The position numbers and the translations under genes are program-made. The notes below the pieces were generated by a model that did no database searches, was not told where the DNA came from, and saw only the letters and a list, made by a program, of their open reading frames with translations. DNA of 60,454 nucleotides from Candidatus Peribacteria bacterium (GTDB lineage: Bacteria; Patescibacteriota; Gracilibacteria; UBA1369; LOWO2-01-FULL-3): positions 1 through 60,454 of the forward strand of contig CALREX010000006.1 in the NCBI GenBank assembly GCA_943356465.1. The letters are read 5' to 3'. This document shows, piece after piece, positions 1 through 60,454 of this stretch (its first letter is position 1; every line of letters begins with the position of its first letter).

Positions 1-77
1 TGAACATTGCTCTCTCGACGGATTATCACCTAACCAAGCCCTCAGCCTAAAAGTGCAAAATGTCCGTACCTAAAACA
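1..77. repeat. Left copy of 77-bp terminal inverted repeat
   Basis: The first 77 bases are the exact reverse complement of the last 77 bases (60378-60454), and identity stops sharply after base 77. The copy covers the last codons of the hypothetical gene at 42-353. An exact 77-base overlap equals a common final k-mer length of de Bruijn assemblers, so the likeliest reading is a genomic repeat at which the contig broke in both directions. It need not be a biological end. Confidence 0.9.
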
Positions 78-353
78 TTCCGCCCAATTAAATTCTCCAG
101 ACTTATAAACATGATAGCGACTCAACTTTTCTCCAGTTCGATCCTCCATATCCAGTAAAAATTTGAAAATATCATTCTGTTCAACATCTCCAAGCTTTGC
201 AAATTCGGCACTCCATGCAGAAACATTTATAAGAGCAGGGGTTTCAGCTCCAAGACGTAAAGCACTTTCAATAAGAAACTTGGATGCACCAGACAATCCA
301 TTCACTTCAGAACCACTTTTACTTGCTTCAACAGGCTGAGCAATACCAGTCAT
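42..353 (-). CDS. Hypothetical protein, 103 aa
   Basis: I do not recognise this 103-residue protein. It is soluble, has no signal peptide or membrane segment, and is mildly acidic with a Ser/Gly-rich start. A good promoter (positions 380-407) and a 5' UTR of about 25 nt support it as a real gene. The last ten or so codons, ending in FALLG, lie inside the 77-bp terminal repeat. The true C-terminus may therefore be shared with another locus, or be chimeric if the contig end was misassembled. There is no SD sequence before the ATG. Confidence 0.6.
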   Translation of the reverse strand: MTGIAQPVEASKSGSEVNGLSGASKFLIESALRLGAETPALINVSAWSAEFAKLGDVEQNDIFKFLLDMEDRTGEKLSRYHVYKSGEFNWAECFRYGHFALLG

Positions 354-379
354 AAAGATTAATTAAAAACTAGATGACC

Positions 380-407
380 ATAATAACACGAATTTAAAAT
401 AAGTCAA
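380..407 (-). promoter_or_regulatory. Promoter of the 103-aa hypothetical gene
   Basis: On the minus strand the -35 TTGACT (402-407) and -10 TATTAT (380-385) are separated by 16 bp. The -35 overlaps the last codons of the upstream C45 gene. A TTAATTAA motif (359-366) lies in the 5' UTR. Confidence 0.65.
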
Positions 408-1441
408 AGGGTATATTTTTTATACTTATTTTTACAAGGATTTGTCCAGCAAATTTCCATATTTTTTTCTTTCGGATTCATTATTACAGATGCAATAGTT
501 ATGCCATAATCCGAGTGAAGTTTATTTAAATGAGCACAAATTCCAGCCTTATGATCAGATAAAATTTCTTTTAAAATTTTTCTGTCATATCCCTTTTTAT
601 CCATCAAAATCTCTTTTGCTCTATTGTAACGTCTTATTGATTCAGCCTTTGTATTCGCTTTCGTACGATCTTTTTTTAATATCGGATGATTGGTATGCAC
701 CAAAAATTTATCAGCATAAAATTTTTCATTATGTCCAAAATAATCTTCGATATCCAAAATTTTGGAGTTTTTCCAAACATAAACCATATTCGTGGAGATA
801 CTGCTATCTTTGAGATCAATTTTCGTAGCATCTTTTTCATTTTTGGCATCCAAAAGAGCACGAAGTTGAAATTTGACGGGAACACCATAGCGAAAACGAC
901 GACAATCGATGGAATTTGCCGTATAGCAAAAATTTTCATTCATTCCGGAACTTGTCCCAGCCAAACTGCCGATATAACTTAATGCAAGAAATTTTTGTTG
1001 TCCGTTTTGTCCAGTTTTACCACCAATTTCCCATTTTACAAGATAAAGTCCATTATTCTTATACGCCGGTAACCAGTCTTCATTATGCCCAAGAAGAGCT
1101 CCATTTTTAGTTTGTATCGCAACATTTGTACAATGAGGAACCCTAAAATCCAAAAGTTCTTCCTCGCACATCAAAACCAAAAGTTCATCAAAATCCACTT
1201 TCGCACCTTCACTCATTCCTCTGAGCTCAGAGAAAAGATGAGGATAGTATTTTGAAATATCCGGCAAAAATTTTTGAGCGGTTTTTATAAGCTCAGAAAA
1301 ATCTTTCATTCGCTCTTTTTTATAGAACTTTTTATTGTCAGCAATTCTCTTTTTTATTTGCAAACGAAGTTTTTGCCCGAGCTTAAGCCCAAACTCAAAA
1401 TTATCTTTCGCTTTGATTGAGAAAAAAGGAATGTGATTCAT
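404..1441 (-). CDS. C45-family Ntn hydrolase (acyl-CoA:6-APA acyltransferase-like)
   Basis: The 345-aa product resembles peptidase family C45, the Ntn-hydrolase family of penicillin acyltransferase and related amidases. The putative nucleophile is Cys104 in the motif HCTNVA, followed by a GHNEDW motif (about 117-122) typical of the family's nucleophile strand. Family members self-cleave just before the Cys, usually at Gly-Cys; here the preceding residue is His. There is no signal peptide, so a cytoplasmic location is likely. The substrate cannot be told from sequence. It lies downstream of the 16S-tRNA-Ala unit in the same orientation. The ATG lacks an SD sequence. Confidence 0.75.
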   Translation of the reverse strand: MNHIPFFSIKAKDNFEFGLKLGQKLRLQIKKRIADNKKFYKKERMKDFSELIKTAQKFLPDISKYYPHLFSELRGMSEGAKVDFDELLVLMCEEELLDFRVPHCTNVAIQTKNGALLGHNEDWLPAYKNNGLYLVKWEIGGKTGQNGQQKFLALSYIGSLAGTSSGMNENFCYTANSIDCRRFRYGVPVKFQLRALLDAKNEKDATKIDLKDSSISTNMVYVWKNSKILDIEDYFGHNEKFYADKFLVHTNHPILKKDRTKANTKAESIRRYNRAKEILMDKKGYDRKILKEILSDHKAGICAHLNKLHSDYGITIASVIMNPKEKNMEICWTNPCKNKYKKYTL

Positions 1442-1504
1442 ACAAAGACATTTTGCTACAAATCGCTTTCACAAGCAAAACAAAAAGACACAGATTGTTT
1501 TAAA

Positions 1505-1581
1505 TGGTGGAGCTGAAGGGAGTCGAACCCTTTACCTCCTCGGTGCAAACGAGGCGCTCTAGCCAAGTGAGCTACAGCCCC
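1505..1581 (-). tRNA. tRNA-Ala (UGC)
   Basis: This folds as a full cloverleaf. The acceptor GGGGCTG pairs with CAGCTCC with one G-U, the anticodon stem CCTCG/CGAGG carries loop TTTGCAC (anticodon TGC), the T-loop is GTTCGAC, and CCA is encoded. It lies about 205 bp downstream of the 16S 3' end in the same orientation, the usual place for a spacer tRNA. No 23S follows before the contig end. Confidence 0.97.
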
Positions 1582-1752
1582 ATATATCAAACAACCTGCA
1601 CTTCTGATTTTTCGATATCGGACTTTGCGATAAAATCCTTTAAAATTCCAAGCGTAGTAGAGAAGCCGGTCAATCTGGTTATCACACCAGACCAACTCAG
1701 CTGTAATAAAACAACTGACGCATTCTTCAGATAAATCTGTAGAATGCTCGAC

Positions 1753-1768
1753 CTAGAGAAACTAAAAG
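1753..1768 (-). other. 3' arm of pre-16S processing stem
   Basis: The sequence CTAGAGAAACTAAAAG (plus strand) lies just beyond the 16S 3' end. It can pair, in the minus-strand transcript, with the leader segment at 3341-3356 (about 9 bp, a small internal loop, then 5 bp). This would bring the 16S ends together as an RNase III-type processing stem. The pairing was found by eye; energies were not computed. Confidence 0.45.
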
Positions 1769-1786
1769 CTTCTCATCATGCTCTAT

Positions 1787-3283
<1,497 letters not shown>

Positions 3284-3301
3284 AAAAGTGATCCTTTGTT
3301 T

Positions 3302-3321
3302 TTTCTGACCTAAGTCAGAAA
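3302..3321. other. Hairpin in the 16S leader
   Basis: A perfect 8-bp inverted repeat (TTTCTGAC / GTCAGAAA, loop CTAA) lies about 20 nt upstream of the 16S 5' end. It may help fold or process the rRNA leader. No U-tract follows in the direction of rRNA transcription, so it is not a terminator for that unit. Confidence 0.5.
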
Positions 3322-3365
3322 TAAAAATTTTGATTTAAAACTTTTCGGCTTCTCTATTACGCTCA

Positions 3366-3425
3366 AAATGTTAAAGAACTTCCATTCGCAGGAGGCAGTT
3401 TATTTAAAATGCCTAGCAAAGTCAA
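3366..3425 (-). promoter_or_regulatory. rrn promoter with boxA-like element
   Basis: On the minus strand the -35 TTGACT (3420-3425) and -10 TAAACT (3397-3402) are 17 bp apart, followed by a GC-rich discriminator (GCCTCCTGCG) of the kind seen at stringently controlled rRNA promoters. About 10 nt into the transcript is GTTCTTTAACA (near 3369-3380), which closely matches the boxA antitermination signal. The leader to the 16S 5' end is about 108 nt. Confidence 0.75.
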
Positions 3426-3483
3426 CATCATTTTAACAAAAAGAATTAAACAACATGCAGGTTAGCACGTCAAGAGCATTGGG

Positions 3484-3512
3484 CTGACTATTAAGCCAAT
3501 ATTTGATATAAT
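3484..3512 (+). promoter_or_regulatory. clpP promoter
   Basis: -35-like CTGACT (3484-3489), a 17-bp spacer and a consensus -10 TATAAT (3507-3512) predict a 5' UTR of about 28 A-rich nt before the clpP ATG, with no SD sequence. It diverges from the rrn promoter. Confidence 0.65.
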
Positions 3513-3547
3513 GATAAGAGTAAAAAATATAAAAATAATAAAAAAAC

Positions 3548-4165
3548 ATGACAAATTCATCAGCACAAAATATTACAAGTTCGATTTTAATACCTACTGT
3601 AATAGAAAAATCACATGCGGGAGAAAGAGCATATGACATTTATTCAAGACTATTAAAGGACAGAGTGATATTTCTTGGAACCGCGATAGATAGCATGGTC
3701 GCGAATTTAATAATCGCTCAATTACTATTTTTGGAGAATGAAAACCCAAACGAAGACATTATAATGTATATAAACAGCCCGGGAGGACACGTCACGGCCG
3801 GACTTGCGATTTATGACACAATGCAATACATCAAACCTAATGTATCAACAGTTTGCGTCGGAATGGCCGCATCAATGGGGGCAGTTCTTCTTGCAGGAGG
3901 AGCAGATGGCAAAAGATTTGCACTTCCAAATTCAGAAGTAATGATTCACCAGCCACTCGGCGGAACAGAAGGACAAGCTTCAGACATAAGAATTCATGCA
4001 GACCACATAATGAAAACTAAAGATTTGCTAAATAAAATCCTTGCAAAACACACAAAGCAACCTCTAAAGAATATTGAACGCGACACAGACCGCGACAATT
4101 TCATGGATGCAGCAACAGCAAAAAAATACGGTTTAATCGATGATATTCTTGTAAAGAGGAAATAA
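3548..4165 (+). CDS. clpP: ATP-dependent Clp protease proteolytic subunit ClpP
   Basis: This 205-aa protein is the serine peptidase of the Clp chaperone-protease complex (family S14). The catalytic Ser109 lies in GMAASMGA, His134 in MIHQPLGG and Asp183 in the segment DTDRDNF, all at the usual spacing. The substrate-binding segment MYINSPGG is intact. It is transcribed alone from its own promoter. The clpP stop codon lies within the left arm of the structured repeat at 4160-4299, which probably acts as its terminator. The unfoldase partner (ClpX or ClpC) is not in the window. Confidence 0.97.
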
Positions 4166-4299
4166 GGGAAAACTATTCGAAAAAATATTGCTAAAAAGGA
4201 CGAGCATCATGATGCGAGTCTTCGCGAAGGGCGTACATGTTAGCCCGAGCGATGCGCGAATGCGCTTTAGCTATTTTTGAGAGTGGTTTTCCCTTATTT
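4160..4299. repeat. Structured intergenic repeat, copy 1 (clpP / ATP-grasp junction)
   Basis: This element of about 140 bp sits between two convergent genes, and its arms include both stop codons. The outer arms (4160-4173 and 4286-4299) are a perfect 14-bp inverted repeat, followed by A-rich/T-rich arm segments. The core (4182-4253) matches the core of copy 2 (33020-33091) at 70 of 72 positions. The core can form small hairpins: GCAT-CATG-ATGC flanked by tandem GA/GA and an outer GGAC/GTCT stem; GGGC..GCCC; and, just after it, GCGC-GAAT-GCGC. It could act as a bidirectional terminator or structured RNA, but its role is unknown. Confidence 0.8.
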
Positions 4300-5184
4300 T
4301 CTTTTCGAAGCATATTCAATCGCATGCGTGACTATTTCTTTCGCAATATTCTTGCCGGTGGCAACTTCCAAAGCTTTGAATCCAGGATTTGAATTTACCT
4401 CAAGCACAACGGGAGATCCGTTTGCCCTTATTACGTCAACACCTCCATACTCAAGTCCTAATGCCTCAACTGAACGAATAGCAATATTAGCCTCCTGTTC
4501 GGTAATATCAACAGTCACACCCTTGCCACCAAGTTCGATGTTTGACCTGAATTCACCTTTTTTTGCAGACCTCATCATAGAACCTACAACTTTTCCATTT
4601 ACAACAAAAATTCTAAAATCACGACCTTTTGCATATTTTACAAATTGTTGAAGCAAATACATCGGCTTATCCCAAACCAAAAAAGAATTTAACGCACGCA
4701 TACTTTCCACGATCACAACACCGTTTCCAAAAGACCCGTAAGGTTGTTTCACGATCACAGGAAATCCACCAAGATGTTTCACGGCACTCTTCAAGTCATC
4801 CTGTCTCTGCAACACGACAGTTTTCGGAATCGGAATATTTTTACTATCCAAAATTTGCATCGTTTTCATTTTATTTTTCGCGAAAAGGATAGAATTATAA
4901 TTATTAAAAAGAGGAATTCCCATCATTTCCATCTGATCTATAAGAGCGATGTGAAGCTCAACATTTGTCAAAACAGACGGCCTTGTAATCATCACATCAC
5001 ATTTAGAAAAAGGTTTTCCGTCATAAATAAGACATGGCGAAGATTTGTCATATACCATGTGAAAATTGGAAACCCTGTAAATTTTCGCAGAGTGCTTCAG
5101 CTCTTGAGCCTCTTTCTTAAGCCTTATTTCTTCCTTTGAAGCCTTGCGGTCAACAGGACGAAATGAAAGAATACCTATTTTCAT
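4294..5184 (-). CDS. RimK-like ATP-grasp ligase
   Basis: This 296-aa protein has the layout of RimK-family alpha-L-glutamate ligases: an N-terminal pre-ATP-grasp domain (about 1-100), then an ATP-grasp fold with the phosphate-loop region PYGSFGNG (about 148-155) and the Mg-binding segment VVLEVNSNPGFKALE near the C-terminus. RimK relatives add glutamate or other amino acids to proteins, F420 or small molecules. The acceptor here is unknown; bS6, the RimK target in E. coli, is not encoded nearby. A minus-strand promoter (-35 5234-5239, -10 5212-5217) precedes it. Confidence 0.8.
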   Translation of the reverse strand: MKIGILSFRPVDRKASKEEIRLKKEAQELKHSAKIYRVSNFHMVYDKSSPCLIYDGKPFSKCDVMITRPSVLTNVELHIALIDQMEMMGIPLFNNYNSILFAKNKMKTMQILDSKNIPIPKTVVLQRQDDLKSAVKHLGGFPVIVKQPYGSFGNGVVIVESMRALNSFLVWDKPMYLLQQFVKYAKGRDFRIFVVNGKVVGSMMRSAKKGEFRSNIELGGKGVTVDITEQEANIAIRSVEALGLEYGGVDVIRANGSPVVLEVNSNPGFKALEVATGKNIAKEIVTHAIEYASKRK

Positions 5185-5211
5185 TTAATTTTCTTAAGAT
5201 AACGAAATTTC

Positions 5212-5255
5212 ATGTTATACATGTTTTTTACAAAGTCAAGAAGCTGTGCTAACAT
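5212..5255. promoter_or_regulatory. Overlapping divergent promoters
   Basis: The plus-strand promoter for the lipoprotein has -35 TTTACA (5227-5232), a 17-bp spacer and -10 TAACAT (5250-5255). The minus-strand promoter for the ATP-grasp gene has -35 TTGACT (5234-5239), a 16-bp spacer and -10 TAACAT (5212-5217). The two overlap, so their use may be mutually exclusive. Confidence 0.55.
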
Positions 5256-5290
5256 TCCACAAAACATATTCATCAATATAAAAAAATCAA

Positions 5291-5890
5291 ATGACAAAAA
5301 TATCAAAAATTTTATCAGCAAGTGTAATTCTTTTATCTTTAACAGGATGTTCTTTATTTTCATCAAGCAAAGATGCTGCTACAACAACATCATCATCAAC
5401 AACTCCAAGCAAAGTAACATATGAATCTTCAGATTTTAAAATTACAGTTCCAAGGGACTGGGAAGTCTTAGACGGCGAGAAATTACCTGCAGGAAGCCCA
5501 AAAAGCGTAGCAGTAGCTTTCAAAAACAACATAAAAAACAAGAAATTCATAGCAAACATAAATATATCCGAGTACAACGCAAAAGACGAAAAAACAACTT
5601 CTGAAGAAGTTGTAAAAAGCATGAAAGATAATTTCAAAAACACGCTCATAGATTTTACTGATTCAGGCGACACAAAAGTAAACATAAACGCTACAGGAAA
5701 ACCTATGGAAGGAATATTAACAAAGTTCTCAGGCAAATCCGACGCCGCTGAAAATTTAAAAAATTTCAAACAATTGTACGTAAGATACAACAACATCTCC
5801 TACATCATAACAACTTCATACGGCCAAGACGAAGATCCTGAAGTAGTAGCAAAAATCGATGAAACTATAAATAGTTTTGAGTTGAAGTAA
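5291..5890 (+). CDS. Lipoprotein, PsbP/DcrB-like
   Basis: This 199-aa protein begins with a lipoprotein signal peptide ending in the lipobox LTGC, with the lipidated Cys at residue 20. A Ser/Thr-rich linker (about 21-40) follows, then a domain (about 43-198) with the ITVPRDWEVLDG start and LYVRYNNISYIITTSYG strands typical of small PsbP/DcrB-like extracytoplasmic domains. It should be anchored on the outer face of the membrane. The same type of C-terminal domain seems to occur in the SLH protein at 11701-12729. Its function is unknown. A strong terminator follows. Confidence 0.8.
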   Translation: MTKISKILSASVILLSLTGCSLFSSSKDAATTTSSSTTPSKVTYESSDFKITVPRDWEVLDGEKLPAGSPKSVAVAFKNNIKNKKFIANINISEYNAKDEKTTSEEVVKSMKDNFKNTLIDFTDSGDTKVNINATGKPMEGILTKFSGKSDAAENLKNFKQLYVRYNNISYIITTSYGQDEDPEVVAKIDETINSFELK

Positions 5891-5895
5891 GGCAC

Positions 5896-5930
5896 AAAAA
5901 AAACCGCTGATTTAAGCACCAGCGGTTTTT
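5896..5930. terminator. Bidirectional intrinsic terminator
   Basis: CCGCTG (5904-5909) pairs with CAGCGG (5920-5925). The stem is preceded by a run of A and followed by five T, so it ends transcription on both strands: for the lipoprotein gene and for the convergent dipeptidase gene. Confidence 0.9.
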
Positions 5931-5956
5931 CAATGATTATTTTTAACCTCAGTTTT

Positions 5957-7189
5957 TTAACGTCCAAGAACTCCTTTTTGAACCAATTGCTCATGCGCCG
6001 CATCACCACCCCAAGGTGCTGCGACTCCAGGACCCTTTTTCTGAAGAGTATGACCGGGATTACCACCATCTCTAACAACATTCGCAGATTGTCCTTCATA
6101 AACAGTTTTACCAGTTGCAGGATCATATACCACATTTCCAGGTTCAAAATGCCAATTTTCTCCTCCAAAAAAGTCTGGGCTTCCTATGTTTCTAGCAGTA
6201 TCACTAAAGAAAGTTGCTCCAACACGAGTCAAAGTATGATACATAATACGCTGTGTCTGCTGCCAAATTTTCCATTGTGCAGGAGTAACATCTCCTGTTA
6301 TACCCTGCTTTTCCAAATGTTCACGAAGCATAGGATTAGATTTCACACGCGTTTTAAAAGCATCAAAACTATCATCTTGTTCCAAAAAGTCCATTGCCGC
6401 CTCAGGCCCAACATGATCAAAAGGAACATGACTATTTAACATACGACCACTTCCATCATATAAAAATGCATCAACAGCTCCTCCTCCAGCATGGGCATTA
6501 TTATTCGCATTTAAAGGAACGTCCATATTCAGCGGCGTAACAGGAGCATTGGGGAATACATCAGAAGCTTTACGCAAATTTGCACATATATCTGCAAGAT
6601 CAATTGCAACATCTGCAGGCGACTTACCTAACTCCTCAGCAAGATGAATAACTGCCTGAGAAGAAACCATATCTTTAACAAATTCAGTATAAACAGGATT
6701 ATTTCTAAAAGGCCGTACGGAAGAAAAAGTACCATCAGCAGTAATACCAGCTTTATATAACATAGAGATATCAGGATTCTGATTTCCATCAAGAACTTCA
6801 ATAGCTTTACGTGAGAATCCAGCTACTTGTCGTCCCTTGCTTCTAAAAGCATCAACAACCCCTATTTGCATACCATTAGCATAACGTGAAGACAAATAAG
6901 CATTTGCAGCCTTCAATGCTTCCAATACAGAACGTCTAGCATAAACACCTTCTGTTCCAGCAGGCAATACAAGTCTATTATCAAATTTTCCAGTAACTTC
7001 ATCAAATCCATCATAACTTGGCCTTGTCATAACATCACCATCAATTCTCACAAGATCTTCACCGGCATCAGTTACAGGAACATCACGATACCCACCATCA
7101 TCTCCAGCAAGAGCACCGGTAGCGTCAAGCTTTTCGAGCAAAATTGGTTGATCATGAAAATTCTCAGGCGTATTTGAAAATTCTGGCAT
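5957..7189 (-). CDS. VanX-like D-Ala-D-Ala dipeptidase (peptidase M15D)
   Basis: This 410-aa protein has the M15D zinc-peptidase signatures: VVDAFRSKG (about 110-118), the metal motif HAGGGAVD (SxHxxGxAxD type, about 234-241) and ENWHFEPG (ExxWH type, about 347-354). VanX-type enzymes hydrolyse the D-Ala-D-Ala dipeptide. It is roughly twice the length of VanX, with an extra N-terminal segment of about 90 residues and a long Gly-rich C-terminal tail. There is no signal peptide, so it should be cytoplasmic, with a role in dipeptide or muropeptide recycling. It has its own promoter (7217-7244). Confidence 0.8.
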   Translation of the reverse strand: MPEFSNTPENFHDQPILLEKLDATGALAGDDGGYRDVPVTDAGEDLVRIDGDVMTRPSYDGFDEVTGKFDNRLVLPAGTEGVYARRSVLEALKAANAYLSSRYANGMQIGVVDAFRSKGRQVAGFSRKAIEVLDGNQNPDISMLYKAGITADGTFSSVRPFRNNPVYTEFVKDMVSSQAVIHLAEELGKSPADVAIDLADICANLRKASDVFPNAPVTPLNMDVPLNANNNAHAGGGAVDAFLYDGSGRMLNSHVPFDHVGPEAAMDFLEQDDSFDAFKTRVKSNPMLREHLEKQGITGDVTPAQWKIWQQTQRIMYHTLTRVGATFFSDTARNIGSPDFFGGENWHFEPGNVVYDPATGKTVYEGQSANVVRDGGNPGHTLQKKGPGVAAPWGGDAAHEQLVQKGVLGR

Positions 7190-7216
7190 AGAGTTTTAAT
7201 TAAGATCTAAGATGGC

Positions 7217-7244
7217 AACATACCACCAATCGCTCAAATGTCAA
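7217..7244 (-). promoter_or_regulatory. Promoter of the M15D dipeptidase gene
   Basis: Minus-strand -35 TTGACA (7239-7244), a 16-bp spacer and -10 TATGTT (7217-7222). A TTAATTAA motif (7196-7203) lies in the short 5' UTR. Confidence 0.6.
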
Positions 7245-7314
7245 GAAAAAACCATATTGATTTTATTCCTAAAAAAAGGAGAATGGACATGACCAATTTC
7301 TTGAAATTTTATAT

Positions 7315-7401
7315 GTCCGGGTGGCGGAATTGGTAGACGCGCAGGACTTAAAATCCTGTTCCAGCAATGGAGTGCGGGTTCGATTCCCGCCCCGGGCACC
7401 A
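7315..7401 (+). tRNA. tRNA-Leu (UAA)
   Basis: This 87-nt class II tRNA has acceptor GTCCGGG paired with CCCGGGC (one U-G), anticodon stem CAGGA/TCCTG with loop CTTAAAA (anticodon TAA), a long variable arm, T-loop GTTCGATTC and encoded CCA. Confidence 0.97.
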
Positions 7402-7410
7402 ATATCAAAC

Positions 7411-8175
7411 TTAGCGAACACGATACATTGTCATCGCAAAGATTCTTGTACAACATTCTTTTAAACGCTCTGCAAATATCCGTCTCTGCGAAAGAAGCTT
7501 ATCTTCTACAACAGAGCGACCAATGCTTCCACCTACTCCTGGAGTTTTAGCCATACTATTAAAAACAAAATCAGACCAACGTGGAAGAAGTTTAGCAACC
7601 TCCCTCCATTCGTTTCTAGATAGCAAATCCGGATTTTTACTCATATCCTCAAGAGCAGAAACAATCGTCGTAAGTTCATAGGTATACACAGAATTTTGTG
7701 GAACATCTCCATTTGGACTTAGGGTATACAAATTCCCTTGATGGTGCGTCGTCAACATATGAAGAATCTGAAAAGCAGCATAATAAACTTTTGGATCTAT
7801 TGAACCTTGCGGGAATGGATACTGTTTATTAATTTTCCTCCAAAGATCACTTTCTCCATCATGCTCGCGCTCCGGTGCCGTATGAAGCACAAGCCGTCCA
7901 TCATCCGGATTATACAAATAATCACCATCAACAAAAGACGGAGCAAGTGCTGTGTGACATCTGATTGCCGTAGTTAATTGATGACTTATAACACCTCGAA
8001 TAACAGATCTGGATTCTTGTCTATCTAGAACTTCACTATCACGATCCTCTGTCTTCCTATTAATCACAACAGATCTAGAAATTTTACCATCAACTCCAAT
8101 CCCGGAAACTTTATCTACCTTAAGATTTACTTCATAAAATCCATCAAGTTTTTCATCTTCAAGACGTAAAGACAT
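7411..8175 (-). CDS. Hypothetical protein, 254 aa
   Basis: I do not recognise this 254-residue protein. It has no signal peptide or membrane segment. The N-terminal half is charged and strand-like; the C-terminal half looks helical and has a Cys pair (ECCTR) near the end. It has its own promoter (8208-8235) and ends ten bases from the convergent tRNA-Leu. It seems to be a single-gene transcript, like the hypothetical genes at 42-353 and 15683-16021. Confidence 0.7.
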   Translation of the reverse strand: MSLRLEDEKLDGFYEVNLKVDKVSGIGVDGKISRSVVINRKTEDRDSEVLDRQESRSVIRGVISHQLTTAIRCHTALAPSFVDGDYLYNPDDGRLVLHTAPEREHDGESDLWRKINKQYPFPQGSIDPKVYYAAFQILHMLTTHHQGNLYTLSPNGDVPQNSVYTYELTTIVSALEDMSKNPDLLSRNEWREVAKLLPRWSDFVFNSMAKTPGVGGSIGRSVVEDKLLSQRRIFAERLKECCTRIFAMTMYRVR

Positions 8176-8207
8176 AAGTAAGCATATTAAAACAAGGCTA
8201 AGTCAGA

Positions 8208-8235
8208 ATATTACTATCTTTCCTGATTCTGTCAA
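8208..8235 (-). promoter_or_regulatory. Promoter of the 254-aa hypothetical gene
   Basis: Minus-strand -35 TTGACA (8230-8235), a 16-bp spacer and -10 TAATAT (8208-8213). Confidence 0.6.
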
Positions 8236-8243
8236 ATTTTAAT

Positions 8244-9503
8244 CTAACTCAACCCAAAAAACGAACTCGCAACCAAGATAACAGTTGCAACTATGATTCC
8301 TATAATTGTAATCCAAGAAATCAAGTTACTCCAAAATCCATTCGTATACTCCCCCATTATGCTCTTGTCGTTGATAATTTTCAAAACGAACAACAAGACA
8401 AATGGAAGCAAAATTCCGTTTATATCCTGAGACAAGACCATAATACTAACCAACGAAATCTTCGGAATCAACACGACCAAACATGGCAAAATTATCGTAA
8501 TAAGAATAATTGAATAGAAATATTTTCCGCGACTCCAATCAGTATCAAATCCATCTTCCCAGCCAAACGCCTCACATATCGCATAAGCTGTTGCAGTAGG
8601 CAAAATAAACGCTCCAAGCATAGAGGCGACAAACAACCCAAACGCAAACAAAAACTGCGCTAAATGTCCCGCCAAAGGCTCAAGCGCCGCCGCCGCATCT
8701 CCGGCATCATTAATACGAATTCCATATTTATATAATGTCGCCGCCGTACTTATAATTATGAAGAAACTTACTATATCGGTAATAAATGCACCCACATAAA
8801 CCTCAACTCTTTCAGCGTTATAGTGCTGAACATCCATTCCTTTATCCACAACATACGACTGTATAAAAAACTGCCCCCAAGGAGTAATAGTTGTACCGAT
8901 CAAAGCGATCATTGTAATCAAGAATATAGGACTCCATTCGATGGTAGGAGTGACCATATCCTTCATAGCCTGACCAAAATCAGGCCCGATTACAAAACCG
9001 TTTATTATGTAAACAATATAGAAAAATGAAAAAATCAAAAATATTTTTTGTGTAGTCTTAAATGAGCCTTTAAAAAGTATGAAGAAAACAAAAAATGCCG
9101 AAACCGGCACGGCAATGTATTTACTGATTCCAATAATTCCAAAAGAAGAAGCGATTCCGGCAAACTCGGCTGTAACAGTTCCCATATTCGCAACAAGCAT
9201 GAGCAACATCACAAGAGCAGTAAGCTTAACTCCAAAAGTTTCACGAATAATTCCTCCAAGCCCCTGACGTGTGACAAGTCCGATTCTTACCCCCATCTCC
9301 TGAGTCACAGCCAATGCAAAAGTGATAAGAAGTAAAATCCAAAGCATTTTCGTTCCAAAATGCGCACCAACAACAGAATAAGTCGTAATCCCTCCGGCAT
9401 CATTATCGGCATTCGCAGAAATAATTCCTGGACCTACAACTCCCAAGAAAAATATCAATTTATATTTAAGCTGAAACCATTTATTTTTTATCGTCGCAAT
9501 CAT
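8244..9503 (-). CDS. Nramp-related divalent metal (probably Mg2+) transporter
   Basis: This 419-aa polytopic membrane protein (about 11 segments) belongs to the Nramp/SLC11 fold. The first helix has GPGIISANADNDAGG, where classic Mn/Fe Nramps have DPGN. The sixth helix reads TTITPWGQFF, where classic Nramps have a metal-binding Met in MPHN. Loss of the soft Met ligand is the hallmark of the Nramp-related Mg2+ transporter clade, so Mg2+ (or Mn2+) import is the likely role. It starts 2 nt after an MgtE-type sensor protein gene, which supports Mg2+. The exact ion is inferred. Confidence 0.8.
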   Translation of the reverse strand: MIATIKNKWFQLKYKLIFFLGVVGPGIISANADNDAGGITTYSVVGAHFGTKMLWILLLITFALAVTQEMGVRIGLVTRQGLGGIIRETFGVKLTALVMLLMLVANMGTVTAEFAGIASSFGIIGISKYIAVPVSAFFVFFILFKGSFKTTQKIFLIFSFFYIVYIINGFVIGPDFGQAMKDMVTPTIEWSPIFLITMIALIGTTITPWGQFFIQSYVVDKGMDVQHYNAERVEVYVGAFITDIVSFFIIISTAATLYKYGIRINDAGDAAAALEPLAGHLAQFLFAFGLFVASMLGAFILPTATAYAICEAFGWEDGFDTDWSRGKYFYSIILITIILPCLVVLIPKISLVSIMVLSQDINGILLPFVLLFVLKIINDKSIMGEYTNGFWSNLISWITIIGIIVATVILVASSFFGLS

Positions 9504-9505
9504 TT

Positions 9506-10726
9506 TTATGCATTAGGAACTAAGTGTCTCATAACATCATCGATCGAAACGATTCCAAGAAGCTTACCAGAATCATCCAAAACAGCTGCAGTGAAAAGAT
9601 CATATTTTGTCATCACTTCCATTATTTCATCTATGTCATCATTCGCCTTCAAAGTGGAATTCCTATGGAAATCATCTTCATGCGTCAATTCATTCATTTT
9701 TTTCTCATGACCGGCAACGATAAGAGACCTCAGAGACACAACCCCTTTAAATTTTTCATCATCATCTATAACATAGACATATAGCACAGATCTATACTTT
9801 GCAGAATGTTTCTTTATATCATCCATCACATGCCTGACGGTCATATCCGGCTTAACCTTCATAAAATCCAAAGTCATAAGTCCTCCGGCAGTATCATCAG
9901 GATAAAGCAAAAGTTTTTCCACATTTTTCATTTTTGATCCCCTCAAATGAGATAAAAACATCTTAGCTTCTTCTCTCGGTAAACTTTTCATAAGGTCAGC
10001 AACTTCATCCACAGACATTTGAGAAAGAATTTCAGAAGCCTTATCAGGACCAAGATATTTTACCAAAACTTTTTGCAGTTTTGGCTCTATCTCCTCCAAA
10101 ACCTTCGCAGCCTCTTTTACATCCATAGATTCAACCAAATTTCCACCATGTTGAATATTCAAATCCTCAATAATATTCGCAAGATCCGCAGGGTGAAGCC
10201 TATCAAGATCATTTGAACTCATACTAAGCTTAAGCTCCCTGCGTATAGGCTGAGCTTTCCTCCAATCAATCATATTAACCTTGAACCAATTAAACACATC
10301 CATCCACTCCATTCCAAGCCTTCTCAGAAGCCCTCTCGTACTAATATCAATCCCCAAAACACACATTTTGCCGTTCACTTTTCCCATTCTCAAATCATTC
10401 ACACGCACAACACGAATACCGGATACATCCACAATTTGCTGATCAAGAACATCCCTATCCAAGAAAACAGATCTATCCGAAACATGTTTTTCAATCTCAA
10501 CTTTTCTAAGCAAAGTATTCAAAGAAACCTCTTCTTTGCTGAAATCATCAACATATTCATATGGAATAAAAACATCCTTCTTCCCATTTACAATTTTCAC
10601 AACCAAAAATCTAACAGGAGCATACTCACCTGTTTTAGGAGAAATAATCAAATCCTGCAGAATGCCGACAACGTGATCAGCACTATCCAAAACTTTTGTT
10701 CCAAGAACATGACACAAATAAAGCAT
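9506..10726 (-). CDS. PRC-barrel / MgtE_N / CBS-pair magnesium-sensor protein
   Basis: This 406-aa soluble protein carries PRC-barrel-like strands (about 1-80 and probably 95-170), then an MgtE intracellular N domain (about 185-290, with HPADLANIIEDL and PREEAKMFLSHL), then a CBS pair (about 290-403, with YPDDTAGGLMT linking them). MgtE uses N and CBS domains to sense Mg2+ and gate its own pore; this protein has no MgtE membrane domain. It lies in an operon with the Nramp-related transporter and may gate or sense for it. The ATG is only 6 nt after the -10 box, so the mRNA is probably leaderless. Confidence 0.85.
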   Translation of the reverse strand: MLYLCHVLGTKVLDSADHVVGILQDLIISPKTGEYAPVRFLVVKIVNGKKDVFIPYEYVDDFSKEEVSLNTLLRKVEIEKHVSDRSVFLDRDVLDQQIVDVSGIRVVRVNDLRMGKVNGKMCVLGIDISTRGLLRRLGMEWMDVFNWFKVNMIDWRKAQPIRRELKLSMSSNDLDRLHPADLANIIEDLNIQHGGNLVESMDVKEAAKVLEEIEPKLQKVLVKYLGPDKASEILSQMSVDEVADLMKSLPREEAKMFLSHLRGSKMKNVEKLLLYPDDTAGGLMTLDFMKVKPDMTVRHVMDDIKKHSAKYRSVLYVYVIDDDEKFKGVVSLRSLIVAGHEKKMNELTHEDDFHRNSTLKANDDIDEIMEVMTKYDLFTAAVLDDSGKLLGIVSIDDVMRHLVPNA

Positions 10727-10732
10727 AAATCA

Positions 10733-10761
10733 AGTTTAGTTCTTAAGAACAAATTAGTCAA
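10733..10761 (-). promoter_or_regulatory. Metal-operon promoter with palindromic operator in the spacer
   Basis: Minus-strand -35 TTGACT (10756-10761) and -10 TAAACT (10733-10738) are 17 bp apart. The spacer contains a perfect 12-bp palindrome GTTCTTAAGAAC (10739-10750). Only 6 nt separate the -10 from the ATG at 10726, so transcription should start at the start codon. A dimeric repressor bound to the palindrome would block RNA polymerase. Confidence 0.6.
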
Positions 10762-10842
10762 AATTCCACGAAAGAATCAGCTATAAACATTTGACAAATT
10801 ACTTAGAAATAGAGAAACTACGAAACTAAATAATAAAAATAT

Positions 10843-11691
10843 ATGGACAGATTAGATTCGTCACAAGAAGCGGAAGAATCACAAAACGCATTCCCTCTAA
10901 ACTTAACAGTTGAATTAAATTCAAATAAACTTGCACAAAAAGGCCAGGAAAACATAACACACGGAGGATTAAAATTAATGAGATTAGCCGGAAGAGATGC
11001 AGAAGTAAGGTTATATCCACAGATAATAAAAGCAAGAATAACAGCCGCTGAACAAATGACACTTGAGGCAAAATTTTTTCAGGCTCTTTATGAAATCGGA
11101 GATCTAACCGGAAGCGGAATATTAAGAAGACCACAGCGTCCAAAACCATTTAATCTCTCAATGACAATTCCAAGATTCTTGGAACCATCAATACAAACCG
11201 TACTACCGGCAACAGCCGAAAATCTGGCAAGTGGATTTCCTGATTTATTCATGGATGATGAAGAAACCTCTAGATTGAGAGATGCGTTGGCCTTTTCACT
11301 TACGGATTCAGGCACTCCTCCATCAACAGAATTGGTACTTGAAACTCCTGAGATGGGAATACATGAAGCTCAAGACACACCTTTGATCATAAACTCGTTT
11401 GGGAAACAATTCGGATACGACCTACAAATGCGAGAACTAGATCTTGCAACAGCCATACAACTCGCCGCTCAAAAAATAGCCCCAATAGAACAAGGTTCAC
11501 CAACCATCCTTCTCACAAACAGAAAAACAAACGACAGTAAAAGAATAGCCGTTTCAAGCATCCCAACCCACAAAATAATGCTTAGAGAAGTTACAGACGA
11601 AAAGGAAGCAAGGTCCGCACTACGCGAAATAGTTTTTAACACAGCGACACAAGCAGTCTCCACGACAGCAGTCTTCAGACGGTTAGCTTAA
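10843..11691 (+). CDS. Hypothetical protein, 282 aa
   Basis: I do not recognise this 282-residue soluble protein. It begins with a short acidic, Ser-rich stretch. There are no membrane segments or clear catalytic motifs. It is a lone gene between the divergent metal operon and the convergent SLH-protein gene, whose stop lies about 9 bp away. The ATG follows an A/T-rich leader with no SD sequence. Confidence 0.7.
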   Translation: MDRLDSSQEAEESQNAFPLNLTVELNSNKLAQKGQENITHGGLKLMRLAGRDAEVRLYPQIIKARITAAEQMTLEAKFFQALYEIGDLTGSGILRRPQRPKPFNLSMTIPRFLEPSIQTVLPATAENLASGFPDLFMDDEETSRLRDALAFSLTDSGTPPSTELVLETPEMGIHEAQDTPLIINSFGKQFGYDLQMRELDLATAIQLAAQKIAPIEQGSPTILLTNRKTNDSKRIAVSSIPTHKIMLREVTDEKEARSALREIVFNTATQAVSTTAVFRRLA

Positions 11692-11700
11692 CATAAATCT

Positions 11701-12729
11701 CTATTTCAACAATTTGAATGTTCCAATAAACGTCTTCACTTCAGCATCCGTTGGATAAGATCCAGTCGCCAACATCTCAAGTTCATAAATTCTATTTCCA
11801 ACAAGGTAAGTTTGTATTACACCATAGGCATTATGATCAAGACTTTTTATTTTATAAAATAATCCTGCATAGCTACCATAATTTACCTCTTTTTCCTCAT
11901 CAGTAGCATCAAGTCCGGCAGAAGACAATGTTCCATTTTTTTCATCTTGCAGTAAATCCTTTGCAGATTTAGATTTCAGTGTCTTATCAGGTAAATCCAT
12001 ATAATTTACAAAAAAAGTTACTTTATCATTTTTATAACCATATACATAAATAGTAATATCACCGTCGGCAGAAGTCAGAGGATACGAAGCACTAATAGGC
12101 TTCCCTGGGAATGTAACACCAAAATTTCCAAGCTTATTAGTAAACTTATTTGGCTTTCTCACACCCAAAATATTGCTTATAAGTTGAGCCATTTTTCCAC
12201 GTGAGATTTTTTCATTATTGTCATTGCTTACACCAACTCCAAGAGTACTGGCAACATCTAGATAAGCCTGATACCAAACATCACTTTGCTTCATTGGATC
12301 ATAATAAAACGCTGTCAAAACAATTTTCAACGCTTCAACATAAATTATTTCATCGTTAGGCCTAAAAGAAGTATTTGAACCATTGATAATACCTTTGTCT
12401 TTTGCAAAACAAACATATTTTGCAAACCATTCATCTTTGACATCAGAGAAACAATTCTTTCCTGTCGCTTGTCCAGGATAAACGGCCTCAACAACAATCT
12501 TCGTCAATTCAGCCCTGTTTATTTTATTATCAGGTTTAAAAGTATTATCAGAATATCCGCCAATAATACCTTTTGCCTGCAATTCTTGAATAGCAGTGGC
12601 ATTCTCGTGAGACGACGGAACATCTTTAAAAACTATACCAGCGAGAGTATCCATTGCAAACACCGGCTGCGACATAATAATCAACGACAAAAAAGCGGAA
12701 AGAACCGCAGAGAGCTTGAAATTTTTCAT
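11701..12729 (-). CDS. S-layer-homology (SLH) domain surface protein
   Basis: This 342-aa protein has a Sec signal peptide ending in PVFA (about residue 25), then three SLH repeats (about 33-80 with GYSDNTFKPDNKINRAELTKI, 93-140 with SFRPNDEIIYVEALKIV, and a weaker 145-190). A C-terminal PsbP-like domain (about 200-342) resembles that of the lipoprotein at 5291-5890. SLH domains bind cell-wall polymers, so it should be attached to the envelope. Minus-strand promoter: -35 TTGACA (12778-12783), 16-bp spacer, -10 TAGAGT (12756-12761). Confidence 0.85.
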   Translation of the reverse strand: MKNFKLSAVLSAFLSLIIMSQPVFAMDTLAGIVFKDVPSSHENATAIQELQAKGIIGGYSDNTFKPDNKINRAELTKIVVEAVYPGQATGKNCFSDVKDEWFAKYVCFAKDKGIINGSNTSFRPNDEIIYVEALKIVLTAFYYDPMKQSDVWYQAYLDVASTLGVGVSNDNNEKISRGKMAQLISNILGVRKPNKFTNKLGNFGVTFPGKPISASYPLTSADGDITIYVYGYKNDKVTFFVNYMDLPDKTLKSKSAKDLLQDEKNGTLSSAGLDATDEEKEVNYGSYAGLFYKIKSLDHNAYGVIQTYLVGNRIYELEMLATGSYPTDAEVKTFIGTFKLLK

Positions 12730-12818
12730 AAGGTTTTAGTTAGGTAACAAATTTAACTCTACATCTAACAAAAAAAGTGTCAAAAAAAACAATTTCTCAT
12801 ATTTGTCTTTTGTGTTGA

Positions 12819-12867
12819 ATGTCTGCCTTTGGCAGAACTGTTTTATTCTGGTGGGCCAGCCGGGATT
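12819..12867. repeat. Displaced copy of tRNA-Lys 3' end and downstream hairpin
   Basis: These 49 bp are identical to 12918-12966, which holds the last 19 nt of tRNA-Lys with CCA plus 30 nt downstream, including the hairpin CTGCC-TTT-GGCAG. The copies are 99 bp apart in the same orientation. After the identity ends, this copy runs into unrelated sequence (CCCCTCCGGGG...). The pattern fits either a tandem duplication or an attachment-site scar. Confidence 0.85.
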
Positions 12868-12947
12868 TACCCCTCCGGGGCATAAACTTCTCATCCCTCT
12901 TGGCAAAAGAATAAACCATGTCTGCCTTTGGCAGAACTGTTTTATTC

Positions 12948-13023
12948 TGGTGGGCCAGCCGGGATTCGAACCCGGGACCAATTGCTTAAGAGGCAACTGC
13001 TCTACCAGCTGAGCTACTGACCC
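12948..13023 (-). tRNA. tRNA-Lys (CUU)
   Basis: This 76-nt tRNA has acceptor GGGTCAG paired with CTGGCCC (one U-G), anticodon stem GTTGC/GCAAT with loop CTCTTAA (anticodon CTT), T-loop GTTCGAATC and encoded CCA. A minus-strand promoter (TTGATA, 17 bp, TAACTT) lies about 40 nt upstream. The 3' part is duplicated at 12819-12867. Confidence 0.96.
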
Positions 13024-13094
13024 ACGCTATGCGACAAATTCGCACGGGAAAAGTTACCACCTCTTGAATACTTTATCAATAAAAAAAAATCAGC

Positions 13095-13107
13095 TATACT
13101 GCCACAC
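13095..13107 (+). promoter_or_regulatory. -10 box giving a leaderless GTG start
   Basis: TATACT (13095-13100) is followed after 7 nt by the GTG start of the glycosyltransferase gene, so transcription is expected to start at the GTG. A weak -35 (TTTATC) lies 17 bp upstream of the -10. Confidence 0.5.
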
Positions 13108-14244
13108 GTGAAAAAAATCTTACTTTACACAGACACGCCACTTGCCGGAGGAGCAGAAATTCAGATGTTTTTGCTGGCAAAATTTTTGGATAAAAACGCG
13201 TTCACTCCGATAATTGCATTAAGCAATAATCAATCACTTGATAAACTTGTAGAAAATTTCGACAAAGAAGGGATAAAAGTCATCAGGATCAATGCAAAAA
13301 GCAAGCACAATCCAGTCCATTACCTTTCATTAAAAAGAATTATTGCCGAAGAAAAAATAGATATTTTACATTTGAATTTATGGAATCCGGCAAGTTGTCG
13401 CTACGGATTTTTGGCGGCCAAATCAGTAAATATCCCTACCATTGTGACAGAACATGATCCATTCGAACTCACAGGATTTAAAAATGCATTCAAAAAATAC
13501 GGACTAAAAAACGTTTCGAAAATCGTGACAGTTTCACTGGAAAATCAAAAACTTTTAAAGAAACTTTTCCCTGAACATAAAGAAAAAATCGAAGTAATCC
13601 AAAACGGAATCGACACTGACTGGTGGACATCTCAAACTTTAAGATTCACAGAAAACGACAGAGAAAAGATAAAAACCGAGGTTTTCGAAACAAACGAAAA
13701 CACATTAATAATAATTTCAATCGCAGAACTTCACGAGAGAAAAGGGCTTAAGTATCTGATAAAAGCAGTATCGGAAGTAAAAATAAAATATCCAAACATA
13801 AAACTCGTCATAGTCGGCGAAGGTGGTGAGAGAAAAAATCTCGAAGATCTCATAAAAGACCTAAAATTGGAAAATCATATGATACTCATTGGCCGCAGAA
13901 AAGAAATTCCAAAACTTTTAAAAAGCTCAAATATTTTCGTCCTTCCATCACGCAGAGAGGCTTTTGGATTGGTAAATCTGGAAGCAATGATCACTCCCCT
14001 GCCCGTCATAGCAAGTCACATCGGTGGAATTCCTGAAATAGTAAAAGATGAGGAAACAGGAATTTTAGTAAAGCCTGAAGACGAAAAAGAGCTTGCAAAA
14101 GCCCTCGAAAAATTAATCTCCGATCCAAAACTTCGAGAAAAAATGGCAGAAAAAGGATTTTTGCGCGTCAAAGAAAACTTCTCCGCAAAAGAAATGGCAG
14201 AGAAATACGAAAAACTCTATACTAACGTATACGTTGAATTATAA
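13108..14244 (+). CDS. Glycosyltransferase family 4 (GT-B)
   Basis: This 378-aa enzyme has the two-domain GT-B fold of GT4 glycosyltransferases. The N-terminal acceptor domain has DTPLAGGAEIQMF (about 9-21). The nucleotide-sugar domain (about 195-360) has the Ex7E motif in EAFGLVNLEAM, followed by PVIASHIGGIPEIV. It probably transfers a sugar to a surface glycan or lipid on the cytoplasmic side. It is a single gene with a GTG start 7 nt after a -10 box, consistent with leaderless initiation. Donor and acceptor cannot be told. Confidence 0.9.
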   Translation: MKKILLYTDTPLAGGAEIQMFLLAKFLDKNAFTPIIALSNNQSLDKLVENFDKEGIKVIRINAKSKHNPVHYLSLKRIIAEEKIDILHLNLWNPASCRYGFLAAKSVNIPTIVTEHDPFELTGFKNAFKKYGLKNVSKIVTVSLENQKLLKKLFPEHKEKIEVIQNGIDTDWWTSQTLRFTENDREKIKTEVFETNENTLIIISIAELHERKGLKYLIKAVSEVKIKYPNIKLVIVGEGGERKNLEDLIKDLKLENHMILIGRRKEIPKLLKSSNIFVLPSRREAFGLVNLEAMITPLPVIASHIGGIPEIVKDEETGILVKPEDEKELAKALEKLISDPKLREKMAEKGFLRVKENFSAKEMAEKYEKLYTNVYVEL

Positions 14245-14260
14245 GCCACAAACGGCTTTT
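14243..14260 (+). terminator. Probable weak terminator after the glycosyltransferase gene
   Basis: AAGCC (14243-14247) and GGCTT (14254-14258) form a short stem followed by only a few T. It starts at the stop codon. Confidence 0.4.
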
Positions 14261-14296
14261 GTCTACACATATTAACCAGACATAAGCTTCGTTATC

Positions 14297-14325
14297 TTGA
14301 CGGTGAGCGTACGCTCACCTATCAT
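14297..14325 (+). promoter_or_regulatory. radA promoter with an 18-bp palindromic operator
   Basis: -35 TTGACG (14297-14302), a 17-bp spacer and -10 TATCAT (14320-14325). The perfect palindrome GGTGAGCGTACGCTCACC (14302-14319) fills the spacer exactly. Its centre, GAGC-GTAC-GCTC, resembles the GAAC-N4-GTTC layout of Gram-positive LexA boxes, which is notable before a DNA-repair gene. The regulator is not in the window. Confidence 0.7.
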
Positions 14326-14373
14326 ATGGCAAAGAAAATGAAGTCCTAAAAATAGATTTTTTCTATACCACCT

Positions 14374-15714
14374 ATGAAATTAAAAACTGTTTATATTTGC
14401 TCAAATTGCAGCCATGAAAGCCAAAAATGGATCGGCAAATGTCCAAACTGTGAAGCTTGGAATAGTTTCATGGAAGACGTGATAAATGTAGGAAAACCTC
14501 TAAAACAAGGAATTTCTTCAACACCAAGATCTCTAAAAATCGAAGCACTATCCCCTGCCTCACTCACTACAAATAAAACATCAATCTCAAGATTTCTTAC
14601 TGGAATAGAAGAATTTGACCGCGTAATAGGCGGCGGGATTGTTGCAGGAAGTTTGATTTTGCTCAGCGGTGAGCCTGGAATCGGAAAATCAACACTAACT
14701 CTTCAAATCGCAAATAATATTTCAAAAATTAAAAAAGTTTTACTGATCTCAGGAGAAGAATCTGTGGATCAAATAGCTGAACGAGCACAAAGACTAAATC
14801 TAAATGAAGAAAATCTCACAGCAGTAAACGAATACAATCTCGAAACAATGCTGGAAACAATCCGCAAAGAAAAACCGGATTTTGTAATAATAGATTCTAT
14901 CCAGGTAATTTCCAGCATCGATATTCCTGGCTCAGCAGGATCAATAACTCAAGTACGTTATTGCACAGAACGTATCATGGAAATAGCAAAAACTTCAGGC
15001 ATTGCAGTTATGCTTATAGGACATGTGACAAAAGACGGAAATCTCGCAGGCCCAAGAGTTTTGGAACATCTGGTCGACACAGTAATGCAAATCGAAGGAG
15101 ATAGATTTCAGCAATTTAGAATGTTACGCGCTTCAAAAAACAGATTCGGTTCATGCAATGAAGTCGGGATTTTCGAAATGACAGAAAGAGGCATGACGCA
15201 GGTAAAAAATCCATCCGAACAATTTCTTGAAGGCAGAAAAAAAGACGCGATCGGAAGCATAATAACAGTAGCCATGGAAGGAACAAGACCATTCTTAGTT
15301 GAAGTGCAAGCCCTTGCCTCAACCAGTCCATTCGGATATCCAAAACGCACAGCGAACGGTTTCGACTTAAACCGCCTACAAATCCTCATAGCCGTTTTGG
15401 AAAAACACGCAAAAATAAACCTACAAACTCAAGACGTATTTATAAATATAGTTGGAGGAATCCGCTTAAATGAACCAGCCGCAGATCTAGCCGTCCTCAT
15501 GGCAATAGTATCATCACACACACAAAAACATATATCGGACAACACAATAATTTACGGAGAAGTCGGACTTTCCGGAGAACTTCGCAAAGTCAGCCATGCC
15601 GAAAAAAGAGCTAAAGAAGGCGAAAAACTAGGATTCACAAACCAAATCACTCCAAACAAATACAAAGAGATAACAGAAATCATCAAAAACCTATCGACTC
15701 ATCAGGAGAAATAA
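14374..15714 (+). CDS. radA: DNA repair protein RadA (Sms)
   Basis: This 446-aa protein is a RecA-like ATPase that promotes branch migration during recombinational repair. It has an N-terminal zinc finger (C-x2-C at 10-13, C-x2-C near 24-27), Walker A GEPGIGKST (about 98-106), the RadA signature KNRFGSCNEVG (about 254-264) and a C-terminal Lon-protease-like domain (about 290-445). All family parts are intact and the length is normal. It is transcribed from a promoter with a palindromic operator. Its 3' end overlaps the convergent gene at 15683-16021 by 32 bp. Confidence 0.95.
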   Translation: MKLKTVYICSNCSHESQKWIGKCPNCEAWNSFMEDVINVGKPLKQGISSTPRSLKIEALSPASLTTNKTSISRFLTGIEEFDRVIGGGIVAGSLILLSGEPGIGKSTLTLQIANNISKIKKVLLISGEESVDQIAERAQRLNLNEENLTAVNEYNLETMLETIRKEKPDFVIIDSIQVISSIDIPGSAGSITQVRYCTERIMEIAKTSGIAVMLIGHVTKDGNLAGPRVLEHLVDTVMQIEGDRFQQFRMLRASKNRFGSCNEVGIFEMTERGMTQVKNPSEQFLEGRKKDAIGSIITVAMEGTRPFLVEVQALASTSPFGYPKRTANGFDLNRLQILIAVLEKHAKINLQTQDVFINIVGGIRLNEPAADLAVLMAIVSSHTQKHISDNTIIYGEVGLSGELRKVSHAEKRAKEGEKLGFTNQITPNKYKEITEIIKNLSTHQEK

Positions 15715-16021
15715 CAGAAGCTACCAAAATTTTCCTGCCTAAGTCATCCACACCCTTAATATCAATTTTTAAAGATATCCCATTATCAAACCTATACTCA
15801 TTGTACAACTCATCATCCGCCAGTCCCCTCATAACATAAAATCTATCAATCGAACTAAGTCCCATATACCCTGGAATATTTGATGCAAGTTCAATTCTTC
15901 CATTTGCCAAAACATCAGTTATAAGAAAAGACGGATAAGCATTTAGGTAAACATAAGTTCCAATATCTTTGGACGAAAATTCAAAAACTTCCCTGCTATT
16001 ATCAACATTATCCATTCCCAT
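15683..16021 (-). CDS. Hypothetical protein, 112 aa
   Basis: I do not recognise this 112-aa acidic protein. It looks beta-rich (several alternating hydrophobic strands) and has no signal peptide. It is supported by a good promoter (16055-16082), although its last codons overlap the end of radA on the other strand. There is an ATTAATTA stretch just before the ATG, as in other lone hypothetical genes here. Confidence 0.6.
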   Translation of the reverse strand: MGMDNVDNSREVFEFSSKDIGTYVYLNAYPSFLITDVLANGRIELASNIPGYMGLSSIDRFYVMRGLADDELYNEYRFDNGISLKIDIKGVDDLGRKILVASVISPDESIGF

Positions 16022-16054
16022 AATTAATTATATTCTTAAATTAAACAAGGACGG

Positions 16055-16082
16055 ATTATAACACCAACGGAAGCTAAGTCAA
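16055..16082 (-). promoter_or_regulatory. Promoter of the 112-aa hypothetical gene
   Basis: Minus-strand -35 TTGACT (16077-16082), a 16-bp spacer and a consensus -10 TATAAT (16055-16060). Confidence 0.7.
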
Positions 16083-16102
16083 CAAAACTCGGTAAAAAAA
16101 GA

Positions 16103-16891
16103 TTACAAATCAAACCTTTTAAAAAATCTCTTAGCATTTTCAGTGGATTTTTCACAAACCTCTTCGTAAGAAATATTTTTTATTTCAGCGATTTTTTTAG
16201 CGACCTCAGAAACAAAGGCAGGCTCATTTGTCTTCCCTCTGTACTTTTGAGGGGCAAGATAAGGACAATCAGTTTCAACCATAAACATATCCAAAGGAAC
16301 ATTTTTAGCCACCTCTTGCATTCCTTTCGCATTCGGATAAGTCACAATTCCGGTAAAAGAAGTTAGAATATTTCGCTCCCATAATTTCTCCGCAAAATCA
16401 AGAGTTCCACTATAACAATGAAAAACAACACGTCCTAAAAATCCATTTTCCCCATATTCTTCATCCAAAATTGCTAAACAATCATCGTAAGCATCTCTAC
16501 AATGCACAATCAATGGCACATCAGCATCTTTTGCAAGACCTATTTGAAGCCTAAAAGCATATTTTTGCACATCCTTGGAAACTTCTGATTTAAGATAATC
16601 AAGTCCACATTCCCCAACAGCAACAATCCTTTTATTTTCAGAAATAAGTTTTTTCCATTGTTCCATTAATTCAATACTTGCCTGTACAGCATCATATGGA
16701 TGCACACCGACTGTTGCATAAAAAATATCATGTTCACTAGCAAATCTTACAGTATTTTCAGAAGATTTCGTATCACATCCGACATTTATAATCTTTCCCA
16801 CACCAGCTTCTTTTGCCCTGGCAATAACATTCTCTACGCCTTGAGAAAGAAGTTCTTCAAATATAACATGTGCATGGGTATCGATGAGCAT
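16103..16891 (-). CDS. tatD: TatD-family metal-dependent deoxyribonuclease
   Basis: This 262-aa TIM-barrel hydrolase carries the TatD metal ligands: HAH (residues 6-8), Glu in VGECGLDY (about 92-99), His in IVHCRDA (about 130), His in VFHCYSG (about 155) and Asp in ETDCPYLAP (about 207). TatD enzymes are 3'-5' exonucleases or deoxyribonucleases with two metal ions. It follows tyrA by 2 nt and is co-transcribed with it. No functional link to the aromatic pathway is apparent. Confidence 0.93.
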   Translation of the reverse strand: MLIDTHAHVIFEELLSQGVENVIARAKEAGVGKIINVGCDTKSSENTVRFASEHDIFYATVGVHPYDAVQASIELMEQWKKLISENKRIVAVGECGLDYLKSEVSKDVQKYAFRLQIGLAKDADVPLIVHCRDAYDDCLAILDEEYGENGFLGRVVFHCYSGTLDFAEKLWERNILTSFTGIVTYPNAKGMQEVAKNVPLDMFMVETDCPYLAPQKYRGKTNEPAFVSEVAKKIAEIKNISYEEVCEKSTENAKRFFKRFDL

Positions 16892-16893
16892 AA

Positions 16894-17718
16894 TTACATT
16901 TTGTTAATAATTTTTTCGCTTTCTTCAAATGCTTTTTTCGAAAAATCTCCAAGAAATTCACTTACATCGGAAAATCTTTTTGATAGTTTTTTTATATCAT
17001 TTTTTAGAATAAGTTTTTCATAATCCACCACAACTTTTGCAAGAAATTTTATCAAATTTTTAGAATAAGGATTATTTGCAATAATAGCAGTAGAAAGACC
17101 AGGGGCACGCGCAAAAACTCTTCCAATAAAACTCATTTCAACTTTATAAATAGGCGTCCCAATATCGTAAAATTTGTCAGGATTAATTCCAAAAAATTTT
17201 ATCATTTCTCCAGCAAAAATTATTTTCAAATGAGGAATAACTTGAATAAGAAGCATCGCTTTATCATGCTCCTGCGGAGTCATTACAACAATATTAAAAC
17301 CAAGTTTTTCAAAAAGCTTCTTCATTTCCAAAAACACTTTTTTATCACATCTGCCTGGACAAAAAACAATATTTAAATTTTTAAAATTTTTCAATGTAGG
17401 CCCAAACAAAGGATGCATTCCCACAACATTTCCATTCGCCTTATTCATAATCTCAACCTGGTCTTTTTTAAGAGAAGTAACATCCATAACAATCTGATCT
17501 TTTCTAATACAATTTGAAATTTCCTTCTTCATTATTCCAACACTCTTTTCGATAGGCACACTAAAAACAACAATGTCAGATTTTTTTATAAGCTCTTTAT
17601 TCGAAAGTTTTGTACCAAGATCAGACACAATAACATTAAAGCCCATCTTTTTAAAAATTCCAGAAAACTGGCTTCCAACCTTACCTTTTCCACCTATTAC
17701 ACCAACAACTTTTTTCAT
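16894..17718 (-). CDS. tyrA: Prephenate dehydrogenase (TyrA-like)
   Basis: This 274-aa protein has a Rossmann dinucleotide motif (GVIGGKGKVGS, about 6-16) and the TyrA signature GMHPLFGPT (about 99-107), followed by an all-helical C-terminal dimerisation domain. It should convert prephenate to 4-hydroxyphenylpyruvate on the way to tyrosine; NAD or NADP preference and an arogenate alternative are open. There is no ACT domain or chorismate mutase fusion. It is divergent from the aro operon, and the leader-peptide promoter starts 5 bp from its ATG, so the two units may be co-regulated. Confidence 0.88.
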   Translation of the reverse strand: MKKVVGVIGGKGKVGSQFSGIFKKMGFNVIVSDLGTKLSNKELIKKSDIVVFSVPIEKSVGIMKKEISNCIRKDQIVMDVTSLKKDQVEIMNKANGNVVGMHPLFGPTLKNFKNLNIVFCPGRCDKKVFLEMKKLFEKLGFNIVVMTPQEHDKAMLLIQVIPHLKIIFAGEMIKFFGINPDKFYDIGTPIYKVEMSFIGRVFARAPGLSTAIIANNPYSKNLIKFLAKVVVDYEKLILKNDIKKLSKRFSDVSEFLGDFSKKAFEESEKIINKM

Positions 17719-17722
17719 AAAT

Positions 17723-17751
17723 TTGACTTTATTCAGAATTAATCGTAATAT
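17723..17751 (+). promoter_or_regulatory. aro operon leader promoter
   Basis: -35 TTGACT (17723-17728), a 17-bp spacer and -10 TAATAT (17746-17751) place the transcript start near 17758, about 13 nt before the leader-peptide ATG and about 197 nt before aroF. Confidence 0.7.
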
Positions 17752-17771
17752 CTGACACGTCTTACTTTACA

Positions 17772-17876
17772 ATGTCTATGCAAAAATCAAAAGTAAAAAT
17801 AGCAGTCCTAAGAAATCCAGTACAATGGATCGTCGATTTATATTGCTATTTTTTTGATCTACTTGGCATGAGATAA
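17772..17876 (+). CDS. Aromatic amino acid leader peptide (34 aa)
   Basis: A 34-codon ORF (ATG 17772, TAA 17874) follows the promoter. Residues 19-28 read WIVDLYCYFF: one Trp, two Tyr and two Phe in ten codons (17826-17855), where about one aromatic residue would be expected. The stop codon and the preceding ATG-AGA lie inside segment A of the downstream antiterminator. This is the design of trp and pheA leader peptides, where the ribosome stalls at codons for the scarce amino acid. An in-frame ATG at 17778 is an alternative start. Within the ORF, AAAAATAGCA (17795-17804) and TGCTATTTTT (17844-17853) could form a pause hairpin. Confidence 0.8.
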   Translation: MSMQKSKVKIAVLRNPVQWIVDLYCYFFDLLGMR

Positions 17877-17930
17877 ACATTTAAAGTAAGTCACATTATC
17901 TCATCACCAAGTACGACGAGATATTTTTTT
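17862..17930 (+). promoter_or_regulatory. Transcription attenuator of the aro operon
   Basis: Three segments compete. A (ATGAGATAA, 17868-17876) pairs perfectly over 9 bp with B (TTATCTCAT, 17896-17904), extended by CTTGG (17862-17866) with CCAAG (17907-17911); this is the antiterminator. B (TATCTC, 17897-17902) also pairs with C (GAGATA, 17918-17923), plus TC/GA across one mismatch, directly followed by seven T (17924-17930); this is the terminator. A ribosome finishing the leader covers A and allows the terminator. A ribosome stalled at the Trp/Tyr/Phe codons leaves A free and allows read-through into aroF, 24 nt further on. Pairings were found by eye. Confidence 0.8.
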
Positions 17931-17954
17931 ACATGCTTAACCTGAAAAATAACA

Positions 17955-18974
17955 ATGATAATAGTAATGAAATCCGGCACATCGAAACGTGTAGCCCAAA
18001 AAATAATTGAAGAATTAAAATCAAAAGGACTCAGTCCACTTCTCTCATTTGGAGTTGAACGCACAGTAATCAACGTAATAGGCGAAGAAAGATTTTTGAG
18101 CGTTGAACACTTCGAATCTCTAGAAGGAGTCGAAAAAGTCATGCGAGTCGTAAGCCCATACAAACTCGTAAGTAAAGAAATCAAAGAATCACCAACAATA
18201 ATAAAAGTAAACGGAATCAAGATAGGAGACCAAAAAACATTTGCAGTAATTGCAGGTCCATGCTCTGTAGAATCAGAAGAACAAATGGAATCAGTTGCAA
18301 AAGCGCTTACCGCAATAGGGGTAAAACTACTAAGAGGAGGAGCATTCAAACCAAGAACAGGCCCATACGCTTTTCAAGGACTTGAATTAGAAGGGCTGAA
18401 TATAATAAAACACATCGCAGATAAATACAAAATGGGAGTTGTAACAGAAGTTACAGATATAAGATTTTTAGATGAAATTTGCACACATAGTGAGATAGTT
18501 CAAGTCGGCGCGAGAAACATGCAAAATTTTCAATTATTAAAAGAGCTTGGAAAAGTAAAAAAACCCGTACTCTTAAAACGCGGACTATCGGCCACAATCG
18601 AAGAATTACTACTTGCCGCTGAATATATTCTTTCACATGGTAATCCAAATGTAATTTTATGCGAAAGAGGAATTCGCACATTCGAAAAAGAAACAAGAAA
18701 CACACTTGCACTCGCAACAGTACCACTTGTAAAAGAACTCTCCCACTTGCCAATCATAGTAGATCCAAGTCACGGAACAGGAAAAAAATCACTAATAGAA
18801 CCGATGACAAAAGCAGCTATAGCATGCGGAGCAGATGGAGTCATTATTGAAGTGCATCCGAATCCGAAAGAAGCCCTGTCAGATGCACAACAACAACTAA
18901 CTCCGAAAGAATTTCAAGAATTATTGAAAAATTCAGACGCAATTATCAAAGCTGTAGGAAAAACAATGCAATAA
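17955..18974 (+). CDS. aroF: 3-deoxy-D-arabino-heptulosonate 7-phosphate (DAHP) synthase
   Basis: This 339-aa enzyme condenses phosphoenolpyruvate with erythrose 4-phosphate in the first step of the shikimate pathway. It has an N-terminal ferredoxin-like regulatory domain (about 1-70, MIIVMKSGTS... to VSPYKLVSKE) and a TIM barrel with AGPCSVES (about 98-105), RGGAFKPRTGPY, LLKRG and VDPSHGTGKK. This layout matches the Thermotoga-type enzyme, whose ferredoxin-like domain mediates feedback inhibition by tyrosine. It is first in the aro operon and lies behind the attenuator, so control at both transcript and enzyme level is likely. Confidence 0.96.
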   Translation: MIIVMKSGTSKRVAQKIIEELKSKGLSPLLSFGVERTVINVIGEERFLSVEHFESLEGVEKVMRVVSPYKLVSKEIKESPTIIKVNGIKIGDQKTFAVIAGPCSVESEEQMESVAKALTAIGVKLLRGGAFKPRTGPYAFQGLELEGLNIIKHIADKYKMGVVTEVTDIRFLDEICTHSEIVQVGARNMQNFQLLKELGKVKKPVLLKRGLSATIEELLLAAEYILSHGNPNVILCERGIRTFEKETRNTLALATVPLVKELSHLPIIVDPSHGTGKKSLIEPMTKAAIACGADGVIIEVHPNPKEALSDAQQQLTPKEFQELLKNSDAIIKAVGKTMQ

Positions 18975-18978
18975 AAAC

Positions 18979-20046
18979 ATGACAAAAATTAAAGTAAAAA
19001 TATCAAATAGACCGCAAGACAAATACACAATTTTTATAAAAGAAAATTGCAGAGATTCTCTTCCGGATTTTTTGAAAAAAAATCTTAGTGCAAATAAATA
19101 TGCAATTCTAACAGATTCAAAAACAAAAAAAATTTATGGGGACGCATTAGTCAAATTTTTGAAAAAGAACAAAATTAGCGCCGAGTTGATATCATTTGAA
19201 CAAGGGGAAAAATCAAAGAGACTTACAACAATTGAAAAGTTGGCGGAAGAAATGATAGAGAAAAATTTCGACAGAAACTGCGCATTGATAGTTTTAGGAG
19301 GCGGTGTTACAGGAGATATCGGAGGATTTCTAGCATCAGTTTTCATGAGAGGCATAAGCTATATACAAATTCCTACAACACTTCTAGCGATGGTAGATTC
19401 ATGCATTGGCGGAAAAACAGGAGTAGATCTTCAGTGCGGTAAAAACCTGATAGGCACAATTAATCAACCAAAAGCTATATTCATAGATATAAATTATTTA
19501 AAAACACTCCCGCAGAATCAAATCATCAATGGCCTTTCTGAAATAATAAAATACGGAGTAATAAAAGATAAAAAACTTTTCAAATATATAGAAAAAAATC
19601 TCGAAAAAATATTAGATAAAGACATTTCCGCACTTCAATACATAATCGAAAAATCAATAAAAATCAAAGTAAAAATAATAGAAAAAGATGAGAGAGAACT
19701 AAACAATGAAAGAATTTTATTAAACTACGGACACACTTTGGGACATGTATTAGAAAAAATGTCGAATTACACCTTACTTCATGGATTTGCAATAAGCATT
19801 GGTATGGTTATGATAAATCGCATTGCAGTAGAAAAAAAATTTATGAAAGAAAAAGATGCAGAAAGAATAAAAACGTTACTAAAAAAAGCTGGATTACCTA
19901 TTACAAGCATGAAAAAACCTGAAGCAAAGGACATATTAAGCGATAAGAAAAGATCAGGAAATTTCATTAATTTTGTATTCGCAAAAAAAATAGGCAAAGC
20001 AATCATACATCAAGAAAAAATCACAGATTTACAAAAATACAGATAA
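18979..20046 (+). CDS. aroB: 3-dehydroquinate synthase
   Basis: This 355-aa NAD- and metal-dependent enzyme makes 3-dehydroquinate from DAHP. Visible signatures are GGGVTGDIGGFLAS (about 108-121), the PTTLLAMVDSCIGGKTGVD segment and the metal-binding His in NYGHTLGH and LLHG near 250-270. Length is normal. It starts 4 nt after aroF and ends directly against aroA. The following enzymes dehydroquinase (aroD/aroQ) and shikimate dehydrogenase (aroE) are not in the window. Confidence 0.96.
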   Translation: MTKIKVKISNRPQDKYTIFIKENCRDSLPDFLKKNLSANKYAILTDSKTKKIYGDALVKFLKKNKISAELISFEQGEKSKRLTTIEKLAEEMIEKNFDRNCALIVLGGGVTGDIGGFLASVFMRGISYIQIPTTLLAMVDSCIGGKTGVDLQCGKNLIGTINQPKAIFIDINYLKTLPQNQIINGLSEIIKYGVIKDKKLFKYIEKNLEKILDKDISALQYIIEKSIKIKVKIIEKDERELNNERILLNYGHTLGHVLEKMSNYTLLHGFAISIGMVMINRIAVEKKFMKEKDAERIKTLLKKAGLPITSMKKPEAKDILSDKKRSGNFINFVFAKKIGKAIIHQEKITDLQKYR

Positions 20047-21249
20047 ATGTCCTCAAAAAAAATCATAAGAATCTTAGTACCAGGTTCAAAGAGTATTGCA
20101 GCAAGAGCAATAGTTCTTTCAACAATTCACGAGAAAAAAATAAAATTAAAAAATATTCCAAAGTGTGACGACACAAAATATTTGATAAAGGCATTGAAGA
20201 AACTTGAGAATAAAAATTTTACAAACAATAAAAATATAAAAATTTTCACAGGAAATGCAGGAACAACTACAAGATTTTTGACAGCATTTTGCGCACTAAA
20301 AATCGCGCAAAAACAAAAAGGAATAATCACAATATATGGAGATAAAAGAATGAACGAGCGCCCAATAAAAGAACTTACCTCAGCGCTAAATCAACTTGGA
20401 GCAAAAATAGAAACATCAGGAGGAAAAGAAAAAGATTGTCCTCCAATAAAAATATATCCAGCAGAACTTATAGGCGGAAAAGTAAAAATTCGCGGAGATA
20501 TTAGCAGTCAGTATATTTCCGCACTGATGATGATCGAGAAATTTACAAAGGAAAAAACAACAATAAAAATCAATAAAAAACTTTGTTCAAAATCTTATGT
20601 AAAAATTACAAAAAAACTTATAAAAAAATTCCAAAATAAAAATTTCAAAGAATTTATCATCGAAAGCGACGCATCCTCAGCATCATACATCGGAGAATAC
20701 GCACTACTAAATCCTAACAAGAAAATAATACTCGAAAATATAACAAAAAATTCCATTCAAGGAGACATAAAATTTCTAGAATATTTATCCAAAATGGGAT
20801 GCAAAATCACTGAACACAAAAATTGCACGGAAATTGAGGGAACAGGCATCGTAAAAGCCTTAAACCATATCGACATGAACGAGACTCCAGACCTTGTTAT
20901 GACATTTGCAGTCCTCGCAATGTTTGCAAATGGAATCACGAAAATCACAAATATTAGCAATTTGAGCATAAAAGAAACAAATCGCATACAAGCATTAAAA
21001 AATGAAATAAAAAAATTCGGAATAAAAGTTAAAACAGGAAAAGATTTTATAAAAATTCATGGAAATCCAAATTTTATTTCAAAAATAAATAAGTCCAGTA
21101 TCTCAATAAACACTTACAACGATCACAGAATTGCCATGGCATTTGGAATCCTAAAGAGTAAAATACCAAAGTTAAAAATCAAAAATCCAAAATGTGTTTC
21201 GAAAAGTTATCCAACATTTTGGAAAGACTTAAATAAACTACAAAAATGA
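20047..21249 (+). CDS. aroA: 5-enolpyruvylshikimate-3-phosphate synthase
   Basis: This 400-aa enzyme adds enolpyruvate to shikimate 3-phosphate. It has the start VPGSKSIAARA, the NAGTTTRFL motif (usually NAGTAxR), DKRMNERPI and the C-terminal NDHRIAMAFGI. The first motif differs from the common GSKSxxNRAL in having Ala for Asn. The protein is very Lys/Ile-rich, like its neighbours in this AT-rich operon. It begins immediately after the aroB stop, and its TGA overlaps the next ATG (ATGA), suggesting translational coupling. Confidence 0.93.
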   Translation: MSSKKIIRILVPGSKSIAARAIVLSTIHEKKIKLKNIPKCDDTKYLIKALKKLENKNFTNNKNIKIFTGNAGTTTRFLTAFCALKIAQKQKGIITIYGDKRMNERPIKELTSALNQLGAKIETSGGKEKDCPPIKIYPAELIGGKVKIRGDISSQYISALMMIEKFTKEKTTIKINKKLCSKSYVKITKKLIKKFQNKNFKEFIIESDASSASYIGEYALLNPNKKIILENITKNSIQGDIKFLEYLSKMGCKITEHKNCTEIEGTGIVKALNHIDMNETPDLVMTFAVLAMFANGITKITNISNLSIKETNRIQALKNEIKKFGIKVKTGKDFIKIHGNPNFISKINKSSISINTYNDHRIAMAFGILKSKIPKLKIKNPKCVSKSYPTFWKDLNKLQK

Positions 21250-22388
21250 ACAAACAAATAATAAGAATTTCAATTTTCAATGGAATTGTAAGGATGCTAA
21301 AAACTGCACTATTCTTTTTTTGGGGAATTTATTTTTCATCAATTGGTCTTTCAGGGCTTGAAATAGGCACATTTTTCTCGGTAAATTCTTTCGCAAGCAT
21401 ACTAACAATCTTACCATCAGGACTTTCAAATGACAGATTTAAGTCGAAAACTTTGATATCAATCTCTCTAGTAATGGCAGCCGTATTTTATTTTGGAATG
21501 GCATCTACAACATCTTTCCCAATACTGATATTATTATCAGTATTAATAGGAGTAAGTTTGAAAATCTACGATTCTTCCTCAGACAGCCTTTTTTATAGAA
21601 CAGCAGAAACAGAAAATTTCAACAAGCATTTAGGCCTATTTCAAAGCTTTAACTATATCACAATTTCGCTTGGGATAATGCTAACAGGGTATATGATCGG
21701 AGCAAATATAGATTACAAAAGTATATTTACAGGGGTTGCAATAATTTTTTTAAGTTTAGCAATCATAGGATTTTTCATTCTTCCAAAAAACGACACAACA
21801 AAATTTGAAATCATACATTACAAAAAAGACATATTCAAAAAAGACGTACTTGTTTTTCTACTTGTTATAGGGTTATTCGCAATCCACTTCGGAGTTGAAG
21901 GCACATCATACGGATTATTTTTGAAAAAGACTCTACATCTTTCATCTCTTCAAACCGGCTTATATATGGGACTTGCAATATTACCTATGGCAATAAGCGC
22001 ATTAATAATTTCAAAAAAATTAAAGAACTGGAAGCCAAAAAACATATTGATTTTTGGCTTACTTTTGAGCGGATTCGGACATATTTTGATGACAATAAAA
22101 ATCGTAGAGATATCGTTTTTATTCAGAACAATACACGAAATCGGAGATTCGGCATTTTTCTTTTTCCTGTACTACGGAACATCAAAAATATTCGACATGG
22201 ACAGAATCGGAGGCAACACAGGAATGATAAATTTTGTTTCAGCAATCGGAGGAGCAGTTTCATCAGCATTCTTTGGACCAATAGGAGAAAATTTCGGGTA
22301 CGATATTCCAATTGCGGTAAGCGGCGGAACAACACTTTTAGCAACAATAATAGTCATATCATTCATCAAATATTTCGATCATAAATGA
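21246..22388 (+). CDS. MFS transporter in the aro operon
   Basis: This 380-aa integral membrane protein has about 12 helices of the major facilitator superfamily, with the loop motif GLSNDRFKSK between helices 2 and 3 (about 59-68). It is coupled by ATGA overlaps to aroA upstream and aroK downstream. Its place inside the shikimate operon suggests it moves an aromatic compound or pathway intermediate, but the substrate and direction cannot be told from sequence. No drug-resistance-specific motif is evident. Confidence 0.85.
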   Translation: MNKQIIRISIFNGIVRMLKTALFFFWGIYFSSIGLSGLEIGTFFSVNSFASILTILPSGLSNDRFKSKTLISISLVMAAVFYFGMASTTSFPILILLSVLIGVSLKIYDSSSDSLFYRTAETENFNKHLGLFQSFNYITISLGIMLTGYMIGANIDYKSIFTGVAIIFLSLAIIGFFILPKNDTTKFEIIHYKKDIFKKDVLVFLLVIGLFAIHFGVEGTSYGLFLKKTLHLSSLQTGLYMGLAILPMAISALIISKKLKNWKPKNILIFGLLLSGFGHILMTIKIVEISFLFRTIHEIGDSAFFFFLYYGTSKIFDMDRIGGNTGMINFVSAIGGAVSSAFFGPIGENFGYDIPIAVSGGTTLLATIIVISFIKYFDHK

Positions 22389-22957
22389 TAATAGCCATAA
22401 CAGGCCTTCGTGGCAGCGGAAAAACAACAATCGGCGGCATAATAGCCAAAAAACTTGGGGCGAAATTTTATGACTTAGACAAAGAAATTGAGAAAAATAT
22501 AAAAACAACAATACAAGATTTTGTAGAGAAAAAAGGATGGGAATTTTTTCGTAAAACAGAAAGTAAAACATTAGAAAAAGTAATAAAAAAATTAAAAACA
22601 AAAAAACACACTAAAGAAAAAATAACAATTTTATCTTTAGGAGGCGGAGCAATTATCAAAGAGAAAAATGCAAAATTTCTCAAAAAAAACTGCTTTATAG
22701 TTTATTTGCAAGATACTCCAAAAAATTGTACAAAAAAAATCTTAGAATCAAATAAAAAACATAAAAACAACAATCGCCCAGCATTAACAAGGCAAAAAAC
22801 ACTAATCACAGAAATGGAAGAACTCTACAAAACACGTCATAAAATCTACAAAGAAAACGCAAATTTCATTTTAAAAAGATCTGATGACACAGAAAAAGAC
22901 ACAGAAAAATTATTTTCAAAATTAAAACGCTCGGCTGTTAAGATATTGTTAAGTTAG
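22385..22957 (+). CDS. aroK: Shikimate kinase
   Basis: This 190-aa P-loop kinase phosphorylates shikimate. It has Walker A GLRGSGKTT (about 7-15), the YDLDKEIE motif (Asp that binds Mg and shikimate, about 30-37), LSLGGGAI (about 83-90) and NNRPAL of the lid. It is slightly long because of a Lys-rich insertion around residues 60-80 and a C-terminal tail. The ATG overlaps the stop of the MFS gene. The 3' end carries the probable nadB promoter. Confidence 0.93.
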   Translation: MIIAITGLRGSGKTTIGGIIAKKLGAKFYDLDKEIEKNIKTTIQDFVEKKGWEFFRKTESKTLEKVIKKLKTKKHTKEKITILSLGGGAIIKEKNAKFLKKNCFIVYLQDTPKNCTKKILESNKKHKNNNRPALTRQKTLITEMEELYKTRHKIYKENANFILKRSDDTEKDTEKLFSKLKRSAVKILLS

Positions 22958-22966
22958 TGGTATACT
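22938..22966 (+). promoter_or_regulatory. Probable nadB promoter, leaderless start
   Basis: -35-like TTAAGA (22938-22943), a 17-bp spacer and -10 TATACT (22961-22966, preceded by TGG, an extended -10). Six bases separate it from the nadB ATG (22973), so the transcript would start at or next to the ATG. Confidence 0.5.
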
Positions 22967-22972
22967 TTTAAC

Positions 22973-24460
22973 ATGCAAACAAATTTTCTAGTAATAGGCT
23001 CCGGAATTGCAGGATTGAATTTTGCCTTACAGGCAGGTAAAAAAGGCAAAGTTACAATCGTGACAAAGAAAAAACTAATTGATTCAAACACAAACTTCGC
23101 GCAAGGAGGAATTGCCGCAGTACTAGACCAAACCGACAATTTTGAAAAACACGTTGAGGATACTTTGAAAGCAGGATCATATCACAACAACAAAAAAGCA
23201 GTTGAGTTCATGATCAAAAATTCCGCAGACGCAATCTACAGACTTATAGATTTGGGGGTCGAATTCGAGAAAGAAAACGGAAAACTTTCATTAACAAAAG
23301 AAGGAGGACACTCACATAGAAGAATCGCATTTGTGGGAGACTACACAGGAAAAGAGATCGAAAGAATTTTGGTAAAACGCGTAAAAGAACATCCAAATAT
23401 CACAATCTTAGAAGACGCATTTGCATTAAAATTATTAATTCAAAAAAAAATTCTGTCCAAGAAAACATGCATAGGTGCACAAATAATTCGCGGCAGTAAA
23501 ATTGAAAATATTTTAGCAGACCAAACAATTTTATCAACAGGCGGAGTAGGACAATTATTTTTACAGACGACAAATCCAAACATAGCAACAAGTGACGGAA
23601 TCGCAATGGCAAGCCAAATCGGATGCAGCATAAAAGATATAGAATTTATACAATTTCATCCAACAGCATTAAATAAAAACACATTTCCAAAATTTTTGAT
23701 TTCAGAAACAGTCCGAGGAGAAGGTGCAAAATTAGTAAACGAAAAAGGCGAAAGATTTATGGAAAATATTCATCCATTAAAAGAATTAGCACCTCGAGAT
23801 GTAGTTGCACAAGCCATTTATCAGCAACAAAAAACAGGGCAAGTTTTCTTGGATATACGACACAAATCACGTGAATATTTTAAAAAACGCTTCCCTCAAA
23901 TTTACGAAAAATTAAAAAAACTCAAGATCGACATGTCAAAAGATTTGATCCCCGTAACTCCTGCAGCACACTATGAATGTGGCGGAGTCGAGGTCGATTT
24001 AAACGGACAGACGAGCGTAAAAAACCTCTTCGCATTCGGTGAAGTTTCATACACAGGAGTCCACGGTGCAAACAGATTGGCATCAAATTCACTTTTGGAA
24101 GCATTGGTTTTTAGTAATCAGGTAGCCAAAAACCTAGTTCCACACCAAAAAATCAAACAAACAAAATTCGATGCACCAAAAATATTAAGAAAAAACACCA
24201 AAGAAACACTTCTAGCAGAAAAATTAAAAAAAGAGATAAAAAACATAATGTGGGAATACGCGGGAATAGTAAGAAACCTGAAGAGAATCAAAAAAGAAGC
24301 AATTCCAAAAATGGAACACATACTAAAAGAACTCAAAAAAATCTCCGGCACAAACCAAAAAATCGCAGAAACACTGAACATGGCAATCACCTCCCTCCTA
24401 ATCCTAAAAGCAGCATACAAAAGGAAAAAATCACTTGGATGCCACTTCGTAGAAAAATAA
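22973..24460 (+). CDS. nadB: L-aspartate oxidase
   Basis: This 495-aa flavoenzyme oxidises L-aspartate to iminoaspartate, the first step of de novo NAD synthesis. It has the FAD-binding GSGIAGLNFA (about 8-17), the NFAQGGIAAV segment (about 42-51), HSHRRI, FHPTAL, ETVRGEGAKLVN and HYECGGVEVD, all typical of the fumarate reductase/NadB family. The quinolinate synthase (nadA) and nadC are not in the window. It follows aroK by 15 nt but seems to have its own promoter with a leaderless start. Confidence 0.95.
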   Translation: MQTNFLVIGSGIAGLNFALQAGKKGKVTIVTKKKLIDSNTNFAQGGIAAVLDQTDNFEKHVEDTLKAGSYHNNKKAVEFMIKNSADAIYRLIDLGVEFEKENGKLSLTKEGGHSHRRIAFVGDYTGKEIERILVKRVKEHPNITILEDAFALKLLIQKKILSKKTCIGAQIIRGSKIENILADQTILSTGGVGQLFLQTTNPNIATSDGIAMASQIGCSIKDIEFIQFHPTALNKNTFPKFLISETVRGEGAKLVNEKGERFMENIHPLKELAPRDVVAQAIYQQQKTGQVFLDIRHKSREYFKKRFPQIYEKLKKLKIDMSKDLIPVTPAAHYECGGVEVDLNGQTSVKNLFAFGEVSYTGVHGANRLASNSLLEALVFSNQVAKNLVPHQKIKQTKFDAPKILRKNTKETLLAEKLKKEIKNIMWEYAGIVRNLKRIKKEAIPKMEHILKELKKISGTNQKIAETLNMAITSLLILKAAYKRKKSLGCHFVEK

Positions 24461-24475
24461 AATTAAAAAAAATAT

Positions 24476-25552
24476 CTACTTCTCCCCCACCTTCTCAAGC
24501 ATTTGCTCCTGATCTGCAGCATGAAGACTTTCAACGATATCATCAATTTCTCCTTCCATAATCGCAGGAATATTGCTCCAACTTTTGTGAATTCTATGAT
24601 CGGTGATACGATCTTGAGGAAAATTATAAGTTCGAATTTTATCACTTCTATCTCCAGTTCCAATCTGACTTGCACGATTATCTCCACGCTCTTTTCTAAG
24701 TTTTTCCTCTTCTAGATCATATAATCTCGTCAAAAGCACTTTCATCGCCTTAGCTCTATTTTTAATCTGAGACCTTTCATCCTGACATGTCACTACAACT
24801 CCAGTTGGAATATGGGTAATACGAACAGCTGATTCAGTCTTGTTTACACTCTGTCCTCCAGATCCACCGGAACGATAAACATCAATCCTCAAATCATTTG
24901 GATTTATATTAACATCAACCTCTTCCGCCTCAGGAAGCACCGCAACACTAGCTACAGACGTATGAATTCGCCCTTGGCTTTCTGTAACAGGAACACGTTG
25001 AACACGATGAACACCACTTTCATATTTTAAGGTTCCATAAGCATTTTCTCCACTAACAGAAAAAATAACCTCCTTAATACATCCAGGTTCCCCTTCACTT
25101 TTATCCATAATTTCAACCTTAAACCCATGTTTTTCAGCAAAACGAAAATACATTCGACAAAGTTCTCCGGCAAAAATAGCTGCTTCATCTCCACCAGCTC
25201 CGGCACGAATTTCAATAATACAATTTCTCGCATCATCAGGATCTTTAGGCAAAATTTCAAGCTTTGCAAGGGCATCAAGCTCAACAATTCTTGCATCTGC
25301 TTCATTTTTTTGCAACTGCGCCATTTCTCGAAGTTCATGATCACTTTCCATCTCCAACATCTCTTCTGCATCCGCCTTAGCATTCAAAACTTTCCTATAC
25401 TCAAGCGTCAAAGAATGAGCCCTCTCTAAAATCTTATATTTCCTGGATAAAGTCTTATACTTACCCAAATCCGAAGTAACAGAAGGATCAGACAATTGAT
25501 TTTGAATATCAAGATATTCTTTATCTATTTTTTCAAGCTTATCAAACAGCAT
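24476..25552 (-). CDS. prfA: Peptide chain release factor 1
   Basis: This 358-aa RF1 reads UAA and UAG stop codons. It has the GGQ hydrolysis motif (GSGGQSVN, about 230) and the PxT stop-reading tripeptide as PVT in [10 protein letters not shown] (about 184-193), which is the RF1 form. Length is normal. It is last of the minus-strand gyrB-rpsU-prmC-prfA block, 9 bp from prmC, which encodes the enzyme that methylates its GGQ glutamine. UGA is also a stop here, so an RF2 gene should exist elsewhere. Confidence 0.96.
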
Positions 25553-25561
25553 AATACGATT

Positions 25562-26452
25562 TTAATATTTTTTCTTAACAACGAACATTCTTTCAATTCC
25601 AGCCAAATCCTTGTAAATCCCCCACTCATCTTGTTCAAAATATTTACTCAATAGCTCTCTCATCTTTTCACCCTGTGCAAAGCCAAATTCTCCAATCATC
25701 AGTCTAAACTTCACATTTTTTTCCTTGATCTGTTGAAACATTTTTTTATACAGCTCTAGGCCATCATCTCCTCCAAAAAGTGCCACATTCGGCTCAAATT
25801 TTTCGACATTTTTTTCAACAAATCTATTTTCGACTTCACCAATATAAGGCAAGTTCGCGACAATAATATCACAAACCTCATCATCTTCCAAAAATTCAAG
25901 AAGATCACTCTGCAAAGGCTGAATTTTATTTTCAAGCCCATGCTGTTCCACATTTATTCTGCAAACATCCAAAGCATCTTCACTTACATCAACAGCAAAA
26001 ACTTCATCCAAAGGATCATCCAGATAATCACGAAAATGTTTCGCAATCGAAATAGCAATACATCCACTTCCGGTTCCCACATCAACAAGTTTTAATTTTC
26101 GCCCATCATCTGCATATTTCACAACACCTTCAAGAAAGCTAATAACCATTTCCACAATCATTTCAGTCTCAGGCCTTGGCACAAGAACACGCTTATCAAC
26201 AAAAAAATCATTTCCATAGAACTCTTTATGACAAGTTATATAAGACACAGGCTCTCCTAAAACAATTCGATCCATGTAAGAATCGAAAAGCAAAGCATCT
26301 TCCTCCGAAATTACTTCATCTCCATGCGCCAAAAGATATTCCTTTGACACTCCAAGCAAATAAGACAAAACAACCTCACAATCAAGAAAAGCGGCACCCC
26401 TAACCAAAGAAATTTTGGAGTATCCGCTTTTAAGTAATTCGCAAATCTTCAT
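25562..26452 (-). CDS. prmC: Release factor glutamine methyltransferase PrmC
   Basis: This SAM-dependent enzyme methylates the GGQ glutamine of release factors. The call starts at the ATG at 26452 (296 aa, beginning MKICELLKSG), one base after the rpsU stop. A longer frame exists but would overlap rpsU by 20 codons. SAM-binding motif VDVGTGSGCIAIS (about 119-131) is normal. The catalytic motif, usually NPPY, is NLPYIGE (about 189-195), a variant that may be a lineage trait. The partner prfA lies 9 bp downstream. Confidence 0.92.
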   Translation of the reverse strand: MKICELLKSGYSKISLVRGAAFLDCEVVLSYLLGVSKEYLLAHGDEVISEEDALLFDSYMDRIVLGEPVSYITCHKEFYGNDFFVDKRVLVPRPETEMIVEMVISFLEGVVKYADDGRKLKLVDVGTGSGCIAISIAKHFRDYLDDPLDEVFAVDVSEDALDVCRINVEQHGLENKIQPLQSDLLEFLEDDEVCDIIVANLPYIGEVENRFVEKNVEKFEPNVALFGGDDGLELYKKMFQQIKEKNVKFRLMIGEFGFAQGEKMRELLSKYFEQDEWGIYKDLAGIERMFVVKKKY

Positions 26453-26453
26453 C

Positions 26454-26660
26454 TTAATAAAACTTGCTCTTCTCTTTCTGTGATCTGTATCTTTCACGCA
26501 TGATCGCAGCAACCTTTTTAAGCCTCTTTGTAGGAGCTCTTTTATTATATCTCTCCGAACGAATCTTCAAAAGTTTTCGGCTCGATTGAACCTTTTTATT
26601 GAATCTAGTTATAAGCCTTTCATTAGATTCCTTCTCATTTTTCCAAACTGTTACTCGCAT
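26454..26660 (-). CDS. rpsU: Ribosomal protein bS21
   Basis: This 68-aa, very basic protein matches bS21: RFNKKVQSSRKLLKIRSERY followed by a Lys/Arg-rich helical tail with KRLKKVAAIMRERYR. bS21 sits on the 30S platform next to the 16S 3' tail. That is notable here because the tail has lost the anti-SD core yet bS21 is kept. It lies 61 bp after gyrB, with one base between its stop and the prmC ATG. Confidence 0.85.
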   Translation of the reverse strand: MRVTVWKNEKESNERLITRFNKKVQSSRKLLKIRSERYNKRAPTKRLKKVAAIMRERYRSQKEKSKFY

Positions 26661-26721
26661 AATTTATTTAATATTAAGCAAAAGAATTATATTGAAGTTT
26701 TTTGGAAACGCAATAGAAGTT

Positions 26722-28671
<1,950 letters not shown>

Positions 28672-28686
28672 TTAAAGCAGAAAGAT

Positions 28687-28715
28687 TCTAGCACGTGAAA
28701 TTTAGAATGTAAATG
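28687..28715 (-). promoter_or_regulatory. gyrB promoter
   Basis: Minus-strand -35 TTTACA (28710-28715), a 17-bp spacer and -10 TAGAAT (28687-28692), about 40 nt before the ATG. Confidence 0.6.
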
Positions 28716-28737
28716 TAAGAGTTATAGTACGGAAAAC

Positions 28738-31113
28738 CTACCTCTGAATCTTCCCTGAAAAATCCTTCTCCGCAATCACGACTTTTGCAAGCTCATCAAG
28801 CGTATATTCGCCATCCATCACAAGAGGATTTCCATTTATTGAAAGATATACATTTTTTGCCTTTTCACCATTGGCCACAAAATCAAAAGTAACCTTTACG
28901 TCTTCATAGTCTTTAAGAACGATATTTGAAACTCTATATACAGATGAAACTTCATCTGCAACAGATATATTTTCAAGATCTACGATAAATCCAGCCTTAG
29001 CGACTTGTTTCGCAACATAAGTTCTGGCGAATCTTTGGGCATAACTTTCTTCTTTTTGTTTATCGGTTGTAGGCTCCTGAGTAGGTGTAAGCTCAGCAAA
29101 TTTGCTCTTCAAAAGAGAAAGCAGATTGTCTATTTTAAGAGGCTTATCAGACAATGTTTCTCCATAAGCCATAACATCCTTCAAAACAACTTTTTCCCTG
29201 TCATAAGAGGCGGTAAATGCATATCCGCCGGCAATACCATCAACAGCAACATACCTTTCCTTAGGATCTTTGATCTCACTTATTTTCAAATCAGTAATAT
29301 CCTTAACCGCGGCAAAAGCCGCCAAAACTTCTTTGTTAACATCATCTGCAGTTTTTTCTTTAACATTCTCTTCACCCAAAACATCAGCCTTAAGACTCAT
29401 AATGTCCCAGATTTTACTTTTATCATCTATATATGCGCTATATCTTTCCTTATGAGTAGGCCCGTAAGCGGTAGAATTTGAATATTCAGGAGTGTTTAAA
29501 TAACCCCAGAAATTTCCAAGATCTTTCAACTGAGTTTCAAAAATTGAAATAACAGCAACATCGCTACTACCAACAGGCATAAGCTCATTCACCTGAGCAA
29601 AAAGAGAAGAAACAATTTTTTTTGCATCTGCAATTTCCACTTTTCCTTCAAAGAAAAATTTCACAAGTCTCTTCAAAAAATCAATTTTATCGCTTATCAA
29701 ATCTTGTTTCAGTTCAGCCTTAAGCTGTCCATCCCCATAAAGAGAAAGAAGTTCCTTTTCAAGCACAGCTTTCACAGTAAAATATTCGTCTTTATAAAAA
29801 GTCGGATATTTCATAAAAAGATTATCAAAAAGTTGATTTTGATAAACAACAAACATTTGATAAAAATCAAGATCTTCCTTATGGCCAAGCACTTTATCCA
29901 ATTTGTCATAATAAGCGTCAAAAGCGGTCTTTGCATAAGCATCGCTCACGTTAAGCCCCTTATAAACCCCTTTCCACAAGTCCCCTATCACTTTATATTT
30001 ATCAGCACCACTCACAAATTTTTCATCTAAAAGTGCTTTATAAATATCATATTGCTTATCATCAAGAGTAAAAACACGAGTCTCGCGAACAGAATCGTCA
30101 AATACCTTATAGAAAAAAGGTGAAAAAATAGTATTCAAAGACAAAGTTTTCAAATACGAATTAAATGCATCAAAAGCAGTTTTCGCCTTGGCAATGTCAT
30201 TTTCAGAAGAATTATAAAGCGCATCATTAAAATATCCGGAAAATTTATTCAGCGACATATCTCTTTTCTTAGAAGGCATAAACGTAAGATTTTCCTTAAT
30301 CCAAGAAACAAATCCAGATTCGGAAAATACTGCCGATCCACCTGTTTTTTTAATATTCGAAACAACTTCCTGTTTCGCTTTTTCAATAAACTTTTTATCT
30401 TTGGCCAAATTTGAAAAAGCCCATGGAGCATCTTTTTCAGCCTGCGGGATGATGGAATATTTAAATTCTTTTATAAGCTTTGAATAAAGTAATTTTGCGG
30501 TCCTGTCGTCGATTTTATCGACAGAAATGCTGACTTTTGAATCTCTTGGAACAAGCACTCTATTAACAAAAACAGGACTATACCAATCCAAGTAATTTTT
30601 AAATTCAAAATCTTTTGGCAAAATACCTACATATGTATCTCCATCATAATTGGCAATATCAAGTTTTTTGCCGTCAAAAGAAACATCAACAGCACTTGCA
30701 TCCGGCATAATCACAATTCTATCTGCCACAAAATTAACCTTCGCATCACTCAATTCAAAATTTCCCCAAAACTTTCCAGAATTAATTTTTAAAATATACG
30801 GATCTTTACCTGGATTTTCTCCTGCAAAATTAACATCATTTTTTATTCCACTATCCTCTTGTTTTGCAAAACGCAAAACGCCGCCATTACCGGGGAAAAC
30901 CATCTCATTTTGATAGTTTACAAACAAAATTTCATTTTCAGATTCCAAATTCTTACTTTCAAAAGAAGCCTCCACGAAATAATTCCCAAGAACCAAGACA
31001 AAAGAAACTGTCGCCAAAACAATAGTTTTTACAATCCTACCAACTTTTCCATCAAATTTAAATCCCACCATGCTTGGAATTTCTTGATTTTGTTGCTGAT
31101 TCAATATCTCCAT
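28738..31113 (-). CDS. Large membrane-anchored protein with FecR-like domain, 791 aa
   Basis: The protein has a short cytoplasmic start, a single membrane helix (about 29-48) and a large extracytoplasmic region. Residues about 85-165 (GKFWGNFELSDAKVNFVAD..., then IVIMPDASAVDVSFDG) look like a FecR-type beta domain. The rest is mostly helical, with no recognised catalytic motif, and ends with a small strand-rich region. It is a single gene from a TATAAT promoter (-10 at 31136-31141). It could be a structural or scaffolding envelope protein; I infer location only, not function. Confidence 0.75.
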   Translation of the reverse strand: MEILNQQQNQEIPSMVGFKFDGKVGRIVKTIVLATVSFVLVLGNYFVEASFESKNLESENEILFVNYQNEMVFPGNGGVLRFAKQEDSGIKNDVNFAGENPGKDPYILKINSGKFWGNFELSDAKVNFVADRIVIMPDASAVDVSFDGKKLDIANYDGDTYVGILPKDFEFKNYLDWYSPVFVNRVLVPRDSKVSISVDKIDDRTAKLLYSKLIKEFKYSIIPQAEKDAPWAFSNLAKDKKFIEKAKQEVVSNIKKTGGSAVFSESGFVSWIKENLTFMPSKKRDMSLNKFSGYFNDALYNSSENDIAKAKTAFDAFNSYLKTLSLNTIFSPFFYKVFDDSVRETRVFTLDDKQYDIYKALLDEKFVSGADKYKVIGDLWKGVYKGLNVSDAYAKTAFDAYYDKLDKVLGHKEDLDFYQMFVVYQNQLFDNLFMKYPTFYKDEYFTVKAVLEKELLSLYGDGQLKAELKQDLISDKIDFLKRLVKFFFEGKVEIADAKKIVSSLFAQVNELMPVGSSDVAVISIFETQLKDLGNFWGYLNTPEYSNSTAYGPTHKERYSAYIDDKSKIWDIMSLKADVLGEENVKEKTADDVNKEVLAAFAAVKDITDLKISEIKDPKERYVAVDGIAGGYAFTASYDREKVVLKDVMAYGETLSDKPLKIDNLLSLLKSKFAELTPTQEPTTDKQKEESYAQRFARTYVAKQVAKAGFIVDLENISVADEVSSVYRVSNIVLKDYEDVKVTFDFVANGEKAKNVYLSINGNPLVMDGEYTLDELAKVVIAEKDFSGKIQR

Positions 31114-31135
31114 TTATTTATTTTTATATCAGGGA

Positions 31136-31194
31136 ATTATACCATAAATAAGCACAAAAAACAATTGGACATAAAGACAATCAAGTCCTATCAT
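31136..31194. promoter_or_regulatory. Divergent promoters between the FecR-like and protease genes
   Basis: Minus strand: -35 TTGTTT (31159-31164), 17-bp spacer, -10 TATAAT (31136-31141) for the 791-aa gene. Plus strand: -35 TTGGAC (31165-31170), 18-bp spacer, -10 TATCAT (31189-31194) for the protease gene. Confidence 0.55.
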
Positions 31195-31239
31195 GTAGCG
31201 GCATTTTTTGGAAATTACCTCATTAACACTTTTAAACAC

Positions 31240-32988
31240 ATGCGAAACAACATATTTGTCAAAAAACTTAGCGCAATTTGCGTAATTGTATCAATTTTTT
31301 CACTAAATCTCACAAATACAGCTCTGGCATTCTACTCAGACGTATCTGAAACAAACACTTACTATAAAGAAGTACAGGAACTATACAACGCAAAAAAACT
31401 GCCGGAATATCCAGAAAACAAATTAAATCTTGATGAAAAATTGAAAACTGTAGACTTTTACCAACTACTTTTTACATACGCAAATGCACCATTATCTACA
31501 AATATAAATCTACCATTTACAAACACCGATAACGCGGCAAATTACGCAAAATACCTTCAAACGGCGATCGATTTTGGACTCGTAAAAACCGATGATAAGA
31601 TTTTCGATTTAGATCAAACGATAACAAAATACCAAGCATTATCAATAATGTTTAAAACTCTTGGCATAGGTGCGAACTATTTTTTTGATCAATCAAAATT
31701 CACATTCAAAGACCTAAATAAGACATCAGAAACAGCTGCAATCGCAATGAAAGCTTTGGAACTTGGAATAAAAGAAACAGATAAACCGGAGAATTTCAGG
31801 AAAGCAAAAAGGATAACAAAAGGGGAAGAAATAGACTATCTGTACAAAATATACAAATATTCTCCAAGCGCAACTTTCACAATACAAATAATTCCATCTA
31901 AAACATCGGAGACAAGTCAGTCAAAATACTCAAAAACAGATAAAGAACTCATAAACAGCGATGGATTTGCAAAACTTCTCGACATATGGGGGAAATTAAA
32001 AACACAATATTACTACAAAGATAAAATTAACGACACAGATTTGATAAATGGCGCAATCACAGGAATGGTAGAAAAAGCAAACGACATTTACACTGTATAT
32101 CAAGCCCCTACAGAAGCCGAAAAACTACTTGGAAGCCTGGCAACACAAGAATATGAAGGTGTGGGAATGACACTCGAACTTATAGATAACAACATAACAG
32201 TAGTATCTCCATTCAATGATTCTCCTGCAGACAAAGCAGGCATAAAAGCAAATGACATAGTCATCGAAATAGACGGAACAAATGTAGTTGGAAAAACACT
32301 CGAAGAAGTAACGGCAAAAATAAAAGGAAAAGCCGGAACAGTCGTAAAAATAAAAGTATTGCGCGATAAAAAAGAACAAACATTTTCCGTCACAAGGGAA
32401 AAAATCTCACACAAAAGCGTAACATCAAAAACTCTTACAAAAGGCAAAAAAAACATAGGATACATCCAAGTAAATATATTTGGAGATGATACATACAATG
32501 ATTTTGTTACTCAAGCAAACGACCTGATAAAACAAAAAGTATCAGGATTTATAATCGATTTAAGAAACAATCCAGGCGGATACATGGACACAGCGATTCA
32601 AATGATCAGCTTATTTACAAAAGAAAAAAAGACAGCGGTAGAGCTAAAATTCAGCGATAATAGTATACAAAAATATGACACTGACGGAAACGGACTCCTT
32701 GCAGGATACAAAACAATCGTACTTATGAATAATGGCTCAGCTTCAGCATCCGAGATATTGGCAGGCGCACTAAAAGACTATAATTTTGCAAAACTTGTAG
32801 GAGACAAATCATTTGGAAAAGGCGTAGTGCAACAACTTAACACGTACAAAGACGGATCACTTTTCAAATTCACAATTTCGGAATGGCTGACTCCAAACGG
32901 AACAAGCATAAATAAAACAGGAATTACGCCTGACATCTCAGTCACAGACGCAACAAAGCAATTGGACAAAGCGCTGGAGCAATTTTGA
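31240..32988 (+). CDS. S41 C-terminal processing protease with N-terminal SLH-like region
   Basis: The ATG at 31240 is chosen because a clear signal peptide follows (MRNNIFVKKLSAICV... to ALA, about 30 residues); the open frame runs on upstream without a plausible start. The mature protein has an SLH-like region (about 30-190), a PDZ domain (about 300-375, VGMTLELIDNN and SPADKAGIKANDIV) and an S41 protease domain with FIIDLRNNPGGYMD, catalytic Ser in NNGSASASEIL and Lys in GDKSFGKGVVQ. CtpA-type proteases trim or degrade envelope proteins. Here the SLH part would hold it at the cell wall. About 582 aa. Confidence 0.9.
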   Translation: MRNNIFVKKLSAICVIVSIFSLNLTNTALAFYSDVSETNTYYKEVQELYNAKKLPEYPENKLNLDEKLKTVDFYQLLFTYANAPLSTNINLPFTNTDNAANYAKYLQTAIDFGLVKTDDKIFDLDQTITKYQALSIMFKTLGIGANYFFDQSKFTFKDLNKTSETAAIAMKALELGIKETDKPENFRKAKRITKGEEIDYLYKIYKYSPSATFTIQIIPSKTSETSQSKYSKTDKELINSDGFAKLLDIWGKLKTQYYYKDKINDTDLINGAITGMVEKANDIYTVYQAPTEAEKLLGSLATQEYEGVGMTLELIDNNITVVSPFNDSPADKAGIKANDIVIEIDGTNVVGKTLEEVTAKIKGKAGTVVKIKVLRDKKEQTFSVTREKISHKSVTSKTLTKGKKNIGYIQVNIFGDDTYNDFVTQANDLIKQKVSGFIIDLRNNPGGYMDTAIQMISLFTKEKKTAVELKFSDNSIQKYDTDGNGLLAGYKTIVLMNNGSASASEILAGALKDYNFAKLVGDKSFGKGVVQQLNTYKDGSLFKFTISEWLTPNGTSINKTGITPDISVTDATKQLDKALEQF

Positions 32989-32993
32989 GTATA

Positions 32994-33142
32994 AGGGAAG
33001 CGAAGTAGCAAAAACTTAAAAAATATTGCTAAAAAAGACGAGCATCATGATGCGAGTCTTCGCGAAGGGCGTACATGCTAGCCCGAGCGATACGGCTATG
33101 CCATTTTAGTTATTTTTTAAGTTTTTGCTACTTCGCTTCCCT
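32994..33142. repeat. Structured intergenic repeat, copy 2 (protease / VirB4 junction)
   Basis: A perfect 32-bp inverted repeat (32994-33025 and 33111-33142) encloses a core (33020-33091) identical at 70 of 72 positions to copy 1 (4182-4253). Arm sequences differ from those of copy 1, but in each copy the arms match each other. After the core, a short hairpin GGC-TAT-GCC takes the place of GCGC-GAAT-GCGC in copy 1. The right arm encodes the last residues (REAK) of the VirB4-like protein. It again sits between convergent genes and could terminate both. Confidence 0.85.
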
Positions 33143-35497
33143 CTGGGTCAAAAGTTCTTCAGGATTTGTAGTAACGATCTTATTCTCAGTGAAAGATGCG
33201 ATAATCTGTATCGCAACATGCTTGAGTCCGGCAAAGAAAAGTCCCTGTCCGACTCCACTATTTAGAAGGACATATTTTTCTCCCTGAGTAAGATTAAACA
33301 AGCTTCCAAGCATATCAATAGCAGATGGAGATTGCTTTAGTAGAAGCTGAATAGACGAATTTGTAATAATAGGTTTTCCATAAGAACTCTTCAAGAAATC
33401 CTCAACATCCTGAGTAATAGTCGTAACCCCAAGATAATATTTTCTCGCACGTTTTACGAGTCCGGCAAGGAATTTTGCGCTATCTTCGTGCTGCATCATT
33501 GTCCATGCCTCATCAATTACAAGAACTCTCTTCTTTAGCTTGCTTCTGATTCTATTCCAAATGTAATTAAGAATGATATACATCGCAATAGGACGTAGTG
33601 CATCTTCAAGATCACGAATACAGAAGACCATCATTCCACTAGAAAGATCCAAGTTTGTAGGTTTATTGAAAATTCCAGAATAAGAACCAGTCGTAAATTT
33701 TGAAAGTCTTTGTACAAGCGACTCCGCTCCCTTCATAGAGCCAAGAACCTTGTATAAATCCTCCATTGTAGGCGGTTCATATGTAGAAGGATCAGTAAGT
33801 TCCATAGTAATTCCTTTAAGCGCATACACATCTATAAGGGCTTTATCCAAAATAGATTCCTCCTCAGGAGTAACACCTCCAAGCATAAGCTTAAGAAGTC
33901 CATGAAGAGTGATAACATTTGATCTGAGCAAATCCCCTGGCGCACTCTCTTCTCCTTCAAAAGGTTGTGGCAAGTCAAAAGGATTGATTCTACGGTCACT
34001 ATTCAAACTAAGTCTTAAATAAGTTCCTCCGACCGTATTTGCAAGGGCTTCGTACTCATTTTCCGGATCAATTACAATCACATCCGTACCCATCATCATA
34101 AGACGAAGCATTTCAAGCTTAACGGCATAAGATTTTCCGGCACCGGATTTGGCAAACACGACGCTATTCGCATTTTCAAGCGCAAAACGATCAAAAATAA
34201 TCAAACTGTCATTGTGTCTGTTTAATCCATACAAAATTCCCTTATCAGAAGTAAGATCTGAAGAAGTAAATGGAAACGTTGTGGAAAGTGGACTCGTATT
34301 CATATTTCGAATCACATAAAGCTCATCCAAACACATAGGCAAACATGCATTTAATCCATGTTCAGCCTGAAGTTGAGTTCTTTTTGTCATCACCAAATGT
34401 CCTGCAAGCAAACTTTCAAGCTGTTTTGCCACCTTTTCAAGCTTCTTTTCGTTGTCGGCATAAACTGTAAAATAAAGCGCAAATTGGAAAAATTTCTCCT
34501 GTCCTCTTTGAATTTCCGTACGCAATTGTTCCGCATCCTCAAGTGCAGTTTCAAGCGCAGGATCACGCACAATCCCCTTCTCCTGTAATATTTGAATACT
34601 TGAATGCATCTGTGCAACTTTTTTTCTCAAAGTTTTCATTATTTCCTCGGAAGAAATTGGATAAATAAATTGTGAAATATCCATAGTCACATCAAAATTC
34701 ACAACCGGAGAAAGCCAGTTTGCTTCCAAATATCGAGGATACGCATAAACATAAAAAGACCTCGTATAAAGCCCATCCAGGCATAATGAATCATAATTTA
34801 TCTCCATCGCAGACGGAGAAATCAAATCCTTTATTGCAGACAGTCCTTGCTGATAAATTTTTTCAGCTTCAATATATTTCTTTTTTTCTTCAGCTGACAT
34901 CTTTGATTTTGCCGCTTCCAGTTCGTTCGCTTTAGACATTTCTTCCTTTTGCTTCACATCACTTGATACAAATAAAGATTTCAAATTATCAAAAACTGAT
35001 TTCTTCTTTGTAGAATCAGTAGCAGCCGAAATAGGCGCTGCCGTGACACCGGCAGAAACAGATTTCATAGATTCGGTAGCTTTTGATTCAAGATCACCAG
35101 CCATTTTTTGAAGACCAGAAGTAAGCGAAGTAACAGAAGAAAGAGCCTCGGACAAAACATCCTTACGCACTTTTTTACCTGTTTTCGGATCATATCCAGC
35201 TTTTTGAAGTTTCACAGTTGCCTCAAAATCAGCCTTTTGAACAACTTCAAGAGAAGGTGTTACCTCAATCATAGAATCAGGATTTTCACCGATCTCAGTC
35301 ATAGTAGGCCTATCAGACTTAATATCAACCTTTGCATTTACATAGCTTATTTTGTTATCACTAGGTGCTTTTGAGGCATCTTTAAGCCAATCTGGAGTTT
35401 CCAGATTCTGCACATTCTCTTCAGAAAAAACATTTTTATTTAAATCTTTTGTTTTATCATCCGTAATTACAGCTGAATTTGTACTTTTAGGATCCAT
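33128..35497 (-). CDS. VirB4/TraC-type ATPase with long N-terminal extension
   Basis: This 789-aa protein has a VirB4-like core: Walker A in AKSGAGKSY (449-457), Walker B in RVLVIDEAW (657-665), and TTITQDVEDFL with a conserved Gln after it. VirB4 ATPases power type IV secretion or related pilus machines at the inner membrane. The first 220 residues are an extra low-complexity, charged, partly helical region. No other T4SS gene is adjacent in the window. The C-terminal codons lie inside the structured repeat. Promoter: TTGTAA (35560-35565), 17 bp, TAAAAT (35537-35542). Confidence 0.88.
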   Translation of the reverse strand: MDPKSTNSAVITDDKTKDLNKNVFSEENVQNLETPDWLKDASKAPSDNKISYVNAKVDIKSDRPTMTEIGENPDSMIEVTPSLEVVQKADFEATVKLQKAGYDPKTGKKVRKDVLSEALSSVTSLTSGLQKMAGDLESKATESMKSVSAGVTAAPISAATDSTKKKSVFDNLKSLFVSSDVKQKEEMSKANELEAAKSKMSAEEKKKYIEAEKIYQQGLSAIKDLISPSAMEINYDSLCLDGLYTRSFYVYAYPRYLEANWLSPVVNFDVTMDISQFIYPISSEEIMKTLRKKVAQMHSSIQILQEKGIVRDPALETALEDAEQLRTEIQRGQEKFFQFALYFTVYADNEKKLEKVAKQLESLLAGHLVMTKRTQLQAEHGLNACLPMCLDELYVIRNMNTSPLSTTFPFTSSDLTSDKGILYGLNRHNDSLIIFDRFALENANSVVFAKSGAGKSYAVKLEMLRLMMMGTDVIVIDPENEYEALANTVGGTYLRLSLNSDRRINPFDLPQPFEGEESAPGDLLRSNVITLHGLLKLMLGGVTPEEESILDKALIDVYALKGITMELTDPSTYEPPTMEDLYKVLGSMKGAESLVQRLSKFTTGSYSGIFNKPTNLDLSSGMMVFCIRDLEDALRPIAMYIILNYIWNRIRSKLKKRVLVIDEAWTMMQHEDSAKFLAGLVKRARKYYLGVTTITQDVEDFLKSSYGKPIITNSSIQLLLKQSPSAIDMLGSLFNLTQGEKYVLLNSGVGQGLFFAGLKHVAIQIIASFTENKIVTTNPEELLTQREAK

Positions 35498-35536
35498 TTA
35501 ATTTTTGTTTTTTTACTATTTCGAAATATTCATATC

Positions 35537-35565
35537 ATTTTAGCAAAAATTAAGCCCTTTTACAA
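35537..35565 (-). promoter_or_regulatory. Promoter of the VirB4-like gene
   Basis: Minus-strand -35 TTGTAA (35560-35565), a 17-bp spacer and -10 TAAAAT (35537-35542). Confidence 0.55.
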
Positions 35566-35586
35566 GGGGGAAAAGTATGCTACGAT

Positions 35587-38322
35587 GTGGCGGCAAAAAA
35601 ATTTAAATATAAAACGATGACTCCTAGAAAGAAAAACGATCAAATAAATAACGAAAACGAAGAGAATCAAGACAAAAAGAAAAAGAAGAAAACTCCTAAA
35701 GAAGAGACAGAAAACGAACAGGAACTAGACCTCGAAGAAGAAGGTCTTGATGACGGCGAAGGAGATGAACAAGTAGGTGGATATACAAAAGAGGAAGAAG
35801 TCGAGCAAAAATTATTCACAGGAGGGAATGTTCATCCTACAAACATCTCAACAGAGATGGAAACGTCATATCTGGAATATGCCATGAGCGTTATCGTTTC
35901 ACGCGCACTTCCGGACGTAAGAGACGGACTTAAGCCTGTACACAGACGTATTTTGTTCGCCATGAATGAAATTGGACTAAAATCCTCAGGTGGATTCAGA
36001 AAATCAGCAGCGGTTGTGGGAGAAGTGTTAGCTAAATACCATCCACACGGAGACAGTGCCGTATACGATTCAATGGTAAGAATGGCGCAAGATTTTGCCA
36101 TGAGATACACGCTCGTAAGAGGACAGGGAAACTTTGGTTCCATCGATGGAGACTCAGCAGCCGCAATGAGGTACACAGAGGCAAAATTGGAAAAAATTAC
36201 AGATGAAATGCTTCAAGACATCGATAAAGAAACTGTTTCATTTAGAGATAATTATGACGGAAGACACCAAGAACCAACAGTTCTTCCATCAAAGCTGCCA
36301 CAATTGCTTTTAAACGGTTCTACAGGTATCGCAGTCGGAATGGCAACATCCATTCCACCGCATAATTTAGGCGAGCTCGTAGACGCATTGATGCATCTTT
36401 CAAAAAATCCGGAATGTACAATCGAAGAGTTGATGCAATTCATAAAAGGACCTGATTTCCCGACAGGAGGTCTAATTTACAATATTGAAGACATAAAAAG
36501 AGCATACATGACAGGTCGTGGAGGAATGGTCGTAAGAGCAAAAACAGATATCGTAGAGAAAAAAGGAGGAAAGTACGCAATCATCGTCACAGAAATCCCC
36601 TACCAAGTAAACAAATCAAACCTGGTCAGCAAAATGGCGGAATTGGTAAGAGACAAAAAAATAGTTGGAATTTCAGACATCAGAGATGAATCAAACAAAG
36701 ACGGAATTCGTGTAGTTATAGAGCTAAAGAAAGATTCTTTCCCAAGAAAAATACTAAATCAATTATTCAAATACACACAGCTACAATCATCATTCAACAT
36801 GAATATGATTGCTCTAGTTGATGAGATTCAACCGCATCTTTTGGATTTGAAACAAGTTCTTGAGTATTTTATTACTCATAGAAAATTGATGATCACAAAA
36901 AGGACGGAATATGATCTGAAAATTGCAAAAGCTCGTGCACATATTTTGGAAGGATTAAAAATCGCTCTCGACAACATCGACGCAGTAATTCAAACAATCA
37001 GAAAATCTCCAACAAAAGAAGAAGCACACACAGCATTGATAAAGAAATTCGAACTTTCGGATGAACAATCAAAAGCTATTTTGGAAATGAGACTCCAGAC
37101 TTTAGCAGGTCTTGAAAGACAGAAAATAGAAGATGAATTAGCTGAGAAAATGGCCTTAATAAGCAAACTTGAAGCAATCCTTGCGGACGTCAAGAAAATC
37201 TTAAAAATAATGCAAGACGAACTTGCCGAAGTAAAAGAAAAATATTCAGATAAAAGAAGGACAGAGGTAATACCTCACGCTGTCGACAGCATTTCAAAGA
37301 AGGACACAATTCCAAACGAAGAAATGATTGTCATGCTAAGCCGCGAAAACTACATAAAGAGAATGCCGCCAAGTTCATTCAAGACACAAGGCCGCGGCGG
37401 AAAAGGCATAATCGGAGGAACAACAAAAGATGAAGATGAAATACGCGTAATCGTATACGGAACAAACCATGAAGAATTACTGTATTTCACAAATCGTGGA
37501 CGCGTTTTCAGGCTTCCCGTCTATGAAATCCCGCTTGGATCAAGAACAGCAAAAGGGCAAGCTATCGTAAATCTTCTTCAATTACAAGAAAATGAATATG
37601 TCACAGCAATTCTAAATAGTGGAGAAAAATTCACAGGAGAAGACCTGCTTATTGCAACGAAAAACGGAACAGTAAAGAAAACACCTGTCGCAGATTTCGC
37701 CAACGTTAGAAAAAGCGGGCTTATAGCGATAAAACTAAGAGACAACGACTCTCTTGAATGGGTAAAAGAAACTTCAAAAGGAGATGAAATCATCATCGTC
37801 ACAAAAAACGGAAAATCCATAAGATTCCACGAAGATGATGCGCGTCCTATGGGAAGAGCTTCAATCGGAGTAAGAGGAATCAAGATAAAAACAGACGATG
37901 AAGTTGTAGAAATGAATGTAATAAAAGACAAAGAAAACGCACAACTTCTAGTAGTAATGGAAAACGGACTTGGAAAAATGACATCAGTAAAAAATTATAG
38001 GACACAGACACGTGGAGGAACAGGAGTGAAAACAGCAAACATAACGCCAAAAACAGGAAAAGTCATAGGAGCAAAAATTCTAGACAAAGACTTGGATGCA
38101 GATTTAATAATCGCTTCTAAGGTCGGACAAATCATAAGGCTTAACATAAAAAACATTCCTTCTCAAGGAAGAGCAACACAAGGAGTTTACCTCATGAGAA
38201 TGCATGAAAATGACAAAGTAGCATCAATCTCATTGATAGAAAACATAGCTCCGTCAAAAGAAGTCAAAGAAGGAGAAAACGTCGAAGAACAAACAAAAAT
38301 CGCAGTAGAGGAAGAAAAATAA
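35587..38322 (+). CDS. gyrA: DNA gyrase subunit A
   Basis: This 911-aa subunit carries the DNA cleavage domain with the active Tyr in [11 protein letters not shown] (about 200). The quinolone-site region [12 protein letters not shown] keeps the sensitive-type Ser and Asp. The C-terminal beta-pinwheel includes the GyrA-box-like segment QGRGGKGI. Unusually, about 75 highly charged residues ([20 protein letters not shown] and then Glu-rich) precede the normal start near [14 protein letters not shown]. The call uses GTG 35587, 5 nt after a TATGCT; ATG 35617 is an alternative start. The downstream surface-protein gene follows after 12 nt. Confidence 0.96.
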
Positions 38323-38334
38323 CCTAATCCTACT

Positions 38335-39693
38335 TTGGGAAAAATTGCACAAATTTTTGCAATAACAGTTTTATCACTTGCATTTCCTTTGACGGCTTTT
38401 GCCGCATACACAGGAGATATTTCCATAAATTCAAAAGATATAAGATTTTCTTCCGATACATTTATGGAAGGGAAAACCATAAGGATATATGCAACAGCTA
38501 TCAATCAAAGCAATCTTGATTTACTAGGTGTGGTGAGATTTTACGCAAATGGAAACCAAATCGGCGGCGATCAGGCAATTTCAATTTTCAGACATAAAAC
38601 AGACGATATATTCATGGATTTCGTCCCTTTAAATTATGGCGAAGTAAAAATAGCAGTGAAAATTTTTCCATGGGAGCCAGACATAGACGACCCAAGTAAC
38701 AACTGGATCGTTGATTATATAAACATAGTCCAAGACTCAGACCACGACGGGATTCCAAATTCAATAGATACAGACATGGACGGCGACAATGTTCCAAACG
38801 AAAAAGATGCTTTTCCTCTAGACCCAAAAGAATGGCTGGACACTGATGGTGACGGGAAAGGAAACAATGTAGACACAGACGACGACAACGATGGTGTACC
38901 TGATACATTAGACGAAATGCCTCTCGACCCAAATGAAACATTAGACACAGATCACGATGGAATAGGAAATAATGCAGACACAGATGATGACGGAGACGGA
39001 CTTTCGGATGCAGAAGAATTGAAACTTGGAACAAATCCTTTAAAAGCCGATACAGATGGAGACGGAGTAAACGACAAAACAGACGCATTTCCATTAAATC
39101 CAAAAGAACAACTCGACACAGATCATGATGGAATAGGGAATAATACAGACACAGATGACGATAACGATGGTATTCCAGACAAATCAGATCCATTTCCATT
39201 AAATAATCCACCTATTCCTAACGTAACAAATGACACACCAATCGTCGACTTAAACGGAAAAATCACATTCGATGCTTCACCATCCTACGACAAAGATGGA
39301 GATATCACATCCTATATGTGGGAAATAATAGAAACTCCTGATTCCGCTAACAACAATCCATCTCCATCTACAACACAACAAGAAAATCAAAAAATATCCA
39401 CAGAAACTCAAACCTCAACCTTAACACTAAACCAAACACCCAATCAGCAGAAATCCACAATAAAAGAAGGAAAATCAGTATCATATAATTTCAATGAACC
39501 TGGGAAATACAAAGTCAGACTCAAAGTAAAAGACAATTCAGGAGAATTCGCAAACAAAGATTTTTATGTAGACGTAATCAGAATAACTACGTATAAACAA
39601 ATAGCACTTACAATTATTTCAATTTTACTTGCAATAATAATTATTCTAAAGTATATTACCGGCACAAAAAATCAAAAAGATCATAATTCTTGA
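38335..39693 (+). CDS. Surface protein with thrombospondin type 3 repeats and PKD-like domain
   Basis: A TTG start gives a clean signal peptide ([20 protein letters not shown] ending AFA). Residues about 25-130 form a CARDB-like Ig domain ([21 protein letters not shown]). Residues about 135-300 are Asp-rich TSP3-type calcium repeats ([20 protein letters not shown]). About 300-415 is PKD-like with a Ser/Thr/Gln-rich insert. A single C-terminal helix (about 420-442) anchors it with a short basic tail. The exported part should bind Ca2+ and be rigid. It is co-transcribed with gyrA by spacing, and its function is unknown. Confidence 0.85.
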
Positions 39694-39703
39694 AACTAAG
39701 TAT

Positions 39704-40006
39704 ATGAAAGCTGAAATACACCCAAATTATAAGAAAGTAACATTTAAATGCGCTTGTGGAGGAGAATTCATAGCAGGCTCAACAATGGAAAAAGACGAAT
39801 TTCATACTGAAATTTGTTCTAACTGTCACCCATTCTTCACAGGTAAACAAAAACTTGTTGATACTTCAGGACGTGTTGATAGATTCGTAGCAAAGATGAA
39901 AAAAGCACAAGATACTGCCTCAAAGAAAGTAAAAAAAGTGGCAAAAGGCAAAGCTGAAGAAATCGCACAAGAAACAGCAGAAGAGGGCGAGAGTGTAGAA
40001 GGCTAA
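39704..40006 (+). CDS. rpmE: Ribosomal protein bL31 (zinc-binding type)
   Basis: This 100-aa protein starts with the bL31 core [20 protein letters not shown], has the second Cys pair in [13 protein letters not shown] and the ending typical of the core, DTSGRVDRF (about 55-63). The four Cys make it the zinc-binding (C+) type. A tail of about 35 residues (Lys-rich then Glu-rich) extends beyond the usual length of about 70. Confidence 0.95.
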
Positions 40007-40024
40007 TTTTTATTCATACGATTC

Positions 40025-41119
40025 ATGAACAAAAATAATGAAATTTCCGGAGATACATACGGAAAGGTCTTTGTCATAACAACATGGGGAACATCACACG
40101 GCCCGGAAATGGGAGTACACATCAACGGATGCCCAAAGGGACTAAAAATAAACCAAAAAGACATACAAAAAGAGGTGGATCGGAGAAAACCAAAAGATCC
40201 AAAAATTTCGACTACAAGAATGGAAAAAGATGAAGTTTTGATCAAATCCGGCATAAAAAATGACAAAACAGACGGAAAAACCATAACTTTAATAGTAAAA
40301 AACGAAAACACACGTCCACAAGATTACAAAAATATATCAAATGCCTTCAGACCGGGACATTCAGACGTCGCATATTTTATCAAATATGGAAATAGCAAAA
40401 AAAATACAATAGCACACGAAACAGGAGGCGGAAGGGCTTCAGGAAGAGAAACAGTTTCAAGAGTAATGGCGGGAGCGATAGCAAAAACAATCTTAATGAA
40501 AGAAAACAAAACAGAAATCTTCGGATACACAATACAGATCGGCAACGTCAAAGCAAAAAATTTCGACAAAAATTTTATAGAAGAAAATCCACTACGAACT
40601 GCGGATAAATCGGCATTTCCAAAAATGATGAAAATAGTAGAAAATGCACGAAAAATAGGAGACTCTGTCGGTGGAATCATAGAAATTATCATAAAAAATC
40701 CACCAAAAGGCCTCGGAGAACCTGTTTTTGATAAATTAGATGCTGAACTCTCAAAAGCATTAATGTCAATCGGCGCAGTAAAAGGAATAGAAATAGGTGC
40801 AGGATTTGAGTCTGCAAAACGAAATGGAAGCCAAAACAACGATCAAATGGAAATAAAAAACAGAGAAATTCACTTCTTATCAAACAACGCTGGCGGAATC
40901 CTAGGCGGAATTTCTACAGGCGAAGATATAATTATACGACTTGCAATAAAGCCGGTCCCTTCAATAGCAAAATTACAAAAAACAATCACAAAAGATCTAA
41001 AAAATACAGAAATTCAAGTTCTCGGCCGTCACGATTGCTGTCTTGCACCTCGCATAATTCCAGTAGCAGAAGCCATGTGTGCAATCGTACTTACAGATAT
41101 GCTGCTGAGACAGCAATAA
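40025..41119 (+). CDS. aroC: Chorismate synthase
   Basis: This 364-aa FMN-dependent enzyme makes chorismate from EPSP, the last common step of aromatic synthesis. It has the N-terminal GDTYGKVFVITTWGTSHGP (usually TxGESHG, here GTSHG), RPGHSDVAYFIKYG, GGGRASGRETVSRV and the C-terminal GRHDCCLAPR. It lies 22 kb from the rest of the pathway, behind rpmE, so it escapes the aro attenuator seen at 17862-17930. Spacing to rpmE is 18 nt. Confidence 0.95.
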   Translation: MNKNNEISGDTYGKVFVITTWGTSHGPEMGVHINGCPKGLKINQKDIQKEVDRRKPKDPKISTTRMEKDEVLIKSGIKNDKTDGKTITLIVKNENTRPQDYKNISNAFRPGHSDVAYFIKYGNSKKNTIAHETGGGRASGRETVSRVMAGAIAKTILMKENKTEIFGYTIQIGNVKAKNFDKNFIEENPLRTADKSAFPKMMKIVENARKIGDSVGGIIEIIIKNPPKGLGEPVFDKLDAELSKALMSIGAVKGIEIGAGFESAKRNGSQNNDQMEIKNREIHFLSNNAGGILGGISTGEDIIIRLAIKPVPSIAKLQKTITKDLKNTEIQVLGRHDCCLAPRIIPVAEAMCAIVLTDMLLRQQ

Positions 41120-41151
41120 CAATTACAAGAGCAAAAAGATAGAAACAAGGT

Positions 41152-41210
41152 TTGCTGTTTTTGCATTTTTGTGATAAAATATCCGGATTTAGAAACGTGC
41201 AAAAAGCACG
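41152..41210 (+). promoter_or_regulatory. Deacetylase-gene promoter and 5' UTR hairpin
   Basis: -35 TTGCTG (41152-41157), a 17-bp spacer and -10 TAAAAT (41175-41180). The 5' UTR holds a small perfect hairpin CGTGC-AAAAA-GCACG (41196-41210), followed by an A-rich stretch directly before the ATG. Confidence 0.55.
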
Positions 41211-41228
41211 AAAAAAACAAAAACAAAA

Positions 41229-42674
41229 ATGAAAAACAAAATTCTTGCCGTATTGGCAATAGGACTGATGAGTATCGTATTTTATTTTCAAACAAATCTT
41301 TCACAGAACTTGAAAACACAAGTTCTCATAAATATAAACGAACAAACAAATCCTCGTTCTAATAAAATACAAAACTACGATTATGCCGTAATTTCTCAAA
41401 CTCAAAATCTTATCAAACTTGACAGAAATGAGGAAAAAACACTCACAATAATTCTTCAAAATACAGGAAAAAATTCATGGGATCTTTCAAAAAATTCAGA
41501 AACTCCATTGTATATACAATCAATTTTCCCAAACGACACAAACAGCAATATATATGATGCAAAAGGCGAAAACTGGCAGTCCCCTACTCTATACAAAATA
41601 CAGGACGAAAACAAAAAAGAAGAAATAAAAACGAACGATACATTAACATTTCAATTTAGAATATCATCTCCAAAAAATCCGGGATATTACAAAGAAAAAT
41701 TCGGACTTTTGATTCAAAATAAAAAATTGATAAAGACAGAAACCTTGGATTTTGACGTACTAGTAAAAGGAGATTTTAGCAATTCATATTCATACGAATA
41801 TACAAATCCTATAATGAAAGATAACTATTTGGCAGACAAAGAAAAAAATATCCAAATCAAGCTAAAAAATACAGGAAAAACACCCTGGTACAATTCTGGG
41901 GATTACAAAACATATTTACAGGAAAATACAGCAAATACAGAGACGGAACTTTCAGAATATAAAGTAAATCCTGGCGAAGAAGGCACATTTTTAGTAAAAA
42001 CTTTAACACCATCAAATATAGGATCATACGAAAAACAATTCGTTTTCAAAATAAAAAATCTTATTTCATTCGATTCATCTCCAGTAAATTTTGAAATGAA
42101 TATCACAACAAAAAAAGTAGCCTTAACCTTTGACGACGGCTACGGAGAAATCGATCCATTCATAGACACATTAGATCAAAATAACGTAAAAGCCACATTT
42201 TTCATGCTTGGATGCGTCGCACAAAACCGTCCGGAGCAAATGAAAAGAATCGTAACAGACGGACATATGCTTGCGAATCACAGCTACAATCATCCGGATT
42301 TTCGTACACTTCCCGCAGATCAAGTCCTATGGCAAGTCGAAGAAACTCGCAACATAATGAAAAAAATCACAGGAGTAGACGTATTCCCCTATTTCAGATA
42401 TCCGTATGGAGCACACAATGCCTCCACAGACAGCCTAGTTGAAGGAAACGGCTGGAAACATATTTTTTGGACACAAAGCACAGGAGATTATCAACATCAC
42501 GAAGATAGCGCAGCAGGACGTCATCAAACATATTACTATGCAACATTAAACCCTCCAGACACTTCAATCGTACTGATGCACATTATAAGCAAATCCACAC
42601 TGGGAGCGCTTCCAGATGTAATAAAATGGTACAGAGAAAATAATTATGCATTCATAACAGTTGATGAATTATAG
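41229..42674 (+). CDS. Membrane-anchored polysaccharide deacetylase with two Ig-like domains
   Basis: This 481-aa protein has an N-terminal membrane helix (about 4-20), two related beta domains (about 50-175 and 195-285, each with an NTGKxxW motif: NTGKNSWDL and NTGKTPWYN) and a C-terminal NodB deacetylase domain (CE4, about 295-480). Deacetylase motifs are LTFDDGYGE (metal Asp), HSYNHPD (metal His pair) and YFRYPYGAHN. CE4 enzymes remove N-acetyl groups from peptidoglycan or surface glycans. It should act outside the membrane. No chitinase or lyase domain is present. Confidence 0.9.
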   Translation: MKNKILAVLAIGLMSIVFYFQTNLSQNLKTQVLININEQTNPRSNKIQNYDYAVISQTQNLIKLDRNEEKTLTIILQNTGKNSWDLSKNSETPLYIQSIFPNDTNSNIYDAKGENWQSPTLYKIQDENKKEEIKTNDTLTFQFRISSPKNPGYYKEKFGLLIQNKKLIKTETLDFDVLVKGDFSNSYSYEYTNPIMKDNYLADKEKNIQIKLKNTGKTPWYNSGDYKTYLQENTANTETELSEYKVNPGEEGTFLVKTLTPSNIGSYEKQFVFKIKNLISFDSSPVNFEMNITTKKVALTFDDGYGEIDPFIDTLDQNNVKATFFMLGCVAQNRPEQMKRIVTDGHMLANHSYNHPDFRTLPADQVLWQVEETRNIMKKITGVDVFPYFRYPYGAHNASTDSLVEGNGWKHIFWTQSTGDYQHHEDSAAGRHQTYYYATLNPPDTSIVLMHIISKSTLGALPDVIKWYRENNYAFITVDEL

Positions 42675-42689
42675 AATAGATGTTATAAT
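42661..42689 (+). promoter_or_regulatory. Promoter of the His-rich protein gene
   Basis: -35 TTGATG (42661-42666), a 17-bp spacer and a consensus -10 TATAAT (42684-42689). The -35 overlaps the last codons of the deacetylase gene. Confidence 0.7.
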
Positions 42690-42714
42690 GTGATACTGAT
42701 TAAACAAAAACCCT

Positions 42715-43452
42715 ATGTCAGATCACGGACATGCACCAGAGGCTCACGGACACGATGCTCACGCAACTCCGGCAGCAGATCACGGACACGATGCTCATGC
42801 ACCGGCAGCAGATCATGGACATGACGCACATGCCGCTCCGGCAGCACATGCAGATTCTCACGGAAGCGCGGGAAATCAGCTTGAGGCAATGCGTAATCAA
42901 ATAGACTCACAAAGAGCACAAATAGAAGGAAAAGTGGCACAAACAGCAAGTAAAGTTCACGGATTTTTGAGATTTGGCAAAGCCGGAGCTCCAGAAAGAC
43001 ACAATATATTAGTTGAACCAATTTATGCCGCAGGAGATATATTGGATGCAACAGCCGGAACAGCTGGAAGAAGAGTCTGGGAAATAGCTGAAACAACAGG
43101 AGCAGCAATCGGCTCAGCATTAAAGATAGGAATAAATCCAATTCTTCATCCACTAAACACATTAAAACATCCATTAAAATATATGGCGAATTTCGGAAGA
43201 ATATTCACAACTTCCATCGAAAATTACGCAAATATTTTTAATGCAATTCCAAGAAGCATTCAGGAAATATACGAACGAGGTATCGCTCGTCCATTACAAA
43301 GAACCTTGGAAAGATTTCCAGTTATAGGCAAAGGTATTGAAAAACTAAGAAGCGGACTAGGATGGTTAGCGGAACAACCTCGTAATTTCACAGAATTTAT
43401 TTCAAAACCGATCTACGGATTAGACGATTGGATGATGCATGCACAAGCATAA
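42715..43452 (+). CDS. His-rich repeat protein, 245 aa
   Basis: I do not recognise the family. The first 53 residues hold 13 His in near-perfect repeats of DHGHDAHAxPAA, encoded by a matching DNA repeat (42720-42860). A short coiled-coil-like helix (about 55-80) follows, then a region (about 95-240) rich in Gly/Ala and Ile/Leu helices with membrane-surface character but no clear signal peptide. The His tract should bind Zn, Ni or Cu ions. It has its own strong promoter and is monocistronic. Confidence 0.75.
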   Translation: MSDHGHAPEAHGHDAHATPAADHGHDAHAPAADHGHDAHAAPAAHADSHGSAGNQLEAMRNQIDSQRAQIEGKVAQTASKVHGFLRFGKAGAPERHNILVEPIYAAGDILDATAGTAGRRVWEIAETTGAAIGSALKIGINPILHPLNTLKHPLKYMANFGRIFTTSIENYANIFNAIPRSIQEIYERGIARPLQRTLERFPVIGKGIEKLRSGLGWLAEQPRNFTEFISKPIYGLDDWMMHAQA

Positions 43453-43486
43453 TTTTTAAATTCACAAAACGATAACAAACAAGTAG

Positions 43487-44827
<1,341 letters not shown>

Positions 44828-44831
<4 letters not shown>

Positions 44832-45400
44832 TTGCATACTTAAAAGGAAAAATCATAAAAAAAACTTCAAAAGGAATAATAATCGATACAGGAAATGTAG
44901 GATATTTCGTGAATGTTTTTAGAAATCTTTTGGCAGACATGGAGGAAAAAACAGAAACCGAAATTTTCGTTTACACAAACGTAAAAGAAGACGCAATTGA
45001 TCTTTATGGGTTCAAAACAGAAGATGAACTCGAATTTTTCACACAACTTATAAGTGTTAGCGGTATTGGCCCAAGAACCGCAGTAGAAGCCTTAAATACA
45101 CAAATAGACAAACTAAAATCAGCGATATTAAACGAAGACGAATCATTCATTACAAAAATTCCAGGGATAGGTGGCAAGACTGCAAAACGTCTTATTTTAG
45201 AGCTAAAAGACAAAGTGGAGATTTCAGATATATCAAATCTTTCACGCATTCACGGAAAAATTGAAGTAAATAAAGAAGTAATAGATGCACTCGCAAAACT
45301 CGGATATCAAAAATCAGAAATTTTGGAAGCATTAAAAGATCTTCCGAAAGAAATTTCTTCACCGGAAGAAATAATAAAATATTTTTTGAAACACGCCTAA
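44828..45400 (+). CDS. ruvA: Holliday junction branch-migration protein RuvA
   Basis: This 190-aa protein has the RuvA OB-fold N-domain (MIAYLKGKIIKKTSKGIIIDTGNVGYFVNV), helix-hairpin-helix motifs (VSGIGPRTAVEAL and IPGIGGKTAKRLILELKDK, about 78-125) and the C-terminal UBA-like domain that contacts RuvB (ALAKLGYQKSEILEALKDL). It binds four-way junctions and recruits the RuvB motor. ruvC is 5 kb downstream in another operon, and ruvB is not in the window. It starts by ATGA overlap with the preceding small gene. Confidence 0.95.
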
Positions 45401-45409
45401 ACAACAAAA

Positions 45410-46477
45410 ATGAAAAAACAAAAAAACCTTTCTTTCACATCTATTGTGACCGACAAATCAAATATAAAATACCTCTCAAACTTCACAGGATCAAACGGAA
45501 TTTTGCTTGTTACAAAGCAAGGAACATATCTCTTCACTGATTTCAGATATATAGAACGTGCAAAAAAATCTGTAAAAAAGGGAATACAAGTCATAGAACT
45601 TACAAAAGAAAATTGGCAAGGAATTTTAAAAAAAGAAAATACAAAAATCATTGGAATAGAAGAGGATAACTTAACAATATCAAGATTCAAAAAAATCAAA
45701 AAACTTTGCCAAATAAAAAATCAAAAAATAAAATTTCAAAACATTTCAGGATCTATAGAATCAAAACGTGAAATAAAATCTCCGCAAGAGATAAAAGACA
45801 TAATCAAAAGCCAAAGAATAAATGAAAAAGTATTCACAGTGATCAAGAAAATTATACAAGATTCTATCTCAGACAAAAGCCAAAAATCAAAACTTCCAAC
45901 AGAGACGGAATTAGCATGGAAAATTCGCGAATTAGGATATAAATTTGGGGCAGAAGACATGTCTTTCGACCCAATAATTGCTTTTGGAAAACATACCGCA
46001 ATCCCCCATCACAATCCAGACAAAACAAGACTTAAAAAAGGAGACATAATCATGGTCGACATGGGCATGAAATACAAAGGTTTTTGCTCTGACATGACAC
46101 GCATGATTTTTACAGCACCTCCAACAAAATTAGAAAAAGAAATTTACGAACTTGTTTTAAAAGCTCAAGAAAATGGAATAAAAAATATAAAAGCCGGAAT
46201 TACGGGGCACAAAGCAGACGCACTTTCTCGCGATATGATAGTAAAACAAGGATACGGTGAGAATTATGGCCATTCAGGTGGACACGGAGTCGGCCTGGAT
46301 ATCCACGAGCAACCATCATTGTCGAACAAATACAAAGAAAAAATACAAGAAAATTCAATAATAACAGTAGAACCTGGAATCTATCTCACAGGCAAATTCG
46401 GAGTTCGCATCGAAGACATGATTCTGGTAAAAAAAGAGAAATCTATAAATATCACAAAAATCACAAAGAAACTCTAA
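45410..46477 (+). CDS. pepP: Xaa-Pro aminopeptidase (M24B)
   Basis: This 355-aa metallopeptidase has a creatinase N-domain (about 1-125) and a pita-bread catalytic domain. Metal ligands are Asp in MVDMGMKYKGFCSDMTR (two Asp), His in GHGVGLDIHE, Glu in TVEPGIYL and Glu in GVRIEDM. It should remove the residue before proline from peptide N-termini in the cytoplasm. PepQ-type prolidase is an alternative. It lies 9 nt after ruvA. Confidence 0.9.
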   Translation: MKKQKNLSFTSIVTDKSNIKYLSNFTGSNGILLVTKQGTYLFTDFRYIERAKKSVKKGIQVIELTKENWQGILKKENTKIIGIEEDNLTISRFKKIKKLCQIKNQKIKFQNISGSIESKREIKSPQEIKDIIKSQRINEKVFTVIKKIIQDSISDKSQKSKLPTETELAWKIRELGYKFGAEDMSFDPIIAFGKHTAIPHHNPDKTRLKKGDIIMVDMGMKYKGFCSDMTRMIFTAPPTKLEKEIYELVLKAQENGIKNIKAGITGHKADALSRDMIVKQGYGENYGHSGGHGVGLDIHEQPSLSNKYKEKIQENSIITVEPGIYLTGKFGVRIEDMILVKKEKSINITKITKKL

Positions 46478-46486
46478 TACAATAGA

Positions 46487-46515
46487 TTGCTTTTTAGCCA
46501 TATTTAATATAAAAT
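46487..46515 (+). promoter_or_regulatory. glmS promoter
   Basis: -35 TTGCTT (46487-46492), a 17-bp spacer and -10 TAAAAT (46510-46515). No room or sequence for a glmS ribozyme is seen: the 5' UTR is only about 17 nt. Confidence 0.55.
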
Positions 46516-46538
46516 CAACAGGTTAAAAATTCAAATAT

Positions 46539-48317
46539 ATGTGCGGAATATTCGCCTACTACGGAGAAAAAACACACTCCCCTAAAATCGTTATAGAGGG
46601 GTTAAAAAAACTTGAGTATCGCGGCTATGACTCATGGGGCATCGCATACAAAAAAGACGGAGATATTTCTATTCATAAAGAAATAGGCAAGATAGGAGAA
46701 ATACATGACATCGAAGAACTAAAAGACGAATCTTCGATAGCAATAGGCCATTCTCGTTGGGCAACACACGGAGGAGTTACACAAAAAAATGCACATCCGC
46801 ATTTTTCGGAAAACAGGGAAATAGTTCTTGTTCACAATGGAATTCTTGAAAACTATTTGGAAATCAAAAAAAATCTTGAGAAAAAAGGACACACATTCCG
46901 TTCACAAACAGACACTGAAGTCATAGCACATTTGATTGAAGATCACGCACGAACACATTCATTTTTCGACAGCGTAAAAATGGCAATGGCCGAAATGGAA
47001 GGCAGGTATGCAATAGTTGTCATGAAAAAAGATGAAGACACTTTGATCGCGGCAAGACGCGGCTCACCTCTTATTCTTGGAGTCGGGAAAAAACATGGAG
47101 AATATTTCGTTGCGTCAGACATTCCGGCATTCTTAAAATACACAAATAATGTAATTTATTTGGACGACAACCAGATATGTACATTAAAAAATCAATCAGC
47201 ACACTTTTATGACACAATCAAAAAAACTGAAATTGAAAAAAGAATTATCGAAATAGATTGGGACGTAGAAAGTGCAGAAAAAGGAGAATTTCCACACTTC
47301 ATGATAAAAGAAATCACGGAACAAAAAGATACGCTGACACGCGCAATCAATCAGGATCCGGAAACGATAAACCAAGTAGCAAAAAAAATTGAAGGAGCGG
47401 AAAATATATTTTTGGTCGGATGCGGAACAGCAGGAAAAGTCTGCATGGTGGGACAATATTTATTTTCAAAAATCTCAAAAAAACAAGTTTCTTTCGCATT
47501 CGGATCGGAATTTGAAAATTACAAAAATTTCATAGATAAAAAAAGTTTAATAATAGCAATTTCTCAATCCGGAGAAACAGCAGACACGCTTGAAGCAATC
47601 GAAATAGCAAAAGAAAAAGGCGCAAAAGTTGTATCTATTGTAAACGTCGAAAATTCAAGCATCGCAAGAATGTCAGATTTTGTAATTCCAATCAAAGCCG
47701 GCCCGGAAAAAGCAGTCGCGTCGACGAAAGCGACAACATCTCAAATAGCTATTCTTATGCTGCTTGCATATGCATGTGACGGAGGGGTAAACATCGGAAA
47801 ACAATTGCTTGTGAATACTGCAAGTCAGATAAACGACATGTTAAATCCAAGATACGAAGAACATATTTCAAAAATCGCAGAAAAGATAAAAGGCATAGAA
47901 TCCATGTACATCATAGGTCGTGGAGAAAACTATCCGATGGCGCTTGAATCAGCAATAAAACTACAGGAAGTCTCGTATATCCATGCCGAAGGATTCGCAG
48001 GTGGAGAGCTAAAACATGGCCCAATTGCTCTCATATCAGCAAACACACCGGTAATAGCACTAGTCGCAAACGACGAACAAAAGAAAAACATTCTTTCAAA
48101 CACTATGGAAGTAAAAGCCCGCGGAGGCTTTATCATCGGAGTTTCACCGGAAAATCAAGAAGTTTTCGACTATTGGATCAGAGTCCCTGACGTCGGAGAG
48201 GCATCCCCTATCGTAAACATCATCCCAGTTCAACTTTTGGCTTACAAACTGGCAGTTTTGAGAAACACAGATCCAGACAAGCCAAGAAATCTTGCAAAAA
48301 GTGTAACAGTGAAATAA
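46539..48317 (+). CDS. glmS: Glutamine-fructose-6-phosphate aminotransferase
   Basis: This 592-aa enzyme makes glucosamine 6-phosphate, the entry to peptidoglycan and amino-sugar synthesis. It has the glutaminase nucleophile Cys2 (MCGIFAYYG), the EYRGYDSWG loop, HSRWATHG, and two SIS sugar isomerase domains (about 280-590) with VGCGTAGK, SQSGETADTLEA and the C-terminal KSVTVK, close to the conserved KSVTVE. Length is normal. It is monocistronic. Confidence 0.97.
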   Translation: MCGIFAYYGEKTHSPKIVIEGLKKLEYRGYDSWGIAYKKDGDISIHKEIGKIGEIHDIEELKDESSIAIGHSRWATHGGVTQKNAHPHFSENREIVLVHNGILENYLEIKKNLEKKGHTFRSQTDTEVIAHLIEDHARTHSFFDSVKMAMAEMEGRYAIVVMKKDEDTLIAARRGSPLILGVGKKHGEYFVASDIPAFLKYTNNVIYLDDNQICTLKNQSAHFYDTIKKTEIEKRIIEIDWDVESAEKGEFPHFMIKEITEQKDTLTRAINQDPETINQVAKKIEGAENIFLVGCGTAGKVCMVGQYLFSKISKKQVSFAFGSEFENYKNFIDKKSLIIAISQSGETADTLEAIEIAKEKGAKVVSIVNVENSSIARMSDFVIPIKAGPEKAVASTKATTSQIAILMLLAYACDGGVNIGKQLLVNTASQINDMLNPRYEEHISKIAEKIKGIESMYIIGRGENYPMALESAIKLQEVSYIHAEGFAGGELKHGPIALISANTPVIALVANDEQKKNILSNTMEVKARGGFIIGVSPENQEVFDYWIRVPDVGEASPIVNIIPVQLLAYKLAVLRNTDPDKPRNLAKSVTVK

Positions 48318-48333
48318 AGACATTTTACGCAAA

Positions 48334-48362
48334 TTGACAAAATAGCACATTTGAAGTATAAT
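48334..48362 (+). promoter_or_regulatory. Perfect consensus promoter
   Basis: TTGACA (48334-48339), a 17-bp spacer and TATAAT (48357-48362): all twelve consensus bases and ideal spacing, the strongest promoter in the window by eye. It drives the secreted-protein gene at 48397, leaving a 5' UTR of about 27 A-rich nt. Confidence 0.85.
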
Positions 48363-48396
48363 ATAGTCAAAGTTTTATATACAAACAAAAACAAAA

Positions 48397-48960
48397 ATGA
48401 AGAAAAACACAAAGATTGTAATAGGAAGCCTGATTGCCGTAGCCGCAATCGCTACAGGCTTATTTGCTTCGAATTCAAGCTTATTTAAAGGAGCAACAAT
48501 AAAAAAATCATCGAGACAAACAATCAACACGCAGATATATTGCGGGCTAACAGCCGTGGAAGCAAAAATGGAACAAGGCGTAATACAATCCGGAACAACA
48601 TGGACGCAAATAGGAAAACCAGTTGCCTGCTTAACAAAAGGAAAAAGCTACAGCTTAAATGCAGGATTTTACATAGACAAAAACCCAGGAACACCAATTG
48701 CAGCTCCGTCAGATATAGCAGTAACATGGACATCTACAGATATAAAAGGATTATTTTATAACGCATCGCCGGAAAAAGACGGAGAAATAACACCAACAGA
48801 TCCATCCATCATGCTAATAACACATCTCTCAACAAATTACGCAGGTAATGGAATTGGAGATATAACAGCTACATTATCTGGATATAAAAATACTTCAGGT
48901 CAATATTTTATTCCTTCAGGAGCAGCAAAATGCATCGCAACAATTCCTCAATGCAAATAA
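48397..48960 (+). CDS. Small secreted or membrane-anchored protein, 187 aa
   Basis: I do not recognise this protein. It begins with a basic start and hydrophobic helix (about 7-24), a signal peptide or anchor. The rest is small-residue-, Thr- and Ser-rich and beta-like, with four Cys (at CGL, ACL, KCI and QCK) that could form disulfides outside the cell. It is a single gene between a perfect consensus promoter and a strong terminator, so it is probably highly expressed. A structural surface protein or pilin-like subunit is possible but not shown; there is no type IV pilin motif. Confidence 0.75.
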   Translation: MKKNTKIVIGSLIAVAAIATGLFASNSSLFKGATIKKSSRQTINTQIYCGLTAVEAKMEQGVIQSGTTWTQIGKPVACLTKGKSYSLNAGFYIDKNPGTPIAAPSDIAVTWTSTDIKGLFYNASPEKDGEITPTDPSIMLITHLSTNYAGNGIGDITATLSGYKNTSGQYFIPSGAAKCIATIPQCK

Positions 48961-48977
48961 ATACAACATTATAAAAC

Positions 48978-49006
48978 AAAAAGACCGTTAACCATACGGT
49001 CTTTTT
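48978..49006 (+). terminator. Intrinsic terminator after the secreted-protein gene
   Basis: GACCGT (48983-48988) pairs with ACGGTC (48996-49001), flanked by A and a run of six T. It ends the 187-aa gene transcript. Confidence 0.9.
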
Positions 49007-49075
49007 TATTCTTTTCTATTTCAATACAAGCACAATTTTTGATATAATTTTTGCGAATAAATTTCCCTCATTTTT

Positions 49076-50500
49076 ATGTTCCAAAAAAACACAAAAGTAG
49101 TTTGCACACTCGGACCAGCCAGCGACAGCGTAAATGGAATTGTGGCTTTAATAAAGGCAGGAATGAACGTCTCAAGGTTAAATTTTTCACATGGAACATA
49201 TGAAGATCATGCAAAACTAATACAAAATATTCATAAAGCCGAAAGTCTTACAAAAACAAGAATAGGAATTTTACAAGATCTTCAAGGACCAAAAATCAGG
49301 ATCGGAGCAATGCCGGAAGAAGGCATACACATCAAAAAAGATGAAGTGTTCACAATCACAACAAAAGAAATCACAGGAGAAAGAACAAAGAATAAAATAA
49401 TCATTCCACTCACTTACAAAAACATTTGTCGTGACGTAAAAACAAACGCAACAGTTTTGATAAATGACGGATTACTCGAAGCAATCGTTATAAAAAAGAA
49501 AAAAGATGAGCTGGTTCTAAAGGCTAAGACCTCAGGAATAATAAAACACGGAAACGGAATAAATTTCCCAAGTTCAACAATCTCAGCAAAAACAATCACG
49601 GAAAAAGATTTAAAAGATCTAGAATTCGGATTAAAAAATAACGTCGATTTTATAGCACTTTCATTTGTAAAATCAAAAAAAGACATCGAAGAACTACGAG
49701 CACTAATTCAAAAAAAAGGCAAAAACACACCAATCATAGCTAAAATAGAAAGACATGAAGCAGTTGCACATTTGAAAGAAATCATAAAATCAGCAGACGG
49801 AGTCATGGTCGCACGCGGAGATTTAGGCACAGACATACCTCCGGAACACGTTCCACTTGTACAAAAAAGAATTATTAATATAGCAAACAAATACGGAAAA
49901 CCGGTAATAACTGCAACGCAAGTACTCCAATCAATGGTAAAAAATCCAATTCCGACAAGAGCAGAAATTTCAGACGCAGCAAACGCAGTTTTTGACCACA
50001 CAGACGCAATCATGCTTTCAAACGAAACAGCAGTTGGAAAATATCCAGCAAAAGCAGCCTTGGTCCTTACAAAAGTTGCGCACTCTGTAGAACAGGAAAT
50101 GCAAAAACACGAAGAATTAAAGGAATTCACATTTTCAAACACGCAAAAAACAAGATCCTCACTTATCGCATGCGAAAATGCATGCGATCTTGCTCTCAGA
50201 GCAAAAGCCGGCGCAATGGTGGCATACACAGACGACGGTTTTACATCAAGGCAAATCGCAAAATATCGCATATATACGCCAATAATCACATTCACGTCAT
50301 CTGAAAAAACAGCACGAGAACTAACATTAGTATGGGGAATAAACAAAGTTTTTGTAAAAAAATTCCAGGAAGATGCAAACAAAAAATTGAAAAACATAGT
50401 CGATTTTATAGCACGAGAACACCTTGTAAAGAAAGGCCAGAAAATAGTCATCATATGTAACGCAAGCAGTACAAGCACAATATCAACATATAAATTATGA
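49076..50500 (+). CDS. pyk: Pyruvate kinase
   Basis: This 474-aa enzyme makes ATP and pyruvate from phosphoenolpyruvate. It has the N-terminal LGPASDSVNGIVALIKAGMNV and SRLNFSHG, the catalytic IAKIERHEA segment with its Lys and Glu, VMVARGDLGTDIP, and ATQVLQSM with NAVFDHTDAIMLSNETAVGKYP. The C-terminal allosteric domain is present without the extra PEP-utiliser domain. A TATAAT -10 lies about 35 nt upstream. Its TGA overlaps the ruvC ATG (ATGA). Confidence 0.96.
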   Translation: MFQKNTKVVCTLGPASDSVNGIVALIKAGMNVSRLNFSHGTYEDHAKLIQNIHKAESLTKTRIGILQDLQGPKIRIGAMPEEGIHIKKDEVFTITTKEITGERTKNKIIIPLTYKNICRDVKTNATVLINDGLLEAIVIKKKKDELVLKAKTSGIIKHGNGINFPSSTISAKTITEKDLKDLEFGLKNNVDFIALSFVKSKKDIEELRALIQKKGKNTPIIAKIERHEAVAHLKEIIKSADGVMVARGDLGTDIPPEHVPLVQKRIINIANKYGKPVITATQVLQSMVKNPIPTRAEISDAANAVFDHTDAIMLSNETAVGKYPAKAALVLTKVAHSVEQEMQKHEELKEFTFSNTQKTRSSLIACENACDLALRAKAGAMVAYTDDGFTSRQIAKYRIYTPIITFTSSEKTARELTLVWGINKVFVKKFQEDANKKLKNIVDFIAREHLVKKGQKIVIICNASSTSTISTYKL

Positions 50501-50988
50501 GAATAATCGGAATAGATCCAGGCACCGCAATAACAGGATTCAGCATCATAGACTCGATTAAAGGAAAAATAAGTCTGTTGGATTATGGCTGTATAAGAAC
50601 ACATTCATCACTTCCACAATCCGAAAGACTAAAACAAATTTCAGAAGATTTGGGGGTTTTAATAAAAAAATGGGAACCAGCAATGGCATCAGTCGAAAAA
50701 CTTTTTTTTCAAAAAAACATAAAGACAGCAATGAAAGTTGCAGAAGCTCGTGGAATAGTCTTGGGTAAATTAGCAGAAACAAATATTGAAATCGGCGAAT
50801 ACACACCACTTGAAATAAAATCAGCAATTTGCGGATACGGGAAAGCTGATAAAAAGATGGTGCAACAAATGGTTAAAGCAATTTTGGGACTTCAAAAGAT
50901 TCCAAAACCTGACGATGCGGCAGACGCAATCGCATCAGCAATTTGCATGGCAAACAGCCATAAATTAAAACAACGCATACAAAGATAA
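50497..50988 (+). CDS. ruvC: Holliday junction resolvase RuvC
   Basis: This 163-aa RNase H-fold nuclease cuts Holliday junctions. Acidic catalytic residues are visible: Asp7 in IGIDPGTAITGF, Glu in ASVEKLFF (about 67), and Asp residues in KPDDAADAIASAI (about 140). Length is normal. It is translationally coupled to pyk, an unusual partner, and followed 4 nt later by a TPR gene. Confidence 0.95.
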   Translation: MRIIGIDPGTAITGFSIIDSIKGKISLLDYGCIRTHSSLPQSERLKQISEDLGVLIKKWEPAMASVEKLFFQKNIKTAMKVAEARGIVLGKLAETNIEIGEYTPLEIKSAICGYGKADKKMVQQMVKAILGLQKIPKPDDAADAIASAICMANSHKLKQRIQR

Positions 50989-50992
50989 ATTA

Positions 50993-52318
50993 ATGAATAA
51001 ATTCCTAGCAACACTTTGGATAATAATAATCGCAGGATCAGTTGTGATCACCGTGGGCTTACTAAAGCCTAAAAATGCAGGAGACATAGCGAACATCAAC
51101 ACAGGAAATATTCAGGCAAACAAAAAACAGGAAACAACTCCACCAACTTCATCGGCACAAGAAGACGTCAATGAAAATTCGCCATCATCATTAACAAAAC
51201 TTGGAGACAAATATTTATCTGAACACAAACCAAAAGATGCACAGGATGCCTATCAAAAAGCCGAGAAACTCGATCCATCTTCAATAAAAATAAAATTAAA
51301 AATTGCACAAAGTTATCTCAACCAACGAAATATAAATGCAGCAAAATCTCTAATTGGGCAGTTAAACAAGGAGGATTCGGAAGTCAAATATTACACAGGA
51401 ATTATCCTATCACTTTTCAAAGACCCGGAAGGTGCAAAAAAAATATTTACAGAAATTTCAAAGAAAGCAAATGATCCAAACAAAACAAACGCACAAAATT
51501 TTGTGGATGCATTTACAACATTTTCATATTACAAAGGAGGAGAACAAATTTTTCTAGAGACTTTGCTCGCAAAAGCAATGACAGAGTCAGGGCAGTACGA
51601 AGCGGCAATTCCACTATTATATGATGTTATAAATCAAAAAAATGATTATAGAGATGCATGGCTGGTTTTAGGGTATGCATATCTAAACACAGCAAAATAT
51701 CAAGATGCAACAGATGCATTGATACAAGCCTTAAAACTCGACAACGAAAAACCTGAAACATTATTTTTCTTAGGAATTTCATATTCATTTATAAAAGACA
51801 CAGACAAGGCAATTTTTTATCTAGAAAAAGCAAAATCATATGGCTTCACTCCAAAAGAAGAAATAGACATCAGGCTTGGAGATTTATATACAACAAAAGG
51901 AGAATACAAAAAGTCAGCCATGCTTTATGAAACAGTATTGGCCTCATACAGCCAAAACCTAAGCCTTTACACCAAAGCGGTCTGGGTAAACATAGAAAAA
52001 CTAAACGACACAAATAAAGCCTTGATATTAGCAAAAAAAGCACTTTATGAAAAACCATCTGAAGCCGCAAGTTTCAATCTCGTAGGATGGGCGCTTTCCA
52101 GCAAAGGGAACACAGAAGATGCAAAAGCATACCTTACAAAAGCAATAGAATTAAATCCAAAACTGGACGCAGCATACTTAAACCTTGGACAAATATACGA
52201 AAAAGAAAATAAAGCTACATTGGCAAAAGATTACTACACAAAAGCATATTCTCTAGGCCAAGGGAACAGCATCTCAAAACTTGCAGCAAGAAAATATCAG
52301 GCTTTACTTAACAAATAA
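50993..52318 (+). CDS. Membrane-anchored TPR protein
   Basis: This 441-aa protein has one N-terminal membrane helix (about 6-24), a Ser/Pro/Gln-rich linker (about 30-65) and then many TPR units (for example AQDAYQKAEKLDPSSIKIKL, AWLVLGYAYLNTAKYQDA and the closing AYLNLGQIYEKENKATLAKDYY). TPRs bind other proteins. It lies just upstream of a prepilin peptidase gene, so a role in pilus or envelope assembly is possible but not shown. Confidence 0.85.
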   Translation: MNKFLATLWIIIIAGSVVITVGLLKPKNAGDIANINTGNIQANKKQETTPPTSSAQEDVNENSPSSLTKLGDKYLSEHKPKDAQDAYQKAEKLDPSSIKIKLKIAQSYLNQRNINAAKSLIGQLNKEDSEVKYYTGIILSLFKDPEGAKKIFTEISKKANDPNKTNAQNFVDAFTTFSYYKGGEQIFLETLLAKAMTESGQYEAAIPLLYDVINQKNDYRDAWLVLGYAYLNTAKYQDATDALIQALKLDNEKPETLFFLGISYSFIKDTDKAIFYLEKAKSYGFTPKEEIDIRLGDLYTTKGEYKKSAMLYETVLASYSQNLSLYTKAVWVNIEKLNDTNKALILAKKALYEKPSEAASFNLVGWALSSKGNTEDAKAYLTKAIELNPKLDAAYLNLGQIYEKENKATLAKDYYTKAYSLGQGNSISKLAARKYQALLNK

Positions 52319-52331
52319 TTAACAAAACACA

Positions 52332-53144
52332 ATGGTAAAATTATTCTTAACATTAGCATTCATCCTCGGAACAATTTTCGGAAGTTTTTTAAGCGTAATA
52401 ATTTACAGAACCAAAACCGACAAACCAGGCATCGTACTTGGACGTTCTATCTGCCCTTTTTGCAAAAAGAAATTAAAATTCAGATATTTAATACCTATTT
52501 TAAGCTGGCTTTTCTTACGAGGGAAATGCGGATATTGCGGCAAAAAAATCGGAATACATTATTTGGCACTAGAAATAATAACAGGCTTGGTGTTTGTAAC
52601 AACATTTCTCACTTTCAATTTCATAGAGATAAAATTCGATCAATTTTTCGTAAATTACGAAATGTTAAAATTCTTCATTTTTTACACGATAGAATTTTTA
52701 TTTTTAATAACAATCTTCTTCTACGATTTAGAGTACAAAGAAATTCCTGATAAATTTTCAATCACAGCAATATTCATTGCAATAGCAGGAAATATTATAA
52801 TGCACACACTCTCCCCACTTAATATGGCAATTGGTGGAATTTCAATTTTCTTATTTTTTGCATTGCAGTTTTTACTTTCAAATGGCAAATGGATTGGAGG
52901 CGGAGACCTTAGACTAGGCATGCTCATAGGAGTTTTACTTGGATGGGACAAGGGACTCGTAGCCCTTACAATAGCTTATATAATAGGAGCAATACTAAGT
53001 CTGATCCTAATTGGAATGAAAAAATTAAACAGAAAATCCCAAATTCCTTTCGGACCTTTCCTTATTACAGGAACACTGGTAGCATTTTTCTTCGGACAAC
53101 AAATACTTAATTGGTACCTAGGTGGCATTTTTATAGGACTTTAA
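52332..53144 (+). CDS. pilD: Prepilin peptidase (A24)
   Basis: This 270-aa polytopic membrane aspartyl protease cleaves and N-methylates type IV prepilins. It has the N-terminal GTIFGSFLSVIIYR, the cytoplasmic Cys tetrad CPFCKKK and CGYCGKK (about 37-75) typical of the methylase domain, and catalytic Asp in FYDLEYKEIPD (about 136) and GGGDLRLG (about 195). No pilin gene lies in the window. It implies type IV pili or related filaments. Confidence 0.93.
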   Translation: MVKLFLTLAFILGTIFGSFLSVIIYRTKTDKPGIVLGRSICPFCKKKLKFRYLIPILSWLFLRGKCGYCGKKIGIHYLALEIITGLVFVTTFLTFNFIEIKFDQFFVNYEMLKFFIFYTIEFLFLITIFFYDLEYKEIPDKFSITAIFIAIAGNIIMHTLSPLNMAIGGISIFLFFALQFLLSNGKWIGGGDLRLGMLIGVLLGWDKGLVALTIAYIIGAILSLILIGMKKLNRKSQIPFGPFLITGTLVAFFFGQQILNWYLGGIFIGL

Positions 53145-53148
53145 AAAC

Positions 53149-54699
53149 ATGAGAAACATTCCTGCAAAATCAGAAATCGACAAAAAAGTTTTACTTATAA
53201 TCCTTGACGGATACGGAGAAGGTAAAGATTATAAGTACAACGCAGTAACACGCAGCAACACTCCATACCTGAATATGTTACGCAAAAATTACCCTACAAC
53301 ATTACTTAGAACAGAAGGAAATTACGTCGGACTTCCAAAAAATTCCATGGGAGGAAGTGAAGTCGGACATTTTACTATAGGCGCAGGAAGAATTGTTTTT
53401 CAATCACTGGAAGAAATAAATAGATCTATTAAATCAAATAAATTTTTCAACTTAAAAGAACTCAAGAAAGCGGCACAACTTTGCAAAAAGAACAATTCAA
53501 AATTCCACATAATGGGAATGATTTCAGATCAAGGTGTACACTCACACATAGATCATCTTTTTGCACTTCTTAAATTTGCAAAAAAAGAAGGATTAAAAAA
53601 AGTATATATACACGCCATTACCGATGGCAGAGATGTACCGGAAAGATCCGCAGGCGAATTCATAAAACAAATAAATCAAAACATAAAAAAATTCAAAGTT
53701 GGGAAAATTGCGACAATTATAGGTAGATTTTATTCCATGGATCGCGACAAAAATTTTGCAAGAACAAAAAAAGCATATGATTTATTAACAGAAGGAAAAG
53801 GAAAACCTGAAAAAGATCCATTCACAGCAATAGCAAATGACTACAAAAAAGGCACAAAAACAGATTACTATTTGCATCCAATCCTTCTGGAAAAAGATGG
53901 CTTGATAGAAAGCAAAGACACTGTCGTATTTTTCAACTACAGGACGGACAGGTCAAAGCAATTAGCGGAATCATTTACAGAAAAAAACTTCAAAGGATTT
54001 AAAAGAGAAAAAGTCATACTCCCTCACTTCGTATGCTTCGGCCCATACTCAAAAACTTCTCCAGTTTTATTTCAAGCAAACATTGTAAAGAACAATCTTG
54101 GAGAAACACTTTCGAAAAACAAGATTCATCAATTAAGAATTGCGGAAACGGAAAAATACGCACATGTAACATACTTTTTCAATTCACAAGTAAAAGAACC
54201 ATATAAAAATGAAACTCAAATAATGATTCACTCGCCAAAGGTGTCATCTTACGCACAAAAACCAGAAATGAGCGCCTTCAAAATCAAAGAAAACCTGCTA
54301 AACGCACTGAATAAAAAAACACAATATGGATGCATAGTGCTAAATTTCGCAAATTGCGATTTAGTTGGACATAGCGGAGACTTTCAGGCCACCGTAAAAG
54401 CCGTGGAATATGTAGATAAATGTTTGGCGGAAATTATTCCTGAAGCACAAAAAAAGGGCTACACCGTAATAATAACAGCAGATCATGGGAATGCAGAATA
54501 TAAGAAATATGCAAATGGAGATCAATGTCCTTCGCATTCATTGAATCCAGTGATTTTTATTCTCATTTCAAAATTTGGCAAAAAAATATCTTTATTAAAA
54601 AACAAAGAACTCGGACTTTCTTCAGTTGCACCAACAATATTAAAAATCATGAAAATACAAAAACCAAAAGAAATGACTGGAAAATGCTTAATTAAGTGA
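53149..54699 (+). CDS. gpmI: 2,3-bisphosphoglycerate-independent phosphoglycerate mutase
   Basis: This 516-aa alkaline-phosphatase-superfamily enzyme interconverts 3- and 2-phosphoglycerate using two Mn ions. It has LIILDGYGEG with the first Asp ligand, the nucleophile Ser in SMGGSEVGH (usually MGNSEVGH), ITDGRDVPERSA, and the C-terminal metal site TADHGNAEYK. With pyk in the same operon, it covers two steps of lower glycolysis. It starts 4 nt after pilD. Confidence 0.95.
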   Translation: MRNIPAKSEIDKKVLLIILDGYGEGKDYKYNAVTRSNTPYLNMLRKNYPTTLLRTEGNYVGLPKNSMGGSEVGHFTIGAGRIVFQSLEEINRSIKSNKFFNLKELKKAAQLCKKNNSKFHIMGMISDQGVHSHIDHLFALLKFAKKEGLKKVYIHAITDGRDVPERSAGEFIKQINQNIKKFKVGKIATIIGRFYSMDRDKNFARTKKAYDLLTEGKGKPEKDPFTAIANDYKKGTKTDYYLHPILLEKDGLIESKDTVVFFNYRTDRSKQLAESFTEKNFKGFKREKVILPHFVCFGPYSKTSPVLFQANIVKNNLGETLSKNKIHQLRIAETEKYAHVTYFFNSQVKEPYKNETQIMIHSPKVSSYAQKPEMSAFKIKENLLNALNKKTQYGCIVLNFANCDLVGHSGDFQATVKAVEYVDKCLAEIIPEAQKKGYTVIITADHGNAEYKKYANGDQCPSHSLNPVIFILISKFGKKISLLKNKELGLSSVAPTILKIMKIQKPKEMTGKCLIK

Positions 54700-54712
54700 T
54701 AAAATCAGCACC
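54700..54712 (+). promoter_or_regulatory. -10 box giving a leaderless manC start
   Basis: TAAAAT (54700-54705) is followed after 7 nt by the manC ATG (54713), inside the end of gpmI. A TTAATTAA motif (54688-54695) lies just upstream, and no clear -35 is seen. Confidence 0.4.
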
Positions 54713-55765
54713 ATGAAAGCAGTAATACTAGCAGGAGGAGGAGGAACGAGACTTTGGCCACTTTCAGTAGAAGAAGCCCCAAAGCAGTTTCAAAAACTTG
54801 TGTCTGAAAAAACACTTATAGAGGAGACTTTAGATCGACTCTCATTTTTAGACCCAGATGATATATATATAGCCACAAACAAGGCTCACAAATCACTTGT
54901 ACAAAAATTTTGCGCAAAAGTGCCAGAAACAAACATAATAATAGAACCGGCACTGAGAGATACGGCCTCATGTATAGGACTTGCAGCAGCAATTATTGAA
55001 AAAACACATCCTGGGGAAGTCATGGCGGTCATATATGCCGATCATTTAGTAAAAAATAAAGAGGAATTTGAAGAAAAATTAAAAATTGCAGAAAACTTAG
55101 CAAAAGAAGAAAACACTCTAAATATAATAGAAGTAAACGCTTCTTCTCCAAATACAAACTACGGATATGTTAAACTCGGAAAACTTCACAAAAACATAAA
55201 CGACACGGAAATTTATATATTAGACAGCTTCAAGGAAAAACCAACTCTTGAACAAGCTAAATCCTTTATAGAAAAAGGAAATTACCTCTGGAATACAGGT
55301 ATTTACGTATGGAAATGCTCTACCCTCCTACAGTATTATAAGGAATATAAACCGGAAACATACGAAAAATTAGAAAAAATATCAGAAAATTTTGGTACAC
55401 AAGCCTATGAAAGTACGCTAGAATCCATATATCCAACGCTGGAAAAAATATCAATAGATTACGCAATTATGGAAAGTGTCGATCCAAAAGATGTAGGAAT
55501 CATCAAATCAGACTTGGGATGGTCTGACATAGGAAATTTTGAAACAATATGGGAAGTACAGGGAAAAGATGCAGAATCAAACGTAAAACGTGGAAAAATA
55601 TCATCCCTGGACGTAGAGAATTCATTAATATATAACGATACAGATAAAAAAATGGCCGTTATCGGACTAAAAAACGTAGTTATCGTAAACACAAAAGACG
55701 GGATCTTAATATGTGATAAATCACAATGCAAAAGACTTAAAGAATTAAACAATGGACAAAGTTGA
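54713..55765 (+). CDS. manC: Mannose-1-phosphate guanylyltransferase
   Basis: This 350-aa nucleotidyltransferase makes GDP-mannose from mannose 1-phosphate and GTP. It has the pyrophosphorylase signature LAGGGGTRLWPLS (about 6-18), ALRDTASCIGLAA, the metal-binding YADHLVKN and FKEKP with GNYLWNTGIY. It lacks the C-terminal isomerase domain of fused AlgA/ManC proteins; that part is a separate gene that overlaps its end by 14 bp. Confidence 0.93.
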   Translation: MKAVILAGGGGTRLWPLSVEEAPKQFQKLVSEKTLIEETLDRLSFLDPDDIYIATNKAHKSLVQKFCAKVPETNIIIEPALRDTASCIGLAAAIIEKTHPGEVMAVIYADHLVKNKEEFEEKLKIAENLAKEENTLNIIEVNASSPNTNYGYVKLGKLHKNINDTEIYILDSFKEKPTLEQAKSFIEKGNYLWNTGIYVWKCSTLLQYYKEYKPETYEKLEKISENFGTQAYESTLESIYPTLEKISIDYAIMESVDPKDVGIIKSDLGWSDIGNFETIWEVQGKDAESNVKRGKISSLDVENSLIYNDTDKKMAVIGLKNVVIVNTKDGILICDKSQCKRLKELNNGQS

Positions 55766-56150
55766 AATAAAACTCAAACCATGGGGCCAAGAAATATGGT
55801 TCGCACACACAGACAAGTATGCAGGAAAAATCCTTGAAATAACAAAAGGACATCGCTATAGCCTGCAGTACCATGAGAAAAAATCAGAAACTCAGTATAT
55901 TCTCAGCGGAAAAGTGAAACTTATCTACGGCACAGAGATAACAAACCTGCAAGAGAAAATTCTAAATCCTGGTGACAAATTTGACATAACTCCATATACT
56001 ATCCACCGCTTAGAAGCCTTAGAAGATAATACTAAGGTATTTGAGGTATCAACGCCGGAACTCGATGATGTCGTAAAACTGGACGACGATTACGGAAGAT
56101 CAGGAAAAGGAAATAATGCAGAGCTTGATGAGAAATTACATAATCAATAA
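55752..56150 (+). CDS. Cupin, mannose-6-phosphate isomerase type II-like
   Basis: This 132-aa single-domain cupin has PWGQEIWFAHTDKYAGKILEI, then metal-ligand motifs SLQYHEKKSETQYILSGK and PGDKFDITPYTIHRLEAL. It matches the isomerase half of bifunctional ManC/AlgA. It overlaps manC by 14 bp, so the two chains probably act together to channel fructose or mannose 6-phosphate toward GDP-mannose. A phosphomannomutase (ManB) is still needed and is not in the window. Confidence 0.88.
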   Translation: MDKVEIKLKPWGQEIWFAHTDKYAGKILEITKGHRYSLQYHEKKSETQYILSGKVKLIYGTEITNLQEKILNPGDKFDITPYTIHRLEALEDNTKVFEVSTPELDDVVKLDDDYGRSGKGNNAELDEKLHNQ

Positions 56151-56177
56151 AAATTTAAATACTAATAATAAACAACC

Positions 56178-59100
56178 ATGAAAAGATTTTTACCTTGGAA
56201 AATAGTCGGAATAGTCCTTATTGCTCTAGTTTTAGGATTTTACGATTTACCACCAAACATACAATCAAAGATCCTTCCATTTACTCCAGAAGCAATAAAG
56301 ACAACAAGATTGCAACTTGGTCTTGATCTTCAAGGAGGATCACAACTTGATTATAAGATCGACCTTAGAGATGTACCTGATAAATATCAAAAAGATATTG
56401 TTGACGGAGTTACAGACGTAATTACAAAACGTGTAAATGCACTTGGAGTTGCTGAACCAAACATTTATATTTCAGATCTTCCAGGTGAAAAACATATCAT
56501 TGTTGAGTTGGCGGAAAATGCTCAAATTACACAAGCAGACGTAGACAAATATTTAAACACAGGAAAAAAAGAAGCAGAGAAGAAAATAGCGGAGGCTCTA
56601 ACCCCTGATGAAAAGAAAAAAGTAAGTTTGGAGAAAGCAAAAGAAACAGTAGGAAAAACAATTCAATTGGAATTCAAAGAACAAAAACCACCACTTGACC
56701 AAAAAGAAAAAGACAAAGAAAAAGAACTAGTAAAACAAAAAGCATTAACAGCTCTTAATGAAATCAAAGGTGGACAAAAATTCGAAGTTGTAGCTCAAGA
56801 AGAATCACTTACAAATCCTGAAAAAGCAAAATACAACAAACAGGATTATCAAGCAGAAGAAAGCGTTCCTGCCAAAATAAAAGATGCTCTGTCGAAACTA
56901 AAAACAGGAGAATACACAAAAGATTTAGTTGAAACAGGAGGAACTTTTGTAGTTGATGACACCGGTGCAGCTGTGGAAGATACAGGACTTGGAATAATAA
57001 AATTAATCGACAAACAAGAAGAAAAACTTGATAAAAAAGAAGTATCTGTAAGCCACATCTTGATTGCATACAAAGGTGCAACAAAAGCCGATGCATCTGT
57101 CACAAGAACACAAGACGAAGCATCAAAATTAGCTGAAGAACTGAAAACAAAATTACAATCAGGAGAAGATTTTGCAAAACTTGCAAAAGAATATTCAGAT
57201 GACAAAAGCAATAAAGACACAGCCGGAGTCCTAGACAAGGCTGTAAATGGAGACGGAACATACGCATATGATTTTGAACAAGCAGCTTTAAAGTTAACCA
57301 AAAAAGACGAAGTAAGCTCTGTTACAAAAACAGAATTTGGATACCATATTCTCAAAGCCAACGATGTAAAAACATCAGTAAATCAAGTTAAGTACAAATA
57401 TGAATCACTGGTGTTCTCAACACTTACAGATACATGGCAGAACACAGATCTAACAGGTAAATACTTCGTACACGCAGACGTACAATTGGATAATTTTTAT
57501 CAACCATATGTATCAATTCAATTCAACGACGAAGGAGCAAAATTATTTGAGAATATCACAACAAAAAATGTAGGAAAACCTATCGCAATATTTGTTGGAG
57601 GAAATAAGATTTCAGCTCCAAAAGTTGACGAGAAAATATCAGGAGGAAAAGCTATAATCAAAGGAAACTTCACACCTGAAGAAGCAAAAGATTTATCAAG
57701 AAACCTAAACACAGGAGCCATACCTGCACCAATAATTCTTTCAGGAGAGTACACAATCGGAGCAACACTTGGACAAGAAGCTCTAGACCAAAGCATGTTT
57801 GCAGGACTTATCGGACTTATTTTAGTCATGGTATTCATGCTTTTCATGTATAGATTGCCTGGAGTTTTCGCAAGCATAGCGCTCATTGTTTATATCAGCA
57901 TTTTGCTTTTCGTATTAAAATCACAACTCCCAATGTGGGCAGCATTATTGATTTCAATCGGAGCATTCATATTCCTGCTGACAAAAGTCATAAACAGCAA
58001 AGAATCAGGATGGGAAAAATTCATTTCATTCGTCTTAAGCTGTTTGGCATTCTTCTTCCTTACATTCCTGCTAAGAAGTGGAGTTGTAATGACACTTGCA
58101 GGTATTGCCGGAGTTATCATGTCCATCGGAGTTGCTGTTGATGCAAACGTTCTTATTTTTGAAAGACTAAAAGAAGAACTAAAATCAGGAAAAACTTTCA
58201 ACGCTGCACTTGAAGCCGGATTTGACAGAGCATGGGCAGCTATCAGAGATTCAAACTTCTCAACACTTATTACTTGTGCGATTTTGTTCTATTTTGGAAG
58301 CTCAATGATAAAAGGATTCGCAATAAACTTGGCAACAGGTATCGTAATTTCCATGTTCACAGCAATCACAATCACAAAAACATTGTTGAAAACTATTGTA
58401 GGTAAACAAATAACACAAAACTTGAAATTGTTTGGAGTAAATATGGAAGCAAAACAAAGAGAACCAATTCACTTCATAAAGAACGCGAAGAAATTCCTCA
58501 CGCTTTCAGGAACATTGTTTATTCTTTCAATTCTTTCCTTCTTCATCATTGGAACAAATCTAGGAACAGATTTCACAGGAGGAACATTGCTAGAATTCAA
58601 ATTTGAAAAACCTATAACAAAAGATGAAATATCAAAAGCATTGGTAAATGCAGAAGTAGACCTAAAAAATCTTTCAACTTCAATCATAGAAACAAAGAAA
58701 ACTGACAAGTCTACAGATAAATCAGTAATCAACACCCCAAGCAGTTCAGTGACAGATAAGGCCATAACTACCGATGATTCACAAAAATCGGAAGAAGTCT
58801 TAGACCTTGCTTCAGCCAAAGTATTAGAGTCAGGAGAAAACGGATTCATAATCAAAACAAAATATTTGACATCTGTAACTCACGAAAAATTATTATCAAT
58901 ACTAAAAGACAAACTTCCTGCATTTGAAGAAAAAAGATTCACAACAATGGGAGCAATAGTCGGATCAACAATGCTTCAAAAAGCACTGATCGCGGTACTC
59001 TTGGCTTCGATAATGATAATTCTTTATATCTCATTTGCATTCAGGAAAATTCCAAAACAATTAAACCCATGGAGATTTGGAGTATCAGCCGTCGTAGCAC

Positions 59101-59516
59101 TTATACATGACGTCACGATCGTAACAGGTATTTTCATCATTCTTGGAAAAGTGTTGAATGTAGAAATAGATGCGCTCTTTATAACTGCAATACTTACAGT
59201 TCTTGGATATTCGGTAAATGATACAATTATCATCTTCGATAGACTACGTGAAAATATTCTTATTCACGGAAAATTCGACAACTTCGCACAAGTTACAGAT
59301 GACGCACTAAACCAAACATTAAGAAGATCTATTGGGACAGCATCATCAGTAATCATCGCATTGATTTCAATACTTATCTTTGGAAGCCCAAGCATATTCT
59401 ACTTCATATTAGCTCTTACAATCGGTATTATACTTGGAACATACTCATCAATTTTCATCGCTCCGCCAATCATGGTTTATTGGAAAGCATGGGCAGACAA
59501 AGGAAAACAGAACTAA
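56178..59516 (+). CDS. secDF: Fused protein-export protein SecDF with inserted parvulin domain
   Basis: This 1,112-aa protein fuses SecD (about 1-755) and SecF (about 765-1112). SecD shows TM1, GLDLQGGSQLDYKI (about 48-61), VGVAVDANVLIFERLKEE (about 650-667) and six helices; SecF shows GTDFTGGTLLEF and VNDTIIIFDRLRE. Between the first P1 strand region and LTGKYFVHADVQLD there is an insert of about 260 residues. Residues 289-398 read as a PpiC/parvulin prolyl isomerase (VSHILIAYKG, EDFAKLAKEYSDDKS, EFGYHILKAND), and 183-280 looks like a degenerate second copy. SecF has an extra Ser/Thr/Asp-rich loop (about 845-885). SecDF uses proton flow to pull secreted proteins out; the insert would fold them as they emerge. 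Confidence 0.93.
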   Translation: MKRFLPWKIVGIVLIALVLGFYDLPPNIQSKILPFTPEAIKTTRLQLGLDLQGGSQLDYKIDLRDVPDKYQKDIVDGVTDVITKRVNALGVAEPNIYISDLPGEKHIIVELAENAQITQADVDKYLNTGKKEAEKKIAEALTPDEKKKVSLEKAKETVGKTIQLEFKEQKPPLDQKEKDKEKELVKQKALTALNEIKGGQKFEVVAQEESLTNPEKAKYNKQDYQAEESVPAKIKDALSKLKTGEYTKDLVETGGTFVVDDTGAAVEDTGLGIIKLIDKQEEKLDKKEVSVSHILIAYKGATKADASVTRTQDEASKLAEELKTKLQSGEDFAKLAKEYSDDKSNKDTAGVLDKAVNGDGTYAYDFEQAALKLTKKDEVSSVTKTEFGYHILKANDVKTSVNQVKYKYESLVFSTLTDTWQNTDLTGKYFVHADVQLDNFYQPYVSIQFNDEGAKLFENITTKNVGKPIAIFVGGNKISAPKVDEKISGGKAIIKGNFTPEEAKDLSRNLNTGAIPAPIILSGEYTIGATLGQEALDQSMFAGLIGLILVMVFMLFMYRLPGVFASIALIVYISILLFVLKSQLPMWAALLISIGAFIFLLTKVINSKESGWEKFISFVLSCLAFFFLTFLLRSGVVMTLAGIAGVIMSIGVAVDANVLIFERLKEELKSGKTFNAALEAGFDRAWAAIRDSNFSTLITCAILFYFGSSMIKGFAINLATGIVISMFTAITITKTLLKTIVGKQITQNLKLFGVNMEAKQREPIHFIKNAKKFLTLSGTLFILSILSFFIIGTNLGTDFTGGTLLEFKFEKPITKDEISKALVNAEVDLKNLSTSIIETKKTDKSTDKSVINTPSSSVTDKAITTDDSQKSEEVLDLASAKVLESGENGFIIKTKYLTSVTHEKLLSILKDKLPAFEEKRFTTMGAIVGSTMLQKALIAVLLASIMIILYISFAFRKIPKQLNPWRFGVSAVVALIHDVTIVTGIFIILGKVLNVEIDALFITAILTVLGYSVNDTIIIFDRLRENILIHGKFDNFAQVTDDALNQTLRRSIGTASSVIIALISILIFGSPSIFYFILALTIGIILGTYSSIFIAPPIMVYWKAWADKGKQN

Positions 59517-59528
59517 AGTGATAATAAG

Positions 59529-59557
59529 AAAAGAGCTCCGCATTGCGGGGCTCTTTT
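59529..59557 (+). terminator. Intrinsic terminator after secDF
   Basis: AAAAGAGC-t-CCGC pairs with GCGG-g-GCTCTTTT around a 3-nt loop, with T-rich sequence after it. Confidence 0.9.
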
Positions 59558-59565
59558 AAAACCGC

Positions 59566-59571
59566 TATAAT
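59566..59571 (+). promoter_or_regulatory. -10 box of tRNA-Arg
   Basis: Consensus TATAAT (59566-59571) lies 17 nt upstream of the tRNA 5' end and just after the secDF terminator. No clear -35 is seen because the terminator stem occupies that position. Confidence 0.5.
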
Positions 59572-59588
59572 TTTAAAAGACAAACCAT

Positions 59589-59663
59589 GCACCCGTAGCT
59601 TAACGGATAAAGCCCCGGTCTTCGGAACCGGTGATGGGGGTTCGATTCCCTCCGGGTGCACCA
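59589..59663 (+). tRNA. tRNA-Arg (UCG)
   Basis: This 75-nt tRNA has acceptor GCACCCG paired with CGGGTGC, anticodon stem CCGGT/ACCGG with loop CTTCGGA (anticodon TCG), T-loop GTTCGATTC and encoded CCA. Confidence 0.96.
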
Positions 59664-59678
59664 CATGAGACAATTCGC

Positions 59679-60269
59679 CTACAAAATCCCCTCCTTCGTA
59701 ATCGGTCTTTGCTCCCTCGATCCATTATAAATCATCGTAAAAGCCGTGATTCCCTGATCAAAAGTCTTTTTAGAAACAATATTTTTCACAACAGACTTTA
59801 GCAAAAAGTCCAAAACCTTTTCCCAGTTTTCAGAGTATTTAGGATTAGAAACTCCCAAAACCTTTCTCACAAATTCACTTCCATATTCGTGCAAAGAATC
59901 CAAATATTTATCACGATGTTCCATAACATGTAGCAAAAGTCCATCATTTGAAATCACCAAGAAATCAAAAATCACATCACAAACTCTGTCATATCTCTCA
60001 TCCAAAACTCCGAGCATATCTCTCAAATGAGCCATTCCATGTCTGACATACTGATCCAAAAAGAAATCAATATTCGCAACAACACATTTATAAAGAAGAT
60101 TATTTTCAAACACCAAATAATCAAAGATCACATCAAATTCTTCCTCAGTTAAAGAAATTTCCTCCTTAAGCTTTGAGGGCCCAAGAATTATATACTTACG
60201 AATAAGTTCGTCTTCATGTCCTTTTGCGAACCTCTCAAGAACCAAATTTTTATCTCGTTTATTCAACAT
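59679..60269 (-). CDS. Hypothetical helical-repeat protein, 196 aa
   Basis: I do not recognise the family. It is soluble and built from about three related units of 40-50 residues. The two clearest run from about 65 and 110, sharing Asp-x-(F/Y)-Leu-Asp, a Gly, Leu-Gly-Val and Phe-Leu positions (FLDQYVRHGM...MLGVLDERY and YLDSLHEYGS...VLGVSNPKY). This suggests an alpha-helical repeat fold, possibly for protein binding. The promoter is TTGACA (60325-60330), 16 bp, TATTAT (60303-60308). Confidence 0.7.
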   Translation of the reverse strand: MLNKRDKNLVLERFAKGHEDELIRKYIILGPSKLKEEISLTEEEFDVIFDYLVFENNLLYKCVVANIDFFLDQYVRHGMAHLRDMLGVLDERYDRVCDVIFDFLVISNDGLLLHVMEHRDKYLDSLHEYGSEFVRKVLGVSNPKYSENWEKVLDFLLKSVVKNIVSKKTFDQGITAFTMIYNGSREQRPITKEGIL

Positions 60270-60302
60270 TCAAATCAAGTTAATTAAACCTAAGAGCATA
60301 AC

Positions 60303-60330
60303 ATAATACATCAACCAGCGAACTTGTCAA
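60303..60330 (-). promoter_or_regulatory. Promoter of the 196-aa hypothetical gene
   Basis: Minus-strand -35 TTGACA (60325-60330), a 16-bp spacer and -10 TATTAT (60303-60308). A TTAATTAA motif (60280-60287) lies in the 5' UTR. Confidence 0.65.
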
Positions 60331-60377
60331 GCCCCAGGAATCAAACAATTCAATCCCCTTTCAATAAAAATTTTCCG

Positions 60378-60454
60378 TGTTTTAGGTACGGACATTTTGC
60401 ACTTTTAGGCTGAGGGCTTGGTTAGGTGATAATCCGTCGAGAGAGCAATGTTCA
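60378..60454. repeat. Right copy of 77-bp terminal inverted repeat
   Basis: The last 77 bases are the exact reverse complement of bases 1-77. On the plus strand this copy encodes the same C-terminal residues (FRYGHFALLG, stop) as the end of the gene at 42-353, but no matching upstream ORF is open here. Confidence 0.9.

Follow-up and report, generated by a model that had tools for sequence, protein, structure and literature searches.

The window analyzed here is the whole 60,454-nucleotide stretch of DNA. Within it, radA starts with an ATG at position 14374, downstream of a promoter of the form TTGACG-17-TATCAT (14297 to 14325 in the sequence of the window) whose spacer is filled by GGTGAGCGTACGCTCACC. 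The radA product scored 544.5 bits with the NCBIfam profile TIGR00416 (RadA/Sms), for which the cut-off is 403.05. Because the next downstream ORF, at 15683 to 16021, lies on the other strand, radA looks monocistronic. The full promoter stretch, with its 17-bp spacer, reads 14297 TTGACGGTGAGCGTACGCTCACCTATCAT 14325, and the features of the locus are as follows.

14297..14302, + strand: −35 hexamer TTGACG of the radA promoter, from the sequence; its last base is common to the operator
14302..14319, no strand assigned: predicted LexA operator (SOS box) GGTGAG-CGTACG-CTCACC, a perfect 18-bp palindrome, from sequence, recurrence, and conservation
14320..14325, + strand: −10 hexamer TATCAT of the radA promoter, from the sequence
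14374..15714, + strand: radA (sms), encoding the DNA repair protein RadA (446 aa), the presumed controlled gene, from the ORF and TIGR00416

The earlier note had placed the palindrome exactly between the two promoter boxes. The palindrome is real and the spacer is indeed 17 bp long, but the first G of the palindrome is also the last base of TTGACG, giving a 1-base overlap with the −35 element. The predicted operator overlaps the promoter elements, as a LexA (SOS) operator should. Reading of the sequence also revealed a seven-codon ATG...TAA frame directly behind the −10 box of radA, at 14326 to 14349. The palindrome lies 72 bp before radA in this genome, compared with 46 bp in the three relatives of the same genus.

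A palindromic spacer might arise in a promoter by chance alone. When the window was simulated with a first-order Markov model, 0.39 perfect 18-bp palindromes were expected per window, so that the palindrome is not significant by itself and its significance rests on recurrence. The real window contains exactly one perfect palindrome, and 18-bp palindromes with at least 12 G+C appeared in none of 100 Markov simulations.

We therefore turn to recurrence, for which the whole genome (1,083,998 bases in 7 contigs) was searched with the reversed pattern as a control. When up to 3 mismatches were allowed, the palindrome was found at three sites in the whole genome and the reversed control at none. These three strong sites lie before radA, before recA (C4:29911), and before a BRO-N gene (C2:23639). 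With a looser pattern, GGTGAGNNTANNCTCACC, two further sites in tandem appeared directly upstream of lexA, at C4:91998 and C4:92021. The fused promoter-operator, TTGACNGTGAG-N6-CTCACNTA, referred to below as the cassette, had exactly four matches in the whole genome.

C2:23634: cassette before the BRO-N gene (PF02498)
C4:29909: cassette before recA (TIGR02012)
C4:92019: cassette before lexA (LexA profile matches)
C6:14297: cassette before radA (TIGR00416)

The earlier note had proposed a search for the motif before genes such as recA and lexA; elsewhere in the genome it does occur before both of these, and also before a DinD-type gene. At 3 mismatches, the looser pattern showed no excess in this genome (13 sites versus 17 for the control), so we credit the strong sites alone and make no claim for the weaker ones. 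Weak sites with 2 or 3 mismatches (C2:13673, C7:38928, C2:83235, C4:108122, and others) were rejected as chance matches, the reversed control having yielded equally many. The gene at C2:23639 had BRO-N (PF02498) as its sole match; no NCBIfam profile matched it, that of DinD (NF008573) included, so we call it DinD-type rather than DinD. Related genes behind the cassette in two relatives, G001 and G024, scored 369.6 and 308 with NF008573 against a cut-off of 242, and these encode DinD proper.

A LexA homologue, the candidate repressor sought in the earlier note, was found in the genome, and its own gene lies behind the tandem boxes. Tandem boxes before lexA are a classical sign of autoregulation. 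The protein, a canonical LexA of 204 aa (C4:91374-91985), is the single Peptidase_S24 match in the whole genome. It matched PF01726 (N-terminal DNA-binding domain, 54.8 bits) and PF00717 (S24 peptidase, 91.0 bits), and it scored 166.1 bits with TIGR00498 against a cut-off of 110.95. Its VPAGGPV, GLSM, and TLKRL segments align with VAAGEPL, GMSM, and TVKRL of LexA chain 7b5g_A, for which the structure has been solved. Judged from these matches, the 204-aa protein is clearly predicted to have the LexA fold. We take the Ala-Gly of PAGGPV to be the cleavage site and the aligned Ser and Lys to be the catalytic dyad.

We then looked across a set of 60 genomes, consisting of relatives and the present genome, for conservation of the site. 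Fifty-eight of the 60 (own genome included) contain a LexA relative. Thirty lexA loci were fetched, 29 of them with upstream DNA. A box with at most 1 mismatch in its arms and TTGAC beside it preceded lexA in 28 of these 29 loci, a second, tandem box (up to 2 mismatches) was present in 26 of the 29, and the lexA gene of G014 was the one locus with no recognizable box. At recA, a box with at most 1 mismatch was present in 29 of 30 loci, and the reversed control, even with 2 mismatches allowed, was present in 0 of 30. The −35 sequence TTGAC adjoins the recA box in 22 of the 30 loci and, as read from the sequences, is separated from it by one extra base in 7 more.

The radA gene was found in 48 of the 60 genomes. 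Of 30 radA loci fetched, 22 belonged to the same family as the present genome and 21 of these had upstream DNA. The earlier note had made its reading depend on relatives keeping the palindrome before radA, and they do so in 18 of the 21 same-family loci (own included). The box was absent from the other three, in G029, G022, and G007, and from all 8 fetched loci of other families. One genome of another family, G035, which lay outside the 30 fetched loci, has by coordinates a 1-mismatch box 20 bp before radA. We conclude that LexA control of lexA and recA would span the order, with control of radA mainly a trait of this family. Chance as the origin of the palindromic spacer is refuted by this conservation, given that dozens of genomes carry the site before recA, lexA, and radA, against controls near zero, and we regard it as having essentially no likelihood.

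From the loci fetched by that stage (own genome included), we collected 176 distinct palindromes without requiring TTGAC. TTGAC (up to 1 mismatch) adjoined the palindrome in 115 of the 176, and in 109 of these 115 TANNNT lay directly behind the box. A logo of the 115 TTGAC-flanked sites showed a middle that was mostly T/C-G/A-T-A/G-T/C-A/G and a −10 element in which TA and the final T were nearly invariant; since the arms and TTGAC served as the criteria for gathering the sites, independent evidence comes solely from the middle and the −10 element. The core is GAGC-N4-GCTC at radA and GAG[T/C]-N4-[A/G]CTC in most of the 115 sites. The remaining 61 palindromes, which lack TTGAC, indicate that the box may have further uses.

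Clustering by product of the genes behind the 115 cassette sites gave recA or radA at 44 and lexA at 35, with BRO-N/DinD-type genes at 14 and 6; these counts depend on the loci fetched and are not frequencies. Rarer genes were RhuM (3 sites), a PIF1-like helicase (2), HNH-like genes (2), and an adenine methyltransferase (2). Single cases were a Y-family polymerase, Fic, KilA-N, DUF2130, a cytosine methylase, AntA, and an unknown. The Y-family gene, a translesion polymerase behind the cassette in one relative (L144), matched PF00817. In another relative, a box lies about 8 bp before a gene resembling that polymerase, outside the usual promoter spacer (L201; G022:C148, around 6279).

An inverted repeat that is perfect and GC rich could also fold in RNA, and T runs follow a few other copies of the palindrome in relatives, which raises the question of whether it is an RNA hairpin, a terminator, or a repeat element. 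At radA, however, the palindrome is followed by a −10 box rather than a T run and lies upstream of the expected transcription start, and a hairpin or terminator was rejected there on these grounds. When the flanking ORFs of the nonpromoter copies were inspected, no copy lay between converging genes and many lay between diverging genes, and terminators were accordingly rejected for these copies too. We consider an RNA-level or repeat-element explanation very improbable.

Across a sample of 379 genomes of the phylum, the cassette was present in 16, which are all 16 of the same order. It was absent from the 21 other genomes of the class (0 of 21) and from the 342 others (0 of 342), and the reversed control was found in 0 of the 379. 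For the palindrome alone we used the pattern GGTGAGNNTANNCTCACC with up to 1 mismatch, which occurred in 54 of the 60 relatives' genomes (own included), compared with 1 of 60 for the control.

The palindrome before radA is very probably a docking site for LexA, because the same site stands before lexA, recA, and another damage gene, both in this Peregrinibacteria (Patescibacteria) genome and in its uncultured relatives of that group. On this comparative evidence we read it, with high confidence, as the putative LexA operator of the radA promoter, through which radA would be repressed and then released upon damage. According to established LexA biology, a LexA dimer would bind GGTGAG-N6-CTCACC and occupy the whole gap between −35 and −10, and LexA lying on the spacer would exclude RNA polymerase from the radA promoter. 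Upon DNA damage, RecA filaments would form and LexA would cleave itself at the Ala-Gly of the PAGGPV hinge; with the repressor lost, transcription of radA would start along with that of recA, lexA, and the DinD-type gene. The proposal in the earlier note that a LexA-like or other dimeric repressor controls radA thus gains support from recurrence, the LexA gene, and conservation, with binding and induction inferred from established LexA biology. If this reading holds, radA would join the SOS core in Peregrinibacteria, and the regularity of the operator would let SOS genes be listed from sequence alone in these bacteria.

The layout resembles known LexA systems to differing degrees. In the E. 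coli recA promoter, the box likewise fills the gap between −35 and −10, as is seen in the stretch TTGATACTGTATGAGCATACAGTATAAT, with the LexA box lying between these elements. The E. coli box is TACTGTATGAGCATACAGTA, compared with GGTGAGN6CTCACC here, and its spacer is 16 bp rather than 17 bp. Unlike E. coli, the Peregrinibacteria order uses one layout at almost all of the lexA and recA promoters examined. The LexA box consensus of Firmicutes and Actinobacteria is GAAC-N4-GTTC, and the earlier note had likened the radA site to this Gram-positive box. The likeness holds for the register, as the four-base half-sites are equally far from the dyad in both, but not for the letters, which are GAGY-N4-RCTC here instead of GAAC-N4-GTTC: the half-site is GAGY with a conserved outer GGT, whereas that of Firmicutes and Actinobacteria is GAAC. 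The radA site was therefore rejected as a Firmicutes box proper, its core differing from GAAC-N4-GTTC.

A CACC-N6-GGTG dyad was common to 14 of the 20 regions examined upstream of lexA in other families of the class, and these 14 all came from the family f18. By eye, the f18 lexA promoters read TTGAC-NGTGNAC-N4-GTNCACC-TATNAT. A pattern derived from them was found in 17 of the 379 genomes, 13 of the 16 of f18 (L356 to L368) and 4 of the 5 of another family, f90 (L369 to L372), and the f90 sites are GTGAAC-N4-GTTCAC in the same −35/−10 spacer. lexA was the first ORF downstream in 12 of the 13 f18 loci; in L357, the first ORF was a different, short one, but the lexA match follows the site at 33 bp. 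Two of the 4 f90 loci were inspected, and in both the site is followed, some 240 to 290 bp downstream, by a LexA-like gene. Among 28 LexA sequences from the same order, the recognition region could be extracted from 20 and in these is SDNSILKHL or a slight variant of it, whereas that of f18 LexA is SKNAVAKVV-like. We read f18, f90, and this order as apparently sharing one promoter design in which the inner half-site has drifted. GAAC-N4-GTTC, GNAC-N4-GTNC, and GAGY-N4-RCTC, at the same promoter position, would then offer a natural series for joint change of LexA and its operator.

Some of the 61 palindromes without TTGAC are the second lexA boxes. Of the other non-TTGAC loci, 37 were inspected, and in 31 of them, as judged by reading N-terminal sequences, a gene belonging to a single protein family lay no more than about 240 bp away; here the palindrome often lies between diverging genes. 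We aligned 25 members (23 from palindrome loci plus similar ones), and they share invariant C, C, HH, C, H, and H residues of the HNH type. Examples in relatives are L188, L175, L184, L202, and L065, with the palindrome mostly outside a TTGAC promoter spacer. Pfam returned nothing convincing for the 10 members tested, nor did PADLOC for 6, and PHROGs assigned 5 of 6 members to HNH endonuclease families, at E-values ranging from weak to moderate. As far as our searches reached, this HNH-like family has no name. It is present in 46 of the 60 genomes at 1 to 35 copies each (E ≤ 1e−15), and several copies contain internal stops.

The family also allows a different reading of the box, namely, that another dimeric regulator, for example this multicopy HNH-like family, binds it and that LexA uses something else. 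Searching from the family side, we examined upstream stretches of 400 to 500 bp (a few were shorter, at contig ends). The 30 best-scoring copies each came from a different genome, and 24 of them had the palindrome (up to 1 mismatch) upstream; this set is biased, since palindrome-associated members had supplied the alignment. The palindrome also lay upstream of 9 of 40 lower-ranked copies chosen from the listing, and the reversed control was found upstream of 0 of the 70. However, the palindrome (up to 1 mismatch) is still present in 12 of the 14 genomes that lack the family (E ≤ 1e−15), so the HNH-like protein is not its main binder. The single HNH-like copy of the present genome (L285, G000:C4:57427-58413) has no box upstream, and the tandem boxes before lexA point instead to autoregulation by LexA. 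We regard binding by another regulator as very improbable and retain LexA as the predicted binder. The HNH-like genes may either be LexA controlled too or have borrowed or tracked the site for another reason. It is possible, although we hold it with slightly more doubt than confidence, that the Peregrinibacteria LexA also controls the multicopy family through the palindrome, here lying outside the usual promoter spacer, in which case many nucleases encoded in the genome would be set free upon DNA damage. The SOS response of a bacterium whose genome is very small would then have a selfish or defensive gene family under its command.

That LexA controls the SOS response is textbook knowledge; Peregrinibacteria have, to our knowledge, been encountered almost exclusively in metagenomes. 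A 2017 study by Sanchez-Osuna, Barbe, and Erill (doi 10.1111/1462-2920.13826) reportedly treats, by its title, the DNA damage-inducible (SOS) network of Patescibacteria. Going by that title, it concerns the same phylum and the same system; given this and the textbook status of SOS control, we claim no priority for the motif. A search on LexA in Peregrinibacteria found no papers, and a search on radA with the LexA/SOS regulon was likewise empty; for CPR groups, LexA was absent among the matches listed, and for LexA with HNH endonucleases, the visible portions of the matches listed contained no SOS-controlled HNH families. The 2017 study is cited in the available parts of PMC7739468 and PMC8565304. 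In the available text of the former (CGB), it is one of the references given for LexA motifs that are direct repeats, unlike the palindrome found here. Moxifloxacin induces radA in M. tuberculosis, according to the accessible section of PMC7911356, which in that section does not mention a LexA box at radA beside this induction.

Upstream of the radA promoter, a spurious ORF on the minus strand (12736 to 12996) runs over a tRNA-Lys gene (12948 to 13023), and the peptide PGWPTRIKQFCQRQT is repeated in its translation. The repeat suggests that the 3′ part of the tRNA-Lys gene and its flank have been duplicated, and this duplication is possibly an integration footprint.
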